From: Microtetraspora sp. NBRC 13810
GTDB taxonomy: Bacteria > Actinomycetota > Actinomycetes > Streptosporangiales > Streptosporangiaceae
DNA length: 64,000 nucleotides
Reading direction: 5' to 3'
NCBI RefSeq assembly: GCF_030268685.1
Contig: NZ_BSRQ01000001.1
Location: 310,001 to 374,000, forward strand
Numbering within the stretch: the stretch's first letter is position 1; every line of letters begins with the position of its first letter. A program made the translations under genes and the position numbers. This document shows, in pieces, positions 1-64,000 of the stretch. The notes under the pieces were generated by a model. The model saw only the letters and a program-made list of their open reading frames with translations, made no database searches and was not told the origin of the DNA.

Positions 1-2012
1 GACTCGTCGGCGGTGGCCAGCAGTTCGGCGCGGTCCTCGTCGCTCCAGGCGATCTCGGCGCCGCGCAGGCTCTCCACCGCCGCCTTCGCCGACGCGAGCG
101 GGCTGCGCAGGTCGTGGCTGACCGCGGCGAGCAGCGCGGTGCGCATCTTGTCGGCCGCCGCGAGCGGCGCGGCCCGCTCGGCCTGCTCGGCCAGCCGCCG
201 CTGCCGCAACGCGACCGCGGCCTCCGCGGCGAACGCCTCCAGCACCCGCCGGTCGGCGGCGTCCAGCAGCCTGCCGCGCGCGGTGAGCACCAGGTCCTCG
301 TCGATGACCACGTCGGTGTCGGCCTGGGCGGGACATTCGCACGGCGCGCCGCCCGCCGTGGCGACGACCTGCCACGCGTCCGCGTCGGCGTGGTCGCCGG
401 GCCCCGGCTCGGCGCCGGGCCGCCGCTCCAGCAGGGTCACCGAGGCCAGGCCGAAGGTCTCCCTGAGCCGGGCGAGCAGCGAGGGCACCCCGGCCTCCCC
501 GCGCAGCACGTGCCCGGCCAGCGTGGACAGCACCTCGGCATCCGCCCTGGCCCGCGCGGCCTCCCTGGTACGGCGGGCCGCGAGGTCCACGATCGCGCTG
601 ACCGCCGCCGCCACCAGGACGAACACGAGCAGCGCGAACACCACCTGGGGATCGGAGACGGCGAGGCTGTTGTAGGGCCGGGTGAAGAAGAAGTTGAGCA
701 GCAGGAAGCCGCCGACCGCCGCGGCCAGCGCCGGCCACAGGCCGCCCACCAGGGCCACGCCCACCACGAGCAGCAGGAACATGAGGATCTCGCTGGGCAG
801 GTCGGTCAGGTGCCGCAGGCCGAGGAGCGTCCCGCCGAGCGCGGGCAGGCCGGCCGCGGTCATCGCCCACCCGGCCAGCCTGCGCCGCCGGGTCAGCGCG
901 CTGCGCATCGCCGCCGGACGCGCCCTACCCTTGCTGACCTCCTCGTGGGTGACCAGGTGCACGTCGATCGAGCCGGAGGAGGCGGCGGTGGTCATGCCCA
1001 CGCCACGGGACAGGATCTGCGCGAAGCGGCCCCTGCGGGACGCGCCCAGCACAAGCTGGGTGGCGTTGACGCCGCGGGCGAAGTCGAGCAGCGCCCGCGG
1101 GATGTCCTCGCCGACGACCTGGTGGTAGCTGCCGCCCATGCTCTCCACCAGCGCGCGCTGCCTGGCGAGCCCGGCCGGGTCGGCCCCGCCGGGCCCGTCG
1201 GCGCTGGTGACGTGCACGGCGAGCAGGTCGGCGCCGGTGGTGCGGGCGGCGATCCTGGCCGCCCGGCGCAGCAGCGTCGCCCCCTCGGGCCCGCCGGTCA
1301 GCGCCACCACCACCCGCTCGCGCGCCTCCCAGGTCGCCGAGACGCCGTGCTCGGTGCGGTAGCGGTCGAGCTGCTCGTCCACCTTGCCCGCCACCCAGAG
1401 CAGGGCCAGCTCGCGCAGCGCGGTGAGGTTGCCGACCCGGAAGTAGTTCGACAGCGCGGCGTCGACCTTCTCCGGCCCGTAGACGTTGCCGTGCGCCATC
1501 CGCCGGCGCAGCGCCTCCGGGGACATGTCCACCAGCTCGATCTGGTCGGCCCGCCGTACCACCTCGTCCGGGACGGTCTCCCGCTGGGGCACGCCGGTGA
1601 TCTGCTCCACCACGTCGTTGACCGACTCCAGGTGCTGCACGTTGACGGTGGAGACCACGTCGATCCCGGCGTCCAGGATGTCTTCGATGTCCTGCCAGCG
1701 CTTCTCGTGCTTCGAGCCGGGCACGTTGGTGTGCGCGAGCTCGTCGATCAGCGCGACCGCGGGACGGCGCGCGATGACGGCCTCGGTGTCCAGCTCGGTG
1801 AACTCGGCGCCCCGGTAGGTGAGGGTCCGGCGCGGGATGACCTCCAGGCCGTCCAGCAGGGCGGAGGTGCGGGAGCGGCCGTGGGTCTCCACGAATCCCA
1901 CCACGACGTCCCGCCCGCGCTCGCACGCCCTGCGCCCCTGGCCCAGCATGGCGTAGGTCTTACCAACGCCGGGCGCGGCGCCGAGATAGATCCGCAGCCG
2001 CCCGCGTGGCAC
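1..2012 (-). CDS. kdpD: KdpD-type osmosensitive K+ sensor histidine kinase (5' part; 3' end outside window)
   Basis: This membrane sensor kinase of the KdpDE system senses potassium limitation or turgor and phosphorylates KdpE. The first 670 residues are present. They begin with the KdpD N-terminal domain carrying Walker A GAAPGVGKT near residues 12-20, followed by a universal-stress-protein domain at about 220-350. Four membrane helices lie at about 365-460, then a GAF-like region, and the H-box SHDLRSP with His633 at the left edge. The GTG at 2012 is chosen because GGAAGGTGAG lies just upstream. The catalytic ATPase domain is off the window. No kdpFABC genes lie upstream; a divergent methyltransferase gene sits there instead. 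Family call is secure. Confidence 0.93.
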   Translation of the reverse strand, partial: MPRGRLRIYLGAAPGVGKTYAMLGQGRRACERGRDVVVGFVETHGRSRTSALLDGLEVIPRRTLTYRGAEFTELDTEAVIARRPAVALIDELAHTNVPGSKHEKRWQDIEDILDAGIDVVSTVNVQHLESVNDVVEQITGVPQRETVPDEVVRRADQIELVDMSPEALRRRMAHGNVYGPEKVDAALSNYFRVGNLTALRELALLWVAGKVDEQLDRYRTEHGVSATWEARERVVVALTGGPEGATLLRRAARIAARTTGADLLAVHVTSADGPGGADPAGLARQRALVESMGGSYHQVVGEDIPRALLDFARGVNATQLVLGASRRGRFAQILSRGVGMTTAASSGSIDVHLVTHEEVSKGRARPAAMRSALTRRRRLAGWAMTAAGLPALGGTLLGLRHLTDLPSEILMFLLLVVGVALVGGLWPALAAAVGGFLLLNFFFTRPYNSLAVSDPQVVFALLVFVLVAAAVSAIVDLAARRTREAARARADAEVLSTLAGHVLRGEAGVPSLLARLRETFGLASVTLLERRPGAEPGPGDHADADAWQVVATAGGAPCECPAQADTDVVIDEDLVLTARGRLLDAADRRVLEAFAAEAAVALRQRRLAEQAERAAPLAAADKMRTALLAAVSHDLRSPLASAKAAVESLRGAEIAWSDEDRAELLATADE

Positions 2013-2185
2013 CTTTCGCTCACCTTCCGTGTGGAAGCCCCCTTTTCCCGGGTCCTACCCTGCCATGCGGCCTTCCGCGCCTCGACGGAGCGTCCGCCGG
2101 AAATGGTGATCATCAACGATTGGCCCGCTCCACCCTCGGCGCTACGCTTTGGGTTCCGAGGCCCGCCGAAGATCGCAGGGGTGTC

Positions 2186-2986
2186 ATGGTGAGTGAGCAG
2201 GACAGCGCGCCGCCCGGAATCGACGTCACCCGGATGAGCCACGCCCGCGCCTACGACTACGTCCTCGGCGGCAAGGACAACTACGCGGTGGACCGCGCCG
2301 CCGCCGAGCAGGTCATGGCCCTCGCGCCCGACCTGCCGGTGCTGGGCAGGGCGCAGCGCAGGTTCCTGCTGCGGGTGGTGCGGATGTGCGCGGAGGCGGG
2401 CGTCGACCAGTTCCTCGACATCGGCACCGGCATCCCGACCGCGCCCAACGTGCACCAGTCGGCCAGGGCGGTCAACCCCGCCGCCCGGGTCGTCTACGTC
2501 GACTACGACCCGATCGTGACCGTGCACAACGACGCGCTGCTGACCGGCGCCGAGAACGTGGTGTCCATCCAGGCCGACGTCCGCGACCCCGCCGGGATCA
2601 TGGGCCACCCGAAGGTCAAGGAGCTGATCGACTTCGACCGCCCGCTGCTCGTGCTGTTCGTGGGCCTGTTCCACCTGGTCGGCGACGAGGATGACCCGGC
2701 CGGGCTGGTGGCGCGGTTCCGCGGGCGGATGGCGCCGGGCAGCCATGTGATGATCTCGCAGTTCTGCACCGACGGCAGCGATCCCGGCGCGAAGGCGAAG
2801 CTGGAGGAGATCTCGGTCAACTCCCCCTCCCCCATGTGCTTCCGGTCCCGCGCCGAGATCGAGCGCTTCTTCGACGGTTTCGAGGTGCTGCCGCCCGGCG
2901 TGGTGGACGTGCAGGAGTGGTGGCCGGACGAGACGGCCCCGCCGACCAAGCTCAAGGTCGCCGCGGGGGTCGGCCGCGTCTCCTGA
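2186..2986 (+). CDS. SAM-dependent methyltransferase, DUF574 (S-adenosyl methyltransferase) family
   Basis: A 266-residue soluble protein of the actinobacterial DUF574 family, which has a class I methyltransferase fold. The N-terminal signature GIDVTRMSHARAYDYVLGG and the SAM-binding loop FLDIGTGIPT (about residues 73-82) are clear. An acidic VYVDYDP strand that should hold the ribose of SAM follows. The length is normal for the family. ATG at 2186 and GTG at 2189 are both possible starts. Substrates of this family are unknown, and actinomycetes usually have many copies. It is read divergently from kdpD and converges on the MFS gene 21 bases downstream. Confidence 0.9.
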   Translation: MVSEQDSAPPGIDVTRMSHARAYDYVLGGKDNYAVDRAAAEQVMALAPDLPVLGRAQRRFLLRVVRMCAEAGVDQFLDIGTGIPTAPNVHQSARAVNPAARVVYVDYDPIVTVHNDALLTGAENVVSIQADVRDPAGIMGHPKVKELIDFDRPLLVLFVGLFHLVGDEDDPAGLVARFRGRMAPGSHVMISQFCTDGSDPGAKAKLEEISVNSPSPMCFRSRAEIERFFDGFEVLPPGVVDVQEWWPDETAPPTKLKVAAGVGRVS

Positions 2987-3007
2987 CCCCCGCTCCCGGC
3001 GGGCCCG

Positions 3008-4456
3008 TCAGGGGCGGGCCGCCTCCTCCACGGACAGCGGGGCGGCGATCTCCTCCAGGCCCTTGCGCTCCGCCCGGACGCCGAGGAACAACTCCACCAG
3101 CCCGGCGGCGACCATGAGGGCGGCGCCGACGGAGAACGCGAGCGCGGTGTCCCCCGGGACGCCGCTCTCCACCAGCCCGGAGAACAGCAGCGGACCGGAG
3201 ATGCCGCCCACGGCGGTGCCGATCGCGTAGAAGAACGCGATCGCCATCGCCCTGGTCTCCATCGGGAAGATCTCGCTGACCGTGAGGTAGGCCGAACTCG
3301 CGCCCGCCGAGGCGAAGAACAGCACCACGCACCAGCAGAGCGTGAGCGTGAACGACGTCAGCATGCCCTGCGCGAAGAGCCAGGCGGTGCCGAAGAGCAG
3401 CAGTCCCGAGCCGATGTACGTACCGGAGATCATCGGCACCCTGCCGACCGTGTCGAACAGCGGGCCGAGCACCAGCGGGCCGAGGAAGTTGCCGACCGCG
3501 ATGACCGCGAAGTAGTAACCCGCGTCGGCCTCGATGCCGTAGAACTTCGACAGGATGTGCGCGTAGCCGAAGGTGATCGCGTTGTAGAGGAACGCCTGGC
3601 CGACGAAGAGGGAGAAGCCGAGGATCGTCCGCTTCGGGTAGAGCGCGATCATGGTGTGCGCGATCCTGACGAAGCCGATGGACCGGCGCTGCCGGATCGT
3701 CATGGACGTCTCGGGCTCCGCCAGGCGGGTGCCGGTCTCGCGTTCGACCTCCTGCTCGACGCCGCCCACGATGCGCTCGGCCTCGTCGCCCCTGCCGCGG
3801 ATGAACAGCCAGCGGGGGCTTTCCGGCACGTTCCGCCGCACCAGCAGGATCGCCACGCCGAGCACCACGCCGAGGCCGAAGGCGACCCGCCAGCCGATGT
3901 TGACCGGGAGGTCGTTGAGCAGCGGGACGGTCAGCAGCGCGCCGCCCGCCGCGCCGAGCCAGTAGCTGCCGTTGATGATGATGTCGATCCTGCCGCGGTG
4001 CCGGCTCGGGATGAGCTCGTCGATCGCCGAGTTGATCGCCGCGTACTCCCCGCCGATGCCGAACCCGGTCAGGAACCGGAACAGGAAGAACCACCAGACG
4101 TGGAAGGAGAACGCGGTCATCGCGGTGGCGAACAGGTAGAGGAGCAACGTGATGATGAAGAGCTTCTTGCGGCCGAACCTGTCGGTCAGCCAGCCGAAGA
4201 ACAGCGCGCCGGAGCACGCCCCCGCGACGTAGAGCGCCGCGGCCGTGCCCGCCACCTGCGCCTGGGTGATGTCCAGGCCGCTGCCCGGGGCCGCCAGCCG
4301 GGCGGACAGGTTGCCCACGATGGTGACTTCGAGGCCGTCGAGGATCCAGACGGTGCCCAGGCCGATGACGATCATCCAGTGCCAGCGCGACCACGGAAGC
4401 CGGTCGAGCCTGGCGGGCACCTTGGTGGTCACGGTGCCGGTTCGCACGTCGCTCAT
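3008..4456 (-). CDS. MFS transporter, sugar/metabolite:H+ symporter type
   Basis: A 482-residue inner-membrane protein with twelve predicted hydrophobic segments. The first helix carries DGLEVTIVG and the loop after helix 2 carries GWLTDRFGRKK, the major facilitator signature. Other typical motifs are FRFLTGFGIGGEYAAINS and the central RRNVPESPRWL. This pattern belongs to the metabolite:H+ symporter and sugar porter group. The substrate cannot be read from the sequence. It is a single-gene unit, divergent from recQ across a 150-base gap. The start ATG at 4456 matches the cytoplasmic N-terminus expected. Confidence 0.88.
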   Translation of the reverse strand: MSDVRTGTVTTKVPARLDRLPWSRWHWMIVIGLGTVWILDGLEVTIVGNLSARLAAPGSGLDITQAQVAGTAAALYVAGACSGALFFGWLTDRFGRKKLFIITLLLYLFATAMTAFSFHVWWFFLFRFLTGFGIGGEYAAINSAIDELIPSRHRGRIDIIINGSYWLGAAGGALLTVPLLNDLPVNIGWRVAFGLGVVLGVAILLVRRNVPESPRWLFIRGRGDEAERIVGGVEQEVERETGTRLAEPETSMTIRQRRSIGFVRIAHTMIALYPKRTILGFSLFVGQAFLYNAITFGYAHILSKFYGIEADAGYYFAVIAVGNFLGPLVLGPLFDTVGRVPMISGTYIGSGLLLFGTAWLFAQGMLTSFTLTLCWCVVLFFASAGASSAYLTVSEIFPMETRAMAIAFFYAIGTAVGGISGPLLFSGLVESGVPGDTALAFSVGAALMVAAGLVELFLGVRAERKGLEEIAAPLSVEEAARP

Positions 4457-4606
4457 AGAGAAGACGCTTTACCCGGATCGGGTCGCGGAATTCCCCGCTC
4501 CGGTACGGGAGTCGCTCATGTTCGGCCGTCCACAGGGCCGACGGCTTCTTCCACAGGTGACGGGATTCCTCCCGGGGCGCTGTGATGATCTTCATAGAAT
4601 GGCCCA

Positions 4607-6529
<1,923 letters not shown>

Positions 6530-6574
6530 CCGGTCACGGCAGCCTGGTCGCGGTGGACCGGTTCGAGTGGCCGG

Positions 6575-7915
6575 TCACGGCAGTCTCGTTCGTGGTAGGC
6601 CGAAGAGTGCGCGTCCGCACGACTGCGGGGTGGGGCGTTCGGTCGCGCACTGGTGCTTGGTCCACTCGGTCATCGACCACACCATGCCGGTCGCGTAGTT
6701 GTAGGTCAGGGACTCCGGGTGCATCCCCCAGCACTCGTGGACCGTGCTCCAGGGGTTGGCGCAGGTCGGGGAGGCGCCGCTGGACGTGGTGAGGGCCCAC
6801 AGCTCCCCCGCCGCGTCCGCCGAGCTGTGCGCGAGATACCAGGTGCCGTTCCAGGCCAGTACGCCCTGGATGTTGCCGACCCTGGTCCGGTACGACTGGG
6901 CCGAGGCCACGTTGCTCCCGGAGGCGGCCAGCAGGAAGTTGGCGCCGCCCAGGTTGTACCGGTACAGCCGCCCGTGCAGCGTGGGCACGTTGAAGTACTC
7001 GCCGGCGACGATGCTGTCCGGGCTGGTGCTGCGGTCCAGGGAGATCGTGGAGAAGCACGGCACGCCGGTGTCGGAGCTCATGTCGCAGGTGCCGCCCCGG
7101 TAGCTGTAGTAGCCGATCTCGGGGAGCACGTACTGGTAGCCGTAGGCGGCGTAGCCGGCGCTCGTCCTGCCGATGGCGGAGCCGCCGTCGTTGACCTGGA
7201 GGATCTCCTGCATGCTGAAGACCCGGATCGCCGTGGAGTTGTTGCCGGTGGCGCTGACGTAGAGCTTGTCGCCGTACCAGGCCATGCCGCCCATGTGGGC
7301 CTTGGCCGGTCCGAAGTCCCGGTTGGCGTAGCTGGTGGCGTTGGGGTTGGCGGTGCCGTCGGTGGGGGCGACGAGGTAGGCCCACCGATAGCGGGGCGCG
7401 GCCGGGTTCGTGTAGTCGATGAACGCCACCCGGGCGTCGTTGTTACGCGGGTGCGGGCCGCATTCGCCGGAGTTGCAGTGGTTCCACCCGGACAGGATGA
7501 CGCTGTGCGCGCCCCACAGGCCGTCGTCGTCGGCGTCGCCGGAGGTGGTGACGCTCTGCGGGATCCAGGTCTCGGTGGTGGCGTCGCCGGTGTCCCAGCA
7601 CCAGGCGACGGTGGCCGCCGGGGCGATCGGCAGCCCCGCCCGCTCGGTGGCGTCGCAGCCGCGCATCGGATGGTTGGCGCTGCCCATCACGTCGCCGAAG
7701 CCGACCTGGGTCAGCCCGGCCTGCGCCTTCAGGGTGCTCAGCCCCGTGGTCGGGTGCCACACCAGCCCGGCGGCCGGCGCGCTCACCAGCGGGGTACCGT
7801 ACCCGGGGTCTGCCATAGGCACGGGGTCTGCCTTCGGCACCGCGTACGCCGGGGGCACGGCGGCCATCGTCAGGAACAGCAGGATCATGGCGAGTCGTGC
7901 CACATGTTTCCGCAA
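6575..7915 (-). CDS. Secreted protein of unknown function
   Basis: A 446-residue exported protein that I do not recognise functionally. The TTG at 7915 is preferred over upstream starts. It follows AAAGGA by six bases and gives a clean signal peptide (RKHVAR, then a hydrophobic stretch to PPAYA). The mature part is rich in Trp, Tyr and Gly. It has recurring segments about observed text-like blocks (GSANHPMRGCDATERAG, HSVILSGWNHCNSGECG) and paired cysteines, as in stable extracellular beta-propeller or lectin-like proteins. That structural guess is weak. Such proteins are common single secreted orphans in actinomycetes. Confidence 0.75.
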   Translation of the reverse strand: MRKHVARLAMILLFLTMAAVPPAYAVPKADPVPMADPGYGTPLVSAPAAGLVWHPTTGLSTLKAQAGLTQVGFGDVMGSANHPMRGCDATERAGLPIAPAATVAWCWDTGDATTETWIPQSVTTSGDADDDGLWGAHSVILSGWNHCNSGECGPHPRNNDARVAFIDYTNPAAPRYRWAYLVAPTDGTANPNATSYANRDFGPAKAHMGGMAWYGDKLYVSATGNNSTAIRVFSMQEILQVNDGGSAIGRTSAGYAAYGYQYVLPEIGYYSYRGGTCDMSSDTGVPCFSTISLDRSTSPDSIVAGEYFNVPTLHGRLYRYNLGGANFLLAASGSNVASAQSYRTRVGNIQGVLAWNGTWYLAHSSADAAGELWALTTSSGASPTCANPWSTVHECWGMHPESLTYNYATGMVWSMTEWTKHQCATERPTPQSCGRALFGLPRTRLP

Positions 7916-8056
7916 GGGGAGTCCTTTCGCAGGGCTCGGCAGGGTGGCGGGACTTGCAGGAGAGAACCGGCGACGCTCACGCGTCGAACATGCTCGTGGC
8001 GCCACGGAAAATCGCGGCGGACATCACGATGAGATGTGAAAACAACACCAAAGAGT

Positions 8057-8068
8057 GTGACCTATCAC
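8057..8068. promoter_or_regulatory. Candidate operator upstream of the secreted-protein gene
   Basis: GTGACCTATCAC is a GTGA-N4-TCAC inverted repeat in an unusually AT-rich stretch about 140 bases upstream of the TTG start at 7915. Position and symmetry suggest a regulator site for that gene; no regulator can be named. Confidence 0.3.
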
Positions 8069-8207
8069 CTACTTCATAACATTTCACCGCATCGAGGTAC
8101 ACCCCCGGAAACGACGGCACCGCCGGACCCTGAACTTTCTGGCTCAGGGCCCGGCGGCGGCCGGCTCGGTGGTCAGCCGCGCACGGTGGATCAGCCGAGC
8201 GCGTGGC

Positions 8208-9380
8208 TCAGTCGAGCACGGTGGTGATCGTGCCGGCGCCGACTGTCAGGCCGCCCTCGCGGACGGCGAAGGTGAGGCCCGGCTCCAGGGCCACCGGCTT
8301 GCCGAGGTCGACGGTGGCCTCGACGGTGTCGCCGGGGAGGGCGAGCTCGGCGTCCCGCAGGTCCACCCGGCCGGGCACGTCGGTGGTCCGGAGGTAGAAC
8401 TGCGGGCGGTAGCCGGTGGCGACAGCCGTACTCCTGCCGCCCTCCTCACCGGTCAGGAGGTAGATCCTGGCGGTGAAGCGGCGGTGGGCGGTCTGGCTGC
8501 CGGGAGCGGCCAGCACCTGGCCGCGGCGGATCTGGTCGCGGCGGACGCCGCGGAGCAGCAGGGCGGCGTTGTCGCCGGCCTCGCCGCGCTCCATGACCTT
8601 GCCGAAGGTCTCGACCCCGGTGACCACCGCGGTGAAGCCCTCGGCCAGGCCCACGACCTCGACCGTGTCGCCGACCCTGACCGAGCCGCGCTCGATCGCC
8701 CCGGTGACGACCGTGCCCCGCCCGGTGACGGTCAGCACGTTCTCCACCGGGAGCAGGAACGGCGCGTCCACGTACCGGACCGGGACCGGGATGTGGTCGT
8801 CCACCGCGCGCAGCAGCGACTCCACCGACGCCACCCACTCGGGGTCGCCGGCCAGCGCGCGCAGGCCGGAGACCCGGACCATCGGCACGTCGTCGTAGCC
8901 GTGCTCGGCGAGCAGCTCGCGCAGCTCCAGCTCGACGAGGTCGGCCAGCTCGGGGTCGGCGCCGTCGGCCTTGTTGAGCGCGACGACGAGGTGCTCGACT
9001 CCGACCCGCCTGGCCAGCAGCGCGTGCTCCCGGGTCTGCGGCATGATGCCGTCCACCGCGGAGACCACCAGGATCGCGCCGTCGAGCTGCGCCGCCCCCG
9101 TGATCATGTTCTTCACGTAGTCGGCGTGGCCCGGCATGTCCACGTGGGCGTAGTGCCGGGTGGCCGTCTCGTACTCCACGTGCGCGATGTTGATGGTGAT
9201 GCCCCGCGCGGCCTCCTCCGGCGCCCGGTCGATCCGCGCGAACGGCACGTACGTCGCGCCGCCCCGCTCGCTGAGCACCTTGGTGATGGCCGCCGTGAGC
9301 GTGGTCTTGCCGTGGTCGACGTGCCCCATCGTGCCGATGTTGAGGTGCGGCTTGCTGCGCACGTAAGTCTGCTTGGACAT
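8208..9380 (-). CDS. tuf: Divergent elongation factor Tu paralogue (EF-Tu3-like), predicted elfamycin-insensitive
   Basis: A 390-residue translation GTPase that delivers aminoacyl-tRNA to the ribosome. It contains GHVDHGKT (19-26), switch I RGITIN, DMPGH with catalytic His85, NKAD (136-139) and both beta-barrel domains. The second ATG (9380) is chosen because AGAGGA sits six bases before it, whereas it abuts the first ATG at 9386. Several normally fixed residues differ. Arg125 and Ala273 align without gaps to E. coli Gln124 and Gly275 (mature numbering), and Met82 replaces the usual Cys. Changes at those two positions are reported for kirromycin and GE2270A resistance. The gene is isolated from the str operon, so it is an extra copy. 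Insensitivity is inferred. Confidence 0.92.
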
Positions 9381-9427
9381 GATCATTCCTCTGATGCCCG
9401 TTTCGGGGTGACCCCGGACGTTCGGCC

Positions 9428-9469
9428 GACCCTTTCCCGTGGGGTCACATGGACGACCGGGAAAGGGTC
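9428..9469 (-). promoter_or_regulatory. Perfect 12-bp inverted repeat in the tuf upstream region
   Basis: GACCCTTTCCCG (9428-9439) and CGGGAAAGGGTC (9458-9469) form a perfect 12-bp stem with an 18-base loop, 48-90 bases before the EF-Tu start. A shorter palindrome, CGGGG-TGA-CCCCG (9404-9416), lies between it and the gene. In RNA this could be a leader hairpin; in DNA it could be an operator. No U-tract follows, so a simple terminator is less likely. Confidence 0.5.
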
Positions 9470-9564
9470 AGCGCTCGACGCCGTCGAGCCGCGTCGCGGC
9501 AGGCATCAGGGCACGCGCCGGCGCGCCCGCGATGGCGGGCGTGCGAAGGAAGGCGTGCCGGAAC

Positions 9565-11068
9565 ATGCGGACCATCATCCGCCGGGGCCGCCCGCGCCCG
9601 CAAGCGAATTTCCGGCACCCGATCCGTTCGAGGGTCGTCGCGCTGGCGATGGCGGCGACGCTCTCGGTCGCCGGAGCACTGACGGTCCTGCCCCCCGAGG
9701 CCGCCGCGGCCGCCGGAGTCGAGAACGAGGGTGCCGACTGCGCGGTGACCGGCCTGCCCGACGCGGGATCCCTGCCGACCGACGCCAGGCTTCCCGACCC
9801 CTTCAGGAAGCTGGACAACACCCGGATCTCCACCAGGTCCGAGTGGCGGTGCCGGCGGGAGGAGATCAAGAGGCTGGCGGAGCGGTTCGTCTACGGTGAG
9901 AAGCCCGCGAAGCCGGCGAGTGTCACGGGGACGGTCTCGCGGACCGGCATCACCCATCGAGCAGTCCGACGGCAGCGTCCTCCGCGCGGACGCGACCGGC
10001 GTCACGGGATGCTCGCGGTTCGGCAAGGGCGCCTTCGTGACCGGCGCCTTCGACCAGCGCATCGCCCTGACCATGCCGATCGAGTCGGGTAGCGCCGGTG
10101 TCCCCATCTTCCGCGGGATACCCGGGGAGGGCGCCCAGAGTCTGAGCAGCGCCTACGGAGAGCAGCCGTGGCTGGGCGACGCGTTCGGCTCCTTCACCGG
10201 CAGCCCGGCCAGACTGCCGGTGGACACCCACCACATGGTGGCCATGGTCGCGCCGCGCGGACTGTTCATCATGGACAACCCGCACATCGCCAACCTCGGT
10301 CCCAGATCCGCGAGCGTCGCGGCCCTGGGCGGAGCGGAGGTGTACAAGGCGCTCGGCGCGGGCGAGAACATCACCTACTGGTCCGACGTCCAGGACGGCA
10401 CCCACTGTGCCGGCAGGGCCGAATGGCGGACCCCGTTGCAGCAGAACATCCAGAAGTTCCTGCTGAAGACGGGCAACGCCCCCGGCGCGATGAGAATCTC
10501 GTCCCGGGCGTCCGGCAACCTGGCCGAGTGGCGGGACTGGCAGACTCCGGCTCTCGGCGACTCCGACATCCTGCGCGCGCCAGGCGCGAGCGGCGGCGCG
10601 TTCACCCAGGCGGGCACCTCGGCCACGACCTCGTTCACCGACACGGGCCTGACCCCGAGCACGACCTACCGCTACCAGGTCAGGGCGCGGGACGCCGCGG
10701 GCAACACCTCGCCGGTCTCGAACACCGCGCAGGTCACCACCCAGCCCGGCACGTCCACCGGAGCCTGTACGGCCGTGCCGACCGTGCAGACCCAGTGGAG
10801 CAGCGGGTACGTCATCCAGCCGCTGACCATCACCAACACCGGCACCTCGGCGATCAGCGGATGGACGGTCACCTTCACGCTGCCGGCCGGGCACACGCTG
10901 ACCGGCTCGTGGAACGGCACCGCCACCGTCAGCGGGCAGACCGTGACCATCAGGAACGCCGGCCACAACGGCACCCTCGCCCCGGGAACCGGCACCACCA
11001 GCGCCGGTTTCCAGGCGAGCCGCCCGAACGGCGACACCGCGCTTCCTTCCGGATACACCTGCGCCTGA
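9565..11068 (+). pseudogene. Broken CE15 glucuronoyl methylesterase with FN3 and CBM2 modules
   Basis: The intact family hydrolyses 4-O-methylglucuronoyl esters linking lignin to xylan outside the cell. A signal peptide (start ATG 9565, hydrophobic core then PPEAAAAAG) leads into CE15 sequence up to ASVTGTVSRTGIT. Near 9955 the frame changes and the protein resumes only at IEQSDGSVLRADA. The nucleophile motif GCSRFGKGAF, GVPIFRG, SSAYGEQPW and the catalytic-His region DGTHCAGR follow. About 75-100 residues of the family are missing at this junction. A second, in-frame gap seems to remove the first half of the FN3 domain near DILRAPGASGG. The C-terminal cellulose-binding CBM2 domain is complete and ends at 11068. 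Confidence 0.85.
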
Positions 11069-11081
11069 CATCAGGCGCTCC

Positions 11082-11117
11082 CCGGCCCGCCCACCCCCGG
11101 CGGTGTGGGCGGGCCGG
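11082..11117. terminator. Strong hairpin after the CE15 gene
   Basis: CCGGCCCGCCCAC (11082-11094) pairs perfectly with GTGGGCGGGCCGG (11105-11117) around a 10-base loop, 14 bases past the stop codon. There is no long T-tract, as is usual in high-GC actinobacteria. Confidence 0.75.
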
Positions 11118-11245
11118 CGACCCGGCCGATCCCGCGAGTCGCCTCCTGTGCGGGCGCGTCAGTGCGGGTCGAGCCCACGGGAGCCGAGGGGCGGGGTCGG
11201 CCGGGCGGGGGTGCGGGCGTGACTGGACGGCGAGATCGCGGCGGG

Positions 11246-11806
11246 TCAGCGGGGTGCGGCGGCCAGCGCCTGCCGTACCTCCATCAGGGCGAAGCCGAGG
11301 AGGTTGAGGCCGCGCCAGTCCGCGGGGCGGGCGGCCCGGCTGTCGTCCTCGGCCAGGCCGATCCCCCAGATGCGGTCCAGCGGGCTCGCCTCGACCAGCA
11401 CCCGGGAGCCGGTGCGCAGCAGGAAGTCGCGCGCCGCCGGGTGCTGCCCGAACTTGGCGAGGTTGCCGGCCACGACGACGCCGGACCTGGCCGCCACCCA
11501 GGCGTCCTCGTCGAACCCGCGCACCTGGCGGCCCAGTGCCCTGGCCTCCCCGGGGTGCCCGGCGGCGACGATCTTCGCGGCCATCTCCCCGTCGCCGAAC
11601 AGCCGCGCCTTGGCGGCCATCATGTAGTGCTCCGCCGTACGGTAGACGACGCCGTCCACGCTGAAGTCGCCCGGCCACCACTGCGACAGGCACCCCTTGC
11701 GCGCCTGACTCCCGGCTGGCCGGGGGCCCCAGAAGAACAGGTAGTCCACCGGGCCGTCCAGCCTGATCAGCTCCGCCACGCCGCGCACGTCCGCCGCCTT
11801 CGACAT
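11246..11806 (-). CDS. NADAR family protein (YbiA-like N-glycosidase)
   Basis: A 186-residue soluble protein of the NADAR/YbiA family. Members cleave N-glycosidic bonds in riboflavin-pathway intermediates or act in NAD/ADP-ribose metabolism. The family marks are all visible: FFWGPR, CLSQWWPGDFSVDG, YRTAEHYMMAAKARLFGD, and the C-terminal GxNLLGFALMEVR. ATG at 11806 is chosen because the longer reading frame upstream is an unconserved Arg-rich extension. The gene is divergent from an epoxide hydrolase. The exact substrate is open, since some NADAR proteins belong to ADP-ribosylation defence systems, but no such partner is adjacent. Confidence 0.9.
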   Translation of the reverse strand: MSKAADVRGVAELIRLDGPVDYLFFWGPRPAGSQARKGCLSQWWPGDFSVDGVVYRTAEHYMMAAKARLFGDGEMAAKIVAAGHPGEARALGRQVRGFDEDAWVAARSGVVVAGNLAKFGQHPAARDFLLRTGSRVLVEASPLDRIWGIGLAEDDSRAARPADWRGLNLLGFALMEVRQALAAAPR

Positions 11807-11896
11807 GCGGCCCACGATCCCAGACGACCACCTCCGGCGGCGACGCGTTTTCCGGCGGTTCGTCCATGCCGGGGACGGGTTCCGGCGGCACCGAGA

Positions 11897-11931
11897 GATA
11901 CATAAGCAACTTAAATAAGGAGGTGATACAT
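11897..11931 (+). promoter_or_regulatory. AT-rich control patch before the epoxide hydrolase gene
   Basis: In very GC-rich surroundings this patch holds two GATACAT copies (11897-11903 and 11925-11931) 28 bases apart. Between them lies AAGGAGGTGATAC (11917-11929), which is close to a full complement of the 16S rRNA 3' end. No in-frame start lies at the right distance after it. The gene's own AAAGGA lies nearer the ATG at 11959. A promoter/operator role is inferred. Confidence 0.4.
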
Positions 11932-11958
11932 TCGTCCGCACGTGCGAAAGGAACCCTC

Positions 11959-13185
11959 ATGGCAGACAGCAAGATCCCGCTCGAACCGACGCCGATCCAC
12001 GTGTCCGACGCGGTGCTCGACGACCTCAGGGCGCGGCTGCGGCTCACCCGGCTGCCGGTCGACGCCGGCAACGACGACTGGCACTACGGGATCAGCGGCG
12101 ACTACCTGGCCGAACTCGTCGACCACTGGCTCCACCGGTACGACTGGCGCAAGGCCGAGGCGGCGATCAACGCCTACGAGCACTACCGGGTGACCGTGGA
12201 CGGGGTTCCGGTGCACTTCATGCGCAGGCCGGGGGTGGGCCCCGCTCCCGTCCCGCTCATCCTGACCCACGGCTGGCCGTGGACCTTCTGGCACTGGGCC
12301 AAGGTCGTCGATCCGCTCGCCGACCCCGGCGCCCACGGGGGCGACCCCGCCGACGCCTTCGACGTCATCGTGCCCTCACTGCCCGGCTTCGGCTTCTCCA
12401 CCCCGCTGCCGAACCATCCGGACATGAACTTCTGGAAGGTCGCCGACCTGTGGCACACGCTGATGACCGGCGTGCTCGGCCACCGGAAGTACGCCGCCGC
12501 GGGGTGCGACATCGGCGCCCTGGTCACCGGCCAGCTCGGGCACAAGTACGCCGAGGAACTGCACGCCATCCACATCGGCTCCGGCCAGATGCTCACCATG
12601 TTCAACGGCGACCGCGCCTGGGACCTCAGCGGCGGCCACCCCATCCCCGACGGGCTGCCCGAGAGCGTCCACCGCCGGATCGTCGCCCTGGACCGGCGCT
12701 TCGCCGTCCACCTCGCCGCGCACGTGCTGGAGCCCAGCACTCTCGCGCACGGCCTCAGCGACTCACCGGCCGGGCTGCTCGCCTGGATCCTGCAGCGCTG
12801 GGTCAAGTGGAGCGACAACCACGGCGACATCGAGACCGTCTTCAGCAAGGACGACATCCTCACCCACGCCATGATCTTCTGGGTGAACAACGCCATCGGC
12901 ACGTCGCTGCGCTATTACGCCAACGCCAACCGCTACCCGTGGACCCCGTCCCACGACCGCGGCCCGGCCGTCGAAGCCCCGACCGGCATCACCTTCGTCG
13001 GGTACGAGAACCCGCCCGGCGTCAGCACCGACCAGCGCGTCCAGCACTTCGTCGACTCCGAGCGCGGCGGCTGGTACAACCACGTCAACCTCACCGTGCA
13101 CCACGAGGGCGGCCACTTCATCCCCTGGGAGATCCCCGATGCCTGGGTGGCCGACCTGCGCCGCACCTTCCGCGGCCGGCGCTGA
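11959..13185 (+). CDS. Epoxide hydrolase (EHN-domain alpha/beta hydrolase)
   Basis: A 408-residue cytosolic enzyme that opens epoxides to diols. The N-terminal epoxide-hydrolase domain (IPLEPTPIHVSDAVLDDL, about 1-110) precedes an alpha/beta hydrolase core. The oxyanion motif HGWPW starts at His104. Asp184 in AAGCDIGALV sits at the nucleophile elbow, and His386 in HEGGHFIPWE is the likely general base. The length fits microsomal-type bacterial epoxide hydrolases. ATG 11959 has AAAGGA seven bases upstream; longer starts lack this. The natural substrate is unknown. It ends next to, and converges on, an ABC permease gene. Confidence 0.9.
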   Translation: MADSKIPLEPTPIHVSDAVLDDLRARLRLTRLPVDAGNDDWHYGISGDYLAELVDHWLHRYDWRKAEAAINAYEHYRVTVDGVPVHFMRRPGVGPAPVPLILTHGWPWTFWHWAKVVDPLADPGAHGGDPADAFDVIVPSLPGFGFSTPLPNHPDMNFWKVADLWHTLMTGVLGHRKYAAAGCDIGALVTGQLGHKYAEELHAIHIGSGQMLTMFNGDRAWDLSGGHPIPDGLPESVHRRIVALDRRFAVHLAAHVLEPSTLAHGLSDSPAGLLAWILQRWVKWSDNHGDIETVFSKDDILTHAMIFWVNNAIGTSLRYYANANRYPWTPSHDRGPAVEAPTGITFVGYENPPGVSTDQRVQHFVDSERGGWYNHVNLTVHHEGGHFIPWEIPDAWVADLRRTFRGRR

Positions 13186-13186
13186 G

Positions 13187-14017
13187 TCAGCTCCTGGCGA
13201 GGCGGGGCAGCAGGGCCGACGCGATGGTGATCATGATGGCGGCGGCCAGGACGAGCACGCCGAAGTCGAGGGCCAGCCTTGCGGGGGTGCCGATCAGCAG
13301 GCCGCGCAGGGCCTCGACCTCGTAGCTGAGCGGGTTGATGTGGTTGATCACCTGGAGCCAGCCGGGCATCAGCTGCACCGGGTAGAGCGCGTTCGACGCG
13401 AAGAAGAGCGGCATCGTGATGGCCTGGCCGATGCCCATGAGCCGGTCCCTGGACAGCACGAGCCCGGCGATGGTGATCGACAGGCAGCAGAAGCAGGCCG
13501 AGCCGAGCACCAGGACGGCGACCACGCCGAGCAGCTTGACCGGGTTCCCGGTCAAGCTGACCCCCATGACCAGGGCGAGGATGAGCACGACGACGGCCTG
13601 CGCGGTCGCCCGTACCCCGGCCGCGAACGCCTTCGCGGCCACCAGGGCCACCCGCGGCGTCGGCGTGACGAGGAGCTTGCCGAGCACCCCGGCGTCCCGC
13701 TCCCAGATGATCTGGATGCCGTAGAAGATCGCGATGAACAGCGCGGACTGGGCGAGGATGCCGGGCGCCAGGAAGTCCAGGTAGGGCGTCGAGCCGGTGG
13801 GGATGGCCCGGATCTGGGTGAACACGTTGCCGAAGACCACCAGCCACAACGCCGGCTGGATGGCCCGGGTGACCAGCTCGGTCCGGTCGTGACGGAGCTT
13901 CTGCATCTCCACCAGGCACATCGCGCCGACGCGGGACAGCGTCAGGACGACGAGCCCGAGCGGGTGGCGCCCGGGGTCAGCCGACGCGGCGGGCGGTGCG
14001 ACGAGCTGCGCGGACAT
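13187..14017 (-). CDS. ABC-2 type transporter permease (daunorubicin-resistance DrrB-like)
   Basis: A 276-residue membrane permease with about six hydrophobic segments. It has the ABC-2 hallmark region ALFIAIFYGIQIIWERDAGVLGKLLVTPTPR around residue 95-130. It pairs with the ATPase encoded just upstream to export a drug or lipid. The start at 14017 lies inside the ATPase gene, giving a 41-base overlap. It is supported by GGAGGG seven bases before the ATG, so the two are translationally coupled. The C-terminal SYEVEALRGLLIG is typical of the family. Substrate unknown. Confidence 0.9.
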   Translation of the reverse strand: MSAQLVAPPAASADPGRHPLGLVVLTLSRVGAMCLVEMQKLRHDRTELVTRAIQPALWLVVFGNVFTQIRAIPTGSTPYLDFLAPGILAQSALFIAIFYGIQIIWERDAGVLGKLLVTPTPRVALVAAKAFAAGVRATAQAVVVLILALVMGVSLTGNPVKLLGVVAVLVLGSACFCCLSITIAGLVLSRDRLMGIGQAITMPLFFASNALYPVQLMPGWLQVINHINPLSYEVEALRGLLIGTPARLALDFGVLVLAAAIMITIASALLPRLARS

Positions 14018-14783
14018 TGCGCATCCCTCCGTTCTCGGAGTCCTCGGTGAGGGTGTTGCCGGTGTGGTGGCGGAAGACGTCGTCGAGGGTGGCGTCCGGG
14101 CCGAGCGCGCTCTTCAGGTCGGCGGGGGCGCCCTCCGCGCGGATCCGGCCGCGGTGCATCAGGGCGATCCGGTCGCAGTTCTCGTCGGCCTCCTGCATGG
14201 CGTGCGTGGTGACCAGCACGGTCATCCCGGTGGCCTCGCGGGTCGCCTGGATCCGCTCCCAGACGCCGTCGCGGGCGACCGGGTCCAGGCCGACGGTGGG
14301 CTCGTCGAGGATCAGCAGCCGGGGCGCGCTGACCAGCGCCTGGGCGAGCTCCAGGCGGCGGATCATGCCGCCCGAGTAGGTCCTGGCCTGGCGGTCGGCC
14401 ACGTCGGCGAGGTCCACCGCTTCGAGCACGGCGTCGATCTGCGCGGTCCTGGCACGGCGGGGCACGTCGTAGAGGCGGGCGAACAGCGCGACGTTCTCCC
14501 TGCCGGTCAGGGTGCCGTCGGCGGACAGTTGCTGCGGCACGTAACCGATAAGCCTGCGCACCGCCGTACGCTGCCGGGCGGCGTCGCGGCCGAGCACCTC
14601 GATGGTGCCCGAGGTGGCGGGCAGCAGCGTGGTGAGCATCCGGATCGTGGTGGTCTTGCCCGCGCCGTTCGGGCCGAGCAGGCCGAACACCAGGCCACAC
14701 TCGACCACGAGGTCGAGCCCGTCGACGGCGACGGTGTCGCCGAACTTCTGGCGCAGCCCGATGCAGCGCACAGCCGGGGTCAT
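13977..14783 (-). CDS. ABC transporter ATP-binding protein (DrrA-like)
   Basis: A 268-residue ATPase subunit of a drug-type exporter. It has Walker A GPNGAGKT, a Q-loop in IGYVPQQLS, signature TYSGGMIRRLELAQ, Walker B LLILDEPTVGLDP and the H-loop TTHAMQEADE. The C-terminal tail after the ATPase core (about 235-268) overlaps the permease gene. Its ATG overlaps the stop codon of the upstream marR gene (ATGA), with GAGGAGG as ribosome site. Gene order regulator-ATPase-permease suggests a self-regulated efflux operon. Confidence 0.93.
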   Translation of the reverse strand: MTPAVRCIGLRQKFGDTVAVDGLDLVVECGLVFGLLGPNGAGKTTTIRMLTTLLPATSGTIEVLGRDAARQRTAVRRLIGYVPQQLSADGTLTGRENVALFARLYDVPRRARTAQIDAVLEAVDLADVADRQARTYSGGMIRRLELAQALVSAPRLLILDEPTVGLDPVARDGVWERIQATREATGMTVLVTTHAMQEADENCDRIALMHRGRIRAEGAPADLKSALGPDATLDDVFRHHTGNTLTEDSENGGMRNVRAARRTARRVG

Positions 14784-15244
14784 ACATCCTCCTCTGCGAG
14801 TTCTGAGATCAGAAGTCTCAGGGCCGGGAGGGCCGCCGCGATGGTGGCGGCCTCCTGCGCCGGCAGCCGGGCGAACGCGTCGCCGAGCAGCCGGCTGCGC
14901 GCCTCGCGCCAGCGGGCGAGCCGGGCGTGGGCGGCGTCGGTGAGGAACAGCCGGACCGCGCGGCGATCGGCCGGATCGACCTCGCGGCTCAGCAGCCCGG
15001 CGTCGACGAGCTGGTTGACCAGCGTGCTCACCGAGTTACCCGCCAGACGCAGGGCGCGGGCGACCGCCGCGACCCCGCTGCCCGGCTCGGCCTCGACGAA
15101 CGTGAGCACCTCCACCTGGGCACCTCGCAGCGTCGGCGTGGCAGACAGGTCCCGGAGCCTTCGCCGGAGCACGCGACGCATCCCCAGGACCACCGCCATC
15201 ACGTCGTCGGCAGTGGTCTGTGGCGTTTTGGGCGTCATGTCCAC
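14780..15244 (-). CDS. MarR family transcriptional regulator
   Basis: A 154-residue winged-helix regulator. The helix-turn-helix lies in GVAAVARALRLAGNSVSTLVNQLVDAGLL (about 56-86), followed by the wing DPADRRAVRLFLT that includes the conserved D-R-R. Helices at both ends should form the dimer interface. It heads a three-gene operon with the ABC ATPase and permease and probably represses it until a ligand binds. Start can be Met1 (15244) or Met3. The 170 bases upstream separate it from the divergent molybdenum-enzyme operon and contain AT-rich sequence (TTAGCTCTTATTCAGAGCTA) suited to an operator. Confidence 0.93.
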   Translation of the reverse strand: MDMTPKTPQTTADDVMAVVLGMRRVLRRRLRDLSATPTLRGAQVEVLTFVEAEPGSGVAAVARALRLAGNSVSTLVNQLVDAGLLSREVDPADRRAVRLFLTDAAHARLARWREARSRLLGDAFARLPAQEAATIAAALPALRLLISELAEEDV

Positions 15245-15423
15245 ATATTAGCTCTTATTCAGAGCTATTTCGCCACATAGGGAGGCGGCGAGCAGCAGCC
15301 GCCCGCGCGGCATCGGTGAATCCCGCTTACCGTCGCGTTGAGCGATTCGCCGTTGTTCGCGGGGGACGGCGGCGATGAGAGTACCCGTGGGAGCCGGGCG
15401 CGGTCCCGGCCCGGACGGGAGAT

Positions 15424-16032
15424 GTGGTGGAGGAAGACGCTAAAGGGCGGTTCAGCCGCCGTCAGGTGCTGGCGGCGAGCACGGCGCTGGCCGCGGCGAC
15501 CACGGTGGCCCCGGGCGGGGCGCGGCCCGCGGCGGCCGGGGCGGCTCCGGAGATCGTCGGGCCGGGCGAGGTCAGGGTGGCCCTGCGGGTCAACGGGCAG
15601 GTGCGGGAGACGCTCGTCGAACCGCGCGTCACCCTGCTGGACGCGCTGCGCGAGAAGCTCGACCTCACCGGGACGAAGAAGGGCTGCGACCACGGGGAGT
15701 GCGGGGCGTGCACCGTGCTTGTGGACGGCGTCCGGGTGAAGTCCTGCCTGACGCTGGCGATCATGCGCGAGGGCGCCGAGATCACCACCATCGAGGGGCT
15801 GGCAGACGGGAGCCGGTTGCACCCGATGCAGGTGGCGTTCCTCGAACGTGACGCCTTCCAGTGCGGTTTCTGCACACCGGGCCAGATCCTGTCGGCCGTC
15901 GGACTGCTCAAGGAGGGGCGGCCACGGTCCAGGGACGAGATCCGCGAGGGCATGAGCGGCAACCTGTGCCGGTGCAGCGCGTACCCGAACATCGTGGACG
16001 CCGTCGCCGACGTCGCGGAGGTGCCCCGATGA
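15424..16032 (+). CDS. Aldehyde/xanthine oxidoreductase-type [2Fe-2S] subunit with Tat signal (PaoA-like)
   Basis: A 202-residue electron-transfer subunit. The N-terminus SRRQVLAASTALAAA is a twin-arginine signal, so the assembled complex should be exported, as for E. coli PaoABC. The plant-ferredoxin-type cluster is held by Cys88, Cys93 and Cys96 (GCDHGECGACTV) and a further Cys near 108. The second cluster uses QCGFCTPGQ and NLCRCSAYPNI. GTG 15424 is the start, with GGGAG just upstream. It is followed by the FAD subunit with an ATGA overlap. Substrate class (aldehydes) is inferred from the PaoABC resemblance. Confidence 0.93.
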   Translation: MVEEDAKGRFSRRQVLAASTALAAATTVAPGGARPAAAGAAPEIVGPGEVRVALRVNGQVRETLVEPRVTLLDALREKLDLTGTKKGCDHGECGACTVLVDGVRVKSCLTLAIMREGAEITTIEGLADGSRLHPMQVAFLERDAFQCGFCTPGQILSAVGLLKEGRPRSRDEIREGMSGNLCRCSAYPNIVDAVADVAEVPR

Positions 16033-17000
16033 GACCCTTCGCCTACGCGCAGGCGACCAGCGCGGCGGACGCGGTCGCCGTGGCCGGGCGGGATCCCTCC
16101 GCCGCGTTCCTGGCCGGAGGCACCGAGCTGCTCAACCTCATGCGGGACGGGCTGGCCGCCCCCGGCCTGGTGGTGGACGTCAACGCCGTCCCGGCCAAGG
16201 GGATCTCCTTCGGGGAGGAGGTGATCAGGATCGGGGCGCTGGCCAGGATGGCGGAGGTGGCCCGCGAACCCCGGGTACGGGACCGGCTGCCGGTCCTGTC
16301 GCAGGCGCTGCTGGCGGGCGCGTCGGCCCAGGTGCGCAACGCGGCGAGCGTCGGCGGCAACCTGATGCAGCGGACCCGGTGCTGGTACTTCAGGGACGCC
16401 GCGATGCCGTGCAACACCCGCGTGCCGGGCAGCGGCTGCCCCGCGATCGGCGGCGAGAACCGCTGGCACGCCATCCTGGGCGGCAGCGACGCCTGCATCA
16501 AGGTGCATCCGTCGGACCTCGCGGTGGCGCTCACCGCACTGGACGCCACCGTCGTCACGCACGACCGGCGCATCCCGATCACCGAGTTCTACCGGCTGCC
16601 CGGTTCGACCCCGCACGTCGAGACCGCGCTGCGGCCGGGCGAGCTGATCGTCGCCGTGGAGATCCCGGCGGCCGGGGCCGGGTTCCGCTCGGGCTACCGC
16701 AAGGTGCGCGACCGGGCGTCCTTCGAGTTCGCGCTGGTGTCGGTGGCCGTGTCGCTCGACCTGGACGGCGGCACCGTGCGCCAGGCGCGGATCGCGCTCG
16801 GCGGCGTGGCGCCCCGGCCGTGGCGGGCGCTCGCGGCCGAGAACGCGGTCCGCGGGCGCCGGCTCACCCCCGACGTGCTGCGCGCCGCCGGCGAGGCGGC
16901 CGTCGAGGGCGCGGCGCCCCGCGAGCACAACGCGTTCAAGGTGGAACTCGTCCGGCGCACGGTCGCCGACGTGCTGGAGCGCGTGGGAGGCGGCCGATGA
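16029..17000 (+). CDS. FAD-binding subunit with extra Fe-S cluster motif (PaoB-like)
   Basis: A 323-residue subunit of the molybdenum hydroxylase. The FAD-binding region has AGGTELLNLM and NAASVGGNLMQR. The Cys set at 118, 128, 137 and 156, in the inserted segment RCWYFRDAAMPC to GSDACIKVHPSDL, matches the additional [4Fe-4S] loop known from E. coli PaoB. That loop is absent from ordinary xanthine dehydrogenase FAD subunits. This supports a PaoABC-type enzyme. It overlaps both neighbours by four bases (ATGA), so the three subunits are coupled. It has no signal of its own; export would be by hitch-hiking on the Tat-bearing small subunit. Confidence 0.92.
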   Translation: MRPFAYAQATSAADAVAVAGRDPSAAFLAGGTELLNLMRDGLAAPGLVVDVNAVPAKGISFGEEVIRIGALARMAEVAREPRVRDRLPVLSQALLAGASAQVRNAASVGGNLMQRTRCWYFRDAAMPCNTRVPGSGCPAIGGENRWHAILGGSDACIKVHPSDLAVALTALDATVVTHDRRIPITEFYRLPGSTPHVETALRPGELIVAVEIPAAGAGFRSGYRKVRDRASFEFALVSVAVSLDLDGGTVRQARIALGGVAPRPWRALAAENAVRGRRLTPDVLRAAGEAAVEGAAPREHNAFKVELVRRTVADVLERVGGGR

Positions 17001-19207
17001 CTCCGCCTCCCGGCAGGGTGGACGGCCCTGACAAGGTGACCGGCGCCGCCCGGTACGCCGCCGACCAGCGGGTACCCGGTCTCACGCATGCCGTGCTCGT
17101 GCAGAGCACGATCGCCAGGGGCCGGATCACCCGCATCGACACCGCCGCCGCCGAGGCGGCCCCCGGCGTGCTGGCGGTCTGCACGCACGAGAACATGCCC
17201 CGCTTCGCCCACCGGCCCACGTCCTGGCTCCCGCCGCACGCCCAGTCGACGGTACCGCTCCAGGAACCCGACATCTGGTACGGCGGGCAGCACGTCGCCG
17301 TCGTGGTCGCCGACACCCTGGAACGCGCGCACGAAGCCGCCCGTCTGGTCCGGGTGGACTACGACGCCGAGACCCCGACGATCGGCCTGCGGGAGAACCT
17401 CGGCAGGGCGTACACGCCGCCGGACGGGACGCCGGGCGCCCTGCAACTCGTGCGCGGCGATCCGGAGGCCGGGCTGGCGGCGGCGGACGCGCGGATCGAG
17501 GCGGAGTACACGACGGCGGTCAACCACCACAACCCGATCGAGCCGTCGGCGACGCTGGCCGTCTGGGAGGGGGAGAACCTCACGCTGTACGAGTCGACCC
17601 AGTCGATCACGTACACCAGGGAGGTGGTGGCCGAGATGCTCGGCGTGCCGGCGGAGCGGGTGCGGGTGGTCACGCCGTTCCTCGGCGGCGGCTTCGGCAG
17701 CAAGGGCTTCGTGTGGCCGCACACCTACATCGTGGCGGCCGTCGCCCGGCAGCTCCGCCGTCCGGTGCGGCTGGTGCTCACCCGCGCGCAGATGAGCACC
17801 TCCTGCGGCCACCGGCCCGCGTCGGTGCAGCGCCTGCGGGCCGGCGCCACCCGGGACGGACGGCTCACCGGGCTGACCCACCACATCATCTCGCACAGCG
17901 CGACGCGCGACCTCATCCACTTCAACCCGGTCGCCTCCACCCAGGCCGTCTACACCTGCCCTGGCCTGCGGGTGAGCACTCAGGTGGTGGAGGTGGACAT
18001 GGGCACCACGATGGCGACCCGCCCGCCGAGCGGCCCGGCGAACGAGGCGCTGGAGATGGCGCTGGACGAGCTGAGCTGGGAGCTGGGCATGGATCCCGTC
18101 GCGCTCAGGCTGGCGAACTACGCCGCTTCCGAGCCGGGGGCCACGAACCCGGAGACCAGGTTTCTGCGCGAGTGCTACGAACTGGGCGCGGAGCGTTTCG
18201 GCTGGCCGCGCAGCAGGCCGGAGCCGGGGTCGATGCGCGAGGGCGAGACGCTGGTGGGCTGGGGCATGGCGGGCTCCTACCACCGCTGGCACGGGATGCG
18301 CGCGCAGGCCGCGGTGGAGATCGGCACGGACGGGCGGGCGATCGTGCGGTCCGGCACGCAGGACATCGGCACCGGCACCTACACGATCATGACGGAGATC
18401 GCGGCCGAGGCACTCGGCATGCGCCCCGCGTCCGTGCGGCCACGCCTCGGCGACACCCGATACCCGCCCGGACCGACCTCCTCGGGGTCCACCACCGCGG
18501 CGACGGTCGGCGTCGCCGTCCGCGAGGCGGGCCGCGCCGCCCGGGAGAAGGTCACGGCCCTGGCCGTCGCCGACCCGCGCTCCCCGCTGTACGGCGCCGC
18601 CGCCGGGGAGGTCGGGGCGGCCGACGACCGGTTGTTCCTCACGGCCAGGCCGCGCCGCGGCGAGACCTACCGGCAGATCATGGAGCGGCACGGCGCGCCG
18701 GTGCACGCGTCCGGGTCGGCCGACCTGGGGACCCCCGCCCCCTCGGGCGCCGGATCCTACGGCGCCGCCTTCGCCGAGGTGCGGGTCAGCGCCGTCACCG
18801 GGGAGGTCAGGGTGTCGCGCATGGTCAGCGCCCTGGACGTGGGCCGGGTGCTGAACGCCGCGACGGCGCGCAGCCAGGCCATCGGCGGGATGATCTGGGG
18901 CATCGGCATGGCCCTCACCGAGCACACCCTGGTGGACCGGCGGCTGGGCCGGATCGTCACCGCCAACCTGGCCGGCTACCTGGTCCCGGTCGAGGCGGAC
19001 GTGCCCGACCTCGACGTGATCTTCGTGGACCGGCCGGACCCGCACGCCAACGCGCTGGGCGCCCGGGGCATGGGCGAGGTGGCGGGCACGGGCACGGCGG
19101 CGGCCATCGCCAACGCCGTCTACCACGCGACCGGCCACCGGGTCAGGCACCTGCCGATCACCCCGGACCTGGTGCTGGCCGCCGGGGAGGCCGCGGCGAC
19201 GGAGTGA
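16997..19207 (+). CDS. Molybdopterin-cytosine-dinucleotide catalytic subunit (PaoC-like)
   Basis: A 736-residue large subunit that carries the Mo cofactor and oxidises aldehydes or heterocycles. Family marks include the N-terminal DGPDKVTGAARYAAD, the cofactor loop FLGGGFGSKGF, and the C-terminal ARGMGEVAGTGTAAAIANAV, whose Glu694 is the expected catalytic base. The length and lack of a signal fit PaoC. No PaoD/XdhC-type maturation chaperone is encoded in the next genes, so it must be supplied elsewhere. A strong hairpin follows the stop codon. Confidence 0.93.
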   Translation: MTPPPGRVDGPDKVTGAARYAADQRVPGLTHAVLVQSTIARGRITRIDTAAAEAAPGVLAVCTHENMPRFAHRPTSWLPPHAQSTVPLQEPDIWYGGQHVAVVVADTLERAHEAARLVRVDYDAETPTIGLRENLGRAYTPPDGTPGALQLVRGDPEAGLAAADARIEAEYTTAVNHHNPIEPSATLAVWEGENLTLYESTQSITYTREVVAEMLGVPAERVRVVTPFLGGGFGSKGFVWPHTYIVAAVARQLRRPVRLVLTRAQMSTSCGHRPASVQRLRAGATRDGRLTGLTHHIISHSATRDLIHFNPVASTQAVYTCPGLRVSTQVVEVDMGTTMATRPPSGPANEALEMALDELSWELGMDPVALRLANYAASEPGATNPETRFLRECYELGAERFGWPRSRPEPGSMREGETLVGWGMAGSYHRWHGMRAQAAVEIGTDGRAIVRSGTQDIGTGTYTIMTEIAAEALGMRPASVRPRLGDTRYPPGPTSSGSTTAATVGVAVREAGRAAREKVTALAVADPRSPLYGAAAGEVGAADDRLFLTARPRRGETYRQIMERHGAPVHASGSADLGTPAPSGAGSYGAAFAEVRVSAVTGEVRVSRMVSALDVGRVLNAATARSQAIGGMIWGIGMALTEHTLVDRRLGRIVTANLAGYLVPVEADVPDLDVIFVDRPDPHANALGARGMGEVAGTGTAAAIANAVYHATGHRVRHLPITPDLVLAAGEAAATE

Positions 19208-19217
19208 CCACCCGCAG

Positions 19218-19251
19218 GGGCGGCTCCCGGCCCGCGCGACGGGAGCCGCCC
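19218..19251. terminator. Bidirectional hairpin between convergent genes
   Basis: GGGCGGCTCCCG (19218-19229) and CGGGAGCCGCCC (19240-19251) make a perfect 12-bp stem with a 10-base loop, exactly between the stops at 19207 and 19262. An outer CCACCC/GGGGTGG pairing extends it. Confidence 0.8.
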
Positions 19252-19261
19252 TCGGGGTGGT

Positions 19262-21043
19262 CTAGCGGCGACCGGCGTACCACTCCGGCGGCTCGGGCGG
19301 GGCGGGCCAGGCGGCCTGCCACGCGGAGGGGTCGGGGTCGGCGAGGACGGCGCAGGCCAGCCAGTGCTCGCCGGGCTCGTGCCGGGCGACGAGGGTGGGC
19401 AGGACGGTACGCGGGGCGATCAGGTTGGTGTTCGGCTCGGTCAGGACGAGCAGCCCGTCGCGCGCGCCGGACAGGTCGAGCAGGCCGCTGCCGCCGGCCG
19501 GGCCGACCGCCCAGGCGGCGCCCGCCTCCTGGGCGGAGCCGGTCAGGCCGCGCCCGGCCGCGAAGCCGCCCTCGGCGCTGTGCAGCGGCCGGTCGCAGCG
19601 CAGCCGGTGGATCCGCACGTGCCACGGCGCGCGCGGCAGCAGCCAGGTCTCCACCTCCACGCCGGGCATCGGCCGCCACACCGAGCGCAGCACGTCCCCG
19701 TCGGCCGACGTCTCCACCGACCGCTCGCGGACCCGGTAGTGCACGCCGTCGTCGGAGAGCGCGAGCATGCTGTCCGCCGCCGCCTGCGCCAGGCCGCGCC
19801 CCCCGGCGGGGACGCTGAAGCCGAACGCGGTGGAGTAGGCGAACTTGGCGTACTTCTCAGCAGCGTGCCGGGGCTGCCAGTCCGCCCACTGCCCGCCGTC
19901 GGCCAGGGCCGTCACCTGCCGCCCGCCGGCATCCCCGACGATCACCATCCCGGCCCGGGGCAGCGCGGTGACCTGCGGCGACTCGGGCAGCGGCGCCTCC
20001 TCCGCCTGCCAGAACGGGTGCTCCTCCGGCAGCGCGAGCGGCAGGAAGAACTTCAACGCCCAGTACGGCGAGCCGGGCGAGTTGTACCCCTCCGCCATGA
20101 TCAGGTCGGGGTACCCGTACCCGATGGACAGCGTCCCGTCCGGCTGGAAGATCGGCCGGTCCCGCCACCAGCGCAGATGGCGCAGCGCCAGTCCCTTGAT
20201 CACCCCCCACGGCAGCGCCTCGACATCCGCGAAGGCCAGCGCGCCCCAGAACGCGCCCTGCGCGAACCGGTAGGTGAGGCTGCGCCCGTACGGCAGCGCC
20301 GCGCCGTCCGCGGCGAACCAGCGGGCGAAGTCCCCGGCGAACAGCGCCGCCCGCTCCCGGAACCGCGCCGCGCGGGCGGGATCGTCGGCGAGCCGGGCGT
20401 AGATGAGACCGTAGAAGTGCATCGCGAACGGGATGTAGTAGTCGCGCTGCGTGGTCGGGCCGTCGGTGTACCAGCCGTCGCCCACGTAGAAGCTCTCCAG
20501 CCGGTCCAGCGCGGCCTCGGTCGCGGCCGGGTCGTGCTCGGCGCCCACCCGGGCCAGGCCCAGGTTGACCAGCACCCGGAAGAACAGCCAGTTGTTGTCC
20601 GCGGTCTCCCGCTCGTTGATCGTGGACAGCCAGCGGACGAGGTTGTCCCGTGCGGCCGGCGGAAGCGGGTCCCACACCTGTTCGGGGACCAGGGCGAGCG
20701 CGAAGCCGAGCGCGGCCATCTCCACGAGCCGCTGGTTGCGCTCGACCGGGTCGCCCCAGAACTCCGGGTCCGCCGGGTCGGTGCCGCTCGCCAGCCCGCG
20801 CGCGTACACCGGCCAGCCGTCGAAGTCGCCTCCCCCGGCGGCCAGCGGCGCGAGCCCCCACAGCGGGCGGGCGAACCCCTCCAGCTCGGCCGCGGCGTCG
20901 TCGAACACCGCGCCGGTGCCGCCGAGCCGCACCCGCGCCCCGCCGGGGCTGAACCGCGCGGCGAGCGGCGCGCACAGGGCGCGCACCGCCTCCTGGAGGT
21001 CCGCGCGGGTGCGCAACGGGTTGCCTGCGAGGGGGTCGGTCAC
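19262..21043 (-). CDS. DUF2264 domain-containing protein (carbohydrate-related)
   Basis: A 593-residue protein of the DUF2264 family, with no signal peptide. The N-terminal two thirds (about 1-400) are rich in aromatic residues and have the family segments NNWLFFRVLVN, GWYTDGPTTQRDYYIPFAMHFYGL and YGRSLTYRFAQGAFWG. These suggest an alpha/alpha toroid as in glycoside hydrolases and polysaccharide lyases. The C-terminal part is beta-rich. The reaction is not established for the family. It is last in a sugar-uptake operon, so processing of an imported oligosaccharide is a reasonable inference. The gap to the dehydrogenase gene is short (37 bases). Confidence 0.85.
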   Translation of the reverse strand: MTDPLAGNPLRTRADLQEAVRALCAPLAARFSPGGARVRLGGTGAVFDDAAAELEGFARPLWGLAPLAAGGGDFDGWPVYARGLASGTDPADPEFWGDPVERNQRLVEMAALGFALALVPEQVWDPLPPAARDNLVRWLSTINERETADNNWLFFRVLVNLGLARVGAEHDPAATEAALDRLESFYVGDGWYTDGPTTQRDYYIPFAMHFYGLIYARLADDPARAARFRERAALFAGDFARWFAADGAALPYGRSLTYRFAQGAFWGALAFADVEALPWGVIKGLALRHLRWWRDRPIFQPDGTLSIGYGYPDLIMAEGYNSPGSPYWALKFFLPLALPEEHPFWQAEEAPLPESPQVTALPRAGMVIVGDAGGRQVTALADGGQWADWQPRHAAEKYAKFAYSTAFGFSVPAGGRGLAQAAADSMLALSDDGVHYRVRERSVETSADGDVLRSVWRPMPGVEVETWLLPRAPWHVRIHRLRCDRPLHSAEGGFAAGRGLTGSAQEAGAAWAVGPAGGSGLLDLSGARDGLLVLTEPNTNLIAPRTVLPTLVARHEPGEHWLACAVLADPDPSAWQAAWPAPPEPPEWYAGRR

Positions 21044-21080
21044 CGTGAAGCCTTCCTGTCCGGGGCGGGGCGGCGCCGGC

Positions 21081-22079
21081 TCACGCCGAGCGGCCGATCG
21101 TGTCGGGGAGCACGGCGTGCGCGAACGGCAGGCCGGCCTTGTAGCGTTCCAGCTCGTCCAGGGCGGCGTGCGCGAGGCGGCGCAGCTCCCCGCCGAAGGA
21201 GCCGGCGATGTGCGGGGTGAGCAGGACGTTCGGCAGGTCGTAGAGCGGTGAGTTCGCCGGGAGCACCTCGGGCTCGGTGACGTCGAGCACCGCGTCGATC
21301 CGCCCGGTGAGCAGTTCCTTCGCCAGCGCGTCCATGTCCACCAGCGAGCCGCGGGCGGTGTTGATGAGCGTGGCCCCGTCGGCCAGCAGCGCGAGCCGCC
21401 TGGCGTCCAGCAGGTGCCGGGTCTCCGGCAGCGCGGGGGCGTGCACGGAGACGACGTCGCTGGTGGCCATCAGCTCGTCCAGGTCCACCAGGCGGGCGCC
21501 GAGCGCGGCGGCCCCGGCCTCGTCGAGGTAGGGGTCGCTGATCAGCGGCTCCAGGTCGAACGGGCGCAGCAGTTCCAGCACCCGGCGGCCGATGTGCGAG
21601 GCCCCGATGACGCCGACGACCTTGCGGTAGTTGCCGAGCGAGGGAAACCGCGCCGCCCAGTCGAGGGTGCGGCGCTCCGCGCGGTACAGGTCGCGCAGGG
21701 CCAGCACCCGCTTGCCGGCGAAGAGGATCGCGGCGACGGTGTACTCGGCGACGGGCAGGCCGTTGACCGCGGCGCCGGAGGAGACGGCGATGCCGCGCTC
21801 CCAGCAGGCGTCCGTGATGATCTGCTTGACGGTGCCCGCGGTGTGCACGACGGCCCGCAGCCGGGGCGCGCGCCGGAGCACGTCGGCGTCGATCTGCGGG
21901 CAGCCCCAGCAGGTGATCAGGATCTCGGCGGTGTCCAGGCCGGGCGCGTCCGCGAAGTCGCGGACGACCAGGCCGGGGTCGATGTCGGTCAGCCCGGTGA
22001 GCCGGTCGAGCTCCTCGGGACCGAACAGGGCGGTGCGGAAGCGCGGTTCCATCACGAACAGCGCGCGGGGCAGGGTCAC
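21081..22079 (-). CDS. D-isomer-specific 2-hydroxyacid dehydrogenase family protein
   Basis: A 332-residue NAD(P)-dependent dehydrogenase. The Rossmann motif is VVGVIGASHIGRRVLELL, with Ser-His where the classical GxGxxG loop has other residues. The catalytic triad is visible as Arg in NTARGSLVD, Glu in DVTEPEVLP and His in LLTPHIAGS. GTG 22079 overlaps the stop of the upstream permease gene by four bases (GTGA), so it is coupled to the ABC transporter. Reduction or oxidation of a sugar-acid intermediate is likely. Phosphoglycerate dehydrogenase activity is less likely, because no ACT or serine-pathway context is present. Confidence 0.9.
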   Translation of the reverse strand: MTLPRALFVMEPRFRTALFGPEELDRLTGLTDIDPGLVVRDFADAPGLDTAEILITCWGCPQIDADVLRRAPRLRAVVHTAGTVKQIITDACWERGIAVSSGAAVNGLPVAEYTVAAILFAGKRVLALRDLYRAERRTLDWAARFPSLGNYRKVVGVIGASHIGRRVLELLRPFDLEPLISDPYLDEAGAAALGARLVDLDELMATSDVVSVHAPALPETRHLLDARRLALLADGATLINTARGSLVDMDALAKELLTGRIDAVLDVTEPEVLPANSPLYDLPNVLLTPHIAGSFGGELRRLAHAALDELERYKAGLPFAHAVLPDTIGRSA

Positions 22080-22993
22080 TTGACCGCTCCCGTGGTCATG
22101 CCGGCCTTCCAGTAGCGTTGCAACGCCACGAAGGCGATGATCAGCGGTATGACGGCCACCAGCGATCCGGTGATGGCGAGCAGGTAGTCCTCCGGGTGCC
22201 CCTGGTTGAGCCCCGTGGTCTGCCAGGTGTAGAGCCCGAGGTTGAGCGGGTAGAGATGCTGGTCGGTGAGCATCACGAGCGGCAGGTAGAAGCCGTTCCA
22301 GATGCTGGTGAACTGGAACAGGAAGATGGTCACGAAGGCCGTGCGCAACATCGGGAACCCGATGCTGACGAAGGTGCGCAGGTCGCCGGCGCCGTCCACC
22401 CGGGTCGCCTCGACGACCTCGTCCGGCACGTAGGCGGCGCTGAACACCCGGGCCAGGTAGACCCCGAACGGGAAGACGAGGCTCGGCAGGAAGAATCCCC
22501 AGAAGGTGTTGACGAGGCCGACCTTCGACGCCAGCAAGTAGATCGGCAGCGCCATCGCGCTCGCCGGGACCAGCACGCCGAGCAGGATCAGCCCGAAGAT
22601 CTTCTCCTTGAACGGGAACGCCAGCTTGTCGAAGGCGTAGCCGGCCGCGACGCACAGGGCGGTGGCGACCAGCGCGCCGCCCCCGGCGTACAGCACGGTG
22701 TTCCACAGCCATTCGAGGTAGATGCCGTCGTTGGCGGTGAACAGGTGGGACAGGTTGGCGCCGAGGTTGAACTCCTGCCCGAAGGCGAAGCCGTTGGTGC
22801 CGAACAGGTCGCGCATGTCCTTGGTGGACGCCATGACCAGCCACAGCAGCGGCATCAGCGTGTAGAGCGTGGCGATGACGAGGACGCCGTTGACCGCGGT
22901 GCGCGACAGCAGCCGCGGCATCAGGCCGGTGCGCCCGGGCCTGGGCGGCGGGCTCGCGGGGACCGCGGGCGCGGGTGTCGCGGTGAGCGTCAT
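22076..22993 (-). CDS. Carbohydrate ABC transporter permease (MalG-like)
   Basis: A 305-residue inner-membrane permease with six hydrophobic segments. The cytoplasmic EAA loop, DEVVEATRVDGAGDLRTFVSIGFPMLRTA, contacts the ATPase. The N-terminus has a Pro-rich cytoplasmic extension (residues 6-25). The ATG at 22993 overlaps the stop of the first permease gene (ATGA). No ATPase gene is in the operon. As usual in actinobacteria, a shared MsiK-type ATPase encoded elsewhere probably drives it. Confidence 0.93.
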   Translation of the reverse strand: MTLTATPAPAVPASPPPRPGRTGLMPRLLSRTAVNGVLVIATLYTLMPLLWLVMASTKDMRDLFGTNGFAFGQEFNLGANLSHLFTANDGIYLEWLWNTVLYAGGGALVATALCVAAGYAFDKLAFPFKEKIFGLILLGVLVPASAMALPIYLLASKVGLVNTFWGFFLPSLVFPFGVYLARVFSAAYVPDEVVEATRVDGAGDLRTFVSIGFPMLRTAFVTIFLFQFTSIWNGFYLPLVMLTDQHLYPLNLGLYTWQTTGLNQGHPEDYLLAITGSLVAVIPLIIAFVALQRYWKAGMTTGAVK

Positions 22994-23886
22994 ATCTGCC
23001 CCCTGCGTCCGGAGAAGCGGGTCACGATGTAGGACAGGACCGCGCCGAGGAGGGCGATCAGGATCGAGGCCGACGAGGCGAGGCCGTAGTCGTGGTTCTC
23101 GAAGGCGGCGCGCAGCGCGTACATGTTGGGGGTCCAGGCGCTGCCGATCTCCGTGGAGACCCGGTAGATGACCCGGGGCTCGGTGAAGAGCTGGAGTGCG
23201 CCGATCACGGTGAACAGCACGTTGAGCGCGATCGCCGGGCGGACCATCGGCACCTTGATCCGCAGCGCGATGCGCGCCCCGCTCGCCCCGTCCACCCGGC
23301 CCGCCTCCAGGATCTCCCGGGGAATGGCCTGCAGGGCGGCGTAGAAGATCACCATGTTGTAGCCGATCCACTCCCAGGTGGAGATGTTGACCACCGAGAA
23401 GAGGGCGTGGTCGGCCGACAGGAAGTTCCATCGCACCCCGGCGGACTCCAGCGCGTCGATCACCGGGCTGAGTCCGGGCGTGTAGAGGTACACCCAGATG
23501 ACCGCGGCGATGAGGCCGGGCACGGCGTGCGGCAGGAAGAGCGCGAGCTGGAAGAACCGCTTGGCGCGGGCCATCGCCGAGTCCAGGAGCAGGGCGAGGA
23601 GGAGCGCGCCGCCGATCATCAGCGGGATGTACAGCAGCACGTAGAGCGCGATGATCAGGAAGCTGTTGCGGAACGCCTCGTCCGACAGGGCCCGCACGTA
23701 GTTCTCCAGGCCGGTGAAGAACGTCTCCGTGCCGCCGAACCCGAGGCCGGAGCTCCGCTCGGAGAACAGGCTCAGCCACGCCGTGTAGACCAGCGGCGCG
23801 ATGGAGAAGGCGAGGAAGAGCAGCAGGAACGGGCCGATGAGCAGGGCGGCGGTGCGGCCCTGCCGCCGCGCCGAACGGGTCGCCAT
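22990..23886 (-). CDS. Carbohydrate ABC transporter permease (MalF-like)
   Basis: A 298-residue inner-membrane permease, partner of the next gene. It has six hydrophobic segments and the EAA loop IPREILEAGRVDGASGARIALRIKVPMVRPA near residues 195-225. The start at 23886 is chosen because GGAAGGAGA lies just upstream. A longer frame beginning at 23934 would run through the intercistronic hairpin. Together with the lipoprotein and the second permease it forms a CUT1-type importer. Confidence 0.93.
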   Translation of the reverse strand: MATRSARRQGRTAALLIGPFLLLFLAFSIAPLVYTAWLSLFSERSSGLGFGGTETFFTGLENYVRALSDEAFRNSFLIIALYVLLYIPLMIGGALLLALLLDSAMARAKRFFQLALFLPHAVPGLIAAVIWVYLYTPGLSPVIDALESAGVRWNFLSADHALFSVVNISTWEWIGYNMVIFYAALQAIPREILEAGRVDGASGARIALRIKVPMVRPAIALNVLFTVIGALQLFTEPRVIYRVSTEIGSAWTPNMYALRAAFENHDYGLASSASILIALLGAVLSYIVTRFSGRRGQI

Positions 23887-23908
23887 GGCACTCTCCTTCC
23901 GGAGTCGG

Positions 23909-23936
23909 GGGTGCCCGCCGCCGCGGGCGGGCACCC
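23909..23936 (-). promoter_or_regulatory. Intercistronic stem-loop between binding protein and permease genes
   Basis: GGGTGCCCGCC (23909-23919) and GGCGGGCACCC (23926-23936) form an 11-bp perfect stem with a 6-base loop just after the binding-protein stop codon. A second small hairpin (GGCCC-TTT-GGGC type) adjoins it. By analogy with malE-malF spacers it may protect the upstream mRNA and lower permease expression. Confidence 0.6.
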
Positions 23937-23950
23937 GGCCCTTTCGGGCG

Positions 23951-25270
23951 CTACTGGACGACGTTCAGGCCGCGGGTCTTCAGGTCGGCCACGGTGGCCT
24001 GCTCGGCGCTGGTGAGCACGTCGGCCAGCCGCACCTCACCGGTCGCCAGCTTGCCGAGCTGGTCGTTGATCGCGGTCTCGGTGACGCCGGCGGTCGGCCC
24101 CCACGCCCAGCCCGCCGGGATCGACTCGTACGCCTTGGACGCGACGGAGAAGATGTCCTGGCCGCCGAAGAAGTCGAGCTTGAAGACGCTGGTGGCCGGG
24201 GCCAGATCCGGAGCGGCGGGCAGCATGCTGCTGGTGCCGCTGGACAGCCATGCCTTCATGCCCTCCATGTCGCTGGTGATGAACTTGATGAACTCCATGG
24301 CCGCCTCGGGGTGCTTGGACCCCTTCGGGATGGTGAAGGAGGAGCCGCCGAGCATGCCGGACGCCGGCTGGCCGTCCCAGCTCGGCACCGGCGCGACGGC
24401 CCACTTGCCGGACTGGTCGGGCACGGTGGACTGGAGGGCGCCCGCGCACCAGTTCGGGCAGACGTAGGAGACGACCTGGCCCTTCTGCAACGCCTGGAAG
24501 AAGGCGTCGTCGCTGACGGTGTTGAACTGCGCGACGAGGTCCTTCACCACCAGGTCGTTCCAGTAGTCCGCCACCTTCTTGGACGCCGCGTCGTCGATGT
24601 CCACCTTCCAGGCGTCGCCCTGGGTGCCGTACCACTTGGCGCCCGCCTGCCAGGCGAACGCGGCCAGCGCGTCCGGGTCACCGGTCTGGAAGACGCCGCC
24701 CCTGGCCTCGGGGTCGGCCTTCTTCACCGCCTCCATCGCCTTGGTGAAGTCGTCCCAGGTCTTCGGCGGCTCGATCTTGTGCTTGTCGTAGAAGTCCTTG
24801 CGGTAGAAGAACACCAGCGGGGCCACGTCACGCGGCACGCCCCAGGTCTTCCCGCCGAGGTTGACCAGCGCCTGCACCGGCGGGCGGAACTTCTCCGAGA
24901 CCAGGGAGCCCGCGCTGGCGGTCAGGTCCTCCAGTTCGCCCTGGCTGACCGCCTCGGGCAACTGGTTGTACTCGACGACGGCCACGTCCGGGGCGTTGCC
25001 GGCCTTCACCGAGCTGGCGAGCTTGGTGTAGTAGTCCGCGCCGCTCGGCACGTTCTCGAACTTGACCTGGATGTCCTTGTGGGTCTTGTTGAAGGCCGCG
25101 GTGACGACGTCGGAGCCCTTGACGAAGGAGCGGAACGTGATGGTGACGGGCCCGCCGCCCGACTCCGCCTGGGGAGTGCTCGAATCCGTGCCACCGCAGG
25201 CGGCCACGGCCGACAACGACACGACGGCACTCGCGAGCAGGGCCGACATCCGCAGGGACCTACGCTTCAT
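23951..25270 (-). CDS. Sugar ABC transporter substrate-binding lipoprotein
   Basis: A 439-residue extracytoplasmic solute-binding protein of the family 1 (MalE/UgpB-like) type. The signal ends in the lipobox SAVAAC, with Cys25 as the lipidated residue, so it is membrane-anchored. The body has GPVTITFRSF at the start and NAPDVAVVEYNQLPE in the ligand domain. The C-terminal half includes KGSKHPEAAMEFIKFI. ATG 25270 is preferred over the GTG six bases earlier. The sugar cannot be read off. As the first transport gene after the regulator, it should be the most strongly expressed. Confidence 0.93.
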   Translation of the reverse strand: MKRRSLRMSALLASAVVSLSAVAACGGTDSSTPQAESGGGPVTITFRSFVKGSDVVTAAFNKTHKDIQVKFENVPSGADYYTKLASSVKAGNAPDVAVVEYNQLPEAVSQGELEDLTASAGSLVSEKFRPPVQALVNLGGKTWGVPRDVAPLVFFYRKDFYDKHKIEPPKTWDDFTKAMEAVKKADPEARGGVFQTGDPDALAAFAWQAGAKWYGTQGDAWKVDIDDAASKKVADYWNDLVVKDLVAQFNTVSDDAFFQALQKGQVVSYVCPNWCAGALQSTVPDQSGKWAVAPVPSWDGQPASGMLGGSSFTIPKGSKHPEAAMEFIKFITSDMEGMKAWLSSGTSSMLPAAPDLAPATSVFKLDFFGGQDIFSVASKAYESIPAGWAWGPTAGVTETAINDQLGKLATGEVRLADVLTSAEQATVADLKTRGLNVVQ

Positions 25271-25307
25271 GTGCACCGTCCATGGGGGAGAAGGAAGTTC
25301 GGTGCAA

Positions 25308-25325
25308 TCATTCGATTACGAATGA
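25308..25325. promoter_or_regulatory. Candidate operator: 7-bp inverted repeat before the sugar operon
   Basis: TCATTCG-ATTA-CGAATGA is a perfect inverted repeat, 38-55 bases before the binding-protein start codon, in an AT-rich island. Symmetry and position suit repression of the sugar operon by the regulator encoded next door. Confidence 0.6.
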
Positions 25326-25381
25326 AGGGCTGTCAACGGTTCTCCACCGACGATCAATTGCATTCTGGTTACAACGATGCA

Positions 25382-25398
25382 AAACGAAAGGAAACGAA
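25382..25398. promoter_or_regulatory. Tandem AAACGAA repeats upstream of the sugar operon
   Basis: AAACGAA occurs at 25382-25388 and 25392-25398, ten bases apart and so on one face of the helix. The same heptamer in reverse (TTCGTTT, 26606-26612) lies before the regulator gene. Direct repeats of this kind are known for DeoR-family operators. Confidence 0.5.
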
Positions 25399-25440
25399 GA
25401 TCGTCGGGGTCGCCAACGATGCGTGCGCCGTACGGGGCGG

Positions 25441-26556
25441 TCAGCGGCCCGGCGCGCCGCAGGAGGCGCGGACCCGCAGCTCCGGCCGCAGCAGCACGCT
25501 GCGCAGGGGCCGGTCCGGGTTGTCCAGCCGGTCCACCAGCATGCGCACGGCCTCGGCGCCCACCGCCTGCTTGGGCGGCGACACGGCGGTCAGCGGGATG
25601 TCGGCGAGCGCGGCCACCTCGTCGTCGTAGGTCGCGATCGCCAGGTCACCCGGGATCGAGATCCCGCGCGCCCGCAGACTTCTGACCAGCAGCAACGCGT
25701 CCATGTCGTTGTGCACCAGCGCGGCCGTCACGGCGCCGGTCGCGACCAGGCGCACGAAGGCGTCCACGTGCTCGTCCATCGGCACCGGGTCGTCCGCCTC
25801 GGACAGCGGGACCAGGTGCAGGTGCCCCTCGCGCAGGCCGAGGGACCGCTGGGCCCGCTCGTACCCCTCGCGGATCCACGGGGTCGTCTTGCTCTCCCTG
25901 GCGAACAGCGCCACCTGGTCGTGCCCCAGCCGGGCGAGGTGACAGGTGGCCAGGTAGGCGCCGTACCCGTGGTCGGTGGCCACCTGCTCCACCCGGTCCA
26001 CCGGCCAGCTCGACCGGCGCTCCACCAGCACCACCGGCAGGTCCAGCTCGTTCACCCACTGCTCGGTCTGCAGCGAGCGCGTCGGGTCCTCGCTCGGCGT
26101 CAGCAGCAGCCCGTCCACCCCGGAGGCCCGGAGCTGCGCCACCTGCCTGCGGTCCTCCTTCAGGTCGTACCGGGACACCGCGAGCGTAATCCTGGCCCCC
26201 AGCTCGCGGGCGACCGCCTGCGCGCCGCGGATCACCGCCGGATAGTAGTAGGCCGCCTGCGGCACCAGCATGCCCAGCACGTAAGGCTCCCGCCCGGCGG
26301 CGTCCCGCTCCGTCTCCGGCTCCGGCGCCCGCTCCCGGACGAGCTGCTCCACGGCCGCCCCGTCGCCCGAGGTCACCGGGGCCGACAGGGCGCCGCCGTG
26401 CACCCTGGTCAGCAGGCCGCGGCCGGCGAGCTCCCGCACGTCGTGCCGGATCGTGACGGCCGACACGCCCAGGCTCGCCGCCAGGTCCGCCACCCGGACC
26501 GAGCCCTTGCGGCTCAGCTCCCGCAAGATCGCCTCGTGTCGTTCCTCGGCCAGCAC
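25441..26556 (-). CDS. DeoR-type HTH / LacI-type sensor hybrid transcriptional regulator
   Basis: A 371-residue regulator. The N-terminal DeoR helix-turn-helix is RHEAILRELSRKGSVRVADLAASLGVSAVTIRHDVRELAGRGLLTRVHGG (residues 6-55). A periplasmic-binding-protein-like sensor domain of the LacI/GalR kind follows (about 85-371), with HNDMDALLLVRSLRARG and PGDLAIATYDDE. The GTG at 26556 is chosen over the ATG at 26592 because GGAAGGAG stands six bases before it. The resulting N-terminus, MLAEERHEAIL, is typical. It most likely controls the downstream sugar operon and itself, with the operon's sugar as effector. Confidence 0.92.
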   Translation of the reverse strand: MLAEERHEAILRELSRKGSVRVADLAASLGVSAVTIRHDVRELAGRGLLTRVHGGALSAPVTSGDGAAVEQLVRERAPEPETERDAAGREPYVLGMLVPQAAYYYPAVIRGAQAVARELGARITLAVSRYDLKEDRRQVAQLRASGVDGLLLTPSEDPTRSLQTEQWVNELDLPVVLVERRSSWPVDRVEQVATDHGYGAYLATCHLARLGHDQVALFARESKTTPWIREGYERAQRSLGLREGHLHLVPLSEADDPVPMDEHVDAFVRLVATGAVTAALVHNDMDALLLVRSLRARGISIPGDLAIATYDDEVAALADIPLTAVSPPKQAVGAEAVRMLVDRLDNPDRPLRSVLLRPELRVRASCGAPGR

Positions 26557-26608
26557 CCGCGGGCTCCTTCCTCGGCAAGTTTCGTTCGTCATCGTAACGG
26601 TGACGTTC

Positions 26609-26620
26609 GTTTTCGAAAAC
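26609..26620. promoter_or_regulatory. Palindrome before the sugar-operon regulator gene
   Basis: GTTTTCGAAAAC is a perfect 12-bp palindrome, 53-64 bases before the regulator's GTG, overlapping the motif TTCGTTT. It is a likely autoregulatory operator. Confidence 0.55.
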
Positions 26621-26726
26621 TGTCGCACCCGGCGCCTCCGCCGTCCGCGCCCCCGCTGAAGAGGAGTATCCCGTCAACGCCCCCCGCCGTTACCACCGTG
26701 CAGCACAGGGGACGGTTCCGTCGGCC

Positions 26727-26772
26727 GGGTCTGGTAGGACAGGACCGTCCACCCCCCAGCCGAGGACTCCCC
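26727..26772 (+). promoter_or_regulatory. Leader of the first LRR gene, duplicated before the second
   Basis: GTCTGGTAGGACAGGACCG followed by CCAGCCGAGGACTCCCC precedes the ATG at 26773. The second LRR gene has the matching leader CTCTGGTAGGACATGTTCCG and CCAGGCGAGGATCCCCCC before 27817. TAGGAC could serve as a -10 element. The shared leader shows that the duplication unit included its control sequence. Confidence 0.4.
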
Positions 26773-27744
26773 ATGATCGAGATAGACGACGTCTTCCTGA
26801 CCCGCGCCGACGAGACCTACGCCGGGCTGCCCGTCACCCCCCTGCCCGCCTCGCCGGACAAGCGCCTCCCGCACACCGGCTCGGCGGCATGGTGGCTCAG
26901 CGGCGGCACGTGGGACGGTCACTCGCTCGACGAGTGCCTCGACCGGTTCTTCACCCGGGTGGACACCACCCGGGTCACGGCCGTCGTCGCCGGTGACTGG
27001 GGCGACTGCTACACGGAGAGCAGCAAGACGTTCGTCTCCCGGCTGGCCGCGAGCGCCGGGCGCCTTCCCGGGCTGCGCTCACTCTTCTTCGGCGCGATCA
27101 GCTCGGAGGAGGCCGAGATCTCCTGGATCCAGCAGTCCGACATCACGCCGCTGCTCACCGCCTTCCCCCGGCTGGAGCGGCTGGAGGTGCGCGGCGGCAG
27201 CGGGCTGCGGCTCAACCCGGTGCGGCACGACGCCCTGCGGATCCTGCGCGTCGAGACCGGCGGCCTGCCCGGAGAGGTCGTCCGCGCGGTCGGCGCCTGC
27301 GACCTGCCCGCGCTGGAACACCTGGAGCTGTGGCTCGGCGTCGAGGAGTACGGCGGCGACGCCACGGTGACCGACCTCGGCCCCATCCTGACCGGCGAGC
27401 GGCTGCCGTCGCTGCGCCACCTCGGCCTGCAGAACAGCGAGATCCAGGACGACATCGCCGCCGCCGCGGCCTCCGCACCCGTCGTCGCCCGGCTGGAGAG
27501 CCTCAACCTGTCCATGGGCGTCCTCACCGACACCGGAGCCGAAGCCCTCCTCAGCGGCCAGCCCCTCACCCACCTGCGCAGACTCGACCTGCACCACCAC
27601 TACCTCACCGACGCCATGATGACCCGCGTCGCCGCCGCCCTGCCCGGCGTGCACGTGGACCTGTCCGAGCAGGAGGAGCCCGACCTGGAGGACGAGGACG
27701 ACGAGGACGGCGAGGTCTGGCGTTACGTCGCGGTGAGCGAGTGA
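26773..27744 (+). CDS. STM4015 family leucine-rich-repeat protein, copy 1
   Basis: A 323-residue soluble LRR protein of the STM4015 family, whose function is unknown. Irregular repeats are visible as FPRLERLEVRG, ALRILRVETGG, LPALEHLELWLG, LPSLRHLGLQNSEIQDD, RLESLNLSMGVLTDTGAEALL and LTHLRRLDLHHHYLTD (about 130-290). The N-terminal 90 residues hold the motif ETYAGLPV. After the repeats comes an acidic stretch (about 296-315, nearly all Asp/Glu) and the tail YVAVSE. GAGGA six bases before the ATG supports the start. It opens a gene set with ATP-grasp, phosphatase-fold and radical SAM proteins and may be a scaffold or a substrate for them; that is inference. Confidence 0.88.
   Translation: MIEIDDVFLTRADETYAGLPVTPLPASPDKRLPHTGSAAWWLSGGTWDGHSLDECLDRFFTRVDTTRVTAVVAGDWGDCYTESSKTFVSRLAASAGRLPGLRSLFFGAISSEEAEISWIQQSDITPLLTAFPRLERLEVRGGSGLRLNPVRHDALRILRVETGGLPGEVVRAVGACDLPALEHLELWLGVEEYGGDATVTDLGPILTGERLPSLRHLGLQNSEIQDDIAAAAASAPVVARLESLNLSMGVLTDTGAEALLSGQPLTHLRRLDLHHHYLTDAMMTRVAAALPGVHVDLSEQEEPDLEDEDDEDGEVWRYVAVSE
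27040..27645 (+). repeat. Near-identical block shared by LRR copies 1 and 2 (copy A; copy B at about 28108-28713)
   Basis: Over about 600 bases the two LRR genes differ at only scattered positions, with a constant offset of 1068 bases (for instance CTGCGCTCACTCTTC at 27073 and 28141). The first 250-270 bases and the last 60-90 bases of each gene are clearly more divergent. The limits are approximate because the edges fade gradually. The block covers the LRR region. Confidence 0.85.
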
Positions 27745-27816
27745 GACGCCCGCCGCGAAGTGTCGGCGGCCTCTGGTAGGACATGTTCCGCCACTCCCCC
27801 AGGCGAGGATCCCCCC

Positions 27817-28785
27817 ATGATCGAGATTGAGTACGACCCGCGTCACGGCTACCAGCGTCGCTACGACGAGACCTATGCCGGGCTGCCCGTGACCCACCTT
27901 CCGGACTCCGGCGAGGAGGAGCCGCTCCCCGACCCCGGCTCGGTGGCCTGGCGGCTCACCGCGAGCGAGTGGGACGACACCGCGGACTCCACCATGGCCG
28001 AGTGCTTCGACCGCTTCCTCGGCCTCGTGGACACCGCCAAGGTGACCGCACTGGTCATCGGCGGCTGGGAGGATTCCTACGAGACCCCCTCGGATACCCT
28101 CGTCTCCCGGCTGGCCGAGAGCGCCGGGCGCCTTCCCGAGCTGCGCTCACTCTTCTTCGGCGCGATCAGCTCGGAGGAGGCCGAGATCTCCTGGATCCAG
28201 CAGTCCGACATCACCCCGCTGCTCACCGCCTTCCCCCGGCTGGAGCGGCTGGAAGTGCGCGGCGGCAGCGGGCTGCGGCTCAACCCGGTGCGGCACGACG
28301 CCCTGCGGATCCTGCGCGTCGAGACCGGCGGCCTGCCCGGAGAGGTCGTCCGCGCGATCGGCGCCTGCGACCTGCCCGCGCTGGAACACCTGGAACTGTG
28401 GCTCGGCGTCGAGAACTACGGCGGCGACACGACGACCCCGGACCTCGGCCCCATCCTGACCGGCGAGCGGCTGCCGTCGCTGCGCCACCTCGGCCTCCAG
28501 GACAGCGAGATCCAGGACGACGTCGCCGCGGCGGTGGCCGCCGCCCCGATCGTCGCCCGGCTGGAGAGCCTCAACCTGTCCATGGGCGTCCTCACCGACA
28601 CCGGCGCGGAAGCCCTCCTCAGCGGCCAGCCCCTCACCCACCTGCGCAGACTCGACCTGCACCACCACTTCCTCACCGACGCCATGATGAAGCGGGTCAC
28701 CGCCGCCCTGCCCGGCGTCGAGGTCGTCCTGTCCGACCGGCAGCGGACCGACCGCGACTGGCGCTATGTCGCGGTGAGCGAATGA
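27817..28785 (+). CDS. STM4015 family leucine-rich-repeat protein, copy 2
   Basis: A 322-residue paralogue of the preceding gene. From about residue 98 to 300 it is nearly identical to copy 1, differing at a few positions (for example VGACDLP versus IGACDLP). The N-terminus is eight residues longer and differently charged, and the C-terminal acidic linker is replaced by a short SDRQRTDRD segment. The last residues are again WRYVAVSE. AGGCGAGGA precedes the ATG. Its stop codon overlaps the start of copy 3 (ATGA). Confidence 0.88.
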   Translation: MIEIEYDPRHGYQRRYDETYAGLPVTHLPDSGEEEPLPDPGSVAWRLTASEWDDTADSTMAECFDRFLGLVDTAKVTALVIGGWEDSYETPSDTLVSRLAESAGRLPELRSLFFGAISSEEAEISWIQQSDITPLLTAFPRLERLEVRGGSGLRLNPVRHDALRILRVETGGLPGEVVRAIGACDLPALEHLELWLGVENYGGDTTTPDLGPILTGERLPSLRHLGLQDSEIQDDVAAAVAAAPIVARLESLNLSMGVLTDTGAEALLSGQPLTHLRRLDLHHHFLTDAMMKRVTAALPGVEVVLSDRQRTDRDWRYVAVSE

Positions 28786-29783
28786 TGTACGACGACCTCG
28801 AGGAGCAGTGGGAGGAGACGCCCGCCGATCCGCGCGACCCCGGCGACGCGTTCATCCCGGAGGACTCCGTCTACCGCCACGACCCCGCCGGCGCCCACCG
28901 CGAGCGCTTCGCCGGGCTGCCGATCGTGGAGCCGGGTGACCCGTGCGCCGACCCCTGGCAGGCCGCCTGGGTCCTGTGGGACGGGGCCTCGACCGACGGC
29001 GGCGCCGGGTCGTCCCTCGCCGACGATCTTTCCGAGCTGATCGGCCGGGTCGGCGGTCAGCGGATCCAGGCGATCGTCGTCGCCGGAGAGGACGCGAGCG
29101 GGGCGCCGGAGGTCCTCGCGGCGCACGCCCACCGGCTGCCCCGGCTCCGCTCGGTGTTCCTGGGATTCGTCGAGCCCGAGCACTGGGAGATCTCCTGGAT
29201 CCGGCAGGGCGACATCACCCCGCTGCTGGAGGCGTTCCCCCGGCTGGAGCGGCTGGACGTGCGCGGCTCCGACGGGCTGGTCATGCGACCGGTCCGGCAC
29301 GAGCACCTCCGTGTGCTGCGCTTCGAGTGCGGCGGGCTGCCCGCCCACGTGGTCCGCGCGGTCGGCGACTCCCACCTGCCCGGCCTGGCACACCTGGAGC
29401 TGTGGCTCGGCGTCGAGCAGTACGGCGGGGACTCGACGACCGCCGACCTGGCCGGCATCCTCGGCGGCGCCGGGCTGCCCGCGCTGAGACGGCTCGGCCT
29501 GCGCGACAGCGAGCGGCAGGACGAGATCGCCTCGGCCGTCGCCGCCGCCCCCGTGGTCGCCCGGCTGGAGGCGCTCAGCCTGGGCATGGGCGTCCTCACC
29601 GACGCCGGAGCCGAAGCCCTCCTCAGCGGGCAGCCGCTCAGCCACCTCCAGCACCTCGACCTGCACCACAACTACCTGAGCGAGGAGACCGCGGCCAGGG
29701 TCGAGAAGGCACTGCCCACGGTGACCGTCGACCTCTCCCACCGATATACGCACGACGAGTTCTATGTCGCGGTGAGCGAATGA
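28782..29783 (+). CDS. STM4015 family leucine-rich-repeat protein, copy 3 (divergent)
   Basis: A 333-residue third member of the LRR set, clearly diverged from the other two but keeping the same repeat order: FPRLERLDVRGSDGL, LRVLRFECGGLPAHVV, LPGLAHLELWLGVEQYGGD, LPALRRLGLRDSERQDE and LQHLDLHHNYLSEE. It has an acidic N-terminal extension (MMYDDLEEQWEE) not seen in the others and a second segment RFAGLPIVEPGD matching their ETYAGLPV region. It too ends in FYVAVSE. Both its start and its stop overlap neighbouring genes by four bases, so it is coupled to copy 2 and to the ATP-grasp gene. Confidence 0.88.
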   Translation: MMYDDLEEQWEETPADPRDPGDAFIPEDSVYRHDPAGAHRERFAGLPIVEPGDPCADPWQAAWVLWDGASTDGGAGSSLADDLSELIGRVGGQRIQAIVVAGEDASGAPEVLAAHAHRLPRLRSVFLGFVEPEHWEISWIRQGDITPLLEAFPRLERLDVRGSDGLVMRPVRHEHLRVLRFECGGLPAHVVRAVGDSHLPGLAHLELWLGVEQYGGDSTTADLAGILGGAGLPALRRLGLRDSERQDEIASAVAAAPVVARLEALSLGMGVLTDAGAEALLSGQPLSHLQHLDLHHNYLSEETAARVEKALPTVTVDLSHRYTHDEFYVAVSE

Positions 29784-30844
29784 CGGTGCGCTTCGCCGTC
29801 GTGGGCACGCCCGGCGACCGCCGGGTGGCGCTGTTCCGCGCCGCCGTGCTCGCCCGCGGGCTCGCGGAGCCGTCCCTCGTCTCGTGGCGGGACGTGCTGG
29901 CCGGGCGGGAGATCGGGGCGCCCGCGGGGGCGCTGCTGCGGATCGACTCGCCCGGCGAGGACGCGGAGAGCGACGCGCTGCTGCGCGGGCCCGGCGATCC
30001 GGCCCGGGTGGGCGGGGGCGCGTCGTGGTACGCCGCGTTCACGAAGGGGCTGGCGCGGGTGGCCGCGATCCCCGGCGTCGAGCTGCTCGGCGACGTCGGG
30101 GAGATCGCGGTGATGTTCGACAAGCGGAGCTGCCACGCCGTGCTCGACCGGGCCGGGGTGCCGGTGCCGCCGGCGTTCCCGGCCGGCTCGTACGACGAGC
30201 TGCGCGAGCGGATGGCGGAGCGCGGCTGGGCCAGGGTGTTCGTCAAGCCGGCGCACGGCTCGTCGGCGTCGGGGGTGGTCGCGTTCCAGGCGCACGCCGG
30301 CCGGGTCAAGGCGGTCACCTCGGCGGCCTGGCTCGACGGCGTGCTGCGCAACTCGCTGAAGCTGCGCGCCTACGAGGACGAGGAGGGCGTGCGGGCGCTG
30401 GTGGACGCGCTGGCGCCCGACGGGCTGCACGTCGAGCGGTGGTTCCCCAAGGCGTCGATCGACGGCAGGGCGTACGACCTGCGGGTCGTGACCGTGGCGG
30501 GGACGCCGACGCACGCGGTGGTCCGGGTCGGCCGCGGCCCGATGACCAACCTGCACCTCGGCGGCGAGCGCGGCGACCTCGACGTGGTCCGCTCCCGCCC
30601 GGCGCTGTGGACGCGGGTGCTGGACGCGTGCGCCGGGGCGGCGGCGTGCTTCCCCGGCAGCCTGGCCACCGGCGTGGACGTCATGGTGGGCGCCGACCTG
30701 CGGTCCGTCGCGGTGGCCGAGGTCAACGCGTTCGGCGACCTGCTGCCGGGCCTGGGCGACCTGTCGGGAAACGAACGAGACACCTACGCGGAGCAGGTGA
30801 AGGCGGTCATCGATGGACATGCACGACGTCGTGGGCAGCCATGA
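29780..30844 (+). CDS. STM4014 family ATP-grasp protein
   Basis: A 354-residue protein of the STM4014 family with an ATP-grasp fold (RimK/glutathione-synthetase kind). Visible elements are an N-terminal Rossmann-like strand VRFAVVGTPGDRR, the ATP-binding Lys in WARVFVKPAHGSSASGV (about 152-168), HVERWFPKASIDGRAYDLRVVTV (about 215-238), and the metal site VAVAEVNAFGDLLPG near 310-325. Enzymes of this fold join a carboxylate to an amine through an acyl-phosphate, so a peptide or amino-acid ligation onto a partner is plausible. No substrate is known. It overlaps the preceding LRR gene by 4 bases and the next gene by 32. Confidence 0.88.
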   Translation: MTVRFAVVGTPGDRRVALFRAAVLARGLAEPSLVSWRDVLAGREIGAPAGALLRIDSPGEDAESDALLRGPGDPARVGGGASWYAAFTKGLARVAAIPGVELLGDVGEIAVMFDKRSCHAVLDRAGVPVPPAFPAGSYDELRERMAERGWARVFVKPAHGSSASGVVAFQAHAGRVKAVTSAAWLDGVLRNSLKLRAYEDEEGVRALVDALAPDGLHVERWFPKASIDGRAYDLRVVTVAGTPTHAVVRVGRGPMTNLHLGGERGDLDVVRSRPALWTRVLDACAGAAACFPGSLATGVDVMVGADLRSVAVAEVNAFGDLLPGLGDLSGNERDTYAEQVKAVIDGHARRRGQP

Positions 30845-31604
30845 CATCCTCCTGGTCACCCTCGACACCCTCCGGTACGACGTGGCGGCGGAGATGGCCG
30901 AGGCCGGGCGGCTGACCGGGCTGCTGCCGCACGGGGGCGGCTGGGAGCGGCGGCACAGCCCCGGCAGCTTCACCTACGCCGCGCACGCCGCGATGTTCGC
31001 CGGGTTCCTGCCCACCCCGGTGACTCCCGGCCCGCATCCCCGGCTGTTCGCGGCGACCTTCCCCGGCAGCGAGACGACGGCGGGCGGCACGTGGGTGTTC
31101 GACGCCCCCGACCTGCCCACGGGGCTCGCCGGGGCGGGCTACCGGACGATCTGCGTCGGCGGCGTCGGATTCTTCAACAAGCGGACCCCGCTCGGCTCGG
31201 CGCTGCCGGGCCTGTTCGCGGAAAGCCACTGGGAGCCGGAGTTCGGCGTGACGAACCCGGCGTCGCTGGAGCGGCAGATCGACCGCGCGGCCGAGGTGCT
31301 GGCACACCGGGACGGGCCGGTCTTCCTGTTCGTCAACGTCTCGGCGCTGCACCAGCCGAACCACTTCTACCTGCCGGGCGCCACCGGTGACTCGCGGGAG
31401 AGCCACGCCGCCGCGCTGGAGTACGTCGACCGGCACATCGGCCGTCTCTACGACCTCATGCGCCGGCCCTGCCTGGTGATCGTCTGCTCCGACCACGGCA
31501 CCGCGTACGGCGAGGACGGTCACGTCGGCCACCGGATCGGTCACGAGGTCGTGTGGACGGTGCCCTACGCCGAATTCATTCTGGAGCGTCATGCGGCCCT
31601 ATGA
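30813..31604 (+). CDS. STM4013/SEN3800 family alkaline-phosphatase-fold metalloenzyme
   Basis: A 263-residue protein with the core of the alkaline phosphatase/sulfatase superfamily. The first metal ligand lies in ILLVTLDTLRYDV (Asp18). The nucleophile region is SPGSFTYAAHAAMFAGF, with a Ser/Thr instead of a formylglycine-type Cys. The second metal site is CSDHGTAYGEDGHVGHR, with Asp227, His228 and His237/His240. There is no signal peptide, unlike secreted sulfatases, so it acts in the cytosol. A phosphate, phosphonate or nucleotidyl transfer is expected; the substrate is unknown. It starts inside the ATP-grasp gene and ends 14 bases inside the next gene. Confidence 0.87.
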   Translation: MDMHDVVGSHDILLVTLDTLRYDVAAEMAEAGRLTGLLPHGGGWERRHSPGSFTYAAHAAMFAGFLPTPVTPGPHPRLFAATFPGSETTAGGTWVFDAPDLPTGLAGAGYRTICVGGVGFFNKRTPLGSALPGLFAESHWEPEFGVTNPASLERQIDRAAEVLAHRDGPVFLFVNVSALHQPNHFYLPGATGDSRESHAAALEYVDRHIGRLYDLMRRPCLVIVCSDHGTAYGEDGHVGHRIGHEVVWTVPYAEFILERHAAL

Positions 31605-32856
31605 GGGATATGTCTACGCCTACCCGCACAAGACGGCCTACCGGCCGCTCGATCCGCGCCCGCCGTTGCGGGACGTGTGGGCCGGTGAGCGGGCGGGCGC
31701 ACTGTACGTGCACATCCCGTTCTGCGAGATGCGCTGCGGGTTCTGCAACCTGTTCACCCGCACCGGCGCGCCCGAGGAGCTCGTCGGCGGCTACCTCGAC
31801 GCCCTCGAACGGCAGGCCCGCGCCGTGCGGGAGGCGCTGGAGGCCCCGGCGTTCAGCACCGCCGCGTTCGGCGGCGGCACGCCCACCTATCTCAGCGCGG
31901 GCGAGCTGACCCGGCTGTTCGACCTGACCGAGCGCACGATGGGCGCCGACCTCGCCGCGATCCCGCTGTCCGTGGAGACCTCACCCGCCACCGCCACCCC
32001 CGACCGCCTCGCCGTGCTCGCCGAGCGCGGCACCACCCGGGTCTCCATCGGCGTGCAGAGCTTCGTCGACGCCGAGGCCAGGTCCGCCGTGCGCCCGCAG
32101 CGGCGCGCCGAGGTGGACGCGGCCCTCGACGCGATCCGCGCGGCCGGAATCCCGGCGCTCAACATCGACCTGATCTACGGGATCGACGGCCAGACCCCCG
32201 CCTCCTGGCGGTACTCGCTGGACACCGCGCTCACCTGGAAACCGGAGGAGCTGTACCTCTACCCGCTCTACGTCCGCCCGCTGACCGGCCTCGGCAAGCA
32301 GGGCCGGGCCTGGGACGACCAGCGGCTGGAGCTGTACCGTCTCGGCCGCGACCACCTCCTCGCGGCGGGCTACGAGCAGGTGTCCATGCGGATGTTCCGG
32401 CTGCCCGGCTCGGGCTCGTCCACCGAATACTGCTGCCAGACCGACGGCATGGTCGGCCTCGGCTGCGGCGCCCGGTCCTACACGAGCACGCTGCACTACT
32501 CCTTCGAGTACGCCGTGGGCGCGCGCCAGGTGCGGTCGATCATCGACGACTACGTGCGGCGGACCGACTTCGGCACGGCGAACGTCGGGTTCACCCTCTC
32601 CCCCGGGGAGAGCAGGCGGCGGCACCTGATCCAGTCGCTGCTCCAGGCCGAGGGGCTGTCCCGGGCGCTCTACCGCGACCGGTTCGGCGCCGACGTGCTG
32701 GACGACTTCCCACTGGAACGCTTCGCCGACCTGCTGGTCGTGGAGCCGTCGGCGATCAGGCTGACCGCCGAGGGCCTCGCCCACTCCGACGCGATCGGCC
32801 CGGCGTTGTTCTCCGACCGGGTCCGGGGCCTCATGGACGGGTACGCGGCATGCTGA
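31591..32856 (+). CDS. STM4012 family radical SAM protein (HemW/HemN-like)
   Basis: A 421-residue radical SAM enzyme. The cluster motif CEMRCGFC (Cys45, Cys49, Cys52) is preceded by ALYVHIPF exactly as in HemN/HemW coproporphyrinogen-oxidase-like proteins. GGGTPTYL and VETSPAT follow, and IGVQSF is the family's strand 5 motif. The C-terminal quarter (about 320-400) resembles the HemN C-terminal helical domain. True HemW is normally encoded next to chaperone genes; here it sits with STM4011 and STM4013, so a heme role is doubtful. A CC pair (TEYCCQTD) near 280 could bind a metal or ligand. Confidence 0.9.
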   Translation: MRPYEGYVYAYPHKTAYRPLDPRPPLRDVWAGERAGALYVHIPFCEMRCGFCNLFTRTGAPEELVGGYLDALERQARAVREALEAPAFSTAAFGGGTPTYLSAGELTRLFDLTERTMGADLAAIPLSVETSPATATPDRLAVLAERGTTRVSIGVQSFVDAEARSAVRPQRRAEVDAALDAIRAAGIPALNIDLIYGIDGQTPASWRYSLDTALTWKPEELYLYPLYVRPLTGLGKQGRAWDDQRLELYRLGRDHLLAAGYEQVSMRMFRLPGSGSSTEYCCQTDGMVGLGCGARSYTSTLHYSFEYAVGARQVRSIIDDYVRRTDFGTANVGFTLSPGESRRRHLIQSLLQAEGLSRALYRDRFGADVLDDFPLERFADLLVVEPSAIRLTAEGLAHSDAIGPALFSDRVRGLMDGYAAC

Positions 32857-33680
32857 CCATCCTCTATCGCGGCCCGCTGGCGAGCTGCGACTACGACTGC
32901 GCCTACTGCCCCTTCGCCAAGCGGCGGGACTCCCCCGAGCGGCTCCGGGCCGACCGGGCCGCGCTGGAGCGCTTCACCGCCTGGGTCACCGCCCAGGACT
33001 TCGAGGTGTCCGTGCTGTTCACCCCGTGGGGCGAGGCGCTGGTCCGATCCTGGTACCGCAGGGCCGTCGTGGACCTGTCCTGGGCGCCGAACGTGCGCAG
33101 GGTGGCGGTCCAGACGAACCTCAGCCACCGCACCGGGTGGCTCGCCTCGGCGTCGGACCGGGCCGCCCTCTGGGTGACCTACCACCCCACCCAGGTGCCC
33201 TATGACCGTTTCCTGGCGAAGGTCCGCTCCCTACCGGTACGGCACAGCGTCGGCATCGTGGGCGACCCGGCCCATCTGGCCGACGCCCGGCGGCTGCGGG
33301 CCGACCTGCCCGCCGAGACCTACCTGTGGGTCAACGCCGAGGAGGGCCGCCTCTACACCGACGCGGAAGCGGCCGAGTGGTCCGCGATCGACCCGCTCTT
33401 CCACCACAGCCGCTTCCCGCATCCCAGCGCCGGCCTGCCCTGCCGCACCGGGGACAGTGTGATCTCGGTGAACGGCGACGGCACGGTCCGCCGCTGCCAC
33501 TTCATCCCCGAGGAGCTGGGCAACCTCTACGACGGCTCCTACCGCCGGGAGCTGCGCCCGCGCCCCTGCCCGGCCGCCGCCTGCGACTGCCACATCGGCT
33601 ACGTCCACCTGGAGCCCACCGGCCTCTACCCCGTCTTCGCCGGCGGCATCCTCGAACGCGTCCCCGCCGCCTGGCCGTAG
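32850..33680 (+). CDS. STM4011 family radical SAM protein with C-terminal Cys cluster
   Basis: A 276-residue radical SAM enzyme. CDYDCAYC (Cys13, Cys17, Cys20) binds the catalytic [4Fe-4S] cluster very near the N-terminus. The barrel segment LFTPWGEALV corresponds to the usual GGEP region. Five further cysteines (198, 216, 240, 245, 247) lie in DGTVRRCHFIPEELGNLY and CPAAACDCHIGY. They recall SPASM/twitch auxiliary clusters of peptide-modifying maturases, so a protein or peptide substrate is possible. It overlaps STM4012 by seven bases and is last in the set; the next gene is convergent. Confidence 0.9.
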   Translation: MLTILYRGPLASCDYDCAYCPFAKRRDSPERLRADRAALERFTAWVTAQDFEVSVLFTPWGEALVRSWYRRAVVDLSWAPNVRRVAVQTNLSHRTGWLASASDRAALWVTYHPTQVPYDRFLAKVRSLPVRHSVGIVGDPAHLADARRLRADLPAETYLWVNAEEGRLYTDAEAAEWSAIDPLFHHSRFPHPSAGLPCRTGDSVISVNGDGTVRRCHFIPEELGNLYDGSYRRELRPRPCPAAACDCHIGYVHLEPTGLYPVFAGGILERVPAAWP

Positions 33681-33706
33681 GCCGCCGTCGTGGCGCCCCG
33701 GCCGCC

Positions 33707-34783
33707 TCAGGTCTCGCGCTGGGGGTGGTAGTCGCCCTCGGTCATGCCGAAGGTCCAGGCGACGCCCTCGCGCGCCCGGCGCACCCACGGCGGCACCCGC
33801 AGGAAGTAGGTGCGGCTGGTGCCGTCGGGCTCGGGTGTCGAGTTGACCACCTCGACCATCACCAGCGGCTCGTCACCGGGCAGCTCGATCCGCCACAGCA
33901 CGCCCGTCTCGTCGGACTGCTGCGCCTCGGCCCCCGACTCCGCGAGGTAGCGGTCGAAACCGAAGTGCTCCAGCATCACCCGGCGCAGCTCGGCGTTCTC
34001 CTCCTCGCGGATGCGGGACGGGGTGAGCGCGGTCATCGCGGCCCCGAAGTCGGCCGGGACCGGCATCCCGTGCCAGGCGTGCAACGCGAACCCGTCGGAG
34101 AACGCCATGGCGGGCCCGTCGCCCCGGTGCAGCCGCCCGGCGTCGTCCCGGTGCAGCTCGACGGGCCGCTCGGTGACGATGGCGACCCGCTCGTAGGGCC
34201 ACCACCAGCCCGCGCCTCCGGCGACCTGCCTGAGGCCCGCCAGCCCGTCGGACCCGTCGAAGGCCGACAGCCACGGGGCGTCGTGCTGGCCGAGGACCGC
34301 GTCCAGGGTCAGCCGCCGCAGCTCCTCGCCGCCGAGGTCGGCGACGGCCCGGCGGATCGCGGTGACCAGCCGGTCCACCTGCGGCCACAACCGGCCGCCG
34401 GTCTCCGCCCACTGGGCCGCCCAGCCGGCCGGCCCCAGCTCCGCGTACGCCGCCCGCCGCGCCCGCTCCCACGGTGCGGTCCTGACGTCGTCACGCACGG
34501 ACCGCCCCGGCTCCACCCCGTCGAACAGCGCGGCCAGGCCGGCGGCGGTCTCCGCCGGCCCGCCCAGGCCGGCCGCGCGGAGGCCGTCCTCGACGGCCCT
34601 GCGCAGGTCGTCGTCCCCGGTCAGCCACGCCGCCGCCGCCGCGCCCGCCGCCGGCGAGCCCAGCACGACCACCCGCTCCGGCCCGGCCAGCCCCGCGTCC
34701 CGGTAGGCCCGCCGCACGCCCGCCTCGACGTCATCCGCCGGACCGGTCGCGAAGGCCGTCTGCTCCCACGTCAGCGTCGCCAT
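33707..34783 (-). CDS. DUF6745 domain-containing protein
   Basis: A 358-residue protein with no signal or membrane segment, matching the actinobacterial DUF6745 type. The N-terminal half is helical and Ala/Trp-rich (GWAAQWAETGGRLWPQVD). The middle holds WWWPYERVAIVTERPVELHRDDAGRLHRGDGPAM. The C-terminal portion has HAWHGMPVP and the segment MEVVNSTPEPDGTSRTYFLRVPP. Its function is unknown. ATG 34783 shares its A with the stop of the small gene upstream (TGATG), so the two proteins are made together. Confidence 0.8.
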   Translation of the reverse strand: MATLTWEQTAFATGPADDVEAGVRRAYRDAGLAGPERVVVLGSPAAGAAAAAWLTGDDDLRRAVEDGLRAAGLGGPAETAAGLAALFDGVEPGRSVRDDVRTAPWERARRAAYAELGPAGWAAQWAETGGRLWPQVDRLVTAIRRAVADLGGEELRRLTLDAVLGQHDAPWLSAFDGSDGLAGLRQVAGGAGWWWPYERVAIVTERPVELHRDDAGRLHRGDGPAMAFSDGFALHAWHGMPVPADFGAAMTALTPSRIREEENAELRRVMLEHFGFDRYLAESGAEAQQSDETGVLWRIELPGDEPLVMVEVVNSTPEPDGTSRTYFLRVPPWVRRAREGVAWTFGMTEGDYHPQRET

Positions 34784-35079
34784 CAGTCGGCCACCACCCG
34801 GAACGACCCCGGCACGTATTCCCGCTGCCGGACCACGCGATACCACCCCTTGGGCAGCGAGATCGCGTCATGCTCCTCGTGCACGAGCCTGCCGCCCTCG
34901 GGCAGGTGCAGGAACCCGCCGGCCAGCGTGCCCGGCCCGGGAATCGCGTGACAGTGCCCGGTCGCCTCGCCGTGCGCCAGCACCAGCCGACCGCGCGCGT
35001 CACGCTCCTCCGGCCGCAGCCCGCCCGGCACGGCCTCCTCGGCCACCGGCACGATCAGAATGTCGCCCTGTCGGTACAT
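34783..35079 (-). CDS. Small conserved protein paired with DUF6745
   Basis: A 98-residue soluble protein beginning MYRQGDILIVPVAE, with GHCHAIPGPG and EEHDAISLPKGWYRVVRQREY. It looks like a compact beta-barrel, with several His residues (EATGHCHAI) that could bind a metal. GGAGGT lies seven bases before the ATG. It overlaps the DUF6745 gene by one base, which suggests the two act together. I do not recognise a named function. Confidence 0.8.
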   Translation of the reverse strand: MYRQGDILIVPVAEEAVPGGLRPEERDARGRLVLAHGEATGHCHAIPGPGTLAGGFLHLPEGGRLVHEEHDAISLPKGWYRVVRQREYVPGSFRVVAD

Positions 35080-35158
35080 CGACCAACCTCCAGCTTGGGG
35101 GGAATGATCGAAAGCTATCGCCCGCGACCGACAATTCCCCGGCCGCCGGAGACCCCCC

Positions 35159-35238
35159 GCGCACCCGCCCCGTCACGGCGGCAGCGGAGGGGCCTTTCGC
35201 GCACCCGCCCAGTCACGGCGGCAGCGGAGGGGCCTTCC
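35159..35238. repeat. Two tandem 40-bp direct repeats at the 3' end of the mazG-like gene
   Basis: Units at 35159-35198 and 35199-35238 differ at only a few bases. Each contains GTCACGGCGGCAGCGGAG. The right unit encodes the end of the pyrophosphohydrolase (KAPPLPP and stop). The left unit repeats that end, stop codon included, beyond the gene. Confidence 0.85.
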
Positions 35239-35569
35239 GCGCCGAGCCCCGGTAGACGTCCGGGTCGTAGCGGCGTTCGCTCTCGTCGAGCTTGGCGTGC
35301 GCCGCGGCGACCAGGTCCACGCCGAGCACGTCGGCCAGCCGGACCAGGTAGTTGGTGACGTCTCCCAGCTCGGCGCGCACCCTGGCCAGGGTGTCCGGGT
35401 CCGGCCGGGCCGCCTCCTCGGCGGTCAGCCACTGGAACTCCGCCACGAGCTCCCCCACCTCGCCGGCCAGCGCCATCGCGAGGTTCTTGGACGTGTGAAA
35501 TCGCTCCCAGTCCCGCACCTCGGCGAACGCGCGCAGCCGTACGGCCAGCCGTTCCAGGTCATCGCTCAC
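35213..35569 (-). CDS. MazG-like nucleotide pyrophosphohydrolase (RS21-C6/dCTPase type)
   Basis: A 118-residue all-alpha NTP pyrophosphohydrolase that removes non-canonical or excess (d)NTPs. Helical metal-binding motifs are present: ALAGEVGELVAEFQWL (EVGEL with acidic residues) and RAELGDVTNYLVRLADVLG (E-x-x-D). Length and motif spacing match single-domain RS21-C6 proteins rather than the tandem MazG. The ATG at 35569 follows TCACCTGATGTGAGCG-type sequence without a strong ribosome site. The gene's last codons lie in a tandem DNA repeat. Confidence 0.9.
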   Translation of the reverse strand: MSDDLERLAVRLRAFAEVRDWERFHTSKNLAMALAGEVGELVAEFQWLTAEEAARPDPDTLARVRAELGDVTNYLVRLADVLGVDLVAAAHAKLDESERRYDPDVYRGSARKAPPLPP

Positions 35570-35718
35570 ATCAGGTGACCCTAGCCCCCGCGAGCCGCCG
35601 GGACCCGTGGCCGCGATACCAAAGGAGGAGCGGGCGGGGGCCGCGCCCGGCCGAAGGTTCGCGGGAGGGATGCCGAGGGCCGATGTGCGCGGGCGGGCGG
35701 TTTTCCTAGCCTCGAAGC

Positions 35719-35952
35719 ATGAAAATCATCCAGTTCCTCGGGTTCTTCATGATCCTCCAGGGGGTCAGCGGGGCCATCGACCACGTGGCGGTGCAGCCGC
35801 TGTTCGGCGTCTTCCTCAACGTGTACAACCGGCTGGTCGTGCAACGGGTGCCGTTCTTCGAGGGGTATGAGGTGTTCGCGAACCTGTCGCTGGCGATCCT
35901 GGGGGTGGTCGTGGTCGTCGCGACGGAGCGGATCGGCCGGGTGCGCGGGTGA
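35719..35952 (+). CDS. Small membrane protein, two predicted helices
   Basis: A 77-residue protein with hydrophobic segments at about 3-22 and 53-70 and a short Arg-containing tail. The middle loop, YNRLVVQRVPFFEGYEVFAN, is polar and aromatic. It is not a recognised family. No Shine-Dalgarno is present, but TAGCCT stands 10 bases before the ATG, which fits a leaderless message. Codon use is normal for the region, so it is likely a real gene. Confidence 0.65.
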   Translation: MKIIQFLGFFMILQGVSGAIDHVAVQPLFGVFLNVYNRLVVQRVPFFEGYEVFANLSLAILGVVVVVATERIGRVRG

Positions 35953-36034
35953 GCGGTCCACGCCGGTCGTCCTCCGGGGCCGCCGTGCCCGGCGCGACTA
36001 GACTTCGGAGAGCGTGATCACGGGAGGCTGGCGC

Positions 36035-36172
36035 ATGGCCGAGATCTTCGTGCCGGACGGGTCGTGGACGTTCGACGGCGAGCCCGGCCGGCCGCCCCGG
36101 ACCGGGGTGCTGACCGGCGCGGAGTCCGCCGCGGCCGAGCGCGCGGTGAACCGCCGGCTCGGTGAGTCCTAG
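36035..36172 (+). CDS. Short protein upstream of the orphan histidine kinase
   Basis: A 45-residue product, MAEIFVPDGSWTFDGE and so on, with GGGAGG seven bases before the ATG. Its TAG overlaps the kinase GTG by one base (TAGTG). The sequence is soluble, with a basic C-terminal helix (AERAVNRRLGES). Translational coupling suggests a link to the kinase, perhaps only to drive its translation. No family recognised. Confidence 0.55.
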   Translation: MAEIFVPDGSWTFDGEPGRPPRTGVLTGAESAAAERAVNRRLGES

Positions 36173-37326
36173 TGCCGGCCGATCCGCCGCCGTGGCGGGA
36201 CGCGGGCCCGCGCCGGCGGGAGGTCCGGGACTGGGTGGTGGACACGGGGCTGTTCGTGTTCGCCGTGGCGTTCGGGATGCTGACGGCGGCCGAGCGGCTC
36301 GCGACGGCCACGCTGGACGTGCCCATGTGGGTGTTCCACCTCGACCAGGTGGTCGGGGTGCTGGGGTGCGCGGCGTTGTGGGCGCGGCGGCGGCGGCCGG
36401 TCGAGCTGGCCGTCGTGCTGGTCGTGCTGTCGGCGTACTCCGAGCTGGTCGCGGGCGCGATGCTGGTGGCGCTGTTCACCGTGGCGGTGCACCGGGCGGT
36501 GTGGACCTCGCTGGCCGTCTTCACGCTGAGCCTGGTGGCCGGGCTGGTCTACGTGCTGCTGCGTCCCGATCCCGAGCTGCCGCGGTTGGTGCTGTTCCTG
36601 CTGGGGTTCGCGTTCCAGGGGGCGGCGGTCGGCTGGGGGTTGTTCGTCCACCATCGGCGGCGGCTCATCGCGTCGCTGCGGGAGAGCGCCGCGCGGACCG
36701 AGGCCGAGGCGCAGCAGCGGGCCCGCGAGGCGATCGCCAGGGAGATCCACGACGTGCTCGGGCACCGGCTGTCGCTGCTGAGCGTGCACGCGGGCGCGCT
36801 GGAGTTCCACCCGCACGCCTCCGCCGAGGACATCTCCAGCGCGGCCAGGGTGATCAGGCAGAGCGCCCACCAGGCGTTACAGGACCTGCGCGAGGTCATC
36901 GGGGTGCTGCGCGCCCCGGTCGGCGAGCTGCCGCAGCCGACCCTCGCCGACGTCGGGGAACTCGTCGCCGACTCGCGGCGGGCCGGGATGCCGGTGACGT
37001 TGAGCGAGGAGGTCGCCGGCCCGGTCCCGGAGCGAGCCGGCCGTACGGCTTACCGGGTCGTACAGGAGGCGCTCACCAACGCCCGCAAGCACGCGCCGGG
37101 AGCCGAGGCGTCGGTGCGTCTGGCGGGCGCGCCCGGCCGGGGCTTGACCATCGAGGTGCGCAACTCCCCCGCCGCCAGCCCGCGGGCGGGCGGCGGCGGC
37201 CCCGGGCTGGGACTGGCCGGGCTCGGCGAGCGGGTCGCGCTGGACGGCGGGCGGCTGGAGCACGGGCCCGCGCCGGACGGCGGCTGGCGGGTGACGGCCC
37301 GGCTCCCCTGGCCCGCCACCGCGTAA
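36172..37326 (+). CDS. NarL-family sensor histidine kinase (HisKA_3), orphan
   Basis: A 384-residue membrane kinase. About five hydrophobic segments occupy residues 22-160, without an obvious external sensor domain. The dimerisation/phosphoacceptor helix is REAIAREIHDVLGHRLSLLS with His193. The N-box is EALTNARKHAPG and the G-box is GLGLAGLGERV. The length is typical of the short-sensor NarL-type kinases common in actinomycetes. No response regulator gene adjoins, so its partner is elsewhere. The GTG start is supported by the one-base overlap with the small upstream gene. Confidence 0.9.
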   Translation: MPADPPPWRDAGPRRREVRDWVVDTGLFVFAVAFGMLTAAERLATATLDVPMWVFHLDQVVGVLGCAALWARRRRPVELAVVLVVLSAYSELVAGAMLVALFTVAVHRAVWTSLAVFTLSLVAGLVYVLLRPDPELPRLVLFLLGFAFQGAAVGWGLFVHHRRRLIASLRESAARTEAEAQQRAREAIAREIHDVLGHRLSLLSVHAGALEFHPHASAEDISSAARVIRQSAHQALQDLREVIGVLRAPVGELPQPTLADVGELVADSRRAGMPVTLSEEVAGPVPERAGRTAYRVVQEALTNARKHAPGAEASVRLAGAPGRGLTIEVRNSPAASPRAGGGGPGLGLAGLGERVALDGGRLEHGPAPDGGWRVTARLPWPATA

Positions 37327-37538
37327 CACCTACTTTCTCCGCATTCTTACCTGTATTTCCCGGCACCTCGGATCATCGTTTCCCCTTTCCCGTGACGAAA
37401 GCGCCTCCTATAACCTTCCGGCCAGCTCAGACCGGTATCGATGAGAAAAAGGAATGCGGCTTCTCAGGTTTCGCCGGGTGTGCTTGAGTCGATGCAGCGG
37501 CCATTAACCGGCCGGTTCCCGTAAAGGGAAGGAATTCC

Positions 37539-37718
37539 ATGCGAACACGTCACCTCACCGCCGCGGCGGCGCTCCTCGCGGCGGTGGACGCGGTCACCGC
37601 GACACCGGCGGCGGGCCGGGGCGGCCTCTTCACCGGCCCGGCCTGCGGTCCGGTGGGCGGTCCGGTGAGCGGTCCGGTGAGCGGTCACCGGGCCGGCGCC
37701 ATGGACGTCCGCGCATGA
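37539..37718 (+). CDS. Small secreted peptide, unknown
   Basis: A 59-residue product, MRTRHLTAAAALLAAVDAVTA then a Gly/Pro/Val-rich tail with three GPV(G/S)G repeats. AAGGA stands before the ATG. The N-terminus is a plausible signal peptide, although an Asp interrupts the core. The stop overlaps the next ATG (ATGA), so it is co-translated with the lipoprotein gene. It is not a known family. Confidence 0.5.
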   Translation: MRTRHLTAAAALLAAVDAVTATPAAGRGGLFTGPACGPVGGPVSGPVSGHRAGAMDVRA

Positions 37719-38704
37719 GGACGGGCGTCGCCACCGCCGTCGCGTCGCTCACTCTGGCCGTCGGCTCGGCGGGGTGCGGGACCGGACAACCCGCCGCCGC
37801 CGCCCCGCCCGCGCGGATCGCGCTGCCGTTCGACCCCTACCGGCTGAGTTCGGAGGACCGCGGCCTGCTGCGGCGGGCGCACCACGCGCTGACCGAGCGG
37901 TGCATGCGGGCGCACGGCTTCGGCCGGACGTCGCGCCCCATGCCACCGGCCCAGGACGGCCCGCCCCAGCACGCCCGGCGGTACGGGGTGATCGACGAGG
38001 CGGTGGCCCACCGCTTCGGCTACCACTATCCGCCCGAGGCGGGCGACGATCCGCGCGGCGCCGGCGCCGCTCCGAACGAGGCGGGCGACGACCGGCGCGG
38101 GGCCGGGGACGAACCGCGCGAGGCGGGCGGCGATCCGCGCGGGGCCGGGGACGACCGGGCGGCGCGGTCCGCGGGCCGGGAGGGCGGGCTGCCTGCGCGG
38201 GAGGACGGGGTGTCTGCGCGGGAGGACGGGATGCCGGCGCGGGAGCGTGCCGCCCTGCACGGCACCGCCACCCGGCCCGGCTGCCGGGAGCGGGCCGGCA
38301 CGTGGCTGGCCGCCGGCGCGCCCCAGGACGACATGCGCCGGCTGGAGTCCCACAACCTGCGCACGGTCGAGGAGTCTGCCGCCCACCCGGACGTCCTGCG
38401 GGCACGGGACGCTTGGCGGGCCTGCATGCTGGCCTCCGGCTTCGACTACGCCGACCCGCGGGCCGCGGTCTCCGACCGGCGCTGGGCCCTCGACGCGCCC
38501 ACCGTCACGCCCGGCGAGCGGGCCACCGCGGTCGCGGACGTGCGCTGCAAGCACCGCTCCGGCCTGGTCGCCGCCTGGCTGGCCGCCGAGTCCGCCCTCC
38601 AGTCAGCCGTCATCGCCCGCGATCCCGACCGCTTCGCCCGCCTCCTCACTTACCGCCGCGACCAGTTGACCCGCGCCCGCCGGATCCTCGCCACCACCCG
38701 CTGA
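37715..38704 (+). CDS. Putative lipoprotein with Gly-Asp-Arg repeat region
   Basis: A 329-residue exported protein. The signal ends in GSAGC, a workable lipobox (Cys21). Residues 40-100 hold CMRAHGFGR. Residues 110-180 are low complexity, with EAGDDPRGAG-like units and AREDGVSAREDGMPARE. The C-terminal half has four Cys (PGCRERAG, WRACMLASGFDY, DVRCKHRSG), probably disulfide-linked, and the motif GFDYADPR. This CMRAxGF and CMxxxGF pattern is common in actinobacterial secreted lipoproteins of unknown function. The repeat region looks expandable. Confidence 0.75.
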   Translation: MRTGVATAVASLTLAVGSAGCGTGQPAAAAPPARIALPFDPYRLSSEDRGLLRRAHHALTERCMRAHGFGRTSRPMPPAQDGPPQHARRYGVIDEAVAHRFGYHYPPEAGDDPRGAGAAPNEAGDDRRGAGDEPREAGGDPRGAGDDRAARSAGREGGLPAREDGVSAREDGMPARERAALHGTATRPGCRERAGTWLAAGAPQDDMRRLESHNLRTVEESAAHPDVLRARDAWRACMLASGFDYADPRAAVSDRRWALDAPTVTPGERATAVADVRCKHRSGLVAAWLAAESALQSAVIARDPDRFARLLTYRRDQLTRARRILATTR

Positions 38705-38769
38705 ACGACGCCCTGATTAACACCCCCGATGCTTATGTGGTTACACAATTACATCAAGGGGGGCATGTC

Positions 38770-39167
38770 ATGATCGTGGAGTACGTCCGCTACCGAGTCC
38801 CGGACGCGGAGACGTTCGAGGCCGCCTACCGGCGGGCCGTGGTGCCGCTGGGCAAGGCGCCCCAGTGCCTGGACTACGAGCTGTCGAGGTGCGTCGACGA
38901 GCCGGAGTGCTACATCCCCGGATGCTCGCCCACCATCTCGGCCGGCGGCTCCGCGAGGACCAGCGCCGCCGCTGGGCGGCCCTGCTGATGGACGCGGCCG
39001 ACGAGGTGGGCCTGCCGGACGACCCCGAGTTCCGGGCCGCCTTCGCCGGTTACATCGAGTGGGGCACCCGCATCGCGGTGCACAACTCACAGCCGGGCGC
39101 GACGCTGCCGGCCCAGGCGCCGGTACCGCGCTGGGGCTGGGGCGTCGCCCCGCCGTACCAGCAGTGA
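38770..39167 (+). pseudogene. Remnant of an ABM-monooxygenase/truncated-globin fusion protein
   Basis: The first frame (from ATG 38770) encodes MIVEYVRYRVPDAETFEAAYRRA and continues to PECYI, the start of an antibiotic-biosynthesis-monooxygenase (ABM) domain. At about 38920 the frame changes. The rest encodes MLAHHLGRRLREDQRRRWAA, EWGTRIAVHN and PRWGWGVAPPYQQ, the C-terminal half of a group II truncated haemoglobin. The family has both domains complete, so roughly 100 or more residues are missing at the junction. Neither part alone would bind heme properly, because the proximal half of the globin is lost. Confidence 0.8.
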
Positions 39168-39209
39168 GCGGCGCCACGCGAACAAGCCAGTTGCGCATTT
39201 GTGAAATAA

Positions 39210-39495
39210 GGTCATCGGGCATCCCTTCGACCCGCTCAAACCGGCGGCGGCGATCGTGCTCTCCGCGGGCGTGGCCCTCTACTTCGCCGGCGACTACGGG
39301 TTCCGCCGGGTGCTCGGGCTCCGCCGGGCGGCGGTCAGGGGCGTGGTGGCGGTCGCCGCGCTGCCGGCCGCGGCAGCCGGGCTGTGGTCCGCGATGGCGC
39401 AGCTCGCGACCCTGGTGCTGCTCCTGGCGGCCATGCTCGCCGTCGAACACCGGCGCGCGTCCGCGGCGGAACCGTCCCTGGAGGCGGCCACCTGA
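39210..39495 (+). pseudogene. C-terminal remnant of an LtrA-like membrane protein
   Basis: The frame HPFDPLKPAAAIVLSAGVALYFAGDYGFRRVLGLRR (about 39215-39325) followed by two hydrophobic segments resembles the last part of low-temperature-requirement protein A (LtrA). A stop codon in frame stands immediately upstream, and no ATG or ribosome site is present; a GTG at 39256 could at most give 79 residues. It lies directly after another gene remnant. The family assignment is from memory of its pattern and is moderate. Confidence 0.55.
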
Positions 39496-39762
39496 GCCCC
39501 CGCCCAGACGGTCGATGACCAGCGGGATGGGGGCGGACCAGCGTACGCGTCCGCCCCCCCTTCCCGCTCCCCCGGGTTGCCCCCACCACCAGGTTTAGTG
39601 CGTCTGCCGTTTGTTGTGCACCCGGTGACCTGGGGAAACAAAATCGCCGTCGCGACAAAGGGGAGTTACCGGCCTTTTCAACTGGAAGTGGTGCTGCTTG
39701 TCTAGGCTTGAGGCCGAGCCGATTCATCTTGTGGGGTCCACCGGACAGAAGGCGGATGACCG

Positions 39763-42700
39763 ATGGGGCGTCAGGAGAAACCGGTCGATCCGGCGGCAGG
39801 ACCGCTCCAGCGTTTCGCCTTCGACCTGCGGCGGTTACGGGAACAGGCCGGCGGGCCCACCTATCGGCAGATGGCCGCGCGGGTGCCGGCGTCGGTGGCG
39901 GCGCTGTCCAGGGCCGCCGCGGGCGACCGGCTGCCGTCGCTGCCGGTGCTGCTCGCGTACGTGCGCGCGTGCGACGGCGACCCGGCCGAGTGGGAGCGGC
40001 GCTGGCGCGAGCTGGAGAACGCCGACGCGGAACCGCCCTACCGCGGCCTGGCCCGGTTCGGCCACGAGGACGCGGGGGTGTTCTTCGGCAGGGACGCGCT
40101 CGTCGCCGACCTGACCGGGCAGCTTGCCGGGCGGCGGCTGGTCGCGGTGACCGGCCCGTCGGGCAGCGGCAAGTCCTCGCTCCTGCGGGCGGGCCTGGTA
40201 CCCGCCGTCGCCGAGGCGCGGGAACCGGCGAAGGTCGTGGTCATCACGCCGGGCGAACGGCCCTTCCACACGCACGCCGCCGTGCTCCGCGAGCTGGGCC
40301 GCGTACCGGGGCTGGTGGTGGTGGACCAGTTCGAGGAGGCGTACACGCTCTGCGCCGATCCGGCGGAACGCGCCCGGTTCGTCGACGCCCTGCTGGCGGT
40401 GTGCGAGGCCGGTTCCCGGAGCCGGGTGGTGCTCGGCGTGCGCGCCGACTTCTACGGCCGGCTGGCCGAGCACCGCCGGCTCACCCGCGAGCTGCGCGGC
40501 ATCGGCCTGCTGGTGGGGCCGATGACCGAGGAGGAGCTGCGGGAGGCGATCGTACGGCCGGCCGCCGGGGCCGGGCTGATCGTCGAGCGGGCCCTGACCG
40601 AGCGGATCGTCCAGGAGGTGGCCGGCGAACCCGGCGGGCTGCCGCTGATGTCCCACGCGCTGCTGGAGACGTGGCACCGCCGCCGGGGCAGGACGCTGAC
40701 CCTGGCCGGTTACGAAGCCGCCGGCGGCGTACGGGGCGCGGTCGCCCACTCTGCCGAGCAGGTGTACGCCGACCTGCCGGCCGGGCACGCCCGGCTCGCC
40801 CGCAGGATCCTGCTGCGGCTGATCACCCCCGGCGCCGACTCCCGGCACACCCGCCGCCCGGCCCGCCGTACCGAACTCGACACCGGCGACCCGGCCGGCA
40901 CCGCCCTCGTCCTGGAACGCCTGGCGCAGTCCCGCCTCATCACCGTGGACGAGGACACCGTGCACCTCGCCCACGAGGCGCTCATCACCTCCTGGCCCCG
41001 GCTGCTCGGCTGGGTGGAGGAGGACCGCGAACGGCTCCGTACCCGCGACCAGCTCGCCCAGGCCGCCGCCGCGTGGACGGAGCTCGACCGCGACCCGGGG
41101 GCGCTGTACCGCGGCGTGCGCCTGGCGGCGGCCGAGGAGGCGCTCGCCGGGGAGCACCGGGACGATCTCACCGCCGCCGAGCGGGCGTTCCTGACCGCCG
41201 GGCTGGCGGCCCGCGACGAGGAACGGCGCACCGCCGCCAGGACCGCCCGGCGGCTGCGCGCGCTCACCGCCGCGCTGTCGGTCCTGCTGCTGGTGGCCGC
41301 CACCGGCGTGCTCGTCGTGTGGCGGCAGGAGCGCGCGGCCCAGGACGAGCGGCGGCAGGCCACGTCACGCCAGCTCGCGGCCGAGGCGAGGGCCGCCGCC
41401 GACGGCGACGTACGCCGCGCCGCCGCGCTCGCCCTCCAGGCGTACCGCACCGCGCCGACCGCCCAGGCCCGCGACGCCGTGCTGAGCATCGCCGCCGCGC
41501 CCGCCTACACCAGCCGGCTGACCAGCGCCGCGGGCGCCGTGGGGGCGGTGACGTTCACGCCCGACGGGCGGCTGCTGGCCTACGGGGAACGCGACGGGAG
41601 CGTGCGCCTCTGGGACACGCGCACACGTTCGACGGTCGCCGTGCTGCGCCGCCACTCCTCCCCCGTGCAGGCGCTGGCGTTCAGCCCCGACGCCCGGCGG
41701 CTGGTCTCCGCGGACGCCGGCATCAACGTCGTGATCTGGGACGTCGCCCGGCGGACCGCCATCCGGACGGTCGACGGCCCGCGGATCCCGGTCAGCGGCG
41801 TCGCCTTCAGCCTGGACGGCACCCGGATCACCGCCACCACCGCCTACCCCGGCTACGACGACCGCGTCTGGGACGCGCACACCGGCCGCCGCCTCACCCC
41901 CGGCGACTCCGCCTTCCACGCCCTGCGCGCCAAGATCGTCGACAAACGCTGCCCATGCGACCCCGACCTCCCCACCACCGCCCCACCCCCCGCGACCACC
42001 CGCACGGAACTGACCGCGGCCACCCCTCCCGCCGCCGGACGCAACGCCTCTCAGCACCCGGCGACCGACACCGCTCCCACCGACGCCGCCCCGGACCGGG
42101 CCACCACCGACGGCGCGACCCGCCCTCCCCACACCGAGGACGCCACCTCCCTGGATGACGTCTACCTGGATGACGCCTCCCGGGGCGAGGTCTCCCGGGG
42201 CGAGGTCTCCCGTGGTGGCGCCTCTCGGGATGGTGCCATTCGGGTGGGGGTGGAGGGGTGTGTGGTGTACGCGCTGGGGGTCGATGGGCGGGTGTCCGCG
42301 TGTGGGGATCCGCTTTCCGGGACGATCGGCGTGCGGAGGGAGGGGGGTGATGTGACGCTGGACGCGGGGCGGTCGGAGGTGCGGGCGCTCGCTTTCTCCG
42401 GTGACGCCCGCCTCCTCGTCTCCGGTGACGCCCGCGGCGCCACCACCGTCTGGGATGTCGACCGGTCCGGTCAGGTGGTCGCCTTCCGGGCGCACGTCGG
42501 CCCGGTCGTGGACGTGGCGGTGAGCGGTGACGGGCGGTGGCTCGCCTCGGCGGGGCAGGACGGCACGGTGGTGGTGTGGGACCGGGAGGCCCTGCCGCTG
42601 ACCCGGCACACCGCCGCGGTCACCTCCCTGGCACACGTCCCCGGCGCCCGGACCCTCGCCAGCGCCGCCGCCGACTCCACCGCCCTGCTGTGGGACCGCA

Positions 42701-43698
42701 CGACCGGCGTCCCGACCCTCTTGGACACCACCGGCGCCAACCCGGCCAACTCGCAAACCGCCGCCGCGGACACCGGCTGGCCAGACACCACCCACTCGGG
42801 CACCAACGGCTCGGGCGTGGACGGCTCAGGCACCAACGGCTCGGGTGTGGACGGTTCGGGCGCCAACGGCTCGGGTGTGGACGGCTCGGGCGCCACCCGT
42901 TCGGGTAGCGACGGCTCGGCTACCGGCGGCGGTCCGGATGGCGGCATGCCCGTTGGGGCTGTCGCCTTCGGGCCGGGGGGCAGGGTGCTCGCCGTCGCCG
43001 TCGGGCATGAGGTGCGGTTGTGGGACGCGATCGCCCGGCGGCCGGGGATGGCGCTGCGGAACACCGCCACGGTCCGCGCGGTGGACTTCAGCCCTGACGG
43101 GCGGCTGGTGACGGCGGGTGGCACCGACGGCGTGGTCCGGGCGTGGGACGTGCGGACCGGGGATGTCGTGTTCGCGTTGGAGCATGCCGGGGTGGTTGAC
43201 ACGCTCGCGTTCCTGCCGGCGCCGCCGTACCTGCTGGCGGTCGGTGACAGCAGCGGGGCCGTCTCGCTGATCGACCCGGCGACCGGGCGGTGGGGCGCGG
43301 TGCTGCCCCGGCAGGCCGGCGCGATCGGCGACCTGGACGTCGCTCCCGGCGGGCGGCTGCTGGCCGCCGTCGCCAACGGCCGGGTCGTGTTCTTCGACAC
43401 CGCCCGGCGTGCCGCCGCCGGGGCCCTGCACGGGCAGCGGGACCCGGCGGGCAGCGTGGCCTTCAGCCCGGACGGCAGGCTGCTCGCCTCGGGCGACCAC
43501 CGCGGCACCGTGACCGTCTGGGACGTCGCGACCCGGCGCGCCGTGAGCAGGCTCACCGGTCACGACGGCCCGGTCAACGACGTCCTGTTCACTGGCGACT
43601 CCGCCCACGTCGTCTCCGCCGGCGACGACCACCGCATCATCACCTGGCCGATCCGCCCGGCCGACGCCCTGCCCCGCCTCGCCGCCCTCTCCCACTGA
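39763..43698 (+). CDS. HTH - nSTAND NTPase - WD40 repeat signalling protein
   Basis: A 1311-residue multidomain protein. An XRE-like helix-turn-helix (about 15-75) is followed by a STAND-type NTPase: Walker A GPSGSGKSS at 131-139 and Walker B VVVDQFEEAY near 187. The sensor region GVRADFYGRLAEH and GGLPLMSHALLETW come next. One membrane helix lies near 505-522 (ALTAALSVLLLVAATGVLVVW). The C-terminal half is a WD40 propeller (repeated FSPDGRLLASGD...VTVWD). Two low-complexity inserts split the blades: RGEVSRGEVSRGG around 825 and NGSGVDGSG repeats around 1010-1050. Such proteins act as ligand-triggered switches, sometimes in defence; the role here is unknown. Confidence 0.9.
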   Translation: MGRQEKPVDPAAGPLQRFAFDLRRLREQAGGPTYRQMAARVPASVAALSRAAAGDRLPSLPVLLAYVRACDGDPAEWERRWRELENADAEPPYRGLARFGHEDAGVFFGRDALVADLTGQLAGRRLVAVTGPSGSGKSSLLRAGLVPAVAEAREPAKVVVITPGERPFHTHAAVLRELGRVPGLVVVDQFEEAYTLCADPAERARFVDALLAVCEAGSRSRVVLGVRADFYGRLAEHRRLTRELRGIGLLVGPMTEEELREAIVRPAAGAGLIVERALTERIVQEVAGEPGGLPLMSHALLETWHRRRGRTLTLAGYEAAGGVRGAVAHSAEQVYADLPAGHARLARRILLRLITPGADSRHTRRPARRTELDTGDPAGTALVLERLAQSRLITVDEDTVHLAHEALITSWPRLLGWVEEDRERLRTRDQLAQAAAAWTELDRDPGALYRGVRLAAAEEALAGEHRDDLTAAERAFLTAGLAARDEERRTAARTARRLRALTAALSVLLLVAATGVLVVWRQERAAQDERRQATSRQLAAEARAAADGDVRRAAALALQAYRTAPTAQARDAVLSIAAAPAYTSRLTSAAGAVGAVTFTPDGRLLAYGERDGSVRLWDTRTRSTVAVLRRHSSPVQALAFSPDARRLVSADAGINVVIWDVARRTAIRTVDGPRIPVSGVAFSLDGTRITATTAYPGYDDRVWDAHTGRRLTPGDSAFHALRAKIVDKRCPCDPDLPTTAPPPATTRTELTAATPPAAGRNASQHPATDTAPTDAAPDRATTDGATRPPHTEDATSLDDVYLDDASRGEVSRGEVSRGGASRDGAIRVGVEGCVVYALGVDGRVSACGDPLSGTIGVRREGGDVTLDAGRSEVRALAFSGDARLLVSGDARGATTVWDVDRSGQVVAFRAHVGPVVDVAVSGDGRWLASAGQDGTVVVWDREALPLTRHTAAVTSLAHVPGARTLASAAADSTALLWDRTTGVPTLLDTTGANPANSQTAAADTGWPDTTHSGTNGSGVDGSGTNGSGVDGSGANGSGVDGSGATRSGSDGSATGGGPDGGMPVGAVAFGPGGRVLAVAVGHEVRLWDAIARRPGMALRNTATVRAVDFSPDGRLVTAGGTDGVVRAWDVRTGDVVFALEHAGVVDTLAFLPAPPYLLAVGDSSGAVSLIDPATGRWGAVLPRQAGAIGDLDVAPGGRLLAAVANGRVVFFDTARRAAAGALHGQRDPAGSVAFSPDGRLLASGDHRGTVTVWDVATRRAVSRLTGHDGPVNDVLFTGDSAHVVSAGDDHRIITWPIRPADALPRLAALSH

Positions 43699-43808
43699 CC
43701 CACCCCATCGCGCGACGACAACCCCGCCCACAGCAGGCCGACCCCACGGAAAGCCGCGCTCAGCGCCAGGCGGGGGTCAGCGCCAGGCGAGGGGCAGCAG
43801 CAGGCGGG

Positions 43809-45197
43809 TCAGCGGCAGGCGGGGGCGGCGAAGGTGGGGCGGGCTACTTCGGTGAAGCGGCAGCCGAAGTCGGGGCGGGAGGTGTGGTGGACCTGGTCGC
43901 CCGCCGCGCGCCTGCCCTGCTCGACCCAGGTGACCAGGTCGTCGAAGGCGCGGGTCAGCTCGCCCGGGGTGAAGTCGCAGTGGCCGACGGCCCTGATCGC
44001 GCGGGAGACGAAGTTGCCGGACTGCCGGTGGCGGGCGGCGCGGTCCGCGTAGATCTGCTCCATGGAGTACGGAACGAAGAGGTCGCCGATGTTGTGCAGG
44101 GACAGGACAGGTATGCGCGGGTCACCCTCGACCGCGGGGATGCCGTCGAGGCCGCGGCTCGGCCGGTCGGTGGGCGCGACCCGCAGCACGTCCCGGTTGA
44201 GTTCGCGCTCGGCCCTGGAGAGGCCCGGCCGGTCGTCGAGCTGGTAGACCGTGCGCCGGTTGTCCACGACGTTCCCGTCGGCGATGCTCGCGGTGCCGCC
44301 GGTCAGGCCGGGATAGAGGCCGAACAGGAACGGGATCTGGGTGAGCGGCGCGCGGCCGGTCGCGTTCCAGAAGGCGAAGGCGGAGTCGAAGCCCGGGCGG
44401 TCGCCGCCGCTGCGCCGCTCGACCGCGTCGCTCCAGGTCCTGCCCAGCTTGGTGAGCGTCGGCGCGCTGCCCTGGTTGAAGCCGGTGCCGAGCTCGGGCA
44501 GCAGGCCGAGGACCCGGTCGGCGTAGACCTGCCCGTAGTCGGGCGCGGGGGCGAGCGGGAAGTCGGTGGGCGTGCCGGTGAGCGCGGCGGCGGTCACGTT
44601 GGCGTCGGTGAAGTAGTCGTACAGCGCCGTGTCGCCGAGGACGCCGCAGGCGGGCATCGCACCGGCGAACGTCCTGCGGTAACGCTCGACGGCGACCGCG
44701 GTGACGTGCCCGCCCATGGAGAACCCGGTCATGTACACCCGGCGCGCGGGCTTGCCGGTGACCTGGCGGGCCAGCGCGATCAGCTCGTGCGAGTCTTCGA
44801 CGCCCTGCCCGACGTCGTAGCCGTTGGTCTCGTAGCTGGAGGCGGCCCAGGCGTAGCCGCGCGCGATGAGATGCGCCCTGATGGGCGAGTCGTCGACGTA
44901 GACGGTGGTGCCGGTGCCCCGGTAGCCGTGGGCGTAGAGGACGAGTTCGCCGTTCCAGCGGGCGGGCACCTCGATCCGGTAGGCGGCGCCGTCCTTGACG
45001 CCCGCGTGGGCGGTGGCGCCGGGCAGCGCGGTGAAGGGGCGGCCGGAGGTGTCGCACCAGGGGTCGGCCACGGTGTATCCGGGCTGGGTCTCGCTCGGCA
45101 CGGGCGCGGCGCAGGCCGCCGCCGTGGCGGACGGGGCCCAGACGACCGATACGGCCGCGGCCAGTAAGGCCGAAACACCGATCCGAAGTGACCTCAT
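43809..45197 (-). CDS. Secreted alpha/beta hydrolase
   Basis: A 462-residue exported hydrolase. The signal peptide (MRSLRIGVSALLAAAVSVVWAP, then ATAAA) is clear, and GGAGGAG precedes the ATG. The nucleophile elbow is TGFSMGGHV. YAHGYRGTG holds the oxyanion region, and the C-terminal AVGHCDFTPGELTRAF supplies the catalytic His. Cys residues at both ends (ACAAP, DPWCDTS, DFGCRF, PACR) suggest disulfides. It resembles secreted phthalyl-amidase or tannase-like hydrolases, but the substrate is unknown. Small CAGCGCCAGGCG-type repeats sit just after the stop. Confidence 0.85.
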   Translation of the reverse strand: MRSLRIGVSALLAAAVSVVWAPSATAAACAAPVPSETQPGYTVADPWCDTSGRPFTALPGATAHAGVKDGAAYRIEVPARWNGELVLYAHGYRGTGTTVYVDDSPIRAHLIARGYAWAASSYETNGYDVGQGVEDSHELIALARQVTGKPARRVYMTGFSMGGHVTAVAVERYRRTFAGAMPACGVLGDTALYDYFTDANVTAAALTGTPTDFPLAPAPDYGQVYADRVLGLLPELGTGFNQGSAPTLTKLGRTWSDAVERRSGGDRPGFDSAFAFWNATGRAPLTQIPFLFGLYPGLTGGTASIADGNVVDNRRTVYQLDDRPGLSRAERELNRDVLRVAPTDRPSRGLDGIPAVEGDPRIPVLSLHNIGDLFVPYSMEQIYADRAARHRQSGNFVSRAIRAVGHCDFTPGELTRAFDDLVTWVEQGRRAAGDQVHHTSRPDFGCRFTEVARPTFAAPACR

Positions 45198-45320
45198 GAG
45201 GCTCCTCCACCAGAAGATTAATCTACTTAGGTGGATGTATCACGCTATGACGATCACGCCTAGCCCCATCCCCGGCATCCGGCCGCCGCGGACCACGGAA
45301 GTCCCCTACGTTTAGGCCGC

Positions 45321-46022
45321 ATGACCGTATTTCCGGCAGATTTCACGATCTGGGTGGCCGCGTTCGAGGCGGAGGCCGGGCGGCGCCGTACCAAGGGCGA
45401 CCCGGACTGGGCCCGGGGGGCGCGGCTCGGCGCGGCCGTGGCGGAGAGCGTCCGGCGCTTCCAGGTGGGCGAGAGCGGCGACGGGGCGAACCTGATCGAC
45501 AAGGCCGTCCGGGCCGGGGACGACGCCTACACGGCAGCCGTACGCCTCTTCGTCGAGGAGGAGCGGAACCACGCCCGCATGCTGGCGGAGCTGCTCGCCG
45601 CGGCCGGCGTGCCCACGCTGTCCGGTCACTGGAGCGACGCGGTCTTCGTCCGGCTGCGCCGGGCGCTCGGGCTCCGCCTGGAGCTGATGGTCCTGATGGT
45701 CGCCGAGGTGGTCGCGCTGCGCTACTACCGGGCGCTTCGCGACGGCGGAGACGACCCGCTGACCCGCGAGGTCGCCGCCCGCATCCTGGCCGACGAGGAG
45801 CGCCACGTCCCCTTCCACCGCCACCGGCTGAGCGTCGGCCGCCCGCCGGGTCCGGCCGGGACGCTCCTCACCGGGATCTGGTGGTGCCTGATGGCCGGGA
45901 CGGTGACCGTCGTCGCCGTGGACCACGGGAAGGCGCTCCGCGCGCTGGGCGTGCCACCCGCCCGCTTCGCCCTCGACGCGCTCAGGCTGTTCGCCGAGGC
46001 CACCAGACCCGGCGGTCCCTGA
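45321..46022 (+). CDS. Ferritin-like di-iron protein
   Basis: A 233-residue helical protein. Two Glu/His metal motifs are visible, FVEEERNHARML (about 75-86) and LADEERHVPFHRH (about 154-166), as expected for a four-helix ferritin-like di-iron carboxylate site. The C-terminal part carries a hydrophobic stretch (LLTGIWWCLMAGTVTVVAV, about 178-196), so it may sit on the membrane. No Shine-Dalgarno is present before ATG 45321, and TACGTT lies about 12 bases upstream, which suggests a leaderless message. Oxidase or iron-handling activity is inferred. Confidence 0.8.
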   Translation: MTVFPADFTIWVAAFEAEAGRRRTKGDPDWARGARLGAAVAESVRRFQVGESGDGANLIDKAVRAGDDAYTAAVRLFVEEERNHARMLAELLAAAGVPTLSGHWSDAVFVRLRRALGLRLELMVLMVAEVVALRYYRALRDGGDDPLTREVAARILADEERHVPFHRHRLSVGRPPGPAGTLLTGIWWCLMAGTVTVVAVDHGKALRALGVPPARFALDALRLFAEATRPGGP

Positions 46023-46099
46023 CCCGGTCCCGCCGGCCTGACGATCGGCGGGAGCCGAGACGAGCCCCGGCGGGCACGCGCACCGGGTGTGAGCGGTGG

Positions 46100-47416
46100 T
46101 CAGGCGGCGAAGAGCAGCAGCAGCCCGGTCACCGTGTAGACCACCATCAGCAGGAGCAGCGGGACCTGCCCGGCGACAGCCGTACGCCGGGGGAAGAGCG
46201 CGAGCGCGCGGTCGTGCGCGAGGACCGTGCCGAGCAGGTGGCCCACGACGATGACGGTCACCTGGAGGACGGCGACCCCGGCCGGGGTGAGACCGGCGGC
46301 GGCGACCTCCCAGCCTGCCGTGCCCAGCCAGTCGGCCCCGGTGTTCAGCGGATCGGACAGCAGCGAGACGGTCCGCTGCCCTTCGAGGACGAGCAGCGTG
46401 AAGTAGTGCGCCACCAGGTAGCCGACGGCGATCGGCACGACGGAGTGCGCCAGCTCGCCCGCCGTGGCCCCCGGCAGCCCGCCGCCGCGCCGCCCGGCCA
46501 GCGCGGTCGCGCCGAGGTAGGCGAGCAGGACGAGGCCGATGACCGCGAACAGGCCGGCCGTACCGGTGACCGGCGCGGGTAGCGGCCCCTCCTGGACGAA
46601 ACGCACCCACACCGGGGCGTTGGACAGGCTGTCGTACATGGTGGAGCCGAGGAGCACGATCACGACGGTGGTCAGCCCGGGGGCGGGCCGCAGCCCGGCC
46701 ATGCCGTCCAGCGGGTTGCGCCACGCGAGCGCGCCGTCCGGGCGGCGTCCCAGCGGGGCGAGCCGGCCGATCAGGTCGGAGTAGACCTCGAACGCGTCCC
46801 CCTTGTCGAACCAGCCCGACCCGTAGACCACCGCCCCGGCGAGCATGGCCAGCGCGTACACCGCCAGCCAGGCCGAGATGACGGGCAGCGTGGCCCGGCC
46901 CGGGGCGACCAGTTCCAGCCATACGAACGCGGCTAGGCCCACGGCGGCGGGCCAGTAGCCCAGGCCCTCCGGCAGCGCCCGGAGCCCCGCCCGGGGGTCG
47001 CGGCGGAGCCCGGCGCAGGCCAGGAGGTGCAGCGTGCGCAGCGGGTTCAGGTACCGCCACACCGGGCCGAACAGCAGCGACAACGGCACCAGGCCAACCC
47101 AGAACAGGGCATAGAACACGCCCGCCGTGGGATTGTCCGGATGATCGGGCCCGAAGAGCAGCCCGACGCAGAAGTACGCCGCCGCGACCAGCCCGGCCAG
47201 CCGCGCCGCCCACCGCCAGAACGCCGGGGGCACCGCGTTCCGCCGCAGCGCGAACACCGGCCGCCCGCCCGGCCCGCCGCTCAGCCGCGGCTCCGTCCAC
47301 AGCATGCCCAGCGCCGCGAACGACAGCAGCAGCGCCAGCACCGCCCCGGCCAGCGCAGCGGAGAACGGGATGGGCAGATCCTGGCGTCCGCCGATGCCGT
47401 GGGCCAGAAGCATCAC
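46100..47416 (-). CDS. Polytopic membrane protein linked to CopC/cupredoxin genes
   Basis: A 438-residue protein with about ten hydrophobic segments. Polar motifs include YLNPLRTLHLLAC, FDKGDAFEVYSDLIGRLAPLGRRPDG and LLGSTMYDSLSNAP. The second-last loops carry VGHLLGTVLAHDRAL. The stop codon of the upstream cupredoxin-like gene overlaps this start (TAGTG; the next codon is ATG at 47413), so they are translated together. I know this type as a conserved actinobacterial membrane protein without assigned function. The company of CopC suggests metal, probably copper, handling. Confidence 0.8.
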   Translation of the reverse strand: MMLLAHGIGGRQDLPIPFSAALAGAVLALLLSFAALGMLWTEPRLSGGPGGRPVFALRRNAVPPAFWRWAARLAGLVAAAYFCVGLLFGPDHPDNPTAGVFYALFWVGLVPLSLLFGPVWRYLNPLRTLHLLACAGLRRDPRAGLRALPEGLGYWPAAVGLAAFVWLELVAPGRATLPVISAWLAVYALAMLAGAVVYGSGWFDKGDAFEVYSDLIGRLAPLGRRPDGALAWRNPLDGMAGLRPAPGLTTVVIVLLGSTMYDSLSNAPVWVRFVQEGPLPAPVTGTAGLFAVIGLVLLAYLGATALAGRRGGGLPGATAGELAHSVVPIAVGYLVAHYFTLLVLEGQRTVSLLSDPLNTGADWLGTAGWEVAAAGLTPAGVAVLQVTVIVVGHLLGTVLAHDRALALFPRRTAVAGQVPLLLLMVVYTVTGLLLLFAA

Positions 47417-47781
47417 TAGCGCACCACGAGCTGGAACAGCTGCAGATCCGCCTCGTGCGTCTCCACCTCGAACAGCCCGCCCTGGTCGGCGATGAACCGG
47501 ATCTCGCCGGGCGTGCCCGGTGTCAGCGTCGCCGCCTTGTCATAGCCGTGCACGTGGGCGACGTCGGCCACGTCGCTGGTCACGGTGACCCGTACCGGCT
47601 GCCCCTGGGCCACCTCGATCCGGCCGGGCGGCGGCGTCACCTTCCCGTCGGCGATGGTCACCGTGATCTCCTTCACTGCCGTCGTCGCCGGCGCGGCGTC
47701 CGACGTGCCGCAGCCGGCCGACAGCGGGATCACGCCGAGGAACAGCACGACGAGCAACTTGCGCAGGCGTACGTGGGCCAT
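47416..47781 (-). CDS. Cupredoxin-like lipoprotein
   Basis: A 121-residue exported protein. The signal MAHVRLRKLLVVLFLGVIPL ends in LSAGC, a lipobox with Cys24. The mature domain (about 38-121) is a small beta-sandwich. GRIEVAQGQPVRVTVTSDVADVAHVHGYDK and GLFEVETHEADLQLFQLVV follow the cupredoxin pattern of nitrous-oxide-reductase-like C-terminal domains. The blue-copper Cys is absent, although several His residues (HVHGYD, ETHEA) could bind metal. It is overlapped by the membrane-protein gene and preceded by copC. Confidence 0.82.
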   Translation of the reverse strand: MAHVRLRKLLVVLFLGVIPLSAGCGTSDAAPATTAVKEITVTIADGKVTPPPGRIEVAQGQPVRVTVTSDVADVAHVHGYDKAATLTPGTPGEIRFIADQGGLFEVETHEADLQLFQLVVR

Positions 47782-47804
47782 GGTCGTCCGTCTCTCCTGG
47801 GGGG

Positions 47805-48767
47805 TCAGCGGCGCTTGCGGGTCTTGCCTGGCCTCTTCGTCGATGTCGGCGGGGACGGCGGCGGGGACGGCGGCGTCCGGGGGTTCTTGCCAGGGCCGGG
47901 CCGCGCTTCGGCCGGTCCGCCGTACGGCGCCTGGGCGGTGGACGGGCGCCGCGCCGCCCGGACCACCATGACCCCGGCGCCGAGCACGACCAGGGCGGGC
48001 ACCAGCCAGACCAGCGGCCCCGAACCACCCGCCGCCGGGTCCGCGGACACCGCCTCCGCACCGCCCCCCGCGGCCCCGCCGGACGTCGTCCCCGCCGCCG
48101 CGCCAGGCGTCCCCGCCGCCGCGCCGGGCGAGGCGGAGCCGGACGGTGACGCGTGGGTGGCGCAGCCGGTCTCGGGTACGGTGCGCGGCGTGCAGGCGAC
48201 CGTGGGCGCGGGTGACGGTCCGGCCGCCGCGCCGTGCCCGGAGGTCGCGGCGACCAATTCCGGGTCGGGCCCGTCGCCCGGCGTCTTCCAGCCCTTCGGC
48301 GGCTGCGACATCTCGCCCCGGTAGGTGAACCTGACATCTCCTCGCACGGTCTCCCCGTCCGAGGCCACGGTCAGGTAGCTCACGATGTAGTCGCCCTGCT
48401 CGGGCCAGTAGCCGACCGGGATCTCCGCCGGGTGGCCGAGATGGTAGAACCGCGGCTCCCAGGCCCCGTTGACGCGGTGCAGCTCCCTGACCGGCTCGTC
48501 GAGGGTCTTCGGCGCGCCCGGCGACCACGGCCGGTCGACCCGTACGCCGCTGGGCGAGAAGATCGTGAAGTAGGCGTGCGGCACCGGCGGCTCGGTGAAG
48601 TAGAGCGCGACCGACTCCATCGGCTCGCTCAGCGTGCTTCCCGCGGCCGGGGTGGATGTCGCGAGCTGCCCGTGCGCGGCGGCGGGCGGCGCGGCGACGG
48701 TCAGCGCGACACAGCCGGAGAACGCCAGGAGGAGTGACCACATCACGCGCCACAGGTCGCGGCGCAC
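47805..48767 (-). CDS. CopC-domain copper-resistance protein with C-terminal membrane anchor
   Basis: A 320-residue exported protein. After the signal (ending PPAAA) the mature chain begins HGQLATSTPAAGSTL, placing His1 where CopC proteins bind Cu(II). The domain continues to DGETVRGDVRFTYRG. A long Ala/Gly/Ser/Thr-rich linker, one helix (LVWLVPALVVLGAGVMVV) and a basic tail (TRPGKTRKRR type) follow. GTG 48767 is chosen because it gives a basic n-region (MRRDLWRVM). ATG 48743 is the alternative, and a longer frame from 48965 is unlikely. It heads a three-gene group with the cupredoxin-like lipoprotein and the membrane protein. Confidence 0.85.
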   Translation of the reverse strand: MRRDLWRVMWSLLLAFSGCVALTVAAPPAAAHGQLATSTPAAGSTLSEPMESVALYFTEPPVPHAYFTIFSPSGVRVDRPWSPGAPKTLDEPVRELHRVNGAWEPRFYHLGHPAEIPVGYWPEQGDYIVSYLTVASDGETVRGDVRFTYRGEMSQPPKGWKTPGDGPDPELVAATSGHGAAAGPSPAPTVACTPRTVPETGCATHASPSGSASPGAAAGTPGAAAGTTSGGAAGGGAEAVSADPAAGGSGPLVWLVPALVVLGAGVMVVRAARRPSTAQAPYGGPAEARPGPGKNPRTPPSPPPSPPTSTKRPGKTRKRR

Positions 48768-49083
48768 CGGCACCCGGCCGGGTGGGGCGGGACCGTCCGT
48801 CGCCGTCCCGCCCGCGGATGAGGCGGCGGAAGGCCGAATATGCCGGGACAAGCGCGGGCCGATCCTTTCGGGTACCGAACACGTGCGCCGACCAGCCCGT
48901 GGTGAGGGGCAGCCCACCCGCCCTCCGGGGTGCCGTCCGGTGGAACTCTGGGGCTGTTCAGCCACATTCTTTGCACAAAGTCACGGCAGCGTCAATCATC
49001 CGGGTCGCCGGCCGCCGTCGGATCCGTCCCGTTGCGTCCCCGCCGCACGGTCGCGGTGCGGACATGGGGTTCTCCGCGCCCAA
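48768..49083. other. Intergenic stretch between copC and the HATPase gene
   Basis: No gene is supported here. The only notable element is CTTTG-CA-CAAAG (about 48968-48979), an inverted repeat that could be an operator for copC, about 200 bases from its start. Confidence 0.5.
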
Positions 49084-49560
49084 TCACGGCTCTCGCGGCA
49101 CGCGCTCGGTCAGGCGGAACCACACCGTCCCGCGGCCATACCCGCGGCGGGTCCCCCAGGCGGTGGCCAGCAGATCGACCAGCCACAGGCCGCGCCCGCC
49201 TTCGTCCTCGGGTCCCGGCACGCGTACGGCGGGCGCCGTGGTGGCCGAACCGGCGTCGGTCACCTCCACGTGGACGCCGCCCGAGACGCGGATCACCCGG
49301 ACCGTGACCCGCTCCTCCGGTGTCCGCCCCGAGTCGGAGTGCGCGATCGCGTTGGTGACGATCTCGCTCAGCAGCAACAGCGCGTCGTCGAGCACCGGAG
49401 TGGCGAGCCGCCCCGCCAGCAGATCGCGCGCCCACTCCCGGACCTCCGGAACGGACGTCGCCTTTCCCGGGAATTGCCGCCGCCAGCAGATGGGCGGCCT
49501 TTCCGCGGATGGCTCCCGCCGTTCGGCGTGGTGATGGCCGAGCCGTCCTCGCCCGCTCAT
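49084..49560 (-). CDS. Anti-sigma/regulatory kinase-like ATP-binding protein (HATPase_c)
   Basis: A 158-residue protein with a single GHKL ATPase domain. The N-box is LLLLSEIVTNAIAHS and the G-box region is DEGGRGLWLVDLLATAWG. It lacks a phosphoacceptor His domain, so it is like RsbW/SpoIIAB-type serine kinases or the ATPases paired with XRE/DUF397 genes in actinomycetes. GGAGG seven bases before the ATG supports the start at 49560. The first 40 residues are Arg/Pro-rich. It is divergent from the XRE gene. Confidence 0.88.
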   Translation of the reverse strand: MSGRGRLGHHHAERREPSAERPPICWRRQFPGKATSVPEVREWARDLLAGRLATPVLDDALLLLSEIVTNAIAHSDSGRTPEERVTVRVIRVSGGVHVEVTDAGSATTAPAVRVPGPEDEGGRGLWLVDLLATAWGTRRGYGRGTVWFRLTERVPREP

Positions 49561-49660
49561 GGTTTCGCCTCCTGGAGGATTTCCGGGTCGCATGACCGGG
49601 CGGAGCGACAATATCGTGGCATTCACCTGCCGCCGCCATTCGACCCGGCATGACAATGAT

Positions 49661-49674
49661 GGGAACGATTTCCC
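49661..49674. promoter_or_regulatory. Candidate operator in the HATPase-XRE divergent region
   Basis: GGGAA-CGAT-TTCCC is a 5-bp-arm inverted repeat roughly midway between the two divergent starts (49560 and 49851). It could bind the XRE regulator and control both directions. Confidence 0.35.
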
Positions 49675-49850
49675 GTCCGCGCCGTCCGGCCGGAAGGCAC
49701 GTGTTTAGAATGCCTTCCGGGGGGCGCTTCGGTGACCCGCCTGAAAACCCAGGCGAGATCGGACGATGACCGGTCCTGGTCTGGGCTGGCCTGAACTCGG
49801 TATCGCCCGGAAACCGGAAGTCCGTTTTCTGTGATTCGAGAGGAAATGCA

Positions 49851-50678
49851 ATGGATGCTGTGCCGTCTCTCGATCCCGGCTCCCCCCGGGTGCGGTTCGG
49901 GGCCGAAATGCGCCGCCTGCGGGAGGTCGCGCAACTGTCACAGGCGGCGGTGGCCTCGCGGCTCGGCTGCACCCAGACCCAGGTGAGCCGCCTGGAGAAG
50001 GCCACCCGCACGCCGTCCAGGTCGGACGCCGAGCGGCTCGACCGGCTCTTCGCCTCGGCCGACGGCGTGTCGTTCACCCGGATGTACCAGCGCATCGTCG
50101 CCCGCCCCGGCGGCCCCGTGTGGTTCCGGAGCTGGGTCGAGGAGGTCGAGCCCGCCGCCCGCGTGCTCCGCTCCTGGGACCCGCTGCTCATCCCCGGCCT
50201 CCTCCAGACCGAGTCCTACGCCCGATACCTGTTCAGTCGAGGGCCTCGGATCACCAAAGAGGAGGCGGAGCAGCGCGTCGAGGCTCGCATGCAGCGGCAG
50301 TCCATCCTTGACCGTGAAAACCCGCCCATGTTCCTCGCCCTCATCGATGAAGGCGTGCTGCGCCGCCGGATCGGTGATCCCGGCCTCATGCAGGAACAAC
50401 TCCATCACCTGCTGGAGACCGCCCGCCGACAGGCCGTCTCCATCCAAGTCGTCGATTCGGCCTGCGTGGCCGGCTTGGCCGGAGCCTTTATGATCGCCGA
50501 ACTGGCCGACGGGGAGCCTGACGTCGTCCACGCCGACTCACCCGCACAAGGACAGATCACGACGGACTCCGAGGTCGTGGCCTCCATCTGGAAGCGCTAT
50601 GAGGCCATACGGCTGTGGGCCTATCCTGAACACACATCCCTCAAGATGATCGAGGAAGTGAAACAGGAATGGACCTGA
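49851..50678 (+). CDS. XRE-family regulator with DUF5753 (WhiJ/BldB-associated type)
   Basis: A 275-residue regulator. The helix-turn-helix is RRLREVAQLSQAAVASRLGCTQTQVSRLEKATRTPS (about 21-56). The remainder is the DUF5753 sensor domain: WFRSWVEEVEPAARVLRSWDPLLIPGLLQTESYAR is diagnostic, as is VLRRRIGDPGLMQEQL. These regulators come with a DUF397 partner and often a HATPase, all present here. They influence development and antibiotic production in streptomycetes. GAGAGGAA lies before the ATG. It overlaps the DUF397 gene by ten bases. Confidence 0.93.
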   Translation: MDAVPSLDPGSPRVRFGAEMRRLREVAQLSQAAVASRLGCTQTQVSRLEKATRTPSRSDAERLDRLFASADGVSFTRMYQRIVARPGGPVWFRSWVEEVEPAARVLRSWDPLLIPGLLQTESYARYLFSRGPRITKEEAEQRVEARMQRQSILDRENPPMFLALIDEGVLRRRIGDPGLMQEQLHHLLETARRQAVSIQVVDSACVAGLAGAFMIAELADGEPDVVHADSPAQGQITTDSEVVASIWKRYEAIRLWAYPEHTSLKMIEEVKQEWT

Positions 50679-50869
50679 GCACCGCCATATGGCGGAAGTC
50701 ATCGCGTTCATCCGATAACGGCGGCCAGTGCGTGGAGGTCGCCGCCAATCTCCCTGACATCGTCGCCGTTCGCGACAGCAAGGATCCCGACGGCCCCAAA
50801 CTGCTTTTCACCCCCACCGAGTGGAGAACATTCATCCGCGCCGTCAAGACGGGCGAGTTCGACCGGTAA
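50669..50869 (+). CDS. DUF397 protein, partner of the XRE regulator
   Basis: A 66-residue protein with the family signature IWRKSSRSSDNGGQCVEVA at residues 7-25 and AVRDSKDP and FTPTEWRTFIRAVKTGEFD at the end. DUF397 proteins are the small partners, probably antagonists, of the upstream XRE/DUF5753 regulator. The start overlaps the regulator's last codons. Confidence 0.95.
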   Translation: MDLSTAIWRKSSRSSDNGGQCVEVAANLPDIVAVRDSKDPDGPKLLFTPTEWRTFIRAVKTGEFDR

Positions 50870-50951
50870 CCGACGCCAGAGGAGAGCGTCGTCGTCGAGG
50901 CCGGCCAGGTCCTCGCCCGTGTCGTCGTCCTGGCCATTCCACATCTGTAAC

Positions 50952-52205
50952 ATGCGCGATATGCCTCTGGACGACGTGTTGGCGGCTCGAATGGCCGACC
51001 CTGACTTCTGGGCGGCATACCTCTTCGAGGATGGCGCGCCCGAGCCTGACCTTGACGACGATGAGGACGGGGAAACGTTCACCGCGGAGTTCCAGGTGGG
51101 CGAAGGACTCGCCCTCGTCCTTGATCTGGACGTTGTCACCGGGTACTTCGACCTCGCTCTTACCGCCCCCGGACTGGCGCAACCCATCACCGTCGGCTGG
51201 GACGATCAAACCCACTTCCATCCCCACACCATGCGGTGGAGCGAACTGGACCTGATTGCCCGGGCCCTGGCGCTGCACGATCCGCAACTCCGCCACCCCG
51301 GGCCGGCGCTTGCGCTGCTGGCCCGCTTCGTCGTCCTTGATGAGCAGGACGACCCGGACGTCATCACCCCACTGATGGACGCGGCCTTTCAGGCGGTGCG
51401 CCCTCGCCCGGAAAACGGCCTGCGGCCCGAGACCCGCGACTGGTTCGAACGGCATGACCTGCGCGGCAGCGGACTGCGCTGGACAACTGGGGACGATGGC
51501 CACCTGGTCGTCGAGCAGGTGGCCCCTGACTCCACCCCACGCGACCTCAACTCGCTGCGCACCCCCGGATCCGCGGACTTCCCCTTCACCGCCTGGACCG
51601 CTCTCCTCGGTCAGGCAGCCCGGATCCTCGCCGGTGCGATGACCGCCCCATCCCTGCGGGCCCCCACCATCCGCGCTGCCCTCAATCGCTGCACCACTGC
51701 CGAAGGCGCCGCTCACCTCGAACCGCTCGCCGCGGCCCTGCACACCGCGGACGCCGTCCATCCGGTTCTCGTACGTGCCCTGACCGAACCGGTGAGCAGG
51801 GCCGAGTCCTGCTGGGCCGTGGAGACGCTGGCCGGACTGCCGCGCGGCTCCGTGGCGAAGCGATGGTTCGGCCCGAGTCCCCTGGCCGGCGCGCAGTCAT
51901 GGGAACTGCGTCTGGTGCTCGCCACCCAGGACCGTCCGCCGGAACACGCTCCTATCCTGATCTCCGAGTTGAACGACACCCTGCGGCAAGAAGGGCTGGG
52001 CCGCGCCGAGATCGCCGGCGAAACGACTCGCTGCGGCGTCCTCGGACGCTGGATCAGCGTCTCGACCTCGGCCGACATACTCATCCGGGACGATCTGTCA
52101 CGAGGGGTGTCGTCGATCGCGCGGATCCTGCGACGTCACAACGCCGCGGACACCGCCGAACTACGCCACACGTCCCCGGAGCCTGCTTTGATTCCCCTTC
52201 CCTGA
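50952..52205 (+). CDS. Hypothetical protein, two-part, acidic N-terminus
   Basis: A 417-residue soluble protein that I do not recognise. The N-terminal 115 residues are acidic (DDDEDGETF) and contain LVLDLDVVTGYFDLAL and PITVGWDDQTHFHPHTMRWSELDLIARALA, a pattern I have seen in actinobacterial proteins of unknown role. The C-terminal part is helical, with RWFGPSPLAGAQSWELRLVLATQ. The start could be ATG 50952 or 50961; neither has a ribosome site, and TCTGTAAC immediately upstream suggests a leaderless message. Base use is somewhat less GC-biased than in its neighbours. It lies 82 bases after the DUF397 gene. Confidence 0.7.
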   Translation: MRDMPLDDVLAARMADPDFWAAYLFEDGAPEPDLDDDEDGETFTAEFQVGEGLALVLDLDVVTGYFDLALTAPGLAQPITVGWDDQTHFHPHTMRWSELDLIARALALHDPQLRHPGPALALLARFVVLDEQDDPDVITPLMDAAFQAVRPRPENGLRPETRDWFERHDLRGSGLRWTTGDDGHLVVEQVAPDSTPRDLNSLRTPGSADFPFTAWTALLGQAARILAGAMTAPSLRAPTIRAALNRCTTAEGAAHLEPLAAALHTADAVHPVLVRALTEPVSRAESCWAVETLAGLPRGSVAKRWFGPSPLAGAQSWELRLVLATQDRPPEHAPILISELNDTLRQEGLGRAEIAGETTRCGVLGRWISVSTSADILIRDDLSRGVSSIARILRRHNAADTAELRHTSPEPALIPLP

Positions 52206-52245
52206 CGTCGCCGCGCCGCCCGGAGCCTCTCGATCGGGGTGCCCG

Positions 52246-53328
52246 TCAGGCTTCGAGGGAGAGGCCGTGCAGGGCGGCGACCCGTCGGATCTCGGTCAGC
52301 GGGTAAGGAGTGTTCCTGTCCTCCGTCTGAAGGCGGGAGTAGAAGTCCGCCAGCACGTCGGCGAGCGGGCTGTGCCGGGTGAGGATCTCGGCGAGCGCGC
52401 CGGGAAGGCCGGTGGGAGGCTCGCCCGCGGCCCAGGCGCGGATCCGCGCCCGGGTGTCCTCCCTGTCGTTCCCGTAAAGGGCGACGGTCAGCCAGTGCAC
52501 CAGGTACGTGCTCGTGTAGCAGCGGTCGTAGACGCGGTGCCGGTCGAAGAAGTCGAGCTCCTCCGGCGACAGGTCGAAACGGGTGGAGATGGCAAGGCCG
52601 AAGTCGGCGAAATAGAGATGCCGGCCGTCGGTCAGGATGTTCTCGAAGTGCGCGTCGAAATGCAGCAGCCCGCGGGCGTTCATGAACGAAACGCCGGCCG
52701 CGAGCTCGTCCTCCACCAGGGAACAGGCCCGCTCCGCGGTCTCTCCACCCGCGCTGACCTGCTCCCCCAGCCAGTCGTGCAGATTTCGCGGAATGTATTC
52801 CAGAAACAGCACGAGACTCGCCGACGACTCCCGGAGAGCCTCGATCCTGTCGCGCACCTCCGGCGCGTCTCCCCAGTAGGCGACGACTTTCTCCACGTCG
52901 GCGAGTTCCTCGTGAAGGGGCCGCGCCACGTCCGGGAGCACCCGCCAGTGGTACATCAGGGGGAATCCGGAGAACCGTCCGGAGACCACCCAGTCGGTGG
53001 TCATCGTGTGCACCGCGAGCTCCCGCCAGGCGCCGAAGTTCGGCCCGCCGATGCCGTACTGGCAGATGGTGGGCAGCCCGAACAGGTTCGCGGTGGACCG
53101 GATGTTCTCCGGCCGTGTCTCCAGGTCGGTGAGACGCACCCGTTTCACGAACACCGGAACTCCGGCGACGTCCATGAGCGCCGACACCCCGCCGATTCCG
53201 GAGCCGATCGGAACGGCCGCGTCCACGAGCCGGCGCAGCCGGCTGTCGCCGTACAGGGCGAGGGTCGTGGAGACGTCCCCGTAGGAACGAAGCCGCGCCG
53301 CGTGGGACATGTCAGGTCGTTCCACCAT
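52246..53328 (-). CDS. Protein-kinase-like phosphotransferase
   Basis: A 360-residue protein with a eukaryotic-type or aminoglycoside-type kinase fold. VFVKRVRL holds the ATP-binding Lys (about 59). LLHFDAHFENILTDG is the catalytic loop (Asp and Asn in HxDxxxxN), and LYFADFGLAIS has the metal-binding DFG. It has no membrane segment or known sensor domain. Substrate may be protein or a small molecule; the gene context does not decide. It starts ten bases after the stop of a membrane-protein gene, so the two are coupled. Confidence 0.85.
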   Translation of the reverse strand: MVERPDMSHAARLRSYGDVSTTLALYGDSRLRRLVDAAVPIGSGIGGVSALMDVAGVPVFVKRVRLTDLETRPENIRSTANLFGLPTICQYGIGGPNFGAWRELAVHTMTTDWVVSGRFSGFPLMYHWRVLPDVARPLHEELADVEKVVAYWGDAPEVRDRIEALRESSASLVLFLEYIPRNLHDWLGEQVSAGGETAERACSLVEDELAAGVSFMNARGLLHFDAHFENILTDGRHLYFADFGLAISTRFDLSPEELDFFDRHRVYDRCYTSTYLVHWLTVALYGNDREDTRARIRAWAAGEPPTGLPGALAEILTRHSPLADVLADFYSRLQTEDRNTPYPLTEIRRVAALHGLSLEA

Positions 53329-53338
53329 CGCCTCCGGA

Positions 53339-53854
53339 TCATCCGGCCGTGAGGGCCAGGGCCGTCATCATGACACCGGCGGCCGTCAGGACCCAACCGA
53401 AGACGGCCGCCGCCTTCCGGCCGCGCCGCCCGCCGTACCAGTACACGATCACGTAGGGCAGGAAGCCGAGGCCCGCGACGCCGACGCCGGGCAGGGCGAG
53501 CGCGGCCAGGACCCCGGCGGCGCCGGCCGGGACCGCGCGGTCGCCGCCCGGGGCGAGGCGGGCGGGCAGCACGTCGCCGGCGGTGGAGTCGGGCGAGGCC
53601 CGCACCGGTACGGCCGGCCCGCCGGACGCCGGCGCGAACGAGCCGCGGCAGTCGTACCTGCCCTCCCCCAGCGCCGCGCACGAGACCACGGTCAGCGTGC
53701 CGGGCACGCCTGTCACGCCGGCGGCGAGCCGGAGGCCCGGCACCGCGAACACGATCGGCAGCACGCCCATCGCCGCCCACAGCACGACGAGGACGACTCT
53801 GCCGATCCGCCCGGGGGACGCGCCGGACGGCGGCACGAGGAAGATGTCGCTCAC
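53339..53854 (-). CDS. Small membrane protein upstream of the kinase-like gene
   Basis: A 171-residue protein with hydrophobic segments at about 16-40, 105-130 and 145-168. The external loop contains two Cys (VVSCAALGEGRYDCRGSF), likely a disulfide. GTG 53854 is preferred, with GGGGCG just before it. Longer frames to 54190 would be unconserved. The function is unknown. The gene pairs with the kinase-like gene downstream. Confidence 0.7.
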   Translation of the reverse strand: MSDIFLVPPSGASPGRIGRVVLVVLWAAMGVLPIVFAVPGLRLAAGVTGVPGTLTVVSCAALGEGRYDCRGSFAPASGGPAVPVRASPDSTAGDVLPARLAPGGDRAVPAGAAGVLAALALPGVGVAGLGFLPYVIVYWYGGRRGRKAAAVFGWVLTAAGVMMTALALTAG

Positions 53855-54002
53855 CGCCCCAGCGTCGCCGCCGCCACTTGCGCCCCGCCTGGGATCCGCT
53901 TGAAGCCGGACCCTGCACGGCTTGGAGCACGGGCGGGATGCGGGACCGGGGTGGGACCTCGGGCTCAGGTGAGCGGGACCGCCGGGCGGCTGTACTGCCG
54001 CT

Positions 54003-54359
54003 GTGAACACGATCATCTCTCCAACGCCGGCATCCGGCCTCACCCGGCGGCGGCTCACGGTCTTCGCGCTGGTGCTGCCCGTGCTCGTGCTGTCGGCGGT
54101 CGCCGTCGCCGTGTCACAGGGGGCCGACGTGAACCGGCTCGAACAGTCGCCGCCCGCCGCGCAGATCGCGCTCTTCGGCCAGGCGTTCATGCCGGCCGTC
54201 GCCGGGCTGGTGGCCTGGGCGGCCGGCGGGCGCGGGCTGCGCGGCTTCGACTGGGGCTTCCACCGGGCCCCGTGGCGGCTGGTCGCGGGGGCCTGGACAC
54301 TGGGCGTGCTGGTCCCCCTTCTGCAGGTCGGGACGCGCGTGCGCGGGACCGGAGGGTGA
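54003..54359 (+). pseudogene. Truncated CPBP-family membrane protease paralogue
   Basis: The 118-residue frame matches the first 110 residues of the complete CPBP protein encoded at 57113-58036: both have LTRR(R/Q)LTVFALVLP, AVSQG, NRL(E/D)Q and GRGLRGFDWG. About 65% of the aligned residues agree. It then stops, losing the entire catalytic part with the Glu/His motifs, and its last bases serve as the ribosome site (GGAGGG) of the AfsR-type gene. It could still be translated, but it cannot be an active protease. Confidence 0.75.
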
Positions 54360-54360
54360 C

Positions 54361-57138
54361 GTGACGCTGCGCGTCAACGTGCTGGGGCCGGTGACGGCCG
54401 AGGTGGACGGGGTCGAGGTCGCGCTGGGCGGGCGCATGCAACGCGGGGTGCTGGCCGTGCTGGCCGCCGCCAGGGGGCAGGTGGTGGCCGCGGAAACGGT
54501 GATCTCCGCCCTGTGGGGCGAACACGAGGGGCCGTCGATGGCGACCCTGCACTCCTACATCGCCAGGCTGCGCCAGGCCCTGGAACCGGGCAGGACCGCC
54601 AAGACGCACTCCGGCGTGCTGCCCCGGGAGGGCCTGGGGTACGCGCTGCGGGTGGACGCCTACGAGGTGGACGCCGAGCGGTTCGCCCGGCTGGCCGGCG
54701 AGGGCGAGCGGCTGCTGACCGGCGGGGACCCGGGGGCGGCGGCGACGGCGCTGTCGGAGGCGCTGGGACTGTGGCGAGGCAGGCCGTACGCGGACTACCC
54801 GGATGCGCCGTTCGCGGCTCCCGAGGTCGCCCGGCTGGAAGGGCTGCGCCTGGCGGCCCAGGAGAACCTGTTCGCGGCGCAGCTCGCGCTGGGCCGGCAC
54901 GCCGCCGTGGTGGGCGACCTGGAGAAGTTCGCCACCGAGCACCCGCTGAGCGAACGCGGCTGGGAACTGCTGGCGCTCGCGCTCTACCGCTCCGGCCGCC
55001 AGGGGGACGCGCTGGCCGCGCTGCGGGACGCCCGGCGGCTGCTCGCCGACGAGCTGGGCATCGATCCGGGCCCGATGCTCCGCGACCTGGAGACCGCCAT
55101 CCTCGCCCAGGACGACGCCCTGCACCCGCAGGCCCCGCCGGACCCGGCCGTGCCGGGGAACCTGCCCTTCCCGGTCACCGGGCTGGTCGGCCGGACGGGC
55201 GAGATCGGCCGGGTGACCGCGATGCTGGCCGGCCACCGGCTGGTGACGCTCACCGGGCCGGGCGGGATCGGCAAGACCCGGCTGGCGCTGGAGAGCGCCA
55301 GGGCCCGCCGGGACGCCGACGGTCCCTGGCTGGTCGACCTGGCCGGGCTGCGGGACGCCGCCCTGCTGGCCGCGACGATCGCGCAGGCCGTGGGCGTCGC
55401 AGGCGCGTCCACCACGACGGCCCTGGCGCGGGCGCTGCGGGACCGCCGGCTCCTCGTGGTGCTGGACAACTGCGAGCACCTGGTGGACGCGGTCCGCGAA
55501 ACGGTCACCGCCCTGCTCGCCCGCACCCCAGAGACACGCGTCCTGGCGACCAGCAGGGAGACCCTCGGCGTGGCCGGCGAGGCGGTGTACGAGGTGCCGC
55601 CGCTGACCGGCGACGAGGCGGGCGAGCTGTTCCTGAACCGCGCCGCGGCCGTCGTGCCCGGCTGGGAGCCGACGTGCGCCGAGCTGGAGACCACGGCTCG
55701 GCTGTGCGGCAGGCTCGACGGGCTGCCACTGGCGATCGAGCTGGCCGCCGCCCAGTGCCGGATGCTCTCGGTGGACCAGATCCTGTCCGCGCTGGACGAC
55801 CGTTTCACGGTGCTCGTCTCCGGCCCCGGGCCGCGCCGGCACGCCACCCTGCTGCGCACCGTGGAGTGGAGCTACGACCTGCTGGAACCCGCCGAGCGCG
55901 CGCTCTTCCACCGGCTCGGCGCGTTCGCCGCCGGTTTCGACCTGGAGGCCGCCGCCGAGGTGTGCGGCGGGCCGGTGCTGGCCGGGCTGACCGCGCTGGT
56001 GCGCAAGTCGCTGGTCACCGTGGAGTCCGGTACGTCGCCGCGCCGTTACCGGCTGCTCGGCACGCTCAGGGACTTCGCCACGACCCGGCAGGATCCGGCG
56101 GAGCTGGCCGGCGCCCAGGCCGCGCACCGGGCCTGGGTACTCGCCCGCGCCGAGGCGGCCGAGGCGCGGCTGCGCGGCCACCGGGCGGTGCCCGCGATCC
56201 GGCTGCTCATCGCCGACCAGCCGGAACACCGGGCCGCCTTCACCACGGCGCTGCTGGCCGGCGACGGCGAATACGCGCTGCGGCTGTGCGCGGCCCTGTC
56301 CTGGTTCTGGTACCGGCGCGGCCACGTCGCCGAAGGGCTCGGCCGGCTGGCGACGGCGATGGAGCTCACCAGGGAGGCCGCTCCCGGCGTACGGGCCCGC
56401 GCGCAGCTCGGCGTGGCCGGGCTGAGCTACCTCGCGGGGAACTTCCCCGCCGCCCACCAGGCGGCCAGGGACGCCGCCGAATCGGCCAGGACCGCCGGCG
56501 ACCTGATGTCCGAAGGGCAGGGCCTCACCTACCGGGCGCTGTTCGGCGGGCTGTGCGGCGTCCCCACCGCGGTCGCGGACGCGCGGGCGGCGCTGGACCT
56601 GTCCCGTCTCACCGGGGTGGCCTGGCTGGAGGCGGAGGCCCTGATGGCGCTCGGCATGCTGCTGACCTTGGGCGGGGAGGTGGCCGAGGGACGCGGCACG
56701 CTGAAGGACTCGATCGCCGTCGCCGCCGCCTGCGAGCACCGTTTCGTGCAGGCGTCCTCCACCTGGCTGCTGGTGAAGACCGATCTCGGGCTGGGCGAGG
56801 CCGAACACGCCCTGGCGGTGGGCGCGCCGATGCTGCGGCTGCTGGACGACGACGGTGACCTCACCTCCTGGCTGGTCATCGCGCACACCCTGGCCGCGGC
56901 GCTCGCCGAGTCCGGCCGGCCCGCCGAGGGAGCGCGGGTGCTCGGCGCGGTGCGGGCCATCGGGGCGCGCGTCGGCTTCTCCCCGCTGGAGATGGACCCG
57001 GTGGACGCCCCCCGCCAGGCGGAAGCCGTACGCCGGGGGCTGTCCGCCGGAGAGTTCGACGAATGCCTGCGGCAGGGAGCCGCCCTGCCGCAGGCGCGGG
57101 TGCACTCCCTGCTCAGTTCGCGGCGGACGAGGCGGTGA
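54361..57138 (+). CDS. AfsR/SARP-family regulator: BTAD - NB-ARC ATPase - TPR
   Basis: A 925-residue regulator. The winged-helix DNA-binding domain (about 1-95) has LGGRMQRGVLAVLAAARGQVV and LHSYIARLRQALEPG. The bacterial transcriptional activation domain follows (100-245; DAERFARLAGEGERLL, DELGIDPGPMLRDLE). The NB-ARC ATPase has Walker A GPGGIGKTR at 300-308 and LVVLDNCEHLVDA as Walker B. The rest is helical and TPR-like. Such proteins activate secondary-metabolite or developmental genes. GTG 54361 has GGAGGG upstream. The 3' end overlaps the convergent CPBP gene by 26 bases, so the two mRNAs are partly complementary. Confidence 0.93.
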   Translation: MTLRVNVLGPVTAEVDGVEVALGGRMQRGVLAVLAAARGQVVAAETVISALWGEHEGPSMATLHSYIARLRQALEPGRTAKTHSGVLPREGLGYALRVDAYEVDAERFARLAGEGERLLTGGDPGAAATALSEALGLWRGRPYADYPDAPFAAPEVARLEGLRLAAQENLFAAQLALGRHAAVVGDLEKFATEHPLSERGWELLALALYRSGRQGDALAALRDARRLLADELGIDPGPMLRDLETAILAQDDALHPQAPPDPAVPGNLPFPVTGLVGRTGEIGRVTAMLAGHRLVTLTGPGGIGKTRLALESARARRDADGPWLVDLAGLRDAALLAATIAQAVGVAGASTTTALARALRDRRLLVVLDNCEHLVDAVRETVTALLARTPETRVLATSRETLGVAGEAVYEVPPLTGDEAGELFLNRAAAVVPGWEPTCAELETTARLCGRLDGLPLAIELAAAQCRMLSVDQILSALDDRFTVLVSGPGPRRHATLLRTVEWSYDLLEPAERALFHRLGAFAAGFDLEAAAEVCGGPVLAGLTALVRKSLVTVESGTSPRRYRLLGTLRDFATTRQDPAELAGAQAAHRAWVLARAEAAEARLRGHRAVPAIRLLIADQPEHRAAFTTALLAGDGEYALRLCAALSWFWYRRGHVAEGLGRLATAMELTREAAPGVRARAQLGVAGLSYLAGNFPAAHQAARDAAESARTAGDLMSEGQGLTYRALFGGLCGVPTAVADARAALDLSRLTGVAWLEAEALMALGMLLTLGGEVAEGRGTLKDSIAVAAACEHRFVQASSTWLLVKTDLGLGEAEHALAVGAPMLRLLDDDGDLTSWLVIAHTLAAALAESGRPAEGARVLGAVRAIGARVGFSPLEMDPVDAPRQAEAVRRGLSAGEFDECLRQGAALPQARVHSLLSSRRTRR

Positions 57139-58036
57139 CGTTCCGCCACAGCGGCCGGGTGCCGAGCACGGCGAGCGCGATGAAGACCGAGGTGAGGGCG
57201 CCGCCTTCGCCGACGAACCAGCCGGAGTGGTCCGTGGCGGCGGTCATCGCCCCGGCGACGAAGTAGACGGAGGCGTTGAGCGTGGCGTGCAGGACGAGGA
57301 CGGGCCAGATGCTCCCGGTGCGCAGCCGCAGCCACACCAGCGGATAGGCGAGGGCGACCGTCTCCACCATGAACCACAGCAACGCGTAGGGGGCGGGGAC
57401 GCCCTCCTCGATCCCGCCGGGCACGAGGAGCATCAGCGGGAAGTGGGACACCCCCCACGCGAGGCCCACGATGAGCGCGGTGGCGTCGACGCTCCTGGTG
57501 GCGGAGAGCCGGACCGCCAGCAGGTTGCTCCAGCCGATCTGCTCGCCGTACGACAGCAGCATGTACGGCACGATGCCGGGGACGAGGCCGAGCAGGACGC
57601 CGAGGACGGGCGGCAGCCCGGTGCTCGTGGCCAGGTTGCCCGGGTCGAAACGGGCGGCGCCGGTCAGCCAGGCCACGACGTACGCGGGGATGACGCCGAG
57701 CACCGGGATCAGCCAGGCCAGCCCGATCACCGGCCAGCGGACCCGGCGCAGGCCCCAGTCGAAGCCGCGCAGGCCGCGCCCGGCGGCCAGCCAGCCGGCC
57801 AGTCCGGCGACGCCGGGCATGAAGCCGCCGCTGAAGACGGCGATCTGGGCGGAGACCGGCGCCTGGTCGAGCCGGTTCAGGTCGAGCCCCTGGGAGACGG
57901 CGTAGGCCAGCGACGGCAGGACGAGGGCGGGCAGCACGAGCGCGAAGACCGTGAGCTGCCGCCGCGTCAGATCGCGCTCGGCGGCGGTGAAGGCCGGGGC
58001 GGGGGGTTCGGTGGGCGGTGGTGTGGTGGTGTGCAT
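57113..58036 (-). CDS. CPBP-family intramembrane protease-like protein
   Basis: A 307-residue protein with about eight membrane helices. CPBP enzymes process prenylated or other membrane substrates or serve in bacteriocin self-immunity. The three motif regions are recognisable: LLSYGEQIGWSNLL, WGVSHFPLML, and LHATLNAS. In the first motif the usual second Glu is Gln and the Arg is missing, so activity is uncertain. The first 30 residues are Pro/Thr-rich. It converges on the AfsR-type gene and is paralogous to the truncated copy on that gene's other side. Confidence 0.85.
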   Translation of the reverse strand: MHTTTPPPTEPPAPAFTAAERDLTRRQLTVFALVLPALVLPSLAYAVSQGLDLNRLDQAPVSAQIAVFSGGFMPGVAGLAGWLAAGRGLRGFDWGLRRVRWPVIGLAWLIPVLGVIPAYVVAWLTGAARFDPGNLATSTGLPPVLGVLLGLVPGIVPYMLLSYGEQIGWSNLLAVRLSATRSVDATALIVGLAWGVSHFPLMLLVPGGIEEGVPAPYALLWFMVETVALAYPLVWLRLRTGSIWPVLVLHATLNASVYFVAGAMTAATDHSGWFVGEGGALTSVFIALAVLGTRPLWRNVTASSAAN

Positions 58037-58259
58037 GGGGGCAGTAGATCCGGCCGGCGGTCCCGGCCGGTTGAGGCGGCGGTCCCCTCGTGGTCCCGGG
58101 CGATCGGCGCCGTGCCGGTTCTCGGCCGTCGTCCCGCACGCGTAACCGCCTCCCCGGCGGTGGCTCTCTCCTTCGGGCATCGCCCACTTTGCCGGTCGGT
58201 GATGAACCACTGGGAGGGGGTCCCGGGCGGGACGGGACTCTGGTCCTATTTCGCCCACA

Positions 58260-60242
<1,983 letters not shown>

Positions 60243-60253
60243 AGGGCGTGAAC

Positions 60254-60934
60254 ATGGAGGAATCCCCCGGGGAACGGCCGCTCCGGGTGCTGCTGGTGGA
60301 CGACCACCCCCTGCTGCGGCACGGGCTGCGGGCACTGCTGGAACACGTCGGCGGGATCGAGGTGGTGGGCGAGGCGGGCGACGGCGAGGAGGCCGTCCGG
60401 CTCGGCCTCGACCTCGCCCCCGACGTGGTCCTGATGGACCTCGTGATGCCCGGCACCTCCGGCATCGAGGCGACCCGGCGGCTGATCGACCGGCAGCCCG
60501 ACCTCGGCGTCCTCGTACTGACGATGAGCGAGGACGACGCCTCCGTCTTCGCCGCGCTGCGCGCCGGAGCCAGGGGCTACGTGCTCAAGGGCACCGACGG
60601 CACGAGTCTGCTGGCCGCCGTCTGGTCGGTCGCCCGCGGCGAGGCCGTGTACGGCCCGGCGGTGGCCCGCCGCATCCGCAGGTTCCTGACCTCCGGGCCG
60701 GACAGCGGACCGTTCCCCGAGCTGACCGCCCGCGAGCGGGAGATCCTCGACCTGCTCGCCTCGGGCAGATCGAACCCCGAGATCGCCCGCGGCCTGTTCA
60801 TCAGCCAGAAGACGGTGAAGAACCACCTGACCTCGATCTTCGCCAAGCTCCAGGTCGCCGACCGCGCCCAGGCCGTCGTCCGCGCCCGCCGCGCCGGCTT
60901 CGGCGACCCGGGCACCCCGGGACTCTCCCGCTGA
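60254..60934 (+). CDS. NarL/LuxR-family response regulator
   Basis: A 226-residue response regulator. The receiver domain has LLVDDHPLL, phosphoacceptor Asp62 in DVVLMDLVMPG and the conserved Lys in GYVLKGTDG. The LuxR helix-turn-helix is LTAREREILDLLASGRSNPEIARGLFISQKTVKNHL (about 155-192). ATG 60254 is chosen over the GTG at 60239 because AAGGGCG lies six bases before it. It forms a pair with the kinase just upstream. Confidence 0.95.
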   Translation: MEESPGERPLRVLLVDDHPLLRHGLRALLEHVGGIEVVGEAGDGEEAVRLGLDLAPDVVLMDLVMPGTSGIEATRRLIDRQPDLGVLVLTMSEDDASVFAALRAGARGYVLKGTDGTSLLAAVWSVARGEAVYGPAVARRIRRFLTSGPDSGPFPELTAREREILDLLASGRSNPEIARGLFISQKTVKNHLTSIFAKLQVADRAQAVVRARRAGFGDPGTPGLSR

Positions 60935-61070
60935 CACCCTCTCCGTCGACCAACGCGGACGCTATGGCGGTCAACCGCAACAAATGACGGAATCACTCAC
61001 CAAGATCACTTACATGATCGCAAAATTCGGACCGATTCTCCCCTAGGACCGGCCCGCCGAAGCCAAACCC

Positions 61071-61099
61071 TTGCACCCCAAGTTGATTACAGATAGTTA
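61071..61099 (+). promoter_or_regulatory. Possible promoter of the secreted Ig-like protein gene
   Basis: TTGCAC (61071-61076), a 17-base spacer and TAGTTA (61094-61099) stand 31 bases before the TTG start, in the most AT-rich stretch of this part of the window. The fit to consensus is modest. Confidence 0.35.
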
Positions 61100-61129
61100 T
61101 TTGCCAACTACTTACCGTGAGGAGACAAG

Positions 61130-62578
61130 TTGAAGCTTGCAGCACGTCCCCCGCGTCGCCTCGGCAATCGCGCCAAGGTCCTGGTGACGGGAACCCTCGC
61201 CGGGGCGTTCACACTCTCTTTGATCACGGCACCCCTCACCGCCACCGGCGCACAGGCGGCCACCACCGCACCGAAGACGGTCTCCCAAGCCGCCAACTCG
61301 GCCTGCGTCCGCCAGGGCCAGACGACCTACCCCGTCGAGTACTACTGGAAGAACGCGTTCGGCATGCAGCTGGGCAGAGGGGCGATCCCGGTCAACACCT
61401 CGCCGTCCCTGTGGGGTGGTCAGATCACCCCGGGCGGTACCTTCACTCTCACGATGACGCACAGCACGGCGCAGTGGCCGGCGCTGGTCCGCAGCTACAC
61501 CACCACGTGGGATCTCTCGTCGCTGCTGGCCAACGCCGACGTCGTCGCACAGTCCGGGGCCGGCACCATCAGTGGCAACACTCTGACGATCCCGTCGTCA
61601 GGCACGAAGACCGACCCGGCGGCAAAGGTCATCACCTTCCGGGTCAAGCAAGGCACCGTCGGACGCAGCATGACCATGCGGCCCACCGGGATCAGCAGCG
61701 TCATCGCCGCTCCCGGCCAGCTCGGCAACAACACATCCGCTCCCGCGATCCAGATCGTCGATGGCCAATCCATCTCGCCCACCAAGGCCGCCAACGACAC
61801 CGCCACCACCGACGAGGGCACGGCCGTCACCGTGCCCGTGCTGGCCAACGACACCGCAACAGCGCCGACGATCAGCGGCGTCACCCAGCCAGCCCACGGC
61901 ACGGTGAAGATCTCCGGCAACAACGTGATCTACACGCCGAACAACGGGCTCGGCGGCACCGACACCTTCACCTACACGATCACGACCGCCTGCGGGACCA
62001 GCACCGCCACGGTCACCGTCACCGTCGCCTGCACCCGCGAGCCCATCAACCTGCTCAACGGCAGCTTCGAGACGCCACCCGTGGCCAGAATCGACTGGAA
62101 CATCCCCGACGCCTCCACCAACTCCGCCGTCGGCTGGCACACCACCGCCTCCGACCGCAAGCTGGAGTTCTGGAACAGTTCGAGCGGCGTCCCGGCCGCA
62201 GACGGCCGGCAGTTCGCCGAACTCAACGCCAACGAGCCCTCCGCGCTCTACCAGGACGTACCCACCGTGCCAGGGACCGTGATGACCTGGTCGCTGTACC
62301 ACCGAGGCCGCCAGGGCACCGACGTGATGCGGGTGCTCATCGGCGCACCGGGCGCCACCGTCGCCCAGACCCCGGCCGGAGCCACCTCCCCCGACATCTC
62401 CGACGGCAACACCGCCTGGGGCCACTACACCGGCACGTACGTCGTACCTCCAGGTCAGACCGTCACCCGCTTCTCCTTCGAGTCGGTATCAGCCGCCGGC
62501 GGCAACCCGGCGATCGGCAACTTCCTCGACGGCGTGGTCTTCCAAACACCCCCCTGCCTGCCCATGGCCAAGAACTAA
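61130..62578 (+). CDS. Secreted protein with cadherin/Ig-like repeat and C-terminal sugar-binding-like domain
   Basis: A 482-residue exported protein. The TTG start is supported by GAGGAGA just upstream. The signal peptide is long (about 44 residues, basic then hydrophobic, ending GAQAA). The domain at 60-215 has no clear family. A tandem-99/Big-9-like repeat is visible at about 220-300 ([42 protein letters not shown]). The last 170 residues ([45 protein letters not shown]) look like a carbohydrate-binding beta-sandwich. A cell-surface or adhesin role is inferred. There is no sortase motif at the C-terminus. Confidence 0.85.
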
Positions 62579-63327
62579 CGGACACAGACCGGCCGTGATC
62601 GCTCCTTAGTCTGCGAGCCGGAATGCGACGGCCCCGCCGCTGCTTTGGGCTGGGGCCGCACTCCCGACGGAAGGAGCATCGACAAAGGCCAGGCCACCTT
62701 CGAGACTGAGCCCCCTACCTGGTGCCACTTCGACACGACCAAGCTGCCCGCCCCCCGCACGTCGCTCTGGACGGCAGCGGGCGGGTGGCGGTTGTTTGCC
62801 GGCGGTCAGCTTCGCGATCGCCGGCGGCAACCCGACAATCTGCCGCCGCTCACCATGACACCCCTCGATCACCTCGATCACCTCGATCACCTCGATCACC
62901 TCGATCACCTCGATCGGCTCGATCGGCTCGATCGGCTCGATCGGCTCGATCGGCTCGTCCGGCGAGGCTCCTGGCCGGCGCACCAGCCGTGATCGGCGGA
63001 GCGGCCTCCGGCACACTCTTCTTCGGCACGACTGCCCCCACGGCGCCGGCGACAACGCATGCAGCCAGGGTCTGACGAAGGTCCTCACCATCACGGACCC
63101 CGACCATGCCGACCAAGCCGTCGGCCGACGGATTGGTCGGCGGGAAAATGGTTGGACAGGACGATGTTCGGGCCGATAGTTTGCGGCAGACCGTGACATC
63201 GCGCGAGGAGGTGAGACCCATGAACGCTGCATCGAAGTGGGTGCTCCCCCTTGCCGTCATGGTCGGGCGATTGACGTAGGTGTCGCCGGGAGCGCCTCGA
63301 CAGGGCAATCCCGAAAGGCAACAACCT
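62579..63327. other. 750-base region with a minisatellite and no supported gene
   Basis: Several open frames cross this stretch on both strands, but none has a ribosome site or recognisable family. One plus-strand frame ends in ARLLAGAPAVIGGAASGTLFFG (about 62960-63030), which could be a leftover of a secreted protein. The 9-bp repeat array dominates the middle. Confidence 0.5.
62863..62958. repeat. 9-bp minisatellite: CTCGATCAC then CTCGATCGG units
   Basis: About five or six copies of CTCGATCAC are followed directly by about five copies of CTCGATCGG, with no spacers. Each unit contains CGATCG-like palindromic sequence. In the three plus frames it reads as LDH/LDR, SPR/SAR or RSP-type tripeptides. 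Copy number is likely variable between strains. Confidence 0.9.
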
Positions 63328-63768
63328 ATGAGTTCTGTGCATCTCACTTCGGGCATGGGCAAGCATGCCGCAGTGATCACGCGGGTCGCGGAGAAGCGAT
63401 GGCACGCCGTGGAGGACGACCGAGCGGTCGGCCGCGGCGACACTTCGCACAGGCCCGACGGTCGGATCTTCCTCAGCATCGACGCGTGGCACGGCGCGGT
63501 CTTTGACCAACTCGCCGATGCCATGCTGACGGACCTGCCGAAGCCGTTGCACACGGTGGTCGATGAGGCCGACCTCGACCTGACGTCCAACTGGGAGCAA
63601 GCCGGCTTCACGACCCGACGCCGCAAGTGGGAGTACCTCGTGCCCACCGACCCGCGGGTCACGGAACTCGGCTCAGCGCCACCGCCGCCGGACGGGGCGG
63701 CTATGGCGCTGTTCGAGGGCGTCGGCGCCTGCCGTGCGAGCAGCAACCCGCAGTTGGCGCTCCGCTGA
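63328..63768 (+). pseudogene. 3'-truncated GNAT-type acetyltransferase
   Basis: The first 115 residues ([72 protein letters not shown]) match the N-terminal domain of a double-domain GNAT acetyltransferase. After [13 protein letters not shown] the sequence becomes unrelated and ends in [10 protein letters not shown]. The second, C-terminal acetyltransferase domain is absent. The start ATG 63328 has AAAGG upstream. It may still be expressed. Confidence 0.7.
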
Positions 63769-63803
63769 CGCCCCACCGCCACCGAACGGAGAAGTGCGAG
63801 AAT

Positions 63804-64000
63804 ATGGCAAGAAAAACAGACGGCATCGAAGTCGAGGGCACCGTCACCGAGTGCCTGCGCAACGCCACCTTCAGGGTGGAGCTCCAGAACGGGCACAAAG
63901 TGCTAGCGCACATCAGCGGAAAGATACGGAAGAACTACATCAAGATCTTGCCGTATGACCGGGTGCTCGTGGAGCTCAGCCCATACGACCTCACCCGCGG
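63804..64000 (+). CDS. infA: Translation initiation factor IF-1 paralogue (3' end outside window)
   Basis: The first 65 residues of a 73-residue OB-fold factor that assists 30S initiation. The sequence runs [20 protein letters not shown], then [20 protein letters not shown] and [15 protein letters not shown], aligned without gaps to standard IF-1. It differs from the usual actinobacterial housekeeping form in [19 protein letters not shown] and a richer use of AAA, AAG and CTA codons. Housekeeping infA normally lies with rpmJ, rpsM and rpoA; here the neighbour is a broken acetyltransferase gene, so this is probably a second copy. Confidence 0.9.

Follow-up and report, generated by a model that had tools for sequence, protein, structure and literature searches.

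The STM4011–STM4015 gene set and the conserved C-terminal glutamate of its LRR proteins

Gene content and occurrence of the unit

The window analysed here is the whole stretch of 64,000 nucleotides from Microtetraspora sp. NBRC 13810 (contig NZ_BSRQ01000001.1, positions 310,001 to 374,000). It contains seven consecutive genes on the + strand, followed by two on the − strand.

26773..27744, + strand: STM4015 family LRR protein, copy 1 (NF038076, 392.5 bits; tail ...WRYVAVSE-COOH)
27817..28785, + strand: STM4015 family LRR protein, copy 2 (NF038076, 394.2 bits; tail ...WRYVAVSE-COOH)
28782..29783, + strand: STM4015 family LRR protein, copy 3 (NF038076, 317.3 bits; tail ...FYVAVSE-COOH)
29780..30844, + strand: STM4014, predicted ATP-grasp ligase (NF038074, 395.7 bits; AlphaFold2 model nearest to ArgX/RimK/LysX)
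30813..31604, + strand: STM4013, hydrolase of the alkaline-phosphatase superfamily (NF038075, 402.1 bits; PF00884, 46.2 bits; Thr proposed as nucleophile)
31591..32856, + strand: STM4012, HemN-like radical SAM enzyme (NF006067, 616.9 bits)
32850..33680, + strand: STM4011, radical SAM enzyme (NF038073, 365.7 bits; its C-terminal third holds five additional invariant Cys)
33707..34783, − strand: DUF6745 protein, convergent accessory gene (PF20530, 351.2 bits)
34783..35079, − strand: small protein of 98 amino acids (MYRQGDILI...HEEH...REYVP...VVAD), upstream of and touching the DUF6745 gene; the start codon is our choice

All seven + strand proteins exceed the curated NCBIfam cut-offs of the five families, three of them that of NF038076 (275 bits), in agreement with the family names given in a preliminary description of this DNA. 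Its account of seven genes in the same direction, with overlaps of 4–32 bases from copy 2 onwards, is likewise borne out, as all of the reading frames are present on the + strand: 72 bases lie between copies 1 and 2, and the successive overlaps from copy 2 to STM4011 are 4, 4, 32, 14 and 7 bases. The span 26773–33680 is correct for these seven genes but not as the extent of the unit, since the DUF6745 gene and the small gene belong to it too. No Rfam match is found in the whole window at gathering thresholds.

The occurrence of STM4014, STM4015, STM4013 and STM4011 was surveyed in 121 genomes, not independent of one another, of the order to which the window belongs. STM4014 and STM4015 are present in an identical set of 69 of these genomes, while STM4013 and STM4011 are each found in those same 69 and in one extra. 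Co-occurrence versus scattering was a test set in advance, and the shared 69 genomes place the outcome on the side of co-occurrence. STM4015 gives between one and eight matches per genome in this survey and STM4014 gives one, with two exceptions.

A single genome scan yielded at least 564 confirmed relatives of STM4013. Our locus sample consists of the window and 88 fetched loci, 80 of which are the best 80 of the at least 564 relatives of a Deinococcus STM4013. All five families occur together, each at more than 140 bits, in the window and in 67 of the 88 loci. Of the 21 without the full five, some run into the end of a contig or locus, others are split, and seven hold a solo STM4013 or nearly so. 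Given the co-occurrence of four families in the 121 genomes and of all five in 67 of the 88 loci, the grouping of these genes is not a matter of chance.

The unit is spread over ten bacterial phyla, which supports its earlier portrayal as a self-contained block found across distant phyla. It had also been called transferable; the existence of plasmid copies fits this, but the STM4012 tree clusters mostly by phylum, so that transfer is less evident than was claimed. Three MAGs contain STM4013 without STM4014 and STM4015, and one contains STM4015 without STM4014.

The earlier statement that no function has been assigned to the STM4011–4015 set is in agreement with the literature that we searched, where none was found; an earlier description may exist in an older review on operons of ATP-grasp amidoligases. 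The search also returned nothing on DUF6745, on 2RA8 or on a combination of LRR, radical SAM, ATP-grasp and precursor peptide. Two Salmonella papers mention the families: STM4015 is tabulated as a hypothetical protein among genes whose selection signals are serotype-specific, and STM4013.S is listed as a sigma54 binding site inside the gene.

The C-terminal tail of STM4015

Compared with a bare list of enzyme classes, the main new result is the conserved C-terminal Glu of STM4015. In proteins from ten phyla, a folded LRR body of about 300 residues or more is followed by an acidic linker and then by a short tail that closes with this residue. The 88 loci and the window together provide 124 closed STM4015 frames above 60 bits, and 120 of them end in Glu. 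A second set adds 38 new proteins, 22 of which come from stretches lacking all cassette enzymes, and a third adds 11; every one of these (38 of 38 and 11 of 11) ends in Glu. All sources with a closed STM4015 frame above 100 bits (75 of 75) have a Glu-ended copy, and among the other six families of the unit a terminal Glu is seen in only three of 388 cases. The acidic fraction of residues −25 to −9 is 0.35, compared with 0.15 for the whole open frame including the upstream in-frame extension. Behind this variable linker the free C-terminal Glu is the most constant terminal feature: position −6 is aromatic in 113 of the 124 frames, with Tyr/Phe missing in the remaining 11 (including Methylobacterium and Salmonella), and position −2 is Ser, Gly, Ala or Thr.

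The terminal Glu is encoded by GAG in 67 frames and by GAA in 53, and all three stop codons occur, which argues that selection acts on the residue. On these grounds, and because Glu is kept where no cassette enzymes are nearby, we reject the idea that it is a by-product of an ATGA start–stop overlap with the following gene. A fixed Tyr–Glu cross-link as in PQQ is not favoured in view of the 11 frames that lack Tyr/Phe at −6. Three Glu-less frames look real (L065, L090 and L092), and intact copies lie beside each of them. These three frames, together with the MAGs that have STM4013 or STM4015 but lack STM4014, were counted against a carrier role of STM4015.

Of nine STM4015 proteins that were scanned, five carry a fused WGR domain. 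A homologue of known structure exists (PDB entry 2ra8, Bacteroides fragilis Q64V53, E = 2.7e-42) and is recorded as an uncharacterised protein. In six stretches with an orphan STM4015, analysed with a crude gene caller, no common neighbouring enzyme was recognised.

The two − strand genes also encode conserved C-termini. DUF6745 proteins end in YxPxx[EQ]T, with the Tyr and Pro present in 34 of 34 and the Thr in 33 of 34, and the small protein ends in Asp in 34 of 34. Nine stretches were fetched for DUF6745 away from the cassette; six contain a paralogue that matches our own profile above 50 bits (three do not), and these six also end in Thr. A conserved C-terminus may therefore mean only that the domain runs to the end of the protein, and the proposal that DUF6745 and the small protein are additional tail substrates was set aside.

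The ligase and the radical SAM enzymes

A same-strand STM4015 gene lies within 300 bases upstream of STM4014 in 74 of 76 cases. Where STM4014 is apart from the 4013–4012–4011 genes, STM4015 still adjoins it (seven of seven genomes). Searched against the PDB, the STM4014 profile gives five matches below 0.01, all of them LysX or RimK (1uc8 at 4.9e-4, 1uc9, 3vpd, 5zct and 4iwx). The AlphaFold2 model (pLDDT 96.1) has ArgX in complex with LysW (3vpb, 3.8e-13) as its top Foldseek match, and in VIA ranks 1–8 are all ArgX, RimK or LysX, with Z-scores of 24.7–23.4. Judged from this model, STM4014 appears closest in shape to ligases that add amino acids at the C-terminus of proteins. However, glutathione synthetase (Z = 22.8) and DcsG (22.1) score only 0.6–2.6 Z units lower than the ArgX/RimK/LysX group, and the first Foldseek matches include PsnB, a graspetide ligase. 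The sequence similarity of STM4014 to LysX and RimK is weak; this and the structural nearness of glutathione synthetase, DcsG and PsnB were likewise counted against reading STM4015 as a carrier.

The model of STM4011 is close to SkfB, anSME, EpeE, SuiB and PqqE. STM4011 thus resembles the radical SAM RiPP maturases in its fold and its extra Cys residues, but BlsE, a non-RiPP enzyme, holds rank 1 in VIA (Z = 15.7, tied with SkfB at 15.0), and a folded protein of about 300 residues such as STM4015 is not a short leader–core precursor. The STM4012 profile aligns with HemN over nearly its full length (1.2e-58), a likeness to HemN and to HemN-like methyltransferases such as NocN. STM4012 is nevertheless not a HemN by the model TIGR00538, where it scores 113.4 bits against a cut-off of 324.95, and the position of HemN Ile329, which has a role in binding the second SAM, is occupied by an invariant Arg295.

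STM4015 as a putative carrier, and alternatives

The LRR proteins had been described as a scaffold. An inert scaffold was set aside, since the free C-terminal Glu is the most constant feature and since STM4015 is amplified while the enzymes are not. The C-terminal Glu, the extra copies next to mostly single-copy enzymes and the adjoining ligase of ArgX/LysX/RimK shape all point to a changed role, and STM4015 is probably a modified substrate or carrier and not merely a scaffold. A peptide- or protein-modifying chemistry is supported.

According to PMC10433800, LysX joins AAA to the γ-carboxyl group of the C-terminal Glu of LysW, within the motif EDWGE, and Natrinema ArgW ends in ...LEEDWGE. LysW and ArgW thus combine an acidic stretch, a Trp and a C-terminal Glu, and STM4015 likewise carries a C-terminal Glu on an acidic tail next to a ligase similar in fold to LysX and ArgX. 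Unlike LysW, STM4015 is an LRR protein with one to eight copies per genome and lacks the short Zn-binding fold with Cys pairs, and it is accompanied by phosphohydrolases and a pair of radical SAM proteins; no enzymes of the LysZ, LysY, LysJ or LysK type are among the seven window proteins or are named in six annotated cassette loci. The missing LysW fold was counted against a carrier, as were the failure to see genes of these four types in the loci examined and the fact that no amine substrate is indicated. A paper on RimK and LysX makes no mention of LRR, WGR or radical SAM proteins.

By analogy with these systems, we lean slightly towards a pathway that begins with STM4014 loading the terminal Glu of STM4015, after which the two radical SAM enzymes and the phosphohydrolases would work on the loaded group or on the tail. 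STM4015 would be the carrier or substrate, with its last Glu as the putative attachment site at the end of the LRR body, linker and C-terminal peptide. STM4014 would use ATP to activate a carboxylate and join an amine-bearing substrate to this Glu. STM4011 (SPASM/twitch-like), STM4012 and the hydrolase STM4013, sometimes with a HAD phosphatase, would go on to convert the attached group or the tail, and several LRR copies would provide several versions of the carrier. The gene set, its co-occurrence, the conservation of the terminal Glu, the adjacency of STM4014 and STM4015 and the fold similarity are established here; the ligation and its chemistry are what we infer, and the product might either be released as a small molecule or stay on the protein as a modification.

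An RiPP-like maturation, with the STM4015 tail as core and the LRR body as leader, is unlikely. STM4014 would form a lactam or ester in the tail, and STM4011 and STM4012 would cross-link or cleave it, perhaps with excision of the product. The structural neighbours of STM4011 and the presence of PsnB among those of STM4014 agree with this, as do the aromatic residue at −6 and the amplification of STM4015 in the manner of precursors, some copies lying away from the enzymes. Near invariance is however limited to the terminal Glu, and with the aromatic residue missing in some proteins and position −2 variable no fixed cross-link pair is seen; moreover, the body is a large folded domain and the gap genes that were read contain no recognised protease. 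The conserved C-terminus could also be a docking or recognition signal, which was counted against a carrier. LRR domains usually have other proteins as partners, and the Glu peptide might serve as a recognition motif on an adaptor that, by way of its LRR surface, directs the enzymes to a different substrate. The WGR fusions and the variation of STM4015 copies in sequence and number are consistent with such an adaptor, but the retention of one free acidic C-terminal residue next to a ligase with fold relatives that act on such a residue is more specific than docking needs, and it is STM4014 that keeps with STM4015 when the other enzymes need not; we regard docking as quite improbable.

RimK is itself an ATP-grasp ligase that adds Glu to a protein C-terminus, that of ribosomal protein S6, and it stands in the top fold group of STM4014 (Z = 23.9), including its complex with RpsF. 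STM4014 would differ from RimK in its target, and it is accompanied by radical SAM enzymes. In a RimK-like scheme, the amino acids that STM4014 adds would be a reversible tag by which STM4015, as an LRR regulator, is tuned, and the hydrolases would remove it. The two radical SAM enzymes of the 67 five-family loci would remain unexplained, which makes such regulation very doubtful. Multi-copy LRR proteins, plasmid copies and a patchy presence would suit anti-phage defence with LRR sensors, but PADLOC (2023 library, E 0.01) gives no match for eight of the nine proteins and one weak match for STM4012 (22.9 bits), and no effector-like domain was recognised in Pfam scans of the proteins of the unit. 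Defence is hardly credible as an explanation.

The STM4011–4015 families are widespread, yet named by locus tag only. With some reserve, we consider that they may represent a new class of carrier-protein biosynthesis, present in ten phyla, in which an LRR protein would hold a substrate on its C-terminal Glu while the two radical SAM enzymes, together with phosphohydrolases, make a cofactor, a metabolite or a protein modification of a new kind. If the carrier reading is true, the carrier-protein logic of lysine and arginine biosynthesis would extend to radical chemistry with an LRR protein as the carrier, and the product of the STM4011–4015 pathway would become findable.

Composition and distribution of the cassette

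The preliminary description had set out a seven-gene system in the window, and the search with NCBIfam models bears this out: three copies of the LRR protein STM4015 are followed by STM4014 (ATP-grasp), STM4013 (hydrolase), STM4012 and STM4011 (both radical SAM), all on the + strand (26773–33680) and all over the cut-offs. Matches to STM4015 and STM4011 in the source genome (9.0 Mb) are confined to this cassette, and the nearest relatives of its STM4012 in the STM4012 tree are those of Nonomuraea and Microbispora. A DeoR-HTH/LacI-type sugar-binding regulator (25441–26628, − strand) is divergent from the cassette, adjoins transporter-like genes and is probably unrelated to it.

The unit exceeds these seven genes. 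Using profiles built from seven seed sets, two accessory genes facing the cassette were identified:

33707–34783, − strand, DUF6745 protein (PF20530, 351 bits)
34783–35079, − strand, small protein

The window and 67 loci have all five core families, and DUF6745 scores above 140 bits in 33 of these 68 sources; in three planctomycete loci (L076, L086 and L122) the small gene–DUF6745 pair precedes STM4013–STM4012–STM4011 in the same direction. Among 121 genomes of the window's order, matches above 300 bits occur in 42, all of them cassette-bearing, and lie by their listed coordinates about 4 kb or less from STM4011, except in genome G291, where the match is on another contig; weaker paralogues sit elsewhere. 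The N-terminal half of DUF6745 looks LRR-like in Deinococcus (L047, 12007–13008, − strand) and Methylobacterium (L046, 5748–6770), whereas the protein in the window differs. Some loci have a HAD-type gene between STM4014 and STM4013: visual inspection placed seven such genes (L058, L071, L106, L107, L111, L117 and L127) among the HAD hydrolases, two of which were checked against NCBIfam, and annotated HAD genes also adjoin the Salmonella and Deinococcus cassettes. Gap genes of other kinds are present in L052, L061, L064 and the cyanobacterial loci.

Co-occurrence was followed in the same 121 genomes for the families other than STM4012. STM4014 and STM4015 are found in an identical set of 69 genomes, to which STM4013 (matches over the cut-off) adds G257 and STM4011 (E-value 1e-15) adds a partial copy in G282, giving 70 each; the STM4011 copy of G259 is a fragment below the cut-off, and weak STM4013-like paralogues (<140 bits) occur at ten places. 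Across a sample of the phylum presence is patchy, as the STM4014 cut-off is passed by five of 198 genomes including the window's own. In the 88 loci (the best 80 of at least 564 relatives of Deinococcus STM4013, and eight plasmid loci) the five families occur together, each above 140 bits, in 67; among the other 21 are loci truncated at a contig end, others that are split, and STM4013 on its own. Actinomycetota, Pseudomonadota, Myxococcota, Planctomycetota, Cyanobacteriota, Chloroflexota, Bacteroidota, Acidobacteriota, Deinococcota and Bacillota (through a plasmid locus) are represented, and the STM4012 tree (75 rows) is mostly grouped by phylum, with 12 label changes against a possible minimum of eight. 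The cyanobacterial stretch L092 (16.8 kb) has three STM4015 copies without STM4011. In the plasmid cassette of Bacteroides finegoldii (L044, 8689–10644) STM4013 is a short match only, adjoining an enlarged STM4011 frame, and STM4012 was not found.

Pairing of STM4014 with STM4015

The modules STM4015–STM4014 and STM4013–STM4012–STM4011 are split or inverted in eight loci (L076, L084, L086, L089, L095, L098, L101 and L122). A same-strand STM4015 lies at most 300 bases upstream of STM4014 (>140 bits) in 74 of 76 cases, the exceptions being L070 (gap of 899 bases) and L110, where the sequence ends beside STM4014. When the whole genomes of the 11 genomic loci without a visible STM4014 were searched (a set apart from the solo plasmid loci L049 and L050), seven had it elsewhere, always about 100 bases or less from an STM4015 (7/7). 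The adjacency and these pairings away from the locus tie STM4014 more tightly to STM4015 than to the rest. Neither family was found in the genomes of three MAGs (L054, L063 and L114), nor STM4014 in that of MAG L099, despite two STM4015 matches. STM4013-like hydrolases without a nearby cassette are present in L049 (7980–8774, followed by a NUDIX gene), L050 (7977–8786), L054, L063 and L114, some of them on plasmids of Streptomyces albidoflavus and Kitasatospora.

The C-terminal tail of STM4015

Of 124 closed STM4015 frames above 60 bits (88 loci and the window), 120 have Glu as their last residue. One exception, in L081, is a 61-bit frame resembling a shadow of its neighbour; the others (L065, L090 and L092) each have intact copies alongside, and a Glu-ended copy is present in all 75 sources with a closed frame above 100 bits. 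A second set, from genomes picked for remote or numerous copies, gives 43/44, six rows of which, shadow frame included, duplicate L081; the new rows give 38/38, and 22 of these are in stretches without any cassette enzyme, some on contigs too short to determine the true distance. A third set gives 12/12, one duplicating L104. Among 388 proteins of the unit's six other families, only three have a terminal Glu.

The tail in the first set is mostly R-[YF]-x-[AS]-[VLI]-[SGAT]-E, with Arg at −7 in 96/124 and Tyr or Phe at −6 in 113/124, while in the second set Tyr (25/44) is commoner than Arg (11/44) at −7. Salmonella ends in MNAMYTE, Bacteroides in YYPMITE and Paenibacillus in RYPSLTE. The tail is preceded by an acidic stretch of varying length (Asp+Glu fraction 0.35 at −25 to −9). 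In two stretches where STM4015 is apart from the enzymes (L131, 1487–4834; L133, 1395–2582), a small gene ending KMLVERIKKENG lies directly downstream. Five of nine STM4015 scanned, from Bacteroides, myxobacteria and Rhodocyclaceae, have an N-terminal WGR domain:

L044, 6630–7700, WGR-bearing STM4015
L084, 9504–10925, WGR-bearing STM4015
L089, 11918–13345, WGR-bearing STM4015
L106, 2641–3708, WGR-bearing STM4015
L160, 1501–2937, WGR-bearing STM4015

Enzymes and proposed reaction

STM4014 has 18 invariant residues, among them Lys115, Lys156, Arg249, Asn257, Asp300, Glu314 and Asn316, which we take to fit an active ATP-grasp enzyme. Profile searches give weak matches to LysX and RimK. The nearest structure in Foldseek to its AlphaFold2 model (58 sequences, pLDDT 96.1) is ArgX bound to LysW, and ranks 1–8 in VIA are ArgX, RimK and LysX (Z 24.7–23.4, r.m.s.d. 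2.6–3.0, 268–274 residues), followed by glutathione synthetase (Z 22.8). RimK acts on a terminal Glu of ribosomal protein S6. PsnB (graspetides) and DcsG are likewise close, and the function of STM4014 does not follow from the modelled fold alone. LysX is described as joining AAA to the γ-carboxyl of the C-terminal Glu of LysW, in an EDWGE motif (PMC10433800), and RimK as adding Glu residues to S6 (PMC4431377).

STM4011 retains three radical SAM cysteines and Cys198, Cys216, Cys240, Cys245 and Cys247 in all 57 sequences; for its model (pLDDT 93.6), Foldseek gives SkfB as the nearest structure (3.5e-6), and VIA gives BlsE (Z 15.7) and SkfB (15.0). STM4012 is HemN-like over almost its whole length and differs at the region that holds the second SAM in HemN. 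The alkaline-phosphatase-superfamily domain of STM4013 (263 amino acids) has invariant Asp18, Thr54, Asp227, His228 and His244 (42 sequences), which suggest that Thr serves as nucleophile in phosphoester chemistry or a related reaction. Together with the occasional HAD gene, STM4013 hints at a phosphorylated intermediate.

The five families are already named in NCBIfam and a structure of Bacteroides STM4015 is available (PDB entry 2ra8); no assigned function was found in the open-access literature, a search outside which most subscription papers fall. The preliminary description had proposed the LRR protein as the scaffold of a modifying pathway. The C-terminal Glu and the adjoining ligase make this protein more likely a substrate than a scaffold. 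We infer that a terminal acid kept while its linker drifts has the look expected of a substrate or carrier site. RiPP-like maturation of the tail seems unlikely, and a docking tail slightly more so. That STM4014 ligates some group to the C-terminal Glu of STM4015, with radical and phosphohydrolase reactions to follow, is on balance the reading that we narrowly believe. STM4015 and STM4014 would then share their working principle with LysW and LysX, although the carrier fold differs, which places STM4015 outside the LysW family.
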